Origin: Gammaproteobacteria bacterium
Lineage (GTDB): Bacteria > Pseudomonadota > Gammaproteobacteria > Pseudomonadales > Azotimanducaceae
Length of the DNA: 37,370 bases
Direction of reading: 5' to 3'
NCBI GenBank assembly: GCA_026708185.1
Contig: JAPOVK010000039.1
Location: 1-37,370 of the forward strand
A program made the position numbers and the translations under genes. Below, one piece after another: positions 1 to 37,370 of this stretch; within the stretch, counting starts at the first letter, position 1, and every line of letters starts with the position of its first letter. The notes below the pieces were generated by a model. It saw nothing but the letters and a program-made list of their open reading frames with translations. It had not been told where the DNA came from and ran no database searches.

Positions 1-69
1 ATGAAACAACCGCCGCCGCTCGCTGCGCTCGCTCTGGCATTTGTTTCATGCGAGGGGCAAGCCCCTCGC
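1..69. repeat. Inverted repeats and strong hairpin upstream of the tRNA
   Basis: The first nine bases (ATGAAACAA) are repeated in inverted form at 41-49 (TTGTTTCAT). Directly after this lies a perfect hairpin: GCGAGGGG at 50-57, loop CAAG, CCCCTCGC at 62-69. No T-run follows, so it is not a classic rho-independent terminator. A further GC-rich inverted motif (GCCGCC...GGCGGC) follows before the tRNA. It could be the 3' end of an upstream transcription unit or a dispersed intergenic palindrome; the window edge prevents deciding. Confidence 0.4.
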
Positions 70-141
70 GCTCCCCGGCTGAGGGCTCTTCGCGCCGCCG
101 GTTGAGGCGGCTTCCGAGCGTAGCCATAATCTCGCGTTCAA

Positions 142-216
142 GCGGGCGTCGTATAACGGTCATTACCCCAGCTTCCCAAGCTGGTGACGTGGGTTCGACT
201 CCCATCGCCCGCTCCA
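142..216 (+). tRNA. tRNA-Gly (anticodon CCC)
   Basis: A complete cloverleaf can be drawn. The acceptor stem is GCGGGCG (142-148) with CGCCCGC (206-212), discriminator T213, and an encoded CCA at 214-216. The D loop contains the GG pair. The anticodon stem is CCAGC/GCTGG (168-172/180-184), with loop TTCCCAA giving anticodon CCC at 175-177, which decodes GGG. The T arm is 189-193/201-205 with loop TTCGACT. The sequence resembles glyU-type tRNA-Gly(CCC) of Gammaproteobacteria. No integrase or duplicated 3' end nearby suggests use as an attachment site. Confidence 0.95.
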
Positions 217-218
217 AC

Positions 219-236
219 CGCGGGTGCGTATCCGCG
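219..236. terminator. Small hairpin between the tRNA and the dehydrogenase stop
   Basis: CGCGG at 219-223 pairs with CCGCG at 232-236 around an 8-nt loop, in the 20-bp gap between the tRNA 3' end and the convergent dehydrogenase stop codon. Position suggests a bidirectional terminator, but the stem is short and there is no U-tract on either side, so this is tentative. Confidence 0.25.
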
Positions 237-1319
237 TCAGTCGAACATGATCACCTGGCGCGCCACTTCCCCGGTCTCCAACGCCTGCAGCGCGTCGTTG
301 ACGTCGCCGAGCCCGATGCGGCCCGAGATCATGTCGTCCAAGTGCAGGCGGCCGTCGAGATAGAAGTCGACGAATCGGGGCATGTCGACGCGGAAACGGT
401 TGGATCCCATGCTCGACCCCTGCAAGGTCTTCTCGCGCAGGAACTCCGGCCCGTGGATCTCGACCATGGTGCCCACCGGGATCATGCCGATCACGGTCGC
501 CGTGCCCCCGTTGCGGATGATCTTGAAGGCCTGTTCGGTGGTCGCCTTGAGGCCGATCGCCTCGAACGAGTAGTGCACGCCGCCGTCGGTCATCTCCCGG
601 ATCGCCTCTATGACGTCCACTTCCGCGGCGTTGACGGTGTCGGTGGCGCCGAATTTGCGCGCCAGTTCCAGTTTCGACGAGACCGTGTCGATGGCGATGA
701 TGCGCGACGCCCCGGCGATCTCGGCGCCGTTCACGCAGGACAGGCCGACGCCGCCGCAGCCGATCACGGCGACCGTGCTGCCGGGCTCGATGGCAGCGGT
801 GTGAATGACGGCACCGACCCCGGTGGTGACCCCGCAACCGATCAACGCGGCGCGGTCGAGTGGCATATCCTCGCGAATCTTGGCGACGGCATGCTCATGC
901 ACGAGCATGGTCTCCGCGAACGACGACAGGTTGAGGAACTGGTTGATCGCCTCGCCCCCGGCCGATAGGCGCGGCGGCTCGTGGGGACGCCGGGACAGTT
1001 CGGGTTCGTTGCACAGCACCATGCGTCCGGTCAGGCAGTATTCGCAATGGCCGCAGAACGCGGAGAGGCAGGTGATGACATGGTCGCCGGGTTTGACGTA
1101 GTGCACGTCGGTGCCGACCCGCTCGACCACGCCGGCCGACTCGTGCCCGAGCACCGATGGCAGCGGGTAGGGGTACGAGCCGTTCTGGAAGTGCAGATCC
1201 GAGTGGCAGACGCCCGCCGCGGCCGTGCGCACGAGCACTTCGCGCGGGCCCGGGTCGGCGGTGCTTACGTCCTCTATGGACAGCGGTTGGTTCACCTCGC
1301 GTAGAACGGCTGCTTTCAT
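237..1319 (-). CDS. Zinc-dependent alcohol dehydrogenase (MDR family)
   Basis: A 360-residue cytosolic NAD(P)-dependent medium-chain dehydrogenase, predicted to interconvert alcohols and aldehydes or ketones. Catalytic zinc ligands are visible as Cys38 (GVCHSD), His59-Glu60 (GHES) and Cys162. The structural zinc lobe has Cys89, Cys92, Cys95 and Cys103 in the usual CxxCxxC spacing. The nucleotide-binding glycine motif GCGGVG lies at 187-192. Length and the complete zinc sets fit class III-like/aryl alcohol dehydrogenases; the real substrate cannot be read from sequence. The ATG start has a GAGAGG Shine-Dalgarno five bases upstream. It lies 61 bp downstream of putA on the same strand, so co-transcription with proline catabolism is possible. 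Confidence 0.93.
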   Translation of the reverse strand: MKAAVLREVNQPLSIEDVSTADPGPREVLVRTAAAGVCHSDLHFQNGSYPYPLPSVLGHESAGVVERVGTDVHYVKPGDHVITCLSAFCGHCEYCLTGRMVLCNEPELSRRPHEPPRLSAGGEAINQFLNLSSFAETMLVHEHAVAKIREDMPLDRAALIGCGVTTGVGAVIHTAAIEPGSTVAVIGCGGVGLSCVNGAEIAGASRIIAIDTVSSKLELARKFGATDTVNAAEVDVIEAIREMTDGGVHYSFEAIGLKATTEQAFKIIRNGGTATVIGMIPVGTMVEIHGPEFLREKTLQGSSMGSNRFRVDMPRFVDFYLDGRLHLDDMISGRIGLGDVNDALQALETGEVARQVIMFD

Positions 1320-1380
1320 GGGAGCCTCTCAAGCATCGATCAAGTTGGAGTGTACGTCAGTCCCATGCAGGCGCTGACAG

Positions 1381-4300
1381 TCAATCGTCCAAGCTTAGCA
1401 ACTCCGCGTTGCCGCCCGTGGCGACCGTGTTCCAGGTGACCGTCCGCTCGACGCCGAAGCGGGGCAGGTAGTGGGGTCCGCCGGCTTTCGGCCCGGTGCC
1501 GGAAAGGCCTTCGCCGCCGAAGGGTTGCACGCCGACCACGGCACCGACCATGTCCCGGTTGACGTACGTGTTTCCGGCATGAACCGCAGCCATGACCTCC
1601 TCCGCGCGCCGCTGTATGCGCGAATGGACACCGAGGGTGAGTCCGAAGCCAGCGCCGCCGATGTCGGCGAGGGCGTCGCCAACCCCGGCCGTCGTGAAGC
1701 GGACCACATGCAGGATCGGTCCGAAGTGCTCGGCATTGAGATCGGCGATCGAACCGATCTCGATCAAAGTCGGCGGGCAAAAGGCGCCCTCAAGCCGTTC
1801 TGGCAGACGGCAGCGGTGCAGGATGCGGTGGCTTAGATCTTCGACGTGCGCGTTGAGGCGATGGCGTGCGTTGTCATCGATCACGGGGCCGACATCCGTC
1901 GCCGGATCCGCCGGGTCGCCGACGATGAGCGTGTCCATGGCCCCGCCGAGCATCTGAATGAGCGGCTCGGCGATGTCGTCCTGGACATATAGCACGCGCA
2001 AAGCGGAGCATCGTTGGCCCGCAGAGTGAAACGCGGACGCCACCACGTCGTCGACGACCTGTTCGAGCAGGGCCGTGGAATCGACGATCATCGCGTTCTG
2101 GCCACCCGTCTCAGCGATCAGCGGGACGATCGGCCCGTCCTTGGCGGCGAGCGCACGCTGTATTGTCTTGGCGGTCGCCGTGGAGCCGGTGAAGGCGACC
2201 CCGCTGATGCGCTCGTGGGCCACGATCTCGGCACCGACCGCGGAGTCGCCGGCAGCGAGACAGATCGCGTCGGACGGGATTCCGGCTCGCTGCATCAGCC
2301 GAACGACACGCGCTGCGACCGCAGGGGTCTGCGGTGCCGGCTTGGCAACGACCGTATTCCCGGCAGCCAGGGCGGCGACCACTTGGCCGGTGAAGATGGC
2401 GAGGGGGAAGTTCCAAGGCGATATGCAGGCGAAGACGCCACGCCCACGCAGGGCCAGACGGTTGTCCTCGCCGGTGGGCCCGGGAAGCGCTTTGGCCGGC
2501 CCGAATAGTCGCTCGCATTCATACCCGTAGTAGCGGCAGAAATCGGCGGCCTCGCGAACCTCGGCCACGGCGTCGGTCAGGGTTTTCCCGGCTTCGCGAG
2601 CGAGCAGGTCGACGAACCGGGGTCGGTCGGCCTCGATCAGGTCTGCCAACCGGTCGAAGCAGAGCCGCCGTTGGCTGGCTGGCTTCGCCTCCCACTGCGG
2701 GAAGGCCGCCTCAGCGCGGGCGATGGTCGCCGCCACGTCGCGTGCCCCGGCGTCCACGAGTTCCGCGCCGCCGTCATGCGCGCCCGCTAGCAGGGTACGG
2801 ACTGCGGCACTGTCGCCAAGATCCAGCCCGGCGGAGTTCTTGCGGTCGGTACCGAAGAGATCGCGCGGTAGCGGGATCTTTGGGTGCGGCACCGTGTCGT
2901 ACGCGGTGACGACCGTCATGGGGTCGCGCACCAGTTCAGCCACGGGGATCTGGTCGTTGAGGAAACGATTGACGAAAGACGAGTTGGCGCCGTTCTCGAG
3001 CAGTCGCCGCACGAGGTACGCAAGTAGATCCTTGTGCGGGCCGACCGGGGCGTAGATCCGCACCGGTGGAAAGTCCTCGAACTGCCGCCGCGCCTCGTCG
3101 TAGAGCAGTTCACCCATGCCGTGCAGGCGTTGGAACTCGTAGGCGCGGCCCGTGCCGGTCGCGATTTCGAGAACCGCGCTGACGGTGTAGGCGTTGTGGG
3201 TGGCGAACTGCGGGTACAGCGCCGGGTTGGCGAGGAGCCGTGCCGCGCAGGCGATGTAGGCCAGGTCCGTGGACGGCTTGCGGGTGTAGACCGGGTATCC
3301 GGCGTGCCCTTCGACCTGCGCGTGCTTGATCTCGTGGTCCCAATAGGCGCCCTTGACCAGTCGGACCATTACGGGCCGGGTGAGATTGGCGAGCCAGTCG
3401 ATCACTGCGGCGGCGCGCTTCGAGTAGGCTTGCACCGCTAGCCCGAGACCACCCCAGTCCTTCAGTTCGGGTGCCTGGGCGAGCATCTCGAAGAGCGTGA
3501 GAGACAACTCGAGCCGTTCCGCCTCTTCAGCGTCGATCGTGAGGTGGAGATTGCGCGAGGCCGCCTCGTTGGCGAGGTGCCTCGCGGTGTCGTAGAGCTC
3601 GGCCCGTACGCGGTTCTCCTGCAGTGGCTCGTAGCGCGGGTGCAGCGCGGACAACTTGATCGAGATCCCCGAAGCACCAGTTGGCGTGGCCTCGGGAAAC
3701 GCGTCGCCGATGGCCCGGATCGCGTGCAGGTAGGCGTCGCCGTGGCGCTCGGCGTCGGCGTAGGTGCGGGCGCCCTCGCCGAGCATGTCGAAGGAGGCGA
3801 GGTGGCCGTCGGCGCGGACCAAGGCCTCCTCGATCGTCCGGCCTTGGACGAACTCGGCGCCGAGTATACGTACGGCTCTCGACATCGCCGCGCGGGCGAC
3901 GGACTCGCCGAGACGACCCGCAAGGCGGTTGATCCAGCCCCGCACATCGGCGGTGATGTTCTCGCCGAGGCCGATGGCGCTGCCGGTCAGCATCAGTGCC
4001 CAAGTCGAGGCGTTCAGGAACACCGAGTCCGATTGGCCGGCGTGTTCGGCCCAGTTGGCCGTGGCGATCTTCTCCGCGATCAGCGCCTCGGCGGTATCGT
4101 CGTCCGGAATGCGCAGCAGCGCCTCGCTGATGCACATGAGCGCGATGCCCTCCTCGTTGGAGAGTCCGAACTCCTGAAGGAAGAGGTCGAGAAGGGACCG
4201 TTCGTCGGCACGCCGCCTGCATCCGGCGACCAGCTCCCGAGCGCGGTCGAGGACTCGGCGCCGCTCGGCGTAGCTGAACGGGACGTCGGCGAGCCGCGCG

Positions 4301-4395
4301 CGCACGGCGCCAGTCTCGTCTTGGGCCCCGGCTGCCGCGATGGCGGTCCACGGTCCGTTGCCGCTAGACGCGGGCGATCCAGAAACTCTTGGCAT
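1381..4395 (-). CDS. putA: Bifunctional proline dehydrogenase / glutamate-semialdehyde dehydrogenase PutA
   Basis: Oxidises proline to glutamate in two steps: an FAD-dependent proline dehydrogenase (roughly residues 170-480) and an NAD-dependent P5C/glutamate-semialdehyde dehydrogenase (roughly 520-980). The PRODH part shows LVKGAYWDHEIK and the flavin-site motif YTRKPSTDLAY; the aldehyde dehydrogenase part shows the ETGGQNAM loop and catalytic Cys796 in SAGQRCSAL. The N-terminal ribbon-helix-helix DNA-binding domain of trifunctional PutA is absent, as is the extra C-terminal domain, so this is the short bifunctional type (about 1000 residues). An ATG at 4422 is in frame, but a promoter-like TATAAG sits only three bases before it, so transcription would start at or inside that codon; I therefore prefer the ATG at 4395. 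Confidence 0.95.
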   Translation of the reverse strand: MPRVSGSPASSGNGPWTAIAAAGAQDETGAVRARLADVPFSYAERRRVLDRARELVAGCRRRADERSLLDLFLQEFGLSNEEGIALMCISEALLRIPDDDTAEALIAEKIATANWAEHAGQSDSVFLNASTWALMLTGSAIGLGENITADVRGWINRLAGRLGESVARAAMSRAVRILGAEFVQGRTIEEALVRADGHLASFDMLGEGARTYADAERHGDAYLHAIRAIGDAFPEATPTGASGISIKLSALHPRYEPLQENRVRAELYDTARHLANEAASRNLHLTIDAEEAERLELSLTLFEMLAQAPELKDWGGLGLAVQAYSKRAAAVIDWLANLTRPVMVRLVKGAYWDHEIKHAQVEGHAGYPVYTRKPSTDLAYIACAARLLANPALYPQFATHNAYTVSAVLEIATGTGRAYEFQRLHGMGELLYDEARRQFEDFPPVRIYAPVGPHKDLLAYLVRRLLENGANSSFVNRFLNDQIPVAELVRDPMTVVTAYDTVPHPKIPLPRDLFGTDRKNSAGLDLGDSAAVRTLLAGAHDGGAELVDAGARDVAATIARAEAAFPQWEAKPASQRRLCFDRLADLIEADRPRFVDLLAREAGKTLTDAVAEVREAADFCRYYGYECERLFGPAKALPGPTGEDNRLALRGRGVFACISPWNFPLAIFTGQVVAALAAGNTVVAKPAPQTPAVAARVVRLMQRAGIPSDAICLAAGDSAVGAEIVAHERISGVAFTGSTATAKTIQRALAAKDGPIVPLIAETGGQNAMIVDSTALLEQVVDDVVASAFHSAGQRCSALRVLYVQDDIAEPLIQMLGGAMDTLIVGDPADPATDVGPVIDDNARHRLNAHVEDLSHRILHRCRLPERLEGAFCPPTLIEIGSIADLNAEHFGPILHVVRFTTAGVGDALADIGGAGFGLTLGVHSRIQRRAEEVMAAVHAGNTYVNRDMVGAVVGVQPFGGEGLSGTGPKAGGPHYLPRFGVERTVTWNTVATGGNAELLSLDD

Positions 4396-4425
4396 TTGCT
4401 TTCGACCAAAGAGACGCTGCATTTG

Positions 4426-4453
4426 CTTATACGCTTTTGCGAACGGCAGGCAA
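4426..4453 (-). promoter_or_regulatory. Putative sigma-70 promoter of putA
   Basis: Read on the minus strand, TTGCCT (4453-4448) and TATAAG (4431-4426) are separated by 16 bp. Predicted transcription would begin near 4419, which excludes the upstream in-frame ATG at 4422 and leaves a leader of about 24 nt before the ATG at 4395. This is a consensus match only. Confidence 0.5.
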
Positions 4454-4578
4454 TGGCGGTGGTGGGCAGCGTGGCTACACCCCGATCGGCGGGGCCGCGA
4501 GTTCGCTCAGCTTGCACTCGCTACCGATGCCCGCCATGCTTACCGGTCTTGCTCGACCAAAGGCAGCGCCTAAGGGCG

Positions 4579-5496
4579 ATGGCAATCAGATTCTCCGCAG
4601 TAGCCCTCGTCTTGGCGATGGCGTTGCCCGCAGGGCCGCTGTGGGCGTACGAGGGTGATGTCCATCAGCAGCTCACCTTCATCGCGGCGCGACAGTACAA
4701 CCGGTGCGCGGAAGACACCCACTTGGCAAGGCTTACGTCGTTGCAGGTGCGCTACGTGGCGCTCGCCAACGCCAACCAGGCGGAGTCGCCCTGGTGGCAG
4801 CGGATGTTCCGCTGGGACTACTACGACCGCGGCGACCAGTCCGCCGGCCGCGTGCTGTGGCTGTTCGAAACACGCATGCACGACCGCTACGACAGCGCGA
4901 TCGGGCGGCTGAACGAGGCGCGCGACTTGAGCCGACGCTTCACGAACTTGGGACGCGTCGTGAACCACGTCCAAGACGTTACGACGCCTTCCCAGGTCGC
5001 CCCGGTGTTCGCCATGCGTTGGTGGCGCTTCAGCGTCGCCGACCGGTTCAGCACGTACCCGGTCAACACCGGGGCCGTGCAACGGGCGCTGGCCGACGAC
5101 TGCACGGCGGTAAGAGGCTCCGACGGCACGTTGGAGACCCTCCTGGTCGATACGGCGGATCGCACGCTGGACTCCATCGTCGAGCCGATCCGCGGCATGC
5201 CGTCGACCTGGGAGGCGTTTTGGGAACTCGACAACGATCTCGGTGAGTTCGGGCGCTACGGCGACGCCGGCAACAATTTCGGACGCGACGCGAAGTTCGA
5301 CTGTACCGAGGACGAGAGCCGGGAATGCGTGCTACTCGCGCGGGATCCGATCTACGCCGAGTACGCCCGCGACCGGCACTTGGATGCGGTGAAGGCGACC
5401 ATGACCGCGATCGCCATCGTCCAGGAACAGTTCCAGGCCGTTGCGGTCCTGGCGGTACCCCCGGAGAGCACCCCGCCGCCGTCCGGGCGCCTTTAG
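4579..5496 (+). CDS. Secreted protein, possible zinc phospholipase C / S1-P1 nuclease-like fold
   Basis: A 305-residue protein beginning with a clear signal peptide (hydrophobic residues 6-20, cleavage probably near LWA-Y at 23/24), so it acts outside the cytoplasm. The mature N terminus (EGDVHQQLTFIAARQYN, His29) and the segment LGRVVNHVQDVTTPSQV (125-141) recall the helical zinc-dependent phospholipase C / P1 nuclease superfamily, where a conserved His and Asp on this helix bind zinc. Here Asn129 occupies the usual His position with His130 shifted by one, and Gln139 stands where a His is expected, so metal binding may be altered or lost. The open frame extends far upstream, antisense to putA; the ATG at 4579 is chosen because the signal peptide starts there. 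The next gene begins one base after its stop. Confidence 0.75.
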   Translation: MAIRFSAVALVLAMALPAGPLWAYEGDVHQQLTFIAARQYNRCAEDTHLARLTSLQVRYVALANANQAESPWWQRMFRWDYYDRGDQSAGRVLWLFETRMHDRYDSAIGRLNEARDLSRRFTNLGRVVNHVQDVTTPSQVAPVFAMRWWRFSVADRFSTYPVNTGAVQRALADDCTAVRGSDGTLETLLVDTADRTLDSIVEPIRGMPSTWEAFWELDNDLGEFGRYGDAGNNFGRDAKFDCTEDESRECVLLARDPIYAEYARDRHLDAVKATMTAIAIVQEQFQAVAVLAVPPESTPPPSGRL

Positions 5497-5497
5497 A

Positions 5498-6433
5498 GTG
5501 CACCTCGGGCTCACCCCCTGGCACATCTCCGGCCGCGTCGATGCGCGCGAACTGGCCCGCCAGGGAGCCTTGGCCGAAAGCTGGGGCTACGAATCGTTCT
5601 GGCTTCCGGAGAACCACTTCGGCGGCAGCGCGGCGATTCCTGATCCGCTGATGCTGCTCGCGGCCGTGGCGGCGAACACCACGACGATCCGCTTGGGCAC
5701 CACATCCTATCTCCTACCCTTGCGGCATCCTCTGCAGGCTGCGGAACAGGTCGCCGTCCTCGACAAGCTCTCGGGCGGCCGGGTCATCCTCGGGGTGGGC
5801 CGCGGCTATCAGCCGGCGATGTTCGACGCCTTCTCGGTGTCGCGCAAGGACAAACGGCGCATCTTCGAGTGGTGCTTGAGCAACATGATCTCGGCCTGGC
5901 GCGGCGAGCCGATCCCGGTGGGCGACGGCGAAGAGGTCATCCTCGCGCCGTTGCCGGTGCAGCAGCCGCATCCGCCGATCTGGGTCGCGGCCTTCGGCCC
6001 CAAGGCATTGGCCCAGGCCGGGCGCTTGGGGATGCCGTACCTCGCATCGCCCATGGAGCCGGTCGAGCGTCTGCGCGCCAATTACCAACGCCACGTGGCG
6101 GCCTGCGAAGAAGCGGGCACCGTCGTTCCCCCGGAGGTACCGGTGATGCGCACGGTGTTCGTGTCGGACGACGCGGACCTCGTGGCGCGGGTGCGCGAAC
6201 AGTTGGAGATCGGCGTGCGCGAAGTCGCCTCGAGCGGACTTCGGCGGGGCTTGTCTCTCGAACCCGACGACTGGGCGATCGTCGGCGGACGCAGCGAAGT
6301 GAAGGACAAGGTGGCCGCCTACGTGGAGCAGCTCGGCGTGACGCACCTCGTGGTCACGCGTCTGCGCATTGGCCGCCTGGAGCCGGAAGCGCTCGAGCGG
6401 TCGGTTCGCCTAGCGGCGGAGATCCTCGGCTAG
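5498..6433 (+). CDS. LLM-class flavin-dependent oxidoreductase
   Basis: About 311 residues of the bacterial luciferase-like monooxygenase fold (FMN or F420 dependent). Recognisable segments are the N-terminal strand HLGLTPWHISG, the SFWLPENHF motif, the TIRLGTTSYLLPLRHP strand-turn, and AEQVAVLDKLSGGRVILGVG, all typical of this superfamily. A GTG at 5498 lies one base after the stop of the preceding gene, suggesting translational coupling. An in-frame ATG at 5441 would add residues overlapping the upstream gene with no family resemblance, so GTG is preferred. The 3' end overlaps the convergent transporter gene by 24 bp. Substrate is unknown; family members include monooxygenases and F420-dependent reductases. 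Confidence 0.9.
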   Translation: MHLGLTPWHISGRVDARELARQGALAESWGYESFWLPENHFGGSAAIPDPLMLLAAVAANTTTIRLGTTSYLLPLRHPLQAAEQVAVLDKLSGGRVILGVGRGYQPAMFDAFSVSRKDKRRIFEWCLSNMISAWRGEPIPVGDGEEVILAPLPVQQPHPPIWVAAFGPKALAQAGRLGMPYLASPMEPVERLRANYQRHVAACEEAGTVVPPEVPVMRTVFVSDDADLVARVREQLEIGVREVASSGLRRGLSLEPDDWAIVGGRSEVKDKVAAYVEQLGVTHLVVTRLRIGRLEPEALERSVRLAAEILG

Positions 6434-7222
6434 CATCTGGGCGTCCTCACCGGCGAGTTGATGGGGTTCGCTGCCGGGACCGATCTCCTCACCCTTGCGG
6501 ATGCCGAGGAACGGGCGTAGCACTGCGACGAGGCCGTAGATCGGCCCGGTGTCGACCAGGGCGACGGTCAGCTTGAACGCATAGCCCGAGGCGATGAACG
6601 TCACGAGTTGCGCGCCGAGCGCCGCGTTCTCGTCGATGGGCAGGGCACGGGCCCAGTAGTGGGTGATGAGTATCACGGAAACGGTGTCCACCAACTGGCT
6701 GATGAGCGTCGAGCCGTTGTTGCGCAGCCACAGGTGGCGTCCGTTGGTGAGCCACTTCCAGAAGTGAAAGAGCTGGACGTCGCACCATTGCGCGACCAGG
6801 TAGGCGATCATGGACGCGGTTACGGCGCCGAACGCGAGCGTCCGTATCTCGAAGAACACCGGCAACCGACCGGCGTCGTCGGCCAGGAGCCCACCGGTCT
6901 CGGGATCGATCGCCTCGAAACCGGGCAGCGCGCCGCCGATCCATAGCAGGAACACGACCCACACGTTGAGCAGGAGGCCGACCCAGACCACCTCGGTCGC
7001 TCGTTTGCGGCCGTAGAGCTCGCTGATCAGGTCGGTGCAGATGAACGTGATGGGATACGGCAGCACGCCCACCGCCACGACCATGGGGACGTTCAAGCCG
7101 AATACCTCGAACGACAGGTCGATGAACCGGCTGATGCCGAGGATGTTCAAGAGCGACAGCGTGCCGAGGAAAATGCCGGCGAGCACCAGGAAGACGCGCT
7201 CCCGCCGTCGCTTGTAGTCCAT
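6410..7222 (-). CDS. Queuosine precursor transporter (YhhQ/VUT family)
   Basis: A 270-residue integral membrane protein with about six hydrophobic segments. It carries the family motif CTDLISELYGRKRA after the second segment, and AQWCDVQLFHFWK with STLISQLVDT further on, as in YhhQ proteins (DUF165/Vut_1). Escherichia coli YhhQ imports the queuosine precursors preQ0 and preQ1 across the inner membrane. The ATG at 7222 has AAGGA just upstream; a longer open frame extends into the preceding SDR gene and is not credible. It is last in a minus-strand operon, 11 bp after the SDR stop. Because a PTPS/QueD-family gene lies two genes upstream, import or salvage of a deazapurine or pterin is a reasonable reading, although no other queuosine gene (queC, queE, queF, tgt) is present. 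Confidence 0.85.
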   Translation of the reverse strand: MDYKRRRERVFLVLAGIFLGTLSLLNILGISRFIDLSFEVFGLNVPMVVAVGVLPYPITFICTDLISELYGRKRATEVVWVGLLLNVWVVFLLWIGGALPGFEAIDPETGGLLADDAGRLPVFFEIRTLAFGAVTASMIAYLVAQWCDVQLFHFWKWLTNGRHLWLRNNGSTLISQLVDTVSVILITHYWARALPIDENAALGAQLVTFIASGYAFKLTVALVDTGPIYGLVAVLRPFLGIRKGEEIGPGSEPHQLAGEDAQMLAEDLRR

Positions 7223-7233
7223 CGTCCTTGGGG

Positions 7234-7938
7234 TCAACGCTCGACCTGACCCAGATTGGCGTGGATGACGCTCCCGTTGATCACCGGCGACGAGGCGGCC
7301 CAGAGCAGCGCGTCGGCGATCTCGGCGGGCTCGATCAGCCTGTTGAACGCCGACATGCCGCGAACCGCGTCCATGGCGTCCGCGGCGACGTGCTCGCGGA
7401 GCATCTCGGTATCGGTGAATCCCGGGCAGATGCAGGCGGTGTGGATGCCCGATCCGGCCAGGTCCTGGCAACACGCGCGCATCATGCCGATCTGGGCATG
7501 CTTGCTGATCACGTACGAGAAACTACCCGGTACGGCCTTCTCCGACAGCGTGGAACCGACGAACAGCACGCACGAGCCCTTGCCCATGTGTGGCAGAACC
7601 AAACGGTTCAGCGTGTTGATGGCGACCACGTTGATGTCGAGGACGGTGCGAAGGTCGTCGCTTGCCGTCTCGGTGGCCGTGTCGTTGGCGAGCCTCGAGG
7701 CGTTGTGGACCAGCGCGATTTCATCCGCGTCTTCGAGGATGGGTGCGAGCGCGTCCGCGACCTCGTCGGCGAAATCCTCTGCGAGGTCGCAGCGAATGTG
7801 CGTGACATCGGAGAGCGGGCAGACGCGCCTCGACAGGTTGACGACCGAATAGCCGTGTTCCAGGAACTTCTCGGCGGCGGCGAGTCCGATGCCGGCGCTC
7901 GCGCCGGTGACGATGGCGAGTTTCAGCGTGGCCTCCAT
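7234..7938 (-). CDS. Short-chain dehydrogenase/reductase (SDR)
   Basis: A 234-residue cytosolic NAD(P)H-dependent oxidoreductase of classical SDR layout. The nucleotide-binding motif TGASAGIG spans 11-18. The usual NNAG is replaced by VHNAS (77-81). The catalytic residues are Ser129, with Tyr142 and Lys146 in the YxxxK motif, followed by CPGFTDTEM. The start at 7938 (MEATLKLAIVTG) gives a normal SDR N terminus; an ATG at 7953 would add five residues. Either start overlaps the stop of the PTPS-like gene (7923), implying translational coupling. The pairing with a pterin-synthase-family protein makes a sepiapterin-reductase-like role conceivable, since that enzyme is also an SDR, but nothing in the sequence proves it. 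Confidence 0.9.
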   Translation of the reverse strand: MEATLKLAIVTGASAGIGLAAAEKFLEHGYSVVNLSRRVCPLSDVTHIRCDLAEDFADEVADALAPILEDADEIALVHNASRLANDTATETASDDLRTVLDINVVAINTLNRLVLPHMGKGSCVLFVGSTLSEKAVPGSFSYVISKHAQIGMMRACCQDLAGSGIHTACICPGFTDTEMLREHVAADAMDAVRGMSAFNRLIEPAEIADALLWAASSPVINGSVIHANLGQVER

Positions 7939-8417
7939 GCCGAGCGGGCCCATTGTCCGGGGCCGGACGAGACGCGCAATTCCAGGGCGTCGACGCGTAG
8001 TTCCGCGAAGTCCGCGCTGCTCGTCAGTTGAGTGACGAACCAGTGCGCGAGCTCTTCGACGGTGACGTTGCGTACGGGTAAGAGCTTCACGTCGCGGCGC
8101 AGGAAGGGCAATCGTTCATCGCCGAAGGCGACCGTGACATAGTCGGGGCCCTCTTCGATGTCGAGGTAGGGGGACGCGGTCGGCAGCAGCACGACCTCGT
8201 CGAGCGAGTCGCACAGTTCGCGAAGCTTCGACTTCACGATGTTGTAGTCGAAGCAAAGGCCACCGTGGTCTATGGGTCCGTCGAGCGTGGCCGTTACGAA
8301 GAAGTTGTGGCCGTGCAGGTTCTCGCGCCGGGTCGCCGACAACACGGTGAAGTGCGCGGCGGCGAAATGCATGTCCTCCTTCGCGATTTCGATGCGAGTC
8401 CGCCGCTGGTCGCTCAT
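7923..8417 (-). CDS. 6-pyruvoyl-tetrahydropterin synthase / QueD family protein
   Basis: A 164-residue member of the tunnelling-fold PTPS/QueD family, whose members act on dihydroneopterin triphosphate to make 6-pyruvoyl- or 6-carboxytetrahydropterin. The zinc-binding histidines are visible as His22 (AAAHFT) and His35/His37 (LHGHNF). The catalytic Cys found four residues before the first HGH histidine in E. coli QueD is Arg31 here, followed by Glu32. The chain also has inserted acidic segments between 85 and 110. It therefore may not catalyse the standard QueD reaction. ATG 8417 overlaps the stop of the upstream HAD gene in an ATGA arrangement, and its own end overlaps the SDR start, so three successive genes are translationally linked. 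Confidence 0.85.
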   Translation of the reverse strand: MSDQRRTRIEIAKEDMHFAAAHFTVLSATRRENLHGHNFFVTATLDGPIDHGGLCFDYNIVKSKLRELCDSLDEVVLLPTASPYLDIEEGPDYVTVAFGDERLPFLRRDVKLLPVRNVTVEELAHWFVTQLTSSADFAELRVDALELRVSSGPGQWARSAWRPR

Positions 8418-9106
8418 GGGTCGCCGAGCACCGCATCGGCAAACTCGCCCAGGGAGTCGAATGACCATGTGGGCTCCGCCTTCGCGTGTTCAACGGGCCT
8501 CGCCGCGTTCCGGTCGCGTCGAATCCACACTGTCGGAAGCCCTAGGGCGGTGGCTGGTTCGATGTCGTGGTAGACGCTCTGCGCGACATGCAGGATGCGG
8601 GCGTCGCCGAGGACCTGTCGGGCTTGATCGAACATGCGTCGATCCGGCTTGTAGGCCCCGACGTCCTCGGCCGTGATGACGTGTTTGAAGTCGACGCCGA
8701 GGCGCTCGGCACTGCCGGCGAAGAGGGCGTTGTCGACATTGGACACGACGACGAGGTCGAAATGCTCGCCCAGCCGGTGGAGGGCGGGCACGGTGTCCGC
8801 GAACGTTGGCCAATCGGCGACGCTGGCGGCGAAGGCGTCGAGCACCTCGTCACTCGGCGTGAAGCCGAGCCGCGATCCGAGCCGGCGGAGCACCTCGCGG
8901 AGCACGTCCGCGTACAGGACGCCGTCGGCCTGGATCTCCGGCTCGGCGTCGGCGAAGAACTCGAGCAGGAAGTCGTCGATGACGTGGGCATCGCGCTCCA
9001 GCAGCAGCGGCTGCAAGTGGCTGACGAGGCCCGCGCCCCAGTCGATCAGCGTGCCATAGCAGTCGAAGGTGAGCGCGTCGTAGTCGTTCGCGTTGGGATT
9101 GGCCAT
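8414..9106 (-). CDS. HAD-superfamily hydrolase, haloacid dehalogenase type II-like
   Basis: A 230-residue HAD hydrolase. Motif I is FDCYGTL with nucleophile Asp15, motif II is VVSNVDN with Ser122, the conserved lysine is Lys153 in YKPD, and motif III is HVAQSVYHDIEPA with Asp181. The FDxYGTL start and HVAQSxYHDI block are characteristic of the L-2-haloacid dehalogenase branch, though many relatives are phosphatases. A normal cap lies between motifs I and II. It follows the CULT-domain gene by 30 bp and overlaps the PTPS-like gene by four bases. In this setting dephosphorylation of a pterin or nucleotide intermediate is a possibility; that is inference from neighbourhood only. Confidence 0.9.
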   Translation of the reverse strand: MANPNANDYDALTFDCYGTLIDWGAGLVSHLQPLLLERDAHVIDDFLLEFFADAEPEIQADGVLYADVLREVLRRLGSRLGFTPSDEVLDAFAASVADWPTFADTVPALHRLGEHFDLVVVSNVDNALFAGSAERLGVDFKHVITAEDVGAYKPDRRMFDQARQVLGDARILHVAQSVYHDIEPATALGLPTVWIRRDRNAARPVEHAKAEPTWSFDSLGEFADAVLGDP

Positions 9107-9136
9107 TCGTTGGTCTTCGCGGGTTTGCGACGCTGG

Positions 9137-9535
9137 TCAGCCCGCTTGGACGCGGTCGAGGATCAACCCGTAGAAGTGTTCCCCAGGCCGTTCGAAGAGC
9201 CAGCCCATGTGCTGATCGCAGTTGCCGCAGTTGGCGAGCTGCCAGACGTAGCCCTTGAACCAGCTATCGGCTGAATGCGCGCCGCCGCTGATCGCGCAGC
9301 CGTGCGCGTCGCTGTGGCATCCGAAGTGATGCACGTAGCCGTAGGGGTTGGTGCAAGTGTGCTGGAACGAGCCGTTGACCTCGATGCGGTCCTGCACGTG
9401 GCCGATCACATGGGAGCACGCCGTGCAGAAAAGGAAGCCTTCCTTGGGTCGGGGGTCGTCATCGACCACGTCCTTGAGTTTGGGATCCAGGGTCTCGCGC
9501 TCGACGACGCCGACCCCTTCGGATTCATCGCTCAT
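9137..9535 (-). CDS. Free-standing CULT-domain (cereblon ligand-binding) protein
   Basis: A 132-residue protein made almost entirely of a CULT domain, the thalidomide-binding domain of eukaryotic cereblon also known in some bacteria. Zinc is expected to be held by Cys37/Cys40 (CTAC) and Cys103/Cys106 (CGNC). The aromatic cage is intact: Trp92 and Trp98 in DSWFKGYVW, and Trp112 in HMGWLFE, matching the three cage tryptophans of human cereblon (W380, W386, W400). The human His378 position is Asp90 here. Residues 1-33 are acidic and probably disordered. No signal peptide, so cytosolic. A strong Shine-Dalgarno (AAGGGAGG) sits just upstream of the ATG. It heads the HAD-PTPS-SDR-transporter operon. 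Bacterial CULT domains bind cyclic imides and uridine-like ligands in vitro; the natural ligand is unknown. Confidence 0.9.
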   Translation of the reverse strand: MSDESEGVGVVERETLDPKLKDVVDDDPRPKEGFLFCTACSHVIGHVQDRIEVNGSFQHTCTNPYGYVHHFGCHSDAHGCAISGGAHSADSWFKGYVWQLANCGNCDQHMGWLFERPGEHFYGLILDRVQAG

Positions 9536-9728
9536 GCGCAGCCTCCCTTAATCTATGCCTTGACGTGCGCGGACGGCCACACCCGCATTCGGGCCGTGAC
9601 ACAACGTCCGTTGCTTGGCCCGAAGCCCACGCACCCCGGGCGTCCTTCTGCGAACAATCCAACAACTTCGAGCGGCGTGCAAGGGCTTCCCTAGCAGGCC
9701 AGGCCGACCTTGTTTTACGAGCGCGGGG

Positions 9729-10946
9729 TCAGGACGCGGCCTTCAGTATCGCTCGCAGATCGACGCCCGGGTCGCCGAGGCTGCCGGCATCGACCTTTTT
9801 GCCGACCAACTGCCGGGCCGCCATGAACTCGCGGGCGCTGTTGACCGCATCGGCGGCGATCACCGTATCGCCTGACAGGTGGAAGGTCGCGAACTGATTG
9901 GTCGTCGGATCGCCGCGCGTCACCTGCCCGTCCGCGTCCGCCGAGAAGCCCACCATCTGCAGCTTCAGATCATACTGGTCCGACCAGAACCAAGGCACGG
10001 TGGCGTAGACCTTGTCGCCGCCGGCGAGATTGGCGGCGGCGACCCGGGACTGCTCCATGGCGTTGGGCACCGACTCGAGGCGCAGGCGTCGCCCGAGTAC
10101 CGGATTCGGGTGGTTGGTGCAGTCGCCGACGGCGTGGATGTTCGGATCCGTCGTGCGCGTGGTTTCGTCGACGATGATGCCGTTCTCGCAATCGAGCCCG
10201 GCAGCCGCGGCGAGTTCGACGTTCGGCACGATGCCGATCCCGACGACGGCAAGGTCGGCGTCCACGAGCTCACCACCGGCGCACACGACTTGCTCGAGGC
10301 GCCCCTCGGCCCCCACGAACGATTCCGCCCGCAACCCCGTGCGAATGACGACCCCCTTCCCAGTGTGCAGGTCGTGGTAGAAAGCCGACATCTCAGGTGT
10401 GGTGACGCGTCCGAGGATCCGGTCCTCCATCTCCAGTACGGTCACTGCCAAGCCCATCTCCACGGCGACCGCCGCGACCTCGAGGCCGATGTAGCCGCCG
10501 CCGACGATGGCAATTCGGCGTCCAGGCTTGAGATCGAGGCGAATGGCGTCGACGTCCGCGATGGTGCGCAGGTAGTGGACGCCGGCCAGGTCGTCGCCGG
10601 CGGTGATGAGTTTCCGGGGCCGCGAGCCGGTCGCGAGCAACAGCTTGTCGTAGCCCAAGGTCTCGCCGTCGGCGCACTCGAGCGTTCTCGCATCGGGGTT
10701 GATTCCAAGGGCACGAACGCCCTTGCGCACGGCGATGTCCCTGTCCGCGTAGAACTTCTCCGGGCGCAGGTAGACGCGCTCGAGGCCGTACTCGCCGGCT
10801 AGGTATTGCTTCGACAGCGGTGGGCGCTGATACGGGATGTGCGGCTCGTCGGCGACGACGATGACTTCGCCTTCGTAGCCTTCCTGACGCAGGCTGGCCG
10901 CGGCTTGGCCACCGGCGTGGCCGCCGCCGACGATGACGACCGTCAT
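9729..10946 (-). CDS. FAD-dependent NAD(P)H:ferredoxin/rubredoxin reductase
   Basis: A 405-residue flavoprotein of the putidaredoxin/rubredoxin/BphA4-type reductase family, which passes electrons from NAD(P)H through FAD to a small iron-sulfur protein. The FAD-binding GGGHAGG lies at 7-13, RPPLSK at 41-46 is typical of the family, the NAD(P)-binding GGGYIGLE is at 149-156, and the second FAD motif AVGDC is at 272-276. ATG 10946 places the first glycine motif in its normal position; the open frame extends 22 codons further without resemblance. No ferredoxin or oxygenase gene is adjacent, so its partner must be elsewhere. The 193-bp gap to the CULT gene leaves co-transcription with that operon open. 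Confidence 0.93.
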   Translation of the reverse strand: MTVVIVGGGHAGGQAAASLRQEGYEGEVIVVADEPHIPYQRPPLSKQYLAGEYGLERVYLRPEKFYADRDIAVRKGVRALGINPDARTLECADGETLGYDKLLLATGSRPRKLITAGDDLAGVHYLRTIADVDAIRLDLKPGRRIAIVGGGYIGLEVAAVAVEMGLAVTVLEMEDRILGRVTTPEMSAFYHDLHTGKGVVIRTGLRAESFVGAEGRLEQVVCAGGELVDADLAVVGIGIVPNVELAAAAGLDCENGIIVDETTRTTDPNIHAVGDCTNHPNPVLGRRLRLESVPNAMEQSRVAAANLAGGDKVYATVPWFWSDQYDLKLQMVGFSADADGQVTRGDPTTNQFATFHLSGDTVIAADAVNSAREFMAARQLVGKKVDAGSLGDPGVDLRAILKAAS

Positions 10947-11139
10947 TGTTCTTTCTTGCCGGTGGTGGCCCGAGGACCTATAGCCGGTTGAAATCGCCAC
11001 TGGCTGCGGCAACGGTGTTCAGTCATCAGTGCTTTCTTGCCTACATCCGGCTTTGCGCGTCGAGACGGCGACACAGATTACCCACGTTTGTGGCCCATCG
11101 CTAGACAGCAGGGGCGGCGCCCTTCCGCGCGGACCTGCG

Positions 11140-12570
11140 TCACTTGCCCGCCAACGCCGCCCGCCCAAGCCGCTCCACGAGGTCGAGTGTCTTGCGCACG
11201 TCATCCCACGTCGTGGTGTGGTTCTCGATGCACATCCGCAGCGAGAACACGCCCTTCAACGATGTCGACGAGAAGAACGCCAGTTCGTCCCAGAACACCT
11301 CCGCCAGTACGTTCCGATTGACCTCGTCCAGGCTGCGCTCGTCGTGGCCGTCGCCGGGATTCACTCGGAAGCAGACTATGCCCAGCGACACCGGCGTCAT
11401 CAGCTCTAGAACCGGACTGGCCTCGATGTGGGCCTCGGCGCGTCGCGCCAGGTCCAGTCCTTCCTGCACCGCGGCGCGGAACCCGGCCATGCCGAAGGTC
11501 TGCACGGACATCCACATCTTCAGCGCCCGCGGGGCCCGGCTGAGCTGCAGCCCGCGATCCGCGAAGTTCGGGTGGTTCGTGCCCCACACGGTGTCCTGCA
11601 GAACGTCGTGGCCGATCGCGAATGCGTCCTCGAGATGCGCAACGTCCTTCACCATGAGCGCACCCGTTTCGTAGGGCTGGAAGAACCACTTGTGCGCATC
11701 GATCCCCACCGAGTCCGCCCTCTCGATGCCCGCGAGCAGGTCCTTGCCTTCCGACGTCACCAATGCGAATCCGCCGTAGGCGGCGTCCACATGCAGCCAG
11801 ATGCCTTCGCGTGCGCAGAGGTCCGCCAGCGGCACCAAGGGGTCGATGGCACCCGTTCCGGGGCTGCCGGCGTTCGCGCACACCGCGACGGGCTGCAGGC
11901 CGGTGGCGCGGTCGTCGGCGATGCATTGACGCAACCTGGCCAAGTCGATGCGGAAGGCGTCGTCGGAAGGCACGAGCCGGATGTTCTCTCGACGCACGCC
12001 GGCGACCAGGGCCGCGCGTTTCAAGGCGCTGTGACTCTGATCGCTCATGTAGACAGCGGGCCGCTCGGGATGTCCGGCAGCTTCCCGGGCCGTCACCAGC
12101 GCTTCGACGCTCGCCGCCGAACCACCGCTCGTGAGCAGGCCGCCGCCGGTCTCCGGGTAGCCGATCCAGCCTCGTATCCAGTCCAGGACGACGAGTTCGA
12201 GCTGGCTGGTGCCGCTCGACACGAGCCACGTGCACGAGTTGATGTTGAAGCCGGCGGCGACGAATTCCGCCACTACGCCGGGCCAAGTCGTCGCCGAGGG
12301 CACGAATCCGAAGAACCGTGGGTGGTCGAGCCGCGCCGCGTACGGGAGTACGTCGCGCAACGCCTGCTCCAGCACGTCCTCGGCGGAGCGACCGTGTTCG
12401 GGAGGCGGCGTGCCGAGCTTGTCCTCCAGCACTTCGCGGAAATCCCCGTCCCAAGGTCTTGAGTCGCTCAAACCTTCGAGGCGGTCGATAAGTGCTTGCG
12501 TTGCCTTGTCGGCGAGGCGCCGCATCGCCTCGGGCGTCATGCGCAGCACGCCACGGCCGTGTCCCTCCAC
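11140..12570 (-). CDS. Group II PLP-dependent amino acid decarboxylase
   Basis: A 476-residue cytosolic enzyme of the aromatic-L-amino-acid/tyrosine/glutamate decarboxylase family. It removes CO2 from an amino acid to give an amine; the substrate is not determined. Key features are HVDAAYGGF (Asp contacting the PLP pyridine nitrogen), the Schiff-base lysine Lys294 in DAHKWF, SGTSQLELVVLDW and LLTSGGSAAS in the PLP-phosphate region, and the N-terminal FFGFVPSATTW segment. The GTG at 12570 is chosen over the ATG at 12540 because GAGGAGG lies six bases upstream of the GTG. It is 193 bp upstream of the reductase start on the same strand. Confidence 0.92.
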   Translation of the reverse strand: MEGHGRGVLRMTPEAMRRLADKATQALIDRLEGLSDSRPWDGDFREVLEDKLGTPPPEHGRSAEDVLEQALRDVLPYAARLDHPRFFGFVPSATTWPGVVAEFVAAGFNINSCTWLVSSGTSQLELVVLDWIRGWIGYPETGGGLLTSGGSAASVEALVTAREAAGHPERPAVYMSDQSHSALKRAALVAGVRRENIRLVPSDDAFRIDLARLRQCIADDRATGLQPVAVCANAGSPGTGAIDPLVPLADLCAREGIWLHVDAAYGGFALVTSEGKDLLAGIERADSVGIDAHKWFFQPYETGALMVKDVAHLEDAFAIGHDVLQDTVWGTNHPNFADRGLQLSRAPRALKMWMSVQTFGMAGFRAAVQEGLDLARRAEAHIEASPVLELMTPVSLGIVCFRVNPGDGHDERSLDEVNRNVLAEVFWDELAFFSSTSLKGVFSLRMCIENHTTTWDDVRKTLDLVERLGRAALAGK

Positions 12571-12576
12571 CCCGAT

Positions 12577-12583
12577 CCTCCTC
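12577..12583 (-). promoter_or_regulatory. Strong Shine-Dalgarno deciding a GTG start
   Basis: On the minus strand GAGGAGG lies six bases before the GTG at 12570. The nearest in-frame ATG (12540) has no comparable site, so the decarboxylase most likely starts with GTG. Confidence 0.65.
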
Positions 12584-12711
12584 GAGCCTGCAAGCGTCTC
12601 GATGCCGTAACGGTAGCGTACATTGAGCCGCTGCCAGATTTCACTACTGCGAACGCGGTTGGACGCCCGCCGAGCCGCGGGCGTACCAAGGGCGAAGCGG
12701 CGACTAGGTGG

Positions 12712-13044
12712 CTATTGCCCCTTCTTGCCCGGAATCGGCATCGGGAACGGTGTCACGTTCGTTCCCGAACTGTCCGTGATCTTGGCCGTGCCTTCCTTCT
12801 CGACTTCGTCGATGCGGATGATCGCGTGCATCGGCACGTAGCTGCGCTGAACGCTCGCGAACTCCTGGCGGAGCTTGTCCTCCGACGGATCGATCACCAT
12901 CTGCGACTTCTCGCCGAAGATGTAGTCCTCGATTTCCACGAAGCCGTACAACTCGCCTTGGTCTATCGAATGGGCGTAGACCTCGTAGATCTGGCCGTGG
13001 CTATGGAAATAGATGCGGTAGATGTGGGACTTGTCGTCGGGCAT
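12712..13044 (-). CDS. DUF1820 family protein
   Basis: A small cytosolic protein of 110 residues matching the DUF1820 family by its opening (HIYRIYFHSHGQIYEVYAH), the central GELYGFVEIEDYIFGE and the segment YVPMHAIIRIDEVEKEGTA. The function of the family is unknown. Members are widespread in Gammaproteobacteria, often beside miaB, which is the arrangement here (divergent, 170 bp apart). The ATG at 13044 is chosen because residues before it in the longer frame have no family similarity and overlap the promoter. Confidence 0.88.
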   Translation of the reverse strand: MPDDKSHIYRIYFHSHGQIYEVYAHSIDQGELYGFVEIEDYIFGEKSQMVIDPSEDKLRQEFASVQRSYVPMHAIIRIDEVEKEGTAKITDSSGTNVTPFPMPIPGKKGQ

Positions 13045-13075
13045 TAGGACAGGCCGGGCCACCGTTTCGCGGCAT

Positions 13076-13103
13076 TTAATAGGCATCGCGGACGCGATTT
13101 CAA
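13076..13103 (-). promoter_or_regulatory. Putative promoter of the DUF1820 gene
   Basis: On the minus strand TTGAAA (13103-13098) and TATTAA (13081-13076) are spaced by 16 bp, giving a leader of about 25 nt before ATG 13044. Consensus match by eye. Confidence 0.45.
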
Positions 13104-13180
13104 GGGATATCGGTGCCGGCGATGCTCTGGGCGCCGCGTGCCGACCCACGCCGAAAGCGCCAATCCAGCGCCACCGGACC

Positions 13181-13186
13181 TATAAT
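13181..13186 (+). promoter_or_regulatory. Perfect -10 element (TATAAT) before miaB
   Basis: TATAAT occurs 29 bp before the GTG at 13215, which would give a leader of about 22 nt. No good -35 is seen. If used, it rules out the in-frame ATG at 13113 as the miaB start. Confidence 0.45.
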
Positions 13187-13214
13187 CCGTGCGCCCTCGC
13201 CACCTCGCGACACC

Positions 13215-14525
13215 GTGAAGCTCTACGTCGAAACCCACGGCTGCCAGATGAACGAGTACGACTCGTCCAAGATGGTCGACGTGTTGCGCTCAAGCCATGA
13301 CGCGGCGGTGGTGACCGACCCGGCGGACGCCGACGTGCTGCTGCTCAACACCTGCTCGATCCGCGAGAAGGCGGCCGAGAAGGTGTTCAGCCAACTCGGC
13401 CGCTGGCGGCACCTGAAACAGGCGAACGCCGAGGTGGTGATCGGCGTGGGCGGCTGTGTCGCGAGCCAGGAGGGTGCGGCGATCACGGCCCGCGCACCGT
13501 ATGTCGACATGGTGTTCGGTCCGCAGACCCTGCATCGGCTACCCGCCATGCTCGACGATGTGCGCCGGTCGCGGCGACCCGTGGTGGACGTGAGCTTCCC
13601 GGAGATCGAGAAGTTCGACCGGCTGCCGGAACCCCGTGCGGAGGGACCGTCGGCCTTCGTCTCGGTCATGGAAGGCTGCAGCAAGTACTGCACGTTCTGC
13701 GTCGTCCCCTATACCCGGGGCGAGGAAGTCTCGAGGCCGGTGCCGAGCGTCATGCGCGAGGTGGTGCAATTGGCGGCGGCCGGCGTGCGCGAGATCAACT
13801 TCCTCGGCCAGAACGTCAACGCCTACCGCGGGGCCATCGACGACGGCGAGGCGGATCTCGCGGAGCTGATCCATTACGCGGCGGACGTCACCGGCATCGA
13901 CCGGATCCGCTTCACCACCTCCCATCCGGTCGAGTTCGGCAACAATCTCCGTGACGCCTACCGCGACGTACCGGAACTCGTCAGCCACCTGCACCTGCCC
14001 GTGCAGTCGGGCTCCGACCGGGTGCTGGCCAAGATGAAGCGGGGCCACACCGTGCTCGAGTACAAGGCCAAGATCCGCGCTCTGCGCGAGGTCCGGCCCG
14101 ACTTGAGCCTGTCGTCGGATTTCATCGTCGGCTTCCCCGGCGAGACCGACCGGGACTTCGAGGCGACGATGGCGCTGGTCCGCGAACTCGACTACGACAT
14201 TTCGTTCAGCTTCATCTACAGCCCGCGACCGGGTACGCCAGCGGCGTCGCTACCCGACGAGACGCCGATAACGGTTAAGAAGGAACGGCTGGCGGCGTTG
14301 CAGGCCCAGTTGCGTAGGCAGGCCGCGAGCCACGCGGAAGCCATGGTCGGAACTCGGCAGCGGGTGCTTGTGACGGGCCATGCGAAGCGCGACCCCGGCG
14401 AACTGGCTGGGCGCACGGAGAACAACCGCGTGGTGAACTTCCGCGCCGACGAATCGCTCATCGGCGACTTCGCGGATGTCGAGGTCATCGAGGCATTGCC
14501 GAACTCGTTGCGCGGCAGACTCTAG
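13215..14525 (+). CDS. miaB: tRNA-2-methylthio-N6-dimethylallyladenosine synthase MiaB
   Basis: A 436-residue radical-SAM methylthiotransferase that adds a methylthio group to i6A37 of tRNAs reading UNN codons. The N-terminal UPF0004 domain carries the three auxiliary-cluster cysteines Cys10 ([11 protein letters not shown]), Cys47 (NTCSIREKA) and Cys81 (GGCVAS). The radical-SAM CxxxCxxC is Cys155, Cys159 and Cys162 in [18 protein letters not shown] domain occupies the last 60-70 residues. The GTG at 13215 matches the family N terminus and follows a TATAAT at 13181. In many Gammaproteobacteria miaB is directly followed by ybeZ; here a toxin-antitoxin pair intervenes. Confidence 0.96.
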
Positions 14526-14558
14526 AGGTTGCGGTTCGACTTGCGGCCTTAAGGACCA

Positions 14559-14593
14559 TGGTAGTACGCTGGTAGCACTCTAGTTGCTACCAG
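14559..14593. promoter_or_regulatory. Operator-like repeats of the toxin-antitoxin operon
   Basis: CTGGTAGCA (14569-14577) and TGCTACCAG (14585-14593) form a perfect 9-bp inverted repeat with a 7-bp spacer. A further direct copy, TGGTAGTAC, lies at 14559-14567, one helical turn before TGGTAGCAC (14570-14578). The repeats end eight bases before the antitoxin GTG, and the Shine-Dalgarno AGGTGG (14592-14597) touches the last one. This is where a ribbon-helix-helix antitoxin would be expected to bind for autorepression. Confidence 0.65.
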
Positions 14594-14600
14594 GTGGGTC

Positions 14601-14816
14601 GTGAAACTCAGTATCAGTCTCCCGGTAGAGGAAGTCGGCTTCTTGGACGCATACGCCCGATCGCACGGCATCAAGTCACGATCCGGCGCGATTCAAGCTG
14701 CACTGCGGCTGCTGCGAACGTCGCAGCTTGCCGACGACTACGCGTCGGCTTGGGCGGAGTGGAGCGAAGACGCCGATCCGTGGGAGCGGACCTCGAACGA
14801 CGGCATGTCACGGTGA
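14601..14816 (+). CDS. Ribbon-helix-helix antitoxin (MazE-like)
   Basis: A 71-residue protein with an N-terminal ribbon-helix-helix fold (MKLSISLPVEEVGFLDAYAR, then helices to about residue 45) that should bind operator DNA as a dimer. The acidic, tryptophan-containing tail (WAEWSEDADPWERTS) is the sort of segment that wraps and neutralises a MazF toxin. The GTG start follows AGGTGG by three bases. Its stop overlaps the toxin start in a GTGA arrangement, the classic coupling of antitoxin to toxin. Palindromic operator repeats lie directly upstream. Confidence 0.88.
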   Translation: MKLSISLPVEEVGFLDAYARSHGIKSRSGAIQAALRLLRTSQLADDYASAWAEWSEDADPWERTSNDGMSR

Positions 14817-15175
14817 AAGCCGACGCACCGCGCCGGGGAGAGATCTGGATGGTCGATCTGGCTAACCCGGTAGGCGCCGAAGCGGCTTTCGAGCGACCGG
14901 CGGTCATCGTGAGCAACAATGCCGCGAACGAAAGTGCATCCGTAGCGAGGCACGGCGTGGTCACGGTCGTGCCCGTCACCGGCAATGTTCGAAGGGTGTA
15001 TCCCTTTCAAGTCAGACTCGCGGCCCGGTCGTGCGGCTTGAGTCGCGAGTCCAAGGCACAGGCGGAACAGATTCGGGCGGTCGCCATCGAACGGTTGCGC
15101 AACCGGGTCGGCCGCGCGCCTCAGCGGACCATGGCAGAGATCGATGCGGCGATGCGTCTGCATCTCGTGCTGTGA
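14813..15175 (+). CDS. MazF/PemK-family endoribonuclease toxin
   Basis: A 120-residue toxin of the MazF/PemK fold, which cleaves RNA at short specific sequences and arrests growth when its antitoxin is lost. Diagnostic elements are RRGEIWMVDLANPVG near the N terminus, RPAVIVSNNAAN, VVTVVPVTGN, and the late SKAQAEQIRAVAIERL. The GTG at 14813 overlaps the antitoxin stop. All core motifs seem intact, so it is likely active. It interrupts the usual miaB-ybeZ neighbourhood, which suggests insertion by horizontal transfer, although base composition is not obviously different. Confidence 0.9.
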   Translation: MKADAPRRGEIWMVDLANPVGAEAAFERPAVIVSNNAANESASVARHGVVTVVPVTGNVRRVYPFQVRLAARSCGLSRESKAQAEQIRAVAIERLRNRVGRAPQRTMAEIDAAMRLHLVL

Positions 15176-15247
15176 ATCTGGCGGCTTGGGATGGCCGTTG
15201 TGGAGGTCGGCTGCTTAGTTGTCCGCTCGCTCGCTAGCGGCCGGTCC

Positions 15248-15275
15248 TTCCCATTCACGTCGCGCGTGCTATTCT
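15248..15275 (+). promoter_or_regulatory. Putative extended -10 promoter for ybeZ-ybeY-lnt
   Basis: TTCCCA (15248-15253) and TATTCT (15270-15275) are 16 bp apart, and TGC precedes the -10, giving an extended -10 element. Transcription would start near 15282. It would let the downstream housekeeping operon be expressed independently of the toxin-antitoxin genes. Confidence 0.4.
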
Positions 15276-15306
15276 GCACACCCAATCCAATTCCTTTCCA
15301 AACAAC

Positions 15307-16374
15307 TTGACAGACGACTCGTCGCGCGTGGTGCCGCTCACCACGACCGTCAACCTCCAACCCGACGACCCCCGCCGATTGGCCGCGCTGTGCGGCCCGC
15401 TTGATCAGAACCTGAAGCTCCTTGAGCAACGCCTCGGGGTGCGCATCAGCTATCGCGGGCACGCCTTCCGGATCGCCGGGCCGGCCCAACGCGTGCACGC
15501 CGCGGGTGCGGTGCTGTCCCAGCTATACGTCGAGACCCGTGACCAGGAAGCCTTGGCGGTCGAGACCGTGCACTTGTTGCTGCAGGAGTCTGGCGTCATC
15601 GACCTGCTGGCCCGCGAGAGTGTCGAGGGCCAGGCTGGCAGCAACTCCGAAGACGGCCCGACCGTCGTCCGGACGCGCAAGAAGACGGTCAAGGCCCGCG
15701 GCGCCAATCAGAGGAACTACGTGGCCGCCATCCGCGGCCACGACCTCAACTTCGGTGTGGGTCCCGCCGGGACCGGCAAAACCTACCTGGCGGTCGCTTG
15801 CGCCGTGGAGGCGCTCGAGGCCAACGCGGTGAACCGCATCCTACTGGTGAGGCCGGCCGTGGAAGCGGGCGAGAAGCTCGGCTTTCTGCCTGGCGACCTC
15901 GCCCAGAAGATCGACCCGTACCTGCGCCCGTTGTACGACGCCCTCTACGAGATGCTGGGCACGGATCGGGTCGGCAAGTACATCGAGCGCAACGTCATCG
16001 AGGTCGCGCCTTTGGCGTTCATGCGCGGACGTACGCTCAATGGGTCGTTCATCATCTTGGACGAGAGCCAGAACACGACTGTCGAGCAGATGAAGATGTT
16101 CCTGACGCGCATAGGGTTCGGTTCCACGGCCGTCGTCACCGGGGACATCACGCAGATCGACCTGCCCGGCGGTCAGCGCTCGGGCCTCATCCATGTGCTT
16201 CGCGTCCTCGAGGGCGTCGAAGGCATCTCCTTCACCCACTTCAACAGCAAGGACGTCGTGCGTCATCCGCTGGTGCAGCGGATCGTGGACGCATACGCCC
16301 GGGTGGAGCAGAACACGGAGACCGTCGCCGCGCCGGCGGCGCTGCGCGGCGTGGGGAACGAACCGCCCTCTTAA
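15307..16374 (+). CDS. ybeZ: PhoH-like ATPase YbeZ
   Basis: A 355-residue cytosolic P-loop ATPase of the PhoH family, associated with YbeY in RNA and ribosome metabolism. The Walker A motif GPAGTGKT is at 152-159 and Walker B is FIILDESQNTT about 100 residues later. The family signatures EKLGFLPGDL and KIDPYLRPLYDAL lie between, and TGDITQIDLP follows. The N-terminal KH-like region (residues 15-110) is typical. The start is uncertain: TTG at 15307 or GTG at 15328; neither has a good Shine-Dalgarno. The stop is immediately followed by the ybeY GTG, so the two are coupled. Confidence 0.94.
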   Translation: MTDDSSRVVPLTTTVNLQPDDPRRLAALCGPLDQNLKLLEQRLGVRISYRGHAFRIAGPAQRVHAAGAVLSQLYVETRDQEALAVETVHLLLQESGVIDLLARESVEGQAGSNSEDGPTVVRTRKKTVKARGANQRNYVAAIRGHDLNFGVGPAGTGKTYLAVACAVEALEANAVNRILLVRPAVEAGEKLGFLPGDLAQKIDPYLRPLYDALYEMLGTDRVGKYIERNVIEVAPLAFMRGRTLNGSFIILDESQNTTVEQMKMFLTRIGFGSTAVVTGDITQIDLPGGQRSGLIHVLRVLEGVEGISFTHFNSKDVVRHPLVQRIVDAYARVEQNTETVAAPAALRGVGNEPPS

Positions 16375-16833
16375 GTGAACGTCGTTGTACAGATCGCCTG
16401 CACGGGCGACTCCCCGTCCGTGGCGGACGTCGCGGCTTGGGCGGAATCCGCGCTCGCCGGTGATTACCGCGCGTTGTGCATCCGCATCGTCGACGTCGCG
16501 GAGGGCGCGGAACTCAACGGTCGCTTCCGCGGCCGAAACGAACCGACCAACGTGCTTGCCTTTCCCGCTGGCGAGTCGAACCTACTCGGCGACATCGCCA
16601 TTTGCGCCCCTGTTGCGTCACAGGAAGCGCGCGAGCAGGGCAAGCGCCTGGCTGACCACTTTGCCCACTTGGTCATCCACGGCGTGCTGCATCTCAAGGG
16701 ACTGGACCACCAGACGGAAGCAGAGGCGGTGGCCATGGAGGCGCAAGAGGTCAGGCTCCTTCAGAGCCTGGGGATTGCCGATCCCTACCTGGAGCAACCG
16801 CCGCTCCTGCACGTCACGCATCCGGCGCCATAA
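16375..16833 (+). CDS. ybeY: Endoribonuclease / rRNA maturation factor YbeY
   Basis: A 152-residue zinc-dependent RNase involved in 16S rRNA 3'-end maturation and ribosome quality control. The zinc motif HGVLHLKGLDH gives His102, His106 and His112. NEPTNVLAFP (55-64) and LLGDIAIC (70-77) are conserved blocks of the family. The start is GTG, directly abutting the ybeZ stop with no gap. The chain ends about 30 residues beyond the active site, as usual. Confidence 0.95.
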   Translation: MNVVVQIACTGDSPSVADVAAWAESALAGDYRALCIRIVDVAEGAELNGRFRGRNEPTNVLAFPAGESNLLGDIAICAPVASQEAREQGKRLADHFAHLVIHGVLHLKGLDHQTEAEAVAMEAQEVRLLQSLGIADPYLEQPPLLHVTHPAP

Positions 16834-16865
16834 CGGTCACGACGACACGAGCCGGCCGAGACGCG

Positions 16866-18371
16866 GTGTCTGCAATCCTGCGGACCTTGACGGTGCTCGG
16901 TGCCGGTGCAGTACTGCCGTTGGCGCTGGCGCCGTTCGGCATCGTCCCCTTCATGCTGGTGTCGGCCGGGGCTTTGTTCTGGATCCTGCGCCGCACCGCG
17001 ACTCCGGTTGGGGCGTTCTGGGGCGGGTGGTGGTTTGGCGTCGGCAAGTACGGCGTTGGCGCGTCGTGGATCTACGTCAGCATCCACGTCTTCGGCGCCG
17101 CACCGCCCCCCTTGGCCGTGGCTCTCGTGGCGCTGTTCGTTGCGGGGATGGCGCTGTTCACCGGTGTCCTCGGACTGGTCTACCACCGCGTGGCTGCAAG
17201 CGGCCGACGAGGCGGCGGCATCGTGGAAGCGCTGGCGTTCGCGACGCTTTGGACGGCGCTGGAGTGGGTACTCACTTGGTTCCTCACGGGCTTCCCATGG
17301 CTGTTTGCGGGGTACGCCTTCATCGACACGCCGCTCGCCGGATTGGCCCCTGTCACGGGCGTACTGGGAATGTCCTTCGTCGCCGTGCTGACGGCCGCCT
17401 GCCTGGTCATCCTTCCCGCGCAGGACTCGACGCGCAGGCGCGTCCTGGTCCTGGCTGCGCCCGCAGCACTCTGGGTCGCGGCGTGGTCCCTACAGTCCGT
17501 GGCGTGGACGGAGCGCGGTGCCTCGCGCAGCGTCGCCTTGGTACAGGCCAACGTCCCGCAGGATGCCAAGTGGAACCGGGATCGCTTGCCGGAGTGGAAG
17601 GCGCGCTACGGGGAGCTGACCGCGCGCGCACGTAGCCGCGACATCGTGGTCTGGCCCGAGGCCGCGATTCCGGACTACTACCATCTCGCCAAGGTGTTCA
17701 TCGACGACACCGTGCAGACCTTGAGCGGCGACCTCGTGCAGGGCACTGTGCTGGCCGAGGTGGACGAAGGCGGAACGCTCACGGTCTACAACGCCGCGGT
17801 GTCGAGCGCGGGCGGGATCTACAGGAAGCGCAGACTCGTCCCGTTCGGCGACTACGTGCCCTTCGAGTCAGCCCTGCGCGGGCTGATCGCCTTCTTCGAT
17901 CTGCCGATGTCGCGTGGCACGCCGGGGGCGGAACCGCAACCGCACCTCAAGGCGGCCGGCTGGAATCTTGCCATGGCGATCTGCTACGAGATTGCCTACC
18001 CGAAGGCCGTTGCCGAGCATGGCCGGGACGCCGACGTGCTGGTGACGGTGAGCAACGACACCTGGTTCGGCTCGTCCATCGGGCCGCTGCAGCATGCCCA
18101 GATGGCCCGCATGCGTGCGATCGAGAACGGCAAATACCTGCTGCGCGCGACGAACAACGGCGTCACGGCTCTCATCGACGACCGGGGCGCCGTCGTCGCC
18201 GAACTGCCGCAGTTCGAGCAGGGTGTACTCACCGGCACCGTCCAGGCTACATCGGGTTCCACGCCGTTCGCGCGGTTCCTGAACGCGCCGTTGCTGGGTG
18301 TGCTTGCGATCGTCGCGGTCGGCTTGGTCACCGTCTCGGTGCGTCGAGGGCGGGGGGCGATCCACGGATGA
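16866..18371 (+). CDS. lnt: Apolipoprotein N-acyltransferase Lnt
   Basis: A 501-residue inner-membrane enzyme that adds the third acyl chain to lipoproteins, completing their maturation. Several hydrophobic helices occupy residues 1-210, followed by the periplasmic nitrilase-type domain, and a last helix at the C terminus. The catalytic triad is visible: Glu265 (VWPEAAIPD), Lys321 (YRKRRLVPFGDYVPFE) and Cys373 (AICYEIAYP). The GTG start lies 32 bp after ybeY. In E. coli ybeX (corC) lies between ybeY and lnt; it is missing here. The last 44 bp overlap the end of the convergent dioxygenase gene. Confidence 0.95.
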   Translation: MSAILRTLTVLGAGAVLPLALAPFGIVPFMLVSAGALFWILRRTATPVGAFWGGWWFGVGKYGVGASWIYVSIHVFGAAPPPLAVALVALFVAGMALFTGVLGLVYHRVAASGRRGGGIVEALAFATLWTALEWVLTWFLTGFPWLFAGYAFIDTPLAGLAPVTGVLGMSFVAVLTAACLVILPAQDSTRRRVLVLAAPAALWVAAWSLQSVAWTERGASRSVALVQANVPQDAKWNRDRLPEWKARYGELTARARSRDIVVWPEAAIPDYYHLAKVFIDDTVQTLSGDLVQGTVLAEVDEGGTLTVYNAAVSSAGGIYRKRRLVPFGDYVPFESALRGLIAFFDLPMSRGTPGAEPQPHLKAAGWNLAMAICYEIAYPKAVAEHGRDADVLVTVSNDTWFGSSIGPLQHAQMARMRAIENGKYLLRATNNGVTALIDDRGAVVAELPQFEQGVLTGTVQATSGSTPFARFLNAPLLGVLAIVAVGLVTVSVRRGRGAIHG

Positions 18372-19545
18372 TCGGCGCTGGGGTCCGGTAACTTCCCGGC
18401 ACGTGCGCCGCCAGCCACTCAGCGGGGTCGGTGCGCGGCAAAGTCAAAGCGGGCTCGCCCTTGCAGCTTAGGCGGTACAGCAGACGCGCGTCCTCGACAT
18501 CGTTGACGTTGACCTTCATCGGCGGCGAATTGTGCAGGGTCATGGTGTTGTCCCAGATCGTCACGTCGCCCGGCTCGTGGACATGGTCGTAACGGAACCG
18601 GGCGTCGAGGACGTGGGCTTCCAGCGCATCGAGGAACCGCCGCGAGTCGGCCTCGGATAGGCCGTCGACCGTGATCGGCGGCCGCACGCGCGGACGCGAT
18701 GCCCACACGGGGCTGTGCAGCGACTCGATGCCCGAGCGCGGGTTGGTGCGGACCAGGGGCGCAAGCCAGCCAGGGTCGCCGGCATTCAGCCGCCGACGCA
18801 CCCGGACCCTGCGCAACCGGTCCTGCTCCGCTGCGGGCAATGCGGCGAACGCGGCCGCGGTGTCGGCATAGGCCGTCTCGCCGTTGCGCGGCAGTCGCAG
18901 GCGGCGGCGCATGAGCTTAGGGTCGGCGCCGTCGAAATACGGATGCTTCCCGTTCCCGGTGACCCAGGTGCGACCGGGTGCGTTCCGGCGCGTCGGCACG
19001 GCGTGGACGAGGAACATGGACACGTAGATCGGCAACGGTTCGTATTCGATGTCCGTGTGCCAGGAACCGCCGCCGCCAACGCGTGGCTCGCCTTGGCCGG
19101 CGCGGAAGTTGGCGACCACGAGCACCGCCGGCGAGTCGTGCGCTAGGCACTGCAAGCGCCCTGGAAACGCGCCGTTCACGGCCGCCGCGGCGCGTTTGGC
19201 GGGCGGGACCATGGCGATCGAGCCGTCGCTCGGGCCGTCCGACTGCGCGGGTTTGCCACCCCGGGTGAAGTTGCTCGGGTGCGGAACGGGTGCGCCCCAG
19301 TGGTTGGCGAACCGTTCGAAGTCGGCGAGCGTGAACGTCGCGAGATCCTGGCCCGGGATGGTGACGATCCGGTAAAGGCTGAGTGCGTCGAGAAGGACTG
19401 AGACCTGGTCCGGATTGAGCTGGCTGCCCAAGTCGACCCCGTTCACCCGGATGCCGGCACCGCTGCCAGCGAGCGGACCGTTGCAATCCACGGCGCTGCC
19501 GAAGGCGCGCTGTACGCGACGGCGCAGATCGGCGAACTCAGTCAT
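18328..19545 (-). CDS. TauD/TfdA-family Fe(II)/2-oxoglutarate dioxygenase
   Basis: A 405-residue member of the TauD/TfdA family, which hydroxylates small acids using iron and 2-oxoglutarate. The iron-binding HxD is His163/Asp165 in SWHTDIEYEP and the distal histidine is His338 in WDNTMTLHNSPP. An arginine for 2-oxoglutarate is expected in the following ARLLYRLS segment. It is about 100 residues longer than TauD, the extra length lying between the HxD and distal His. ATG 19545 has GAGAAAG upstream. The C-terminal codons overlap lnt by 44 bp tail-to-tail. Substrate unknown. Confidence 0.88.
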   Translation of the reverse strand: MTEFADLRRRVQRAFGSAVDCNGPLAGSGAGIRVNGVDLGSQLNPDQVSVLLDALSLYRIVTIPGQDLATFTLADFERFANHWGAPVPHPSNFTRGGKPAQSDGPSDGSIAMVPPAKRAAAAVNGAFPGRLQCLAHDSPAVLVVANFRAGQGEPRVGGGGSWHTDIEYEPLPIYVSMFLVHAVPTRRNAPGRTWVTGNGKHPYFDGADPKLMRRRLRLPRNGETAYADTAAAFAALPAAEQDRLRRVRVRRRLNAGDPGWLAPLVRTNPRSGIESLHSPVWASRPRVRPPITVDGLSEADSRRFLDALEAHVLDARFRYDHVHEPGDVTIWDNTMTLHNSPPMKVNVNDVEDARLLYRLSCKGEPALTLPRTDPAEWLAAHVPGSYRTPAPIIRGSPPALDAPRR

Positions 19546-19665
19546 GGTCTTTCTCTCGAGCGGCCGCGCCGCTACGAACCCTAACACCCGTCGAACGCCG
19601 GGATTGCGCGCGCCGGAACGACCGTGCTAGAAACATAGCATCCTAGCTGCCCGTTGTTGGAACCC

Positions 19666-21393
19666 ATGTTACATCCGAAGTTTGGTCCACCATGGCGCAA
19701 GTTGGCGTGCCGCGTCCTCTCATGGTTGACGGCGCTGCTTGCGCTGGATGCCTACGCGAGCGAGACGCCGGTGGTCTTGCAGGCGATGCAGGCGGAGCTG
19801 GCGCGTTCGATGGAGGCGCTTGCCGGCGAGGAGCAGCCGCCGTACTTCCTGAGCTACGAGATCACGGAGCTGCGCAACGTCGGCGTTTCGGCCTCGTTCG
19901 GCGCCCTGACGAGCAGCGGCGACAATCGTAGCCGCGGGCTCGATGTCGACTTGCGCGTCGGCGGCCACAAGCTCGACAACACGCGCCAGATCAGGGGCGC
20001 GAGAAACGCTTTTCCGTCGTCCCTCTGGAGCCTCGTGGCGGCGCCGGTGGAAAATGACGTCGACGCCATACGCAGCGTGCTGTGGCGCGAGACCGATCGC
20101 CAGTACAAGCTCGCCATGGAGCAGTTCACGAACGTCGTGACCAACGTGCAGGTCAAGGTGGAGGCCGAGGACCAGGCCGGGGACTTCAGCCGCGAGCCGG
20201 GACACCGGGCGATCGAGGAGGCGGCACCGATCGATGTCGATCGCGCGGACTGGGAAGCCAAGGTCGCACGCTACTCGGCGCCGTTCTCGGCCTACGGCGA
20301 GATTCTCGACGCGTCGGCACGGCTGAGCGCTTTCACGGAAACGCGTTGGTTCGTCAACAGCGATGGTGCCGCGATCCAGACGGCCGAGACGATCTACCGG
20401 TTGTTCATCTCCGCGAGCACCAAGGCCGAGGACGGCATGGAGTTGCCGCTGTATCGAGACTACGGATCGTTCACCCTCGACGGCTTGCCGGACGACGAAA
20501 CGGTGGCCGGCGATGTCAGGACGATGATCGACACGTTGCTCGCGCTGCGTGAAGCGCCCGTGGTGGAGCCGTACACCGGGCCGGCCATCCTCTCCGGCAC
20601 CGCGAGCGGCGTGTTCTTCCACGAGATCCTCGGCCATCGCGTCGAAGGGCATCGGCAGAAGCTGGAAGACGAGGGACAGACCTTCAAGAAGATGCGTAAC
20701 GAACGCGTGCTTCCGGAGAACTTCTCGGTGTTCTTCGACCCGACCCAGAAGCGCCTCGCGTCGTTCGACCTCGTCGGCAGCTACCGCTACGACAACCAAG
20801 GCGTGGCCGGACGGCGCGTTGCGGTGATCGACAAGGGGGTGCTCAAGAACTTCCTCATGTCGCGCATGCCGATCGACGGCTTCCCGAACTCCAACGGCCA
20901 CGGTCGCAAGCAGATGGGCTACAAGCCGGTGGCACGGCAATCGAACCTGATCGTGCACGTCGAGAATCCGCTCACGAGCGAGGCGCTCAAGGCGCGGCTG
21001 ATCAGCGCGATCCAAGCTGAGGGCAAGCCGTTCGGGCTGCGCTTCGTCGAGATCCAGGGCGGGTTCACCATCACGGGCCGGACGATTCCCAACTCCTTCA
21101 ACGTGACACCGCTGTTGGTCTACCGGGTCTATCCCGACGGTCGCGAAGAACTGGTGCGGGGGGTGGATCTCATCGGCACGCCGCTGACGACATTCAGCAG
21201 AATCGTCGCCGGCGACGACCAGATCGCCGTTTTCAACGGCACCTGCGGTGCCGAGTCGGGCGGTGTACCGGTCGCCGCGGCCTCGCCGGCAATCCTCGTC
21301 TCCCAGATCGAGGTGCAGAAGAAGTCGAAATCGCAGGAGCGACCGCCGCTGCTGCCTGCGCCCATCGGAGGGCAGACCCATGACCGAATCTGA
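19666..21393 (+). CDS. Exported TldD-like metalloprotease
   Basis: A 575-residue TldD/PmbA-family protein. Residues 1-31 form a signal peptide (basic start, hydrophobic 15-28, AYA-S cleavage), which is unusual because E. coli TldD is cytosolic. The zinc site is complete: HEILGH gives His319, Glu320 and His324, and Cys527 in NGTCGAESGG corresponds to the third ligand Cys454 of E. coli TldD. The family heterodimerises and hydrolyses unfolded peptides through a narrow groove. ATG 19666 is chosen over an upstream TTG because it opens the signal peptide. It overlaps the next gene, its likely partner, by 14 bp. Confidence 0.9.
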   Translation: MLHPKFGPPWRKLACRVLSWLTALLALDAYASETPVVLQAMQAELARSMEALAGEEQPPYFLSYEITELRNVGVSASFGALTSSGDNRSRGLDVDLRVGGHKLDNTRQIRGARNAFPSSLWSLVAAPVENDVDAIRSVLWRETDRQYKLAMEQFTNVVTNVQVKVEAEDQAGDFSREPGHRAIEEAAPIDVDRADWEAKVARYSAPFSAYGEILDASARLSAFTETRWFVNSDGAAIQTAETIYRLFISASTKAEDGMELPLYRDYGSFTLDGLPDDETVAGDVRTMIDTLLALREAPVVEPYTGPAILSGTASGVFFHEILGHRVEGHRQKLEDEGQTFKKMRNERVLPENFSVFFDPTQKRLASFDLVGSYRYDNQGVAGRRVAVIDKGVLKNFLMSRMPIDGFPNSNGHGRKQMGYKPVARQSNLIVHVENPLTSEALKARLISAIQAEGKPFGLRFVEIQGGFTITGRTIPNSFNVTPLLVYRVYPDGREELVRGVDLIGTPLTTFSRIVAGDDQIAVFNGTCGAESGGVPVAAASPAILVSQIEVQKKSKSQERPPLLPAPIGGQTHDRI

Positions 21394-23149
21394 AGCGCAC
21401 CGCAAAGGGCTCTTCGCGGCCACGTTGGGCGCCCTTGTTGGCGTGATCCCGCCGTTCGGCGCGGAACCCGAAGGCGCGACCATGCACGCGCTGCGCGACG
21501 AATTGGCGCGCTCGATGGCGGAACTGCGCATGGACGGCATGCCCGCCCCCTACTTCATCGCCTACACGGTCGTGGACGCCGACACCATCGAGACGGGCGC
21601 GAGTTTCGGTGCTTTGTTGCCGACCACAGAGTCGCGTTCGCGGCGCCTTCAGGTGGAACTGCGCGTTGGCGAACCGGCGTTCGACAACACCAACTACCGC
21701 GATCGCTCGTTCCTGCCGACGCGCGCGCAGACCCGGACGCTTCCTCTCGCCGACGACTACCAGGAGATCCGGCGGCAGACCTGGCTCGCCACGGACGCCG
21801 CGTACAAGCAAGCGCTGGAGATGCTTGCGAAGAAGCGAGCCGTTCTTCAAAACGAAACCCGCAGCGAGGACGTGGCTGACTTCCACGCCCAGGAGCCGTC
21901 GAGCCACTTCGAGGAGCCCGACACCTCCGCACTCCCGGTTGCCGAAGTGCGCGACCTTGTGCGCCAGGCGTCCTCGGTCTTCGTGGACATGCCTCTCGTG
22001 TACAACTCGACCGTCAACGCGACGCTCAGCAACCGGCACATCACCTACGTCAACAGCGAGGGGACGGCGTTCACCCGGTCCGACCCTCACGCGGCGGTCT
22101 GGGTGCGGGCGCGGACGCAAGCCGAAGACGGTGCGGTCGTGGACGACTTCGCTGCCGTGCACGGCCGGCACTGGGACGAAGTCGACCGGGACGGCCTGCT
22201 GGCGTCAGCGCGCGAGGTGGGAGAGAACGTTGCGGCGCGTCGGGCAGCCCCAGACCTCACGCGCTACACGGGCCCAGTGCTGGTCACCGGGCAGGCCGCT
22301 GCCGAACTCTTCGCGCAGGCGGTCATGCCGCGCCTGCTCGGCAAACGCGCTCCGGACATGACGCCGCAGTTCCGCCGGTTCGGCGCGTCCAGGAATCCGT
22401 TTCTCGACAAGCTTGGCGGCCGCGTGCTGCCGCGGTTGCTCACCGTCGTTGACGACCCGACGATCGCCGCCGCGGATGGCTTTCTCGGCGGCTTCCCGGT
22501 GGACGACGACGGCGTACCGGCCGCCCCAACGACGCTGGTCGAGCGGGGCATCCTCAGGACGCTGCTGAGCACGCGCAACCCCGTTCCGGGCGTGGACGCG
22601 AGCACGGGCAACCGGCGAGGCGCCGGTCCGCTACCGAGCAATCTTCTCGTCACCACGGCGCGCGGTTTGGCGCCCGCCGACCTCAACGAGGAGTTCGCGC
22701 AACTGGTGGCTGAGTGGGGAACCGAGTACGGCGTCGTGGTTCACCGCTTGGGCAACCCCTCGGTCAGCCAGGACGGCGCATCCACCGCGCGGATGATCGT
22801 CTTGGGCGCATCGCAGGAGACATCGGTGGAGGGCGTGACCCTGGCCTACAAGGTGTTCGCGGACGGTCGTCGCGAACTGATCCGCAACGCGGAGTTCACG
22901 GCGTTGAGCGAGGCGGCGTTCAAGGACATCGTGGCGGTTTCCGAGGCGCCGAACGTGTACACGATGAGCTACGACGCATCCGACTTCCCCTCGTTCTCCT
23001 TCTCAGGCGTGCCGGCTCCCGGGACGCCTCGCATCACGATCTCCATCCCCGATCTCCTGTTCGAGGAGCTGACCCTGCGCAAGCCGTCGGAGAATATCCC
23101 GCGCCCGCCGGTCGCCGGCCACCCCTACTTCGACGACGAGCGCGGCTGA
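21380..23149 (+). CDS. Exported PmbA/TldE-like partner of the metalloprotease
   Basis: A 589-residue homologue of the preceding gene: both share the pattern LRDELARSMAEL...PYFIAYTV...GASFGAL near the N terminus and the VYKVxxDGRxELxR-type strand near the end. The HExxxH zinc motif is absent; the corresponding region reads ELFAQAVMPRLLGK. This matches the division of labour in TldD/TldE (PmbA), where only one subunit carries zinc. The first 27 residues include a hydrophobic stretch (LFAATLGALVGVIPPFG) that looks like a signal peptide, so the pair is probably periplasmic. The start overlaps the upstream gene by 14 bp. Confidence 0.87.
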   Translation: MTESEAHRKGLFAATLGALVGVIPPFGAEPEGATMHALRDELARSMAELRMDGMPAPYFIAYTVVDADTIETGASFGALLPTTESRSRRLQVELRVGEPAFDNTNYRDRSFLPTRAQTRTLPLADDYQEIRRQTWLATDAAYKQALEMLAKKRAVLQNETRSEDVADFHAQEPSSHFEEPDTSALPVAEVRDLVRQASSVFVDMPLVYNSTVNATLSNRHITYVNSEGTAFTRSDPHAAVWVRARTQAEDGAVVDDFAAVHGRHWDEVDRDGLLASAREVGENVAARRAAPDLTRYTGPVLVTGQAAAELFAQAVMPRLLGKRAPDMTPQFRRFGASRNPFLDKLGGRVLPRLLTVVDDPTIAAADGFLGGFPVDDDGVPAAPTTLVERGILRTLLSTRNPVPGVDASTGNRRGAGPLPSNLLVTTARGLAPADLNEEFAQLVAEWGTEYGVVVHRLGNPSVSQDGASTARMIVLGASQETSVEGVTLAYKVFADGRRELIRNAEFTALSEAAFKDIVAVSEAPNVYTMSYDASDFPSFSFSGVPAPGTPRITISIPDLLFEELTLRKPSENIPRPPVAGHPYFDDERG

Positions 23150-23154
23150 GTGCC

Positions 23155-23619
23155 GTGCCGCATTGCGATCCAGGTGGCCAGGCTTGGATTGATCGAGACG
23201 CCTTCGCCGCCCTCGTCGCCACGTCCTGCGTGGCGCTGGTCGCCGTCGTACTCGCAGAGGACGCGACGACACGTTCGGTACGTGACGGCGTCTACACGGC
23301 TGCCCAGGCCGAGCGCGGCCGAGAGGTCTATGCCGCCCAGTGCGAGGCATGCCACAAGACCGACCTGCGCGGCGAGCAGATGACGCCGTCCCTGGTGGGG
23401 GTCTCGTTTGCCTTTCGGTGGAACGAGAGGACCCTCTACGACTACCTCGCCGGCATGCGCGCCACCATGCCCCAGGGTGCGCCGGGCGGCTTGAGCGACG
23501 CGGCCTACGTGGACGTGCTGGCCTACATCCTGGCCGAGAACGGGTATCCGAGTGGCGAGGTCATGCTGGTCGCTGACGCGGCTGTGCTGAAGGCGATCGG
23601 GATCGAGGCCGACTTTTAG
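23155..23619 (+). CDS. Small c-type cytochrome
   Basis: A roughly 154-residue exported or membrane-anchored monohaem cytochrome c. The haem site is CEACH (Cys63, Cys66, His67) in GREVYAAQCEACHKTD, and Met105 in RATMPQ is the likely sixth ligand. A hydrophobic segment at 18-34 serves as signal or anchor. The start is uncertain; GTG 23155, six bases after the preceding stop, gives the most natural signal sequence. Its position suggests co-transcription with the TldD/PmbA pair. It may carry electrons for a periplasmic dehydrogenase; none is encoded nearby. Confidence 0.85.
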   Translation: MPHCDPGGQAWIDRDAFAALVATSCVALVAVVLAEDATTRSVRDGVYTAAQAERGREVYAAQCEACHKTDLRGEQMTPSLVGVSFAFRWNERTLYDYLAGMRATMPQGAPGGLSDAAYVDVLAYILAENGYPSGEVMLVADAAVLKAIGIEADF

Positions 23620-23639
23620 CGCACGACTTGGTCGTGCGC
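23619..23639 (+). terminator. Perfect hairpin after the cytochrome gene
   Basis: GCGCACGAC (23619-23627) pairs with GTCGTGCGC (23631-23639) across a 3-nt loop, starting at the last base of the stop codon. There is no T-run, so it may protect the 3' end or act as a weak terminator rather than a full intrinsic one. Confidence 0.45.
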
Positions 23640-23759
23640 CATTGTCCCCAGCGCGATGCCGGGCTATCTTGGCGTGAACGGCGGGCCGTGCCGCCGATTA
23701 GGGGATTACCCATTCGTGATCGCGGCCGCCCCGGCTTACGCGGTGATGGACAGGTGCCG

Positions 23760-26700
23760 ATGACGAGTCCGGCGGATGCCTATGCCGCCCTTTCGCCGTC
23801 GGCGCGCCTGGTCGCCCAGGTCTACGGCGTGGTCGCGCCGCACACCGTGGGCGTGCCACGGATCACCAAGGTGCTTGCGCGCGCGGGGATCAGCCTGCTG
23901 CGACGGCCCCTGGCTGAGGCCGAGGTTCGCCGCTGCAGCCAGGAAATCGTCGATGCCGGGATCGGCTTCAGACCCCCGCGCCCGACCAACGCGGGCATCT
24001 GCGCGCGTCCGGAGTGGACGGTGTCGTTGACCTCGGAGGCGGCGCAGGGAAGCCGCCTGGAACCGATCCTGAGTGCATTCGAGGCGACCCGTCCCAGTCC
24101 CCGATCCGATCCATTCATGTACGAGACGCTGTTCCGCTGCTACGCGGTCGCCGGCGATTTCGACAATCTCGACGAGTTGATGGGCCGCGAACGGCACCCG
24201 GATGACTGGCGGTTTCTCGCCGAGCCGCTGGCGGTCGATGTCCTGGCCCGGCTGCCTAGGGGTCACGTCGACAACGCCTTGGCGGGGTGTCTGCGCCATG
24301 TGGCGGAGACCGCAGGCGCTGCGGAACCGGTGATCGACGCCTGCCGGAACTTGGCGACGACTCCGGCGATCCATGCGGCCGAGATCGCCTTCATCGAGAT
24401 TCTCAAGGGACGTTTCCAGGCCGCCGAGGAGGTTTTTGACGCCTTGCCGAAGGCCGTTCGTGATCGCAAGCCGGCGACGACGGGGCGCATCGCCACGAGG
24501 GCCCTGATCGCGACGCTGCGCGGCGACGACCTCGCCGCGCGGCGCTCGGTCGATGCCTGCCTTGTCGCGGAGAAGATCGGTACCCGCCGACGCCATGTGT
24601 TCCCGGATCACACGACGTTCGCATGGGCGCTGCTGTCCCTTGTACGACTGGACGCCCCGGAGCCGCATGCGCTGCTGACCCAGTTGCTGCGCACGGCGGA
24701 GCGGCATGCCAGCATGCGGCGCGACGAGATCGCTCTCGCGGTCGACGCGTTGTGCGCGAAGACCGGACGGGCGGTCTATGCGCGGGGTGCGGACACTCCG
24801 CATCTCGAGGTGCTCCGCGACGGGCTGCGCTACTGCTGGATCGGCGGGCACCGTCTGCACGGTCTCGACGAGTGGCGACCGCTCATGGAGACGTTCCGCG
24901 AGCGGGCGCAAGCCAATGGCTATGCCTGGCTTGCGGCCGAATGTGCGGCGATCCAGCGCCGGATCGCCGAGCTGGCGGGCGAACCGGGCTCTGGACCCGA
25001 TCCGGCCCCGCTGCACGCCGCGCTCGGGACCAGGACACTCACCGACCTGGCGGCGCCGGTTCCGGTCTGGGAGCGTTCGCTGCGAGCCTTGGAGCAGTTC
25101 GCCTACGCTGCGCGCAGCGAGAAGGATCAGAAACCGGCGGGCGACGCCGAACCGCGCAAGCGTCTCGCCTGGGACATCGTGGAGGTGGAGCGCGGCATCC
25201 AGCTCAGCCCGCGCGAACAGCGCGAGACCCGGGGCGGAGGCTGGAGCAAGGGCCGCCGCGTCGCCCTGAAACGGCTCTCCGCCGAGGCCGAGACCATGGA
25301 GTTCCTTCGCGAAGAGGATCTGGCCGCTGCGGCAGCGATTACGGTCCAGCGCCACTGGGGCAATCCGGAATACGTCCTCGGTGTGCGGGGGCTGTACGCC
25401 CTGGCCGGCCATCCGCACATCTTCAACGCCGCTGGCGAGCCGGTGGACATCGTCCGCCGCGATCCCGAGTTGCGGATCGACGAGGGCGATGGCGGTCGCG
25501 CGGTCGTCGTCCTCGAACCGCACGGATGGGACAGCGAGGACGAGTACGGCGTGGCGCGCGTGTCCGACAACCGCTACGAGGTCAGCCGCTTCACAGCGGA
25601 TCATCGGCGCTTATTCGACGTCATTCCGCCCCAGGGCCTGGTGGTTCCGCCGCAGGGCAAGTCGCGGCTTCTCGAGGCGGTGTCGGGACTCGTCGGCCAG
25701 GTCCGCGTGCAGAGCGCGGCGGGCTCCGTCCACGCCATCGCGGAGGTCGCGGCGGATGCGGCGCCATGGGTGCGTCTGGAACCATTCGAAGCCGGCTTGA
25801 CCGTCGCCCTCGTGGTCGAGCCAATCCCGGACTCGGGCATCTTCTTCGAGCCGGGCCGGGGCGGCGGAACGGTTTTCGCGAACCGGGAAGGCGAGAACGT
25901 CCAGGCGCGGCGTGACCTCGCGGCCGAGCGGCAAGCCGTGTCGGCGCTGATCGACGCGTGTCCCGGGCTTGCGTCGCGACCGACCGAATACACCCCGCTA
26001 CTGTTGCCGGAACCGATCCCTTGTCTCGAGCTGCTCGAACAGCTCGAGGCCGCGGGCGCGCGCTGCAAGTGGCCCAAGGGAGAGCCGTTCCGGATTCTCG
26101 CACGGCGTTCGGCAGCCGCCCTGACGCTGTCCATCAAGTCCGCCGAGCAATGGCTCGAGGCTTCCGCCAGGCTCGTCGTCGACGATGACACGGTGCTCGA
26201 CCTGAAACGCCTCTTCGCGATGCTCGACGCGAATCCTGGATCGCGCTTCCTGGAACTCGACAGCGGTGAATTCCTGGCGCTGACAAGCGCATTCCGCCGC
26301 CAACTCGAGGATCTCAAGAGCTTGTCGGCCCCGGCTGCCGACGACGCCGTGCGCATCCATGCGTTCGCGGCGTCGTCGCTCGAGGATCTACTCACCGAAG
26401 CCGAGGCGGACCTCGACCAGGGGTTGCGGGACCTGCGTGCGCGGGTCGCCGCGGCGCGCGACTTCGAGCCTGCCCTGCCCAATACGCTGCAGGCGGAACT
26501 GCGTCCGTACCAGGTCGACGGCTACCGTTGGCTTGCCCGTTTGGGCCGCTGGGGCGCGGGGGCTTGCCTCGCTGACGACATGGGCCTCGGCAAGACCGTG
26601 CAGTCGCTGGCTGTCCTGCTGGAGCGGGCGCCGGAGGGTCCGGCGCTCGTCGTTGCGCCCACCTCGGTGGTCGCCAACTGGGTCGACGAGGCGCGCCGCT

Positions 26701-27902
26701 TCGCACCGACCCTGAACGTCAAGGTCTACACTGGCCAGATCGGTTCCCGCGCGCCGCTGCTTGCCGATCCGCAGCCGTTCGACCTCTACATCACCACCTA
26801 CGGTTTGCTGCAGAACGACGTCGAGGAGTTGGCGGAAGTACATTGGCACACCGCCGTACTCGACGAGGCCCAGGCGATCAAGAATCCGACCGCCAAGCGC
26901 GCCCGTGCGGCGAAGCGGCTGCACGCGGACTTCCGCATCGTGACCACCGGTACGCCGATCCAGAACAACCTGATGGACCTGCACTCACTGTTCGGCTTCC
27001 TGAACCCGGGCCTCTTGGGATCGCAGGACCGATTCCGCGCCAATTTCGCCGAGCCGGTGGAACGCGACGGCGACTTCGATGCCCAGGCGCGGCTGCGGCG
27101 CATCATTGCGCCGTTCATCCTGCGCCGCCTGAAAACCGAGGTGCTGGACGACCTGCCGGAGCGCACGGAGATCACCCTGCATGTCGCGCTGTCGCCGGAG
27201 GAGGCGGGCCTGTACGAGACCCTGCGGCAGCGTGCTGTCGACGAGATGGCGAGAGCGGCGGACGCCGACATGAGCCCAGGAGAGCGCGGCTTCGCCCTGC
27301 TCGCCCACTTGACGCGCCTGCGCCTGGCGTGCTGCAACCCCAGGCTCGTGCTCGATACGGCCGTGGACGTGCCGTCAAGCGCGAAGCTCGTGACCTTTGC
27401 CGCGACACTCGACGAATTGTTGCAGAACCGGCACAAGGTGCTGGTGTTCTCGCAGTTCGTGCAGCATCTCAAGCTCGTCGCGGAGTACCTCGACGACGCC
27501 GGCATCTCCTATCAGTACCTCGACGGCAGCACGCCCGCGAAGGCGCGCCGGGAGCGCATCGCGGCATTCCAGTCCGGCGAAGGCGACGTATTCCTAATCT
27601 CCCTCAAGGCCGGCGGCGTCGGCCTCAACCTGACCGCGGCCGACTACGTCATCCACATGGACCCGTGGTGGAATCCCGCGGTCGAGGACCAGGCGTCCGA
27701 CCGGGCGCACCGCATCGGCCAGACCCGGCCGGTGACCATCTACCGGCTGGTTGCCGAAGGCACGATCGAGGAGCAGATCGTCGACCTGCACAGGCACAAG
27801 AGGCACCTGGCCGAACAGTTGCTGGAAGGTACGGACGCCACGGGGCGCTTGAGCACCGAGGAGTTGGTCGAACTCTTGCGGCGGCCGGTAGGAGTGGTTT
27901 GA
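23760..27902 (+). CDS. SNF2-family DEAD/DEAH-box ATPase with long helical N-terminal region
   Basis: A 1380-residue Swi2/Snf2-type DNA translocase. The ATPase core fills the last 480 residues: Walker A MGLGKT with Lys945, DEAQ box at 1035-1038, TGTPIQNN, SQFVQHLK, and the C-terminal lobe with DPWWNP at 1301 and QASDRAHRIGQ. Residues 1-430 are helix-rich with tandem-repeat character resembling TPR-like arrays; the middle third (500-850) is mixed alpha/beta and not recognised. ATG 23760 is chosen because upstream codons in the frame lack similarity. No methyltransferase, nuclease or other defence partner is adjacent, so it is more likely a transcription or recombination recycling factor of the RapA/HepA kind than a defence protein, but this is open. 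Confidence 0.92.
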   Translation: MTSPADAYAALSPSARLVAQVYGVVAPHTVGVPRITKVLARAGISLLRRPLAEAEVRRCSQEIVDAGIGFRPPRPTNAGICARPEWTVSLTSEAAQGSRLEPILSAFEATRPSPRSDPFMYETLFRCYAVAGDFDNLDELMGRERHPDDWRFLAEPLAVDVLARLPRGHVDNALAGCLRHVAETAGAAEPVIDACRNLATTPAIHAAEIAFIEILKGRFQAAEEVFDALPKAVRDRKPATTGRIATRALIATLRGDDLAARRSVDACLVAEKIGTRRRHVFPDHTTFAWALLSLVRLDAPEPHALLTQLLRTAERHASMRRDEIALAVDALCAKTGRAVYARGADTPHLEVLRDGLRYCWIGGHRLHGLDEWRPLMETFRERAQANGYAWLAAECAAIQRRIAELAGEPGSGPDPAPLHAALGTRTLTDLAAPVPVWERSLRALEQFAYAARSEKDQKPAGDAEPRKRLAWDIVEVERGIQLSPREQRETRGGGWSKGRRVALKRLSAEAETMEFLREEDLAAAAAITVQRHWGNPEYVLGVRGLYALAGHPHIFNAAGEPVDIVRRDPELRIDEGDGGRAVVVLEPHGWDSEDEYGVARVSDNRYEVSRFTADHRRLFDVIPPQGLVVPPQGKSRLLEAVSGLVGQVRVQSAAGSVHAIAEVAADAAPWVRLEPFEAGLTVALVVEPIPDSGIFFEPGRGGGTVFANREGENVQARRDLAAERQAVSALIDACPGLASRPTEYTPLLLPEPIPCLELLEQLEAAGARCKWPKGEPFRILARRSAAALTLSIKSAEQWLEASARLVVDDDTVLDLKRLFAMLDANPGSRFLELDSGEFLALTSAFRRQLEDLKSLSAPAADDAVRIHAFAASSLEDLLTEAEADLDQGLRDLRARVAAARDFEPALPNTLQAELRPYQVDGYRWLARLGRWGAGACLADDMGLGKTVQSLAVLLERAPEGPALVVAPTSVVANWVDEARRFAPTLNVKVYTGQIGSRAPLLADPQPFDLYITTYGLLQNDVEELAEVHWHTAVLDEAQAIKNPTAKRARAAKRLHADFRIVTTGTPIQNNLMDLHSLFGFLNPGLLGSQDRFRANFAEPVERDGDFDAQARLRRIIAPFILRRLKTEVLDDLPERTEITLHVALSPEEAGLYETLRQRAVDEMARAADADMSPGERGFALLAHLTRLRLACCNPRLVLDTAVDVPSSAKLVTFAATLDELLQNRHKVLVFSQFVQHLKLVAEYLDDAGISYQYLDGSTPAKARRERIAAFQSGEGDVFLISLKAGGVGLNLTAADYVIHMDPWWNPAVEDQASDRAHRIGQTRPVTIYRLVAEGTIEEQIVDLHRHKRHLAEQLLEGTDATGRLSTEELVELLRRPVGVV

Positions 27903-27926
27903 GAGCTCCCACAAGTCGGCGACCGG

Positions 27927-29408
27927 TCAGCGACTCAGCACGACCCCGATGCGGTTGGCGTCGTCCTCTTCGGTCGGCGGAAACCGCATGACGATGTCAT
28001 CCCGCCCGTCGTCGTTGAGGTCGGCGACGGTGACGCCACCGGGCATGGTTGTGGCGGGGAAGTCGACGGGAATCGTGGCCGGGCGGTCCCGGAAGAGCTC
28101 CTCGTCGCCGGTCCCGGCATAGACCTCGATTCCGCCGTCAACGGGAACCCAGAGGTCCGTCAGACCGTCGCCCGTCAAGTCCCCGGTGTCCAGCCAACGC
28201 CCGGAGAGAACCGAGCCGCTACGCAGGCTGAAGCGGAACCGGATCGGCTTGGTGACGTTGGGCTCCTCCGGGTAGGCGTTGTCGCCCATGACGTAGAACT
28301 CGATGTCGAAGCGCACCGAACCGGTCAACAGGGCGGCGATGATCTTCCCGATGCCGATGTCGATCGATGCCATGCCCAAGTCCTTGCGGCCGTCGTTGTT
28401 GAAGTCGCCCGTCTCGAAGGGGCCTTGGATCCCGTCCGATTCGATCACGGTCGCCGGCGTCTTGGCGAACCGCGTGCCGCCGTCGACACGTTCGCCGAAA
28501 TAGAAGGCGTAGCGCGTCGACTGGTCGAGGAAGCCGGTGATCGTCAACGTGATGGTGACCAGGTCGCCGACGCCGTCGCCGTTGTAGTCGCCGACATCGT
28601 AAAGGGTGACCCGCTCCGGGTCGGATTCGTCGGGGTTGCCGACGCCGATGGAGATCGTGACGTCGTCCGAACTGAACTCGATGGGCAGATCGAGCGCCAC
28701 GGGCGTGGTATCGAAGCTCGTGTCGTTCGCCCGGTAGACCAGGAACTGCTCGTCCTCCCAGAACGCCAGATCGTTGCGTCCGTCGCCGTCGTGGTCCAGC
28801 TCGTAGATCGCCCGCGGTCGGTAGCTGACCGACCGGAACCCGGCGATGGAAGTCGGCGTGGCCTTGAGCTTCACGGGACCGATCCAGTCGGTGTTCGGCG
28901 TTTCGTCCTGGAGCCAAACCCAGTAGCCGTCGAAGTCTGCGAGGACGAGGTCGGCCAAGGTGTCACCGGTGACGTCGCGGACGATTTCGACCTGGGGAAC
29001 ATCGAGCGGTGGCACGTTGTAGACGGACGGGGCCGAGACCAGCGTTGTCCGGACCCAACCGTCGGGATCGAGCCAGTCCAGGTGATCCCGGCGGAACATC
29101 AGCAAGCGGTCCCGGTCCGAGGACTCCACCATGTCGACGAAGATCACGTCATCGGGGACGTCCGATGCATACGCCAAGTCCCAGCCGGACCCGTCGAACG
29201 CGAACAGGGCCATTCGCCGATCGCGGGTTTCGCCCCCGTCGGCGAAGACCACGAGGTTGTCGACCTCGCTACCGGTCAGATTGCCGTGGAGGACGATGCC
29301 GTCGGACTCGCCGACGTCGACCAGGTAGCTCGAGTATTCCAGCTCGGCTGAAGCCGGGGCGGACAGAAGCCCCGCTGCGAACGCCAAGAACCAACTTGGA
29401 CCGCGCAT
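27927..29408 (-). CDS. Secreted VCBS/FG-GAP repeat protein
   Basis: A 493-residue exported protein with a signal peptide (residues 1-21, cleavage after APASA). It contains at least six calcium-binding FG-GAP/VCBS-type motifs with the DxDxDGxxDL pattern, for example DVTGDTLADLVLADFDG, DHDGDGRNDLAFW, DYNGDGVGDLVTI, DFNNDGRKDLGMA, DLTGDGLTDLWVP and DLNDDGRDDIVMR. Such repeats fold into a beta-propeller, as in integrin alpha chains, and mediate extracellular binding. No catalytic domain or anchor is visible. ATG 29408 is selected for the signal peptide; GGAG lies upstream. It is convergent with the SNF2 gene, 24 bp apart. Confidence 0.9.
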   Translation of the reverse strand: MRGPSWFLAFAAGLLSAPASAELEYSSYLVDVGESDGIVLHGNLTGSEVDNLVVFADGGETRDRRMALFAFDGSGWDLAYASDVPDDVIFVDMVESSDRDRLLMFRRDHLDWLDPDGWVRTTLVSAPSVYNVPPLDVPQVEIVRDVTGDTLADLVLADFDGYWVWLQDETPNTDWIGPVKLKATPTSIAGFRSVSYRPRAIYELDHDGDGRNDLAFWEDEQFLVYRANDTSFDTTPVALDLPIEFSSDDVTISIGVGNPDESDPERVTLYDVGDYNGDGVGDLVTITLTITGFLDQSTRYAFYFGERVDGGTRFAKTPATVIESDGIQGPFETGDFNNDGRKDLGMASIDIGIGKIIAALLTGSVRFDIEFYVMGDNAYPEEPNVTKPIRFRFSLRSGSVLSGRWLDTGDLTGDGLTDLWVPVDGGIEVYAGTGDEELFRDRPATIPVDFPATTMPGGVTVADLNDDGRDDIVMRFPPTEEDDANRIGVVLSR

Positions 29409-29474
29409 GGCGCTCCGCTCCCCGCAAAACAGGGCGGTATGACCCACGGTTCGTCGAGTTGGTTCAATGCGACA

Positions 29475-29504
29475 CGTCGAGGTTGCGTGGACGTCCACTC
29501 GACG
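29475..29504. promoter_or_regulatory. Nested palindrome in the divergent spacer
   Basis: A perfect 12-bp palindrome, GTGGACGTCCAC (29487-29498), is flanked by CGTCGAG (29475-29481) and its inverse CTCGACG (29498-29504). It sits in the 200-bp spacer between two divergent genes and could be a regulator binding site. No regulator gene is nearby. Confidence 0.35.
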
Positions 29505-29608
29505 CACGCCGACCGTGTGCAAGGTCGATGGCTTCCCTGGCCCTTCCCTGGGGCGCGGTACGGGGCCGCATCCGGCTATGATCGCAGCCCCTATTCCGGG
29601 AGGGAGGG

Positions 29609-30766
29609 ATGGACCACGTCAACCGCCGGCAGTTGCTCAAAGCTAGTTCGGTCGCTACTGCCATTGGGATGCTGGCTCAGGAGACTTCGGCCGAGGACTC
29701 CTCTTCCGGGGTCACTCTGACGGATTCAACGGTCCGCATGGTCGGCGATGGCCTGGGCTTGACGCCTAGGCAAACCGCCGCGGTCCTGGAAGGCTTGGCC
29801 GCAGGACAGGCGATCACGCCGGACTGGTATTCCGTCGGCGGTGCCGTGGATCACTTGGAGCGCCAGTTCGCACGGGAACTCGGCAAGGACCGGGCGATCT
29901 TCATGCCCACCGGCACGCTCGCCAACCACCTCGCCGTGCGGGCGCTTGCCGCGGGACACGGCCGAGCGATCGTGCAGGCCGAGAGCCACCTCTACAACGA
30001 CGCCGGCGACTGCGTCCAGCGCTTGAGCGGCATCCCGCTGGTCCCGCTCGGCGCCGGCCGGCGCGATTTCACCCTGGCCCAGGTCCAGCGAGTCATGGAC
30101 CGGACGACAACCCGGCGCGTCGCGGCCCCGGTGTCGGTGATCTCGATCGAGACGCCTGTCCGTCGCCGCTACGGCGAGACGTTCGATGCGGGAGAGCTCG
30201 AGAACGTCACGGCGTACGCCAGGGACCGCGGCATAGGCCTGCATCTCGACGGTGCCCGGTTACACATCCAGGCGGCTTACGAGGATCGACCCGTGGCCGA
30301 TTACGCGGCGCTCTTCGACACCGTCTACATCTCCCTCTACAAGTCATTCAACACGCCTTCCGGCGCGATCCTGGCCGGGCCGAAGTCGCTGCTCGACGGC
30401 ATGGTAGATACGCGCCGGATGTTCGGTTCCGGGTTGCCAGCGGCTTGGCCGTTCGCGGTCGCAAGCCACTACGCCCGGGGCTTCATCAGTCGATTCGGCC
30501 AGGCGGTTGCCGTCTCCGAGGCATTCTTCGCCGAGCTTTCAACGCGTGGTGCATTCGCGGTCGAACGGATTCCGTACGGCACCAACATCGCCCGTCTGCA
30601 GGTGAAGGCGGACGACCTCCCGGCGTTCCGCCGCCGCCTCATGGCCGAGGGCATCGTGCTTTCGCCACCCCGTCGGACGGGCTTCTGGGTCACCGTCAAT
30701 GAGACTTGGAGTCGACGCTCGGCCGGCGACTTGGTGGACAGCTTCGAGGCGGCGGTGGCCGCCTGA
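29609..30766 (+). CDS. Threonine aldolase-like PLP enzyme with a Tat signal
   Basis: A 385-residue fold-type I PLP enzyme of the beta-eliminating lyase/threonine aldolase family, which normally splits threonine to glycine and acetaldehyde. The PLP lysine is Lys245 (SLYKSFNTPSG), Asp214 in HLDGARLH holds the pyridine ring, and MPTGTLANHL (99-108) binds the phosphate. Unusually, the N terminus is NRRQLLKASSVATAIGML (5-22), a twin-arginine export signal with Arg6-Arg7, and about 35 residues precede the usual enzyme start. Export of a folded, PLP-loaded enzyme would need the Tat route. ATG 29609 directly follows GGGAGGGAGGG; a TATGAT at 29577 may be the -10. Confidence 0.87.
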   Translation: MDHVNRRQLLKASSVATAIGMLAQETSAEDSSSGVTLTDSTVRMVGDGLGLTPRQTAAVLEGLAAGQAITPDWYSVGGAVDHLERQFARELGKDRAIFMPTGTLANHLAVRALAAGHGRAIVQAESHLYNDAGDCVQRLSGIPLVPLGAGRRDFTLAQVQRVMDRTTTRRVAAPVSVISIETPVRRRYGETFDAGELENVTAYARDRGIGLHLDGARLHIQAAYEDRPVADYAALFDTVYISLYKSFNTPSGAILAGPKSLLDGMVDTRRMFGSGLPAAWPFAVASHYARGFISRFGQAVAVSEAFFAELSTRGAFAVERIPYGTNIARLQVKADDLPAFRRRLMAEGIVLSPPRRTGFWVTVNETWSRRSAGDLVDSFEAAVAA

Positions 30767-30782
30767 AAGCGCACCGATGGGC

Positions 30783-31889
30783 TCAATCGCCGGGCGCGTA
30801 GTACGGCGTTCTGCGTGACTCGTCGTAATCGAGAATCGTCAGGCGTTCCATTAGCCGGCGGTGAGGCCAGAAGTCTCCGCTCGCGCTGTGCAGCACGCAG
30901 CGGTTGTCCCACATCGCCATCGAGCCGACTTCCCAGCGCACCCGGCAGGTGTACTCGGGGCGACCTTCCTGGAGCTTCATCTGCCACAGCAACGTCCGTT
31001 CTTCGTCCTCCGGGATGCCGTGCTCCTCGGCGAAGCGCCGCACGAAGCCCTGCTGCACGTACAACGTCGTGCCGCCCGTCTCCGGGTGCGTCCGGGCGAC
31101 GGGGTGCACGGCGATGGGCGTCTTACCGTCCATCTGGTGGCCCACGGTGCCGACGTGCACGGCCTTCAAGTGGCGAACGCGTTCCTTGGTCTCGAGGCCA
31201 AGCCCTTCCCACATGCCGTAGCAGTCGCAGAAACACGTGTCGCCGCCGACCGGGGGTGCCTCGCGGCACATCAGGATCGACCCCATCGGCGGGCGTTGCT
31301 GCCAGGTTGCATCCGCATGCCAGCCCGATGCGGCGTTTGGCACGGTTTCATCGGAGGGCAGGATCAGCATGTCGGGAATGCCGGGAGCCTTGATCTGCTG
31401 ATTCAAATCATGGGGTGAGTTCGGGACGTGCTCGCGCTCGCCGAACGGTGCGCCGACTTCCCCGAAGCGCTGCGCGAATTCGACCATCTGTGGGCGGGTG
31501 AGATGCGCTTGACCCCGGAACATCAGCACCTTGCGTTCGAGCCATAGGCTGCGCAGGAAGGCCACCATCTCGGGGTCGTCGAGATCCTTGGCGAGGTCGA
31601 GGCCGTGGACGATCGTCCCGATGCTCGGCTGCACGGGTTCGAGCTTGAGGTCGATGCCGCACACCTTGACGGGCTTGTAGTAGACCGTGCCGAAATGGCC
31701 CGCGACGAGGTCGTCCTGGGCGCGGATGCCTTCCATCATCGCCTGACGGCTGGCGACGCCGGGGGCGCGAACCTGGGCCACCGCGCCGATCGGTGTCGAC
31801 TGCGACGGCGGCTTGTCGGCGTTGGCGCGCTCGGCCCGGCGGACGTAGAGCGGGTTGTCGGCGAGTTGCGGATCCTGGGGTTCGAGCAT
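30783..31889 (-). CDS. TauD/TfdA-family Fe(II)/2-oxoglutarate dioxygenase
   Basis: A 368-residue cytosolic dioxygenase with a textbook TauD/TfdA core. His191/Asp193 (GWHADATW) and His334 ([10 protein letters not shown]) bind iron, and Arg345 in [10 protein letters not shown] binds 2-oxoglutarate. [20 protein letters not shown] (125-144) is the usual family N-terminal block. About 70 N-terminal residues precede the core. The sequence is quite different from the dioxygenase at 18.3-19.5 kb, so they are not recent duplicates. It is divergent from the peptide transporter operon, sharing a 111-bp spacer with a strong palindrome; possible joint regulation suggests the transporter may supply its substrate. 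The ATG at 31889 is preferred to an upstream GTG. Confidence 0.92.
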
Positions 31890-31933
31890 TCGGCTGCCTG
31901 CGCCCGTGCAGAAAGAAGTAGCCACGCGAGTAT

Positions 31934-31954
31934 ACGCCGGGTGTCACCCGGCGT
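31934..31954. promoter_or_regulatory. 21-bp perfect palindrome between dioxygenase and transporter operon
   Basis: ACGCCGGGTG (31934-31943), one central base, then CACCCGGCGT (31945-31954) form a perfect dyad in the 111-bp divergent spacer. The odd centre and 10-bp arms are typical of operators for dimeric repressors such as GntR or LacI types. No regulator is encoded in the window, so the binding protein is unknown. Confidence 0.5.
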
Positions 31955-32000
31955 CCGTTGTCGAAGTCGGCTACGCTTGGTCGCATCCAAGCTTGAGGTG

Positions 32001-33008
32001 ATGTCGCTGGAAACGCGCGTGCAGCCCGCCGCCGACCCTGTGCTCGAGGTCGCGGGCCTGGTGACCGAATTCCGGACGCCGGACGGCGCGGGCCGCGCCG
32101 TCAACGGCGTCTCGTTCGACGTGCGTGCGGGCGAGACCCTAGGCGTCGTCGGCGAGTCCGGCTGCGGCAAGAGCGTGACGGCGCTGTCCATCTTAGGGCT
32201 CGTTCCGAGTCCGCCCGGGCACGTGGTCGGAGGCCGCGCGCTGCTCGAAGGGCGCGACCTTTTGACCATGCCGGAACGTGAGCTCAAGGACGTCCGCGGC
32301 AACGAGATCGCCATGATCTTCCAGGAACCGATGACGTCCCTTAACCCCGTGCTCACCGTCGGCTACCAGATTGGCGAGGCGCTGCGCCGCCACGAGAACG
32401 TGTCGCGGCGAGCGGCACGCCACAGGGCCGCTGCGCTTTTGGAACTGGTGCGCATTCCGGAACCGGTTCGCCGCCTCGACGAATACCCGCACCAGTTGTC
32501 TGGCGGGATGCGCCAGCGGGCCATGATCGCCATGGCGTTGGCCTGCAATCCGAAGGTGCTGATCGCCGACGAGCCGACCACGGCGCTCGACGTGACCATT
32601 CAGGCACAGGTTCTCGATCTGATCGGCGATTTGCAGGCCCGCCTTGGCACGGCCGTCATCCTGATCACGCACGATCTCGGGGTGATCGCGGAGTCTGCGC
32701 ACCGCGTGATCGTCATGTACGCGGGCCGCAAGGTCGAGGAGGCGGATGTCCACGACCTGTTCGCCGCGCCGCTTCACCCCTATACACAGGGGCTCTTGGC
32801 ATCGGTGCCGCGGTTGGGGACCGGGTCCGAGGCGTCGGCGACGCGGTTGGCCGAGATCGCCGGTGTCGTGCCGTCGTTGACTGCAATGCCCAGCGGCTGC
32901 GCGTTTGCACCGCGTTGTCCGCGGGCGGATGACCGCTGCCGTGCAGAAGTCCCAGCGTTCGACGCGCGCGGGCAAGCCGGTCACAGCGTCGCCTGCTGGA
33001 ACGTTTGA
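32001..33008 (+). CDS. Oligopeptide/dipeptide ABC transporter ATP-binding protein (OppD/DppD type)
   Basis: A 335-residue ATPase of a peptide/nickel-type ABC importer. Walker A is GESGCGKS (51-58), the signature is LSGGMRQR, and Walker B leads into [11 protein letters not shown]. The C-terminal oligopeptide-transporter extension with clustered cysteines is present ([15 protein letters not shown]), as in OppD/DppD, where it can bind an iron-sulfur cluster. The ATG at 32001 is immediately preceded by GAGGTG. The second ATPase gene starts 12 bp after its stop. Works with the second ATPase, the lipoprotein binding protein and the permease downstream. Confidence 0.94.
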
Positions 33009-33020
33009 CCAGTGCGGCCC

Positions 33021-33989
33021 GTGAGCACACCACCGATGCTCGAGGTCAGGGACCTTGAGAAGCACTTTCCCGTTCGCAAGGGCCTGTTCGGGCGGGTGAC
33101 CGGACACGTGCACGCGGTCGACGGCGTGAGCTTCGCCATCGGTGCGGGGGAGACCCTCGGCCTTGTCGGCGAGTCCGGATGCGGCAAGACGACCGTCGGC
33201 CGCACGGTGCTTCGGCTCCTCGCGCCTACGGCCGGCACCATCCGCGTAGACGGCGACGACATCACGAGGCTCGGCAACCGAGACCTGCGGCCTTATCGCC
33301 GACGCATGCAGATCATCTTCCAGGATCCCTTCTCGTCACTCGACCCGCGCATGTCCGCCGCTGACATCGTCGGCGAACTGCTCGGCGTGCACGATGTTGC
33401 CAAGGGCACCGAGCGCCGCGAACGCGTGGCAGCCCTGTTCGAGCGCGTCGGCCTGCGCGCCGACCAACTCGACAACTACCCGCACGAGTTCTCCGGCGGC
33501 CAACGCCAGCGGCTGAGCATCGCCCGGGCGCTGTCGCTGAATCCGGAGCTGATCGTATGCGACGAACCGGTGTCGGCGCTCGACGTGTCCATCCAGGCAC
33601 AGGTCATCAACCTGTTGATGGACCTGCAGGCCGAGTTCGGCTTGTCCTACCTTTTCATCGCCCACGATCTCGCCGTGGTGGAACACTTGAGCGACCGAGT
33701 TGCGGTGATGTATCTCGGCCGCATCGTCGAGTTCGCCGACAAGCGGACCTTGTTCGAGAATCCGCAGCATCCCTACACGGAGAGCCTGCTTGCCGCGGTT
33801 CCCGTTCCAGATCCGAGCCGCGCACGCAGCAAGCGCCACCTCGAGGGCGACGTCCCGAGCCCGGTGAACCGCCCGTCGGGTTGCCACTTCCACACGCGGT
33901 GCCCCTACGCGACGGCGCAGTGCCGTGCCGAGGAGCCCCGCCTCAAGCCGATCGCCGAAGGCCACGAGGTCGCATGCCATCTGCGTTAA
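33021..33989 (+). CDS. Oligopeptide/dipeptide ABC transporter ATP-binding protein (OppF/DppF type)
   Basis: A 322-residue second ATPase of the peptide importer. Walker A is GESGCGKT (50-57), the signature FSGGQRQR, and Walker [12 protein letters not shown]. The [20 protein letters not shown] segment near the N terminus and the cysteine-containing tail ([15 protein letters not shown]) are typical of OppF/DppF. GTG 33021 gives a family-like N terminus; GTG 33012 is possible. Its end overlaps the binding-protein gene by 16 bp, so the subunits are co-translated. Confidence 0.94.
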
Positions 33990-35566
33990 GGCCAGTCGTG
34001 CTTGGGGGCGCCCTGCTCATTGGCTTGGGCGGCTGCACGGGCCCTGACGAGGAGACGGAGCGTAGGCAGCAGCGACCGGTACGAACCGAGCCGGTCCATG
34101 GTGGCCATCTGCGCGTCGGCTACGCCTTGGAACCGACATCGTTGGATGCCGTGCTGGGCCGGTCCGGCGGCGACGCCTACTACTGGCGACAGATCTACGA
34201 TCAACTGGTGGATGCGGATCGGGACCTGAACCCGCGCCCATCGACGTCCCTGGCGACGTCTTGGGAGATCTCCGAGGATCCAGACGCCATCACATTCCAC
34301 CTGCGCGAAGGCGTCGTCTTCCACGACGGCACGCCGTTCGATGCCGAGGCGGTGAAGTTCAACGTCGAGCGGATCCTGGACCCGGCCACCAAGGCCACGC
34401 CGCGCGCCTCGATGACGGTCATCGACTCCGTGGACGTCGTCGATACGCACGTGGTGCGCTTCAACCTGTCGCGCCCGTGGGGGGCGGGAGTCAACATGCT
34501 GGCCGATCGCGGCGGCGTCATGAACTCGCCCGCCGAAGTGCTGCGCCTCGGCGCCGACTACGGCTGGCAGCCGGCTGGTACGGGACCGTTCCGCGTCGAC
34601 CGTGTGATCACGGGCACGATGGTGCGACTCGTGCGCAACGAGGCGTACTGGGGGGTCGATGCCGAAGGGCGTCGGCTGCCCTATCTCGACGAGGTGACCA
34701 TACGGGTCATCCGCGATGAAACGGTCCTGGCGTCGGCGTTGCGGACAGGCGAGATCGATGTGGCCTACCTGCCGTACAAGGATGTTGCGGCGTTTCGGCG
34801 CGACGACCGGTTCCGCATCGAGACCATGGACGGCGGGACGGTGGCGATGCTGTTGGCCTTCAACGTCGGCAGCCCGCCACTCGACGACGTGAACCTTCGG
34901 CTCGCGGTCGCCCACGCGATCGACCCGGTGGTGATCAACAAGGCCATCTACTTCGACAAGGTCCTGGTGGCCGACTCCGGGATGTGGCCCGTGGGTGCCA
35001 TGGCGCACGACCCGGACGTGCCACGGCCGCGCTACGACCTCGACAAGGCCCGCGAATACTTAGCGAAGGCCGGCAAGCCGGACGGGTTCGAGTTCACCGC
35101 ACTGACCTGGACCAGCCCGGTGCTGATCCCGACCGCGGAGATCATCCGCGCGATGCTGAAGAAGATCGGCGTCGTCATGAACATCGAAGTGTTCAGCGTC
35201 GGCGTGGCCACGGAGAACTTTTTCCACGGTCGACTGCATCCGGTCTACATCACAGGGTGGAGCCGTTACCCGGAGCCCGACTGGATCGCCTCGTTGGCGT
35301 TCAAGAGCGACGGCTTCTACAACGCGGGCAACCTGCCGCGTCCGGACGTCGATGCGCTCGTTGAAGAGGGCGCTTCTCTCTACGCCCCGGAGGATCGCCA
35401 GCGCGTCTATCGCGAACTCAACGCGCTGATCCTGCGCGAGGCCTGGTTCGTGCCGTTCCTGTACGGGGTCACCTATGCAGCCGCCCCGGGGAAGGTGCGC
35501 AACCTGGATCGCCTCATGGGCTGGGACGGGAAGATGAACCTGAAGGAAATCTGGCTCGACGAGTGA
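33974..35566 (+). CDS. Peptide ABC transporter substrate-binding lipoprotein (SBP family 5)
   Basis: A 530-residue periplasmic binding lipoprotein. The signal ends in the lipobox LGGC, with Cys21 lipidated (by Lgt and then Lnt). The mature chain has the family-5 pattern: [17 protein letters not shown], the [20 protein letters not shown] segment, TGPFRVDRV, and near the C terminus the tyrosine-rich [13 protein letters not shown]. These proteins deliver peptides, nickel, opines or other ligands; the ligand is not evident. The ATG at 33974 overlaps the preceding ATPase gene by 16 bp. The permease expected next is separated by an inverted Uma2 gene. Confidence 0.93.
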
Positions 35567-35588
35567 ATGCGGCCTTTGCGGACCGTCG

Positions 35589-36395
35589 CTACTGTCGCTG
35601 ACGCAACGCTTTGAGCTCAGCTTCCAACGCGTCCGCCCGTGCTGTCGCTCGGGCTGCCCGAGTCTCGGCGGCCTCCCTGGCCGCGATCTCCTCCTCGACA
35701 TTGTTGATGCGCCCGGTTGCCGGATCGTGCAGCCGCAGGCTCTTGCCGTCGGCGTACAGGTAGAGGCCGAGCACCGCACTCCAGTACGGGACCGCGCCTG
35801 CCGGAACCGGCACCTCGTCGGCAGCCGGCGGCACCGGCGATGCCGCGGCGTACACGCCGTTGGCCAAAAGGCGACCGCCTAAGCCATGGGCGATCCGGTG
35901 TCGCTCGGGGTCGAAGATCCAGTACTCCGGAATGCCGATCGCCTCGTAGCGGTTGGGCTTGTCGACCGTGTCGCGTTCGCCCGAACCGAACGAGACGATC
36001 TCGATCACCAGATCCGGGACCGGTTCCTGCCAGAGCTTGTACGACATGCGGTCCGGGGCGGGCGGCGTGCCGGGTGCGTCGATGTCGCCGGCGGTCAACG
36101 ACACCAGGATGTCGGGAGCCAGCGGCCGGCCGAACCGGTCCTCGGGGCGCGGATACAGGCCGACGTCGCTCGCGACCACCGCGCGGTCGCCGTGCAGGCG
36201 GGCGATCCGCGGACGAAGGATCGCCGCCAACTCCGTGCGGATGATCTCGTGGCGGAAGTTCTCCACGGGGCACTTGTAGAGAAAGCCGTCGCGGTCATAC
36301 TCGCCGCCGGGCAAGGGGTGCGGCGGCGTTGTCGGCACGTTTGCGCGGTTCGGCGCGGCGTCCGCGCCGGGGTTCGGTTGTTCCCTTCTTCGCAT
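35589..36395 (-). CDS. Uma2-family putative endonuclease (DUF820) with coiled-coil tail
   Basis: A 268-residue protein with the Uma2/DUF820 restriction-like fold: APDILVSL (Asp95), PDLVIEIVS (Asp128, Glu132), Lys146 in DKPNRY, and GIPEYWIFDP, which together make a PD-(D/E)xK-type site. The last 45 residues are alanine-, glutamate- and arginine-rich and predicted to be a coiled coil. The biological role of Uma2 proteins is not known; they are often found in large families in cyanobacteria and environmental genomes. The gene is inverted relative to the transporter genes on both sides, indicating insertion into the operon. Its ATG has no clear Shine-Dalgarno. Confidence 0.88.
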   Translation of the reverse strand: MRRREQPNPGADAAPNRANVPTTPPHPLPGGEYDRDGFLYKCPVENFRHEIIRTELAAILRPRIARLHGDRAVVASDVGLYPRPEDRFGRPLAPDILVSLTAGDIDAPGTPPAPDRMSYKLWQEPVPDLVIEIVSFGSGERDTVDKPNRYEAIGIPEYWIFDPERHRIAHGLGGRLLANGVYAAASPVPPAADEVPVPAGAVPYWSAVLGLYLYADGKSLRLHDPATGRINNVEEEIAAREAAETRAARATARADALEAELKALRQRQ

Positions 36396-36627
36396 GTCGA
36401 AACCGTACCACAGTCCGTTTCCGCGTCCGGCTTGCAGGCCTTGAACGGGGCATTTGACACGGGGTTAGGTGCGGCGGAAAAGGGACGATCGCCGCGTCTT
36501 GTTGTAGGGAATCGCCCCGTTGAATCGAGCGTACGAGCGCGGGCCGTTGCCATAGAATCGGCCAATGGCCGTTCGCATCTACTGTCGCGAGGCATCCCTT
36601 GGAACAGCCGGAGCCTGAACGGGCGCC

Positions 36628-37370
36628 ATGTGGCAGTACGTCGTCCGTCGCCTGCTACAGATGCTGCCGGTGCTCGGCATCATCACCTTCATGGTCTATG
36701 CGCTCATGCTGGCCATTCCCGGGGACCCCGCGCGCGCGTTGATCGGCCCGGGCGAGTCCCTCGACGAGGAGCAGCTCGAACTCATCCGCAAGGAACACAA
36801 CCTCGACAAGCCGGCGATCGTCCAATACGGCATCTGGCTCGGCAAGGCGCTCCGCGGGGACTTGGGCCGCTCGACCCAGAATCAGCGGCCGGTGGCGGAG
36901 GAACTCGGCACGCGGGCGCTCGTGACGCTGCAGTTCGGCATCGTCGCCTGGATCCTCGCCATGGTGATCGGCGTACCCGCTGGCATGGTCTCTGCCGTCT
37001 ATCGCGGCAAACCCGTGGACTTCATCACCACGATCGTGTCCATCGGCGGCGTCGCCATTCCCAACTTCTGGCTCGGCATCATGGCCATCCTGCTGTTCGG
37101 CGTGATCCTCGGCTGGCTGCCGACACAGGGGTATGTCGACATCACGGAGGATCCGATCGAGGGCTTGCGGCACATGATCCTGCCGGCGTTCGCGCTCGGC
37201 ATCACCAGTTGGGCACTCATCATGCGCCAGTCCCGGTCGGCGATGCTCGAGGTGCTCGCGCAGGACTACATGCGCACGGCGCGGGCCAAGGGCTTGCGCG
37301 AGCGCACGGTGATCTGGATCCACGCGCTGCGCAACGCGCTCCTCCCGGTGGTGACGGTGTTCGGCCTGCA
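36628..37370 (+). CDS. Peptide ABC transporter permease (DppB/OppB type), truncated by window end
   Basis: The first 247 codons of a membrane permease; the 3' end lies outside the window. It begins MWQYVVRRLLQMLPVLGIIT, a typical DppB/OppB first helix, followed by PGDPAR, GDLGRS, several hydrophobic helices, and the cytoplasmic EAA loop (DYMRTARAKGLRE) that contacts the ATPases. It is the likely membrane partner of the two ATPases and the binding protein upstream. The 232-bp spacer before it, downstream of the Uma2 gene's start, contains a TTGACA at 36454 but no convincing -10, and I see no other gene there. A second permease is expected beyond the window. Confidence 0.93.
   Translation, partial: MWQYVVRRLLQMLPVLGIITFMVYALMLAIPGDPARALIGPGESLDEEQLELIRKEHNLDKPAIVQYGIWLGKALRGDLGRSTQNQRPVAEELGTRALVTLQFGIVAWILAMVIGVPAGMVSAVYRGKPVDFITTIVSIGGVAIPNFWLGIMAILLFGVILGWLPTQGYVDITEDPIEGLRHMILPAFALGITSWALIMRQSRSAMLEVLAQDYMRTARAKGLRERTVIWIHALRNALLPVVTVFGL

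Follow-up and report, generated by a model that had tools for sequence, protein, structure and literature searches.

The open reading frame at positions 9137-9535 of the window, as we call the whole 37,370-nt stretch of DNA analysed here, almost certainly encodes a single-domain CULT (cereblon-like) protein, and it heads a tightly packed gene run, CULT-HAD-PTPS-SDR-transporter, whose second gene, for a HAD-superfamily hydrolase (HAD), hardly ever occurs in this family without CULT, which it usually adjoins. The protein adds a new member to a known family, bacterial single-domain CULT proteins having been described since 2015. The CULT-HAD partnership, as far as our literature searches show, appears undescribed, and so, it appears, does the Asp-type pocket found in this family, in which the residue equivalent to human His378 is an aspartate.

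The translation of the 132-aa frame contains both zinc-binding CxxC motifs of the CULT family in CULT spacing (Cys37/Cys40 and Cys103/Cys106), together with Trp92, Trp98, Trp112 and Asp90. In the phmmer alignment to MsCI4, the single-domain CULT protein of Magnetospirillum gryphiswaldense, and in an alignment of CULT loci, the three tryptophans line up with W380, W386 and W400 of human cereblon. Searching the PDB with phmmer matched engineered MsCI4 (6r0q) at E = 2.2e-19 and wild-type MsCI4 (4v2y) at E = 2.9e-17, with all MsCI4 forms between 2.2e-19 and 5e-17 and the cereblon domain chains at about 2e-9; these E values place the frame far beyond chance. All 46 distinct PDB sequences matched at E up to 0.1 are named cereblon, and a profile of 78 relatives again recovered 46 sequences, every one named cereblon, with E values of about 1e-27 for MsCI4 and about 1e-17 for cereblon domains. 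Features of full-length cereblon (the LON domain and DDB1-binding region) were not found in this 132-aa frame, in which the only Pfam match is a sub-threshold one to Yippee-Mis18 over residues 36-120.

The AlphaFold model of the protein (mean pLDDT 83.8, pTM 0.72) has block means of 90-98 for residues 31-130 and 87 for residues 131-132, and falls below 50 at residues 1-17 and 19-22. A Foldseek search with this model returned MsCI4 first (best E 3.7e-10) and cereblon next; the best 50 folds listed were all MsCI4 or cereblon, and the fold matches include MsCI4 entries titled as complexes with valerolactam, deoxyuridine and glutarimides. The predicted beta-tent fold superposes on MsCI4, at an rmsd of 1.5 Å over 102 columns for 4v2y_B and of 1.5-2.9 Å across MsCI4 chains, and from this superposition we infer that the three tryptophans form a single cage. 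An earlier sequence-only reading had called the product a cereblon-like CULT protein with the cage spacing of human cereblon, to be checked by profile search and superposition. Its coordinates, length and residue positions are correct (the strand, which it omitted, is minus), MsCI4 and cereblon came first in both sequence and fold searches, the tryptophan spacing is that of the human protein, the model fits the MsCI4 chains, and profile search assigned the protein to neither MsrB nor Yippee above cut-off; its equation of Asp90 with human His378, and hence with MsCI4 Phe77, agrees with the numbering in the accessible part of PMC8900816.

We compared residues across 56 rows of loci found without a motif filter (55 distinct, the window being present twice), and the seven Cys and Trp positions were identical in 56/56. 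Position 90 is variable: it is Asp in 28/30 family loci, with His in the other two (L029 and L030), and Asp in 15 of 18 further family loci, with His in two (L160, L167) and Gly in one (L166). It is Phe in 20/20 phylum-sample loci (L112-L131), as in MsCI4, and reads Phe, His, Ala, His and His in the five same-order loci L150-L154. Loci L031-L110 are left out of these frequencies, since the scan pattern that found them itself contained Asp. Asp90 was rejected as an indicator of linkage to HAD, because it follows clade: L029/L158 and L160 have His at this position with HAD still present, and many Asp-type loci are without HAD. Two CULT copies are aberrant, L166 (genome G597), which is aligned without Trp at positions 92 and 98, and L100, which has a stop codon inside the match range; either could reflect decay or assembly error. 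The N-terminal tail (residues 1-30, modelled with low confidence) of the window protein and its relatives carries a motif such as LDPKL, the strict form of which occurs in 76/124 Asp-type, 2/41 Phe-type and 0/9 His-type rows (rows that include duplicates between collections), and which is possibly a docking motif.

In MsCI4, Phe77 is the equivalent of human His378; the amino group of a bound glutarimide pairs with the Phe77 backbone and its keto group with that of Trp79, Tyr101 gives a third bond that is absent in the human protein, and Glu76, Phe77 and Pro51 form a channel around the protruding part of iberdomide (PMC8900816). In our alignment Glu76, Phe77, Pro51 and Tyr101 correspond to Ala89, Asp90, Pro64 and Phe114 of the window protein. 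The side chain at position 90 would probably line the exit channel rather than the cage floor, and the Asp90 carboxylate may face the protruding part of a ligand. The window protein is about 34% identical to MsCI4 (MGR_0879; 4v2y, 4v31, 5ohb), with which it shares the single domain, the two CxxC motifs and the three cage tryptophans, but it differs in having Asp90 for Phe77, Phe114 for Tyr101 at the cage base and Tyr65 for Ala52 in the hairpin tip. Equivalents of W380, W386 and W400 and of Asn351-Pro352 of the human thalidomide-binding domain are kept, whereas His378 is replaced by Asp and His353 by Tyr, in a frame that is without the LON domain or the DDB1-binding part. The residue at the base of the human cage is Phe402, a Phe as in the window protein.

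Table 1. Genes of the CULT-led run and its upstream neighbour in the window.
Feature	Position	Strand	Remarks
CULT-domain protein, 132 aa	9137..9535	minus	Asp-type: Asp90 = human His378; Phe114 = MsCI4 Tyr101; Asn63-Pro64-Tyr65 = human Asn351-Pro352-His353
HAD-superfamily hydrolase, type II dehalogenase / L-azetidine-2-carboxylate hydrolase-like	8414..9106	minus	starts 30 nt after CULT stop
PTPS-family enzyme, PTPS-III motif ExxHGH (RENLHGH)	7923..8417	minus	start overlaps HAD stop (ATGA)
Short-chain dehydrogenase/reductase (SDR)	7234..7953	minus	overlaps PTPS end
Vut_1 / queuosine-precursor-transporter-type membrane protein (TIGR00697)	6410..7237	minus	directly after SDR; last gene of run
Ferredoxin-reductase-like FAD enzyme	9729..10946	minus	upstream, 193 nt before CULT start; within 8 kb of CULT in 57/107 loci

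The FAD enzyme gene upstream of CULT (Table 1) is probably a unit separate from the CULT run. A gene for a PLP-dependent decarboxylase, also upstream and on the same strand (11140-12570), lies near CULT in only 2/107 loci and therefore falls outside the conserved unit. No sigma-70-like promoter was found in 6300-11100, where 0.5 would be expected by chance, and no structured RNA was found near CULT, the sole Rfam match in the window being a tRNA-Gly (ccc) at 142-216. Of the 107 loci, 65 contain PTPS within 8 kb of CULT, 63 contain SDR, 57 the FAD reductase and 49 HAD. The gene lying within 250 nt downstream of CULT in 78 of these loci (L031-L108) is HAD in 43 (with only a partial match in L080), PTPS in 21 and another gene in 14, and in some loci the HAD match starts before the CULT stop codon is complete. 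Among the 29 remaining loci, several of which end early downstream (L132, L136, L139 and L150 have less than 900 nt of sequence beyond CULT), only L158, a family member, has HAD downstream. In CULT loci outside the family, several again ending early, HAD was beside CULT in none, and no conserved neighbourhood was seen except for a rhodanese-like gene directly downstream in five loci. In these five (L144, L145, L148, L149 and L156, all Phe-type and from the phylum sample), the next same-strand gene belongs to one gene cluster with a rhodanese-like domain, as identified by Pfam on the L144 copy.

CULT occurs in 35/58 genomes of relatives (own genome included), among them 16/16 of the genus; in 95/200 sampled family genomes, in one of which (G585) it is a fragment with two stops; and in 21/398 genomes of a phylum sample (own genome included). 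The operon context to which the sequence-only reading had pointed is real and conserved, and its description of such proteins as rare suits the phylum sample but goes too far for the family. Contigs of named genomes contain at least 80 CULT loci; of those listed, 78 are labelled Gammaproteobacteria, Pseudomonadales, Pseudomonadaceae, Proteobacteria or Ca. Azophilus (which belongs to Ca. Azotimanducaceae) and two Deltaproteobacteria. Spread by plasmid or phage was rejected, as plasmid and phage records gave no CULT match and one scan of viral contigs gave no confirmed relative.

The linkage of HAD to CULT was counted in the 200 family genomes with HAD matches at E 1e-20 or better, distances being taken between matched stretches. 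HAD is present in 62 of these genomes and CULT in 61 of the 62 (Fisher p = 2e-25, uncorrected for relatedness). It lies on the same strand and within 150 nt downstream of CULT in 56/62, at 483, 1,214 and 2,223 nt in three more, and on a different contig in two, in one of which (G524) the HAD is only 36% identical. The HAD genome with no CULT match (G544, locus L159) keeps HAD after the FAD reductase, in an assembly with undetermined bases. Conversely, 34/95 CULT-bearing family genomes, some genomes being incomplete, are without HAD at E 1e-20, and CULT must therefore have a use apart from HAD. Beside CULT in G026 and G031, HAD was matched only in pieces; in G005, G014, G015 and G022, PTPS is located elsewhere with HAD still beside CULT.

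The closest PDB sequence to this HAD is 3smv/8ywo/9v14, named (S)-2-haloacid dehalogenase / L-azetidine-2-carboxylate hydrolase (E 3e-48), with 96/219 aligned residues identical to 3smv (43.8%). Against TIGR01428, haloacid dehalogenase type II, it scores 122.0 bits, just below the cut-off of 125.4, and it has weak matches to pyrimidine nucleotidases (E 1e-9). Residues D15, T19, N123, K153, S177, H180 and D181 are kept in 47/47 near-full-length copies and S122 in 45; the catalytic roles of these residues are known from HAD enzymes in general. We take 3smv to be the L-azetidine-2-carboxylate hydrolase of Pseudomonas. AzhA, the fungal hydrolase of this compound, shares 44.54% identity with the Pseudomonas enzyme, and no CULT neighbour is mentioned for AzhA in the accessible part of PMC8016842. 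Our literature searches, in which subscription journals were thinly covered, found no paper on CULT gene context, which is weak evidence of novelty; the sole paper found to join cereblon with haloacid dehalogenase concerns schizophrenia. In their accessible parts, PMC4287342 contains neither 'operon' nor 'gene neighborhood', and PMC4449219 does not contain 'operon'.

The explanation we favour, to which we give somewhat less than an even chance, is that HAD acts on the small molecule bound by the zinc-stabilised cage, which would be a cyclic imide, a lactam or a cyclic amino acid. As in MsCI4, backbone contacts from Asp90 and Trp92 would keep a ring in the cage, that of a small, uncharged lactam or cyclic imide or of a cyclic amino-acid derivative closely akin to these, and the Asp90 carboxylate at the cage mouth would read a positive charge or hydrogen-bond donor on the protruding part. 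HAD might then hydrolyse the same compound or its product, by attack on the ring or the alpha-carbon as L-azetidine-2-carboxylate hydrolase does, with CULT serving as the binding, sensing or delivery partner in a small detoxification or salvage step. The CULT identity, the cage and zinc residues identical in 56/56 rows, the HAD linkage and the intact HAD core residues all argue for this explanation. Against it count the 34/95 CULT genomes without HAD, G544 with HAD and no CULT, the lack of HAD beside CULT outside the family, the tracking of clade rather than HAD by Asp90, the glycosylase-like divergent neighbour in 30 family genomes, and the HAD score just under the type II cut-off (122.0 vs 125.4). 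It seems to us unlikely that Asp-type CULT and HAD form a two-gene system devoted to a cyclic amino-acid metabolite (one resembling azetidine-2-carboxylate, or the free imide of cyclised Asn/Gln), in which CULT captures or senses the ring and HAD opens it.

We regard as unlikely the alternative that the protein reads protein damage, its cage binding C-terminal cyclic imides (from cyclised Asn or Gln) akin to human cereblon and passing damaged proteins to a protease, with HAD and PTPS as mere neighbours. C-terminal cyclic imides are the recognised cereblon degron (PMC11974815), the cage residues are the same in all 56 rows, and the conserved low-confidence tail found ahead of the domain in many Asp-type proteins might act as a docking motif. 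Genes for a Do-family serine protease (several genes downstream, opposite strand, 25 loci) and for a type I methionyl aminopeptidase (upstream, opposite strand, 21 loci) also recur in the surroundings of CULT; however, the protease genes lie outside the CULT run and are mostly not adjacent, and the HAD linkage is left unexplained by such a reader.

Distinctly unlikely, in our view, is that the protein senses uracil, uridine or DNA damage, a role put forward for MsCI4, without any particular tie to HAD. Uridine binds MsCI4 with low micromolar affinity (PMC4449219), and uracil binding has been tied to DNA damage (PMC4287342). In 31/107 loci CULT has a divergent upstream neighbour no more than 700 nt away, a gene with a methyladenine-glycosylase domain (PF03352, 62.3 bits; e.g. 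L090:9245-9919); the nearest PDB sequences to this gene's product are 3-methyladenine DNA glycosylases I (1e-8), but its scores fall far short of the Tag equivalog cut-offs. Among 200 family genomes this glycosylase-like gene is present in 76, 33 with CULT and 43 without, and in the 33 it is divergent within 150 nt of CULT in 28, with two more at 157 and 159 nt; at E 1e-20 it is absent from 15/16 same-genus genomes, the window's included. Unlike HAD, the gene is thus independent of CULT, and its position keeps a DNA-damage or uracil role open. The weak matches of HAD to pyrimidine nucleotidases would also suit a uracil sensor, although HAD is much closer to the dehalogenase/azetidine hydrolase than to these.

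More doubtful still is a role in pterin or folate metabolism, in which the Asp-type cage would bind a pterin, with Asp90 paired to its 2-amino/N3-H edge, and sense or carry the product of PTPS and SDR. These two genes lie within 8 kb of CULT in 65/107 and 63/107 loci. The PTPS of the window is closest to the Plasmodium enzyme (E 5e-19), and RExLHGH is found in it and in 66/66 PTPS copies of the fetched loci, with no Cys at the PTPS-I position; ExxHGH is the signature of PTPS-III (PMC5041015). Like known PTPS-III proteins (Plasmodium 2a0s/1y13; the bacterial folate bypass), it has this motif and is without the PTPS-I Cys; it differs in belonging, in many loci, to a run headed by CULT. FolB was not found in 15/16 same-genus genomes and is present in 18/21 other family genomes searched, where it coexists with PTPS or the genome has one of the two. 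PTPS-III may replace FolB in the genus, as a likely folate bypass independent of CULT. The SDR has no match above the NCBIfam cut-offs among the 25 families listed. In the seven CULT-less same-family genomes of the relatives set (G016, G023, G025, G028, G029, G035, G036), PTPS is kept in six and SDR in six, two of these SDR matches containing an internal stop, and PTPS and SDR are therefore not dependent on CULT. We rated the pterin reading lower because of this persistence and because they sit elsewhere in several CULT genomes, PTPS not being beside CULT in G005, G014, G015, G019 and G022; moreover, side chain 90 probably lies in the exit channel.

Finally, it is hardly credible that the product is a zinc protein of Yippee or MsrB type, sharing the beta-tent fold, rather than CULT: its sole Pfam match is Yippee-Mis18 (PF03226), which 68/78 alignment members also match, with four matching SelR (E 0.01), but it scores 22.5 bits against a gathering threshold of 26.6, has no Pfam SelR match, exceeds the cut-off of no NCBIfam model and reaches 14.6 bits with an MsrB-type one whose cut-off is 179, and its 46 PDB sequences and the best 50 folds listed are all cereblon or MsCI4.

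When the CULT domain was defined, its bacterial single-domain group was placed mainly in delta- and in some alpha- and gamma-proteobacteria, and uracil and uridine were discussed as ligands (PMC4287342); for uridine, no biological context could be consolidated (PMC4449219). MsCI4 has served as a crystallographic stand-in for cereblon, and the function and natural ligand of bacterial CULT proteins have lacked a biological context. A strongly linked HAD with its core residues intact offers a short list of candidate CULT ligands, and the Asp-type cage is a natural variant of the thalidomide pocket; together, the pocket and the HAD partnership make the long-standing question of what bacterial CULT proteins bind a testable one. 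Were the two-gene system true, it would suggest that the damage-reading cage of cereblon descends from, or is held in common with, a bacterial small-molecule module.
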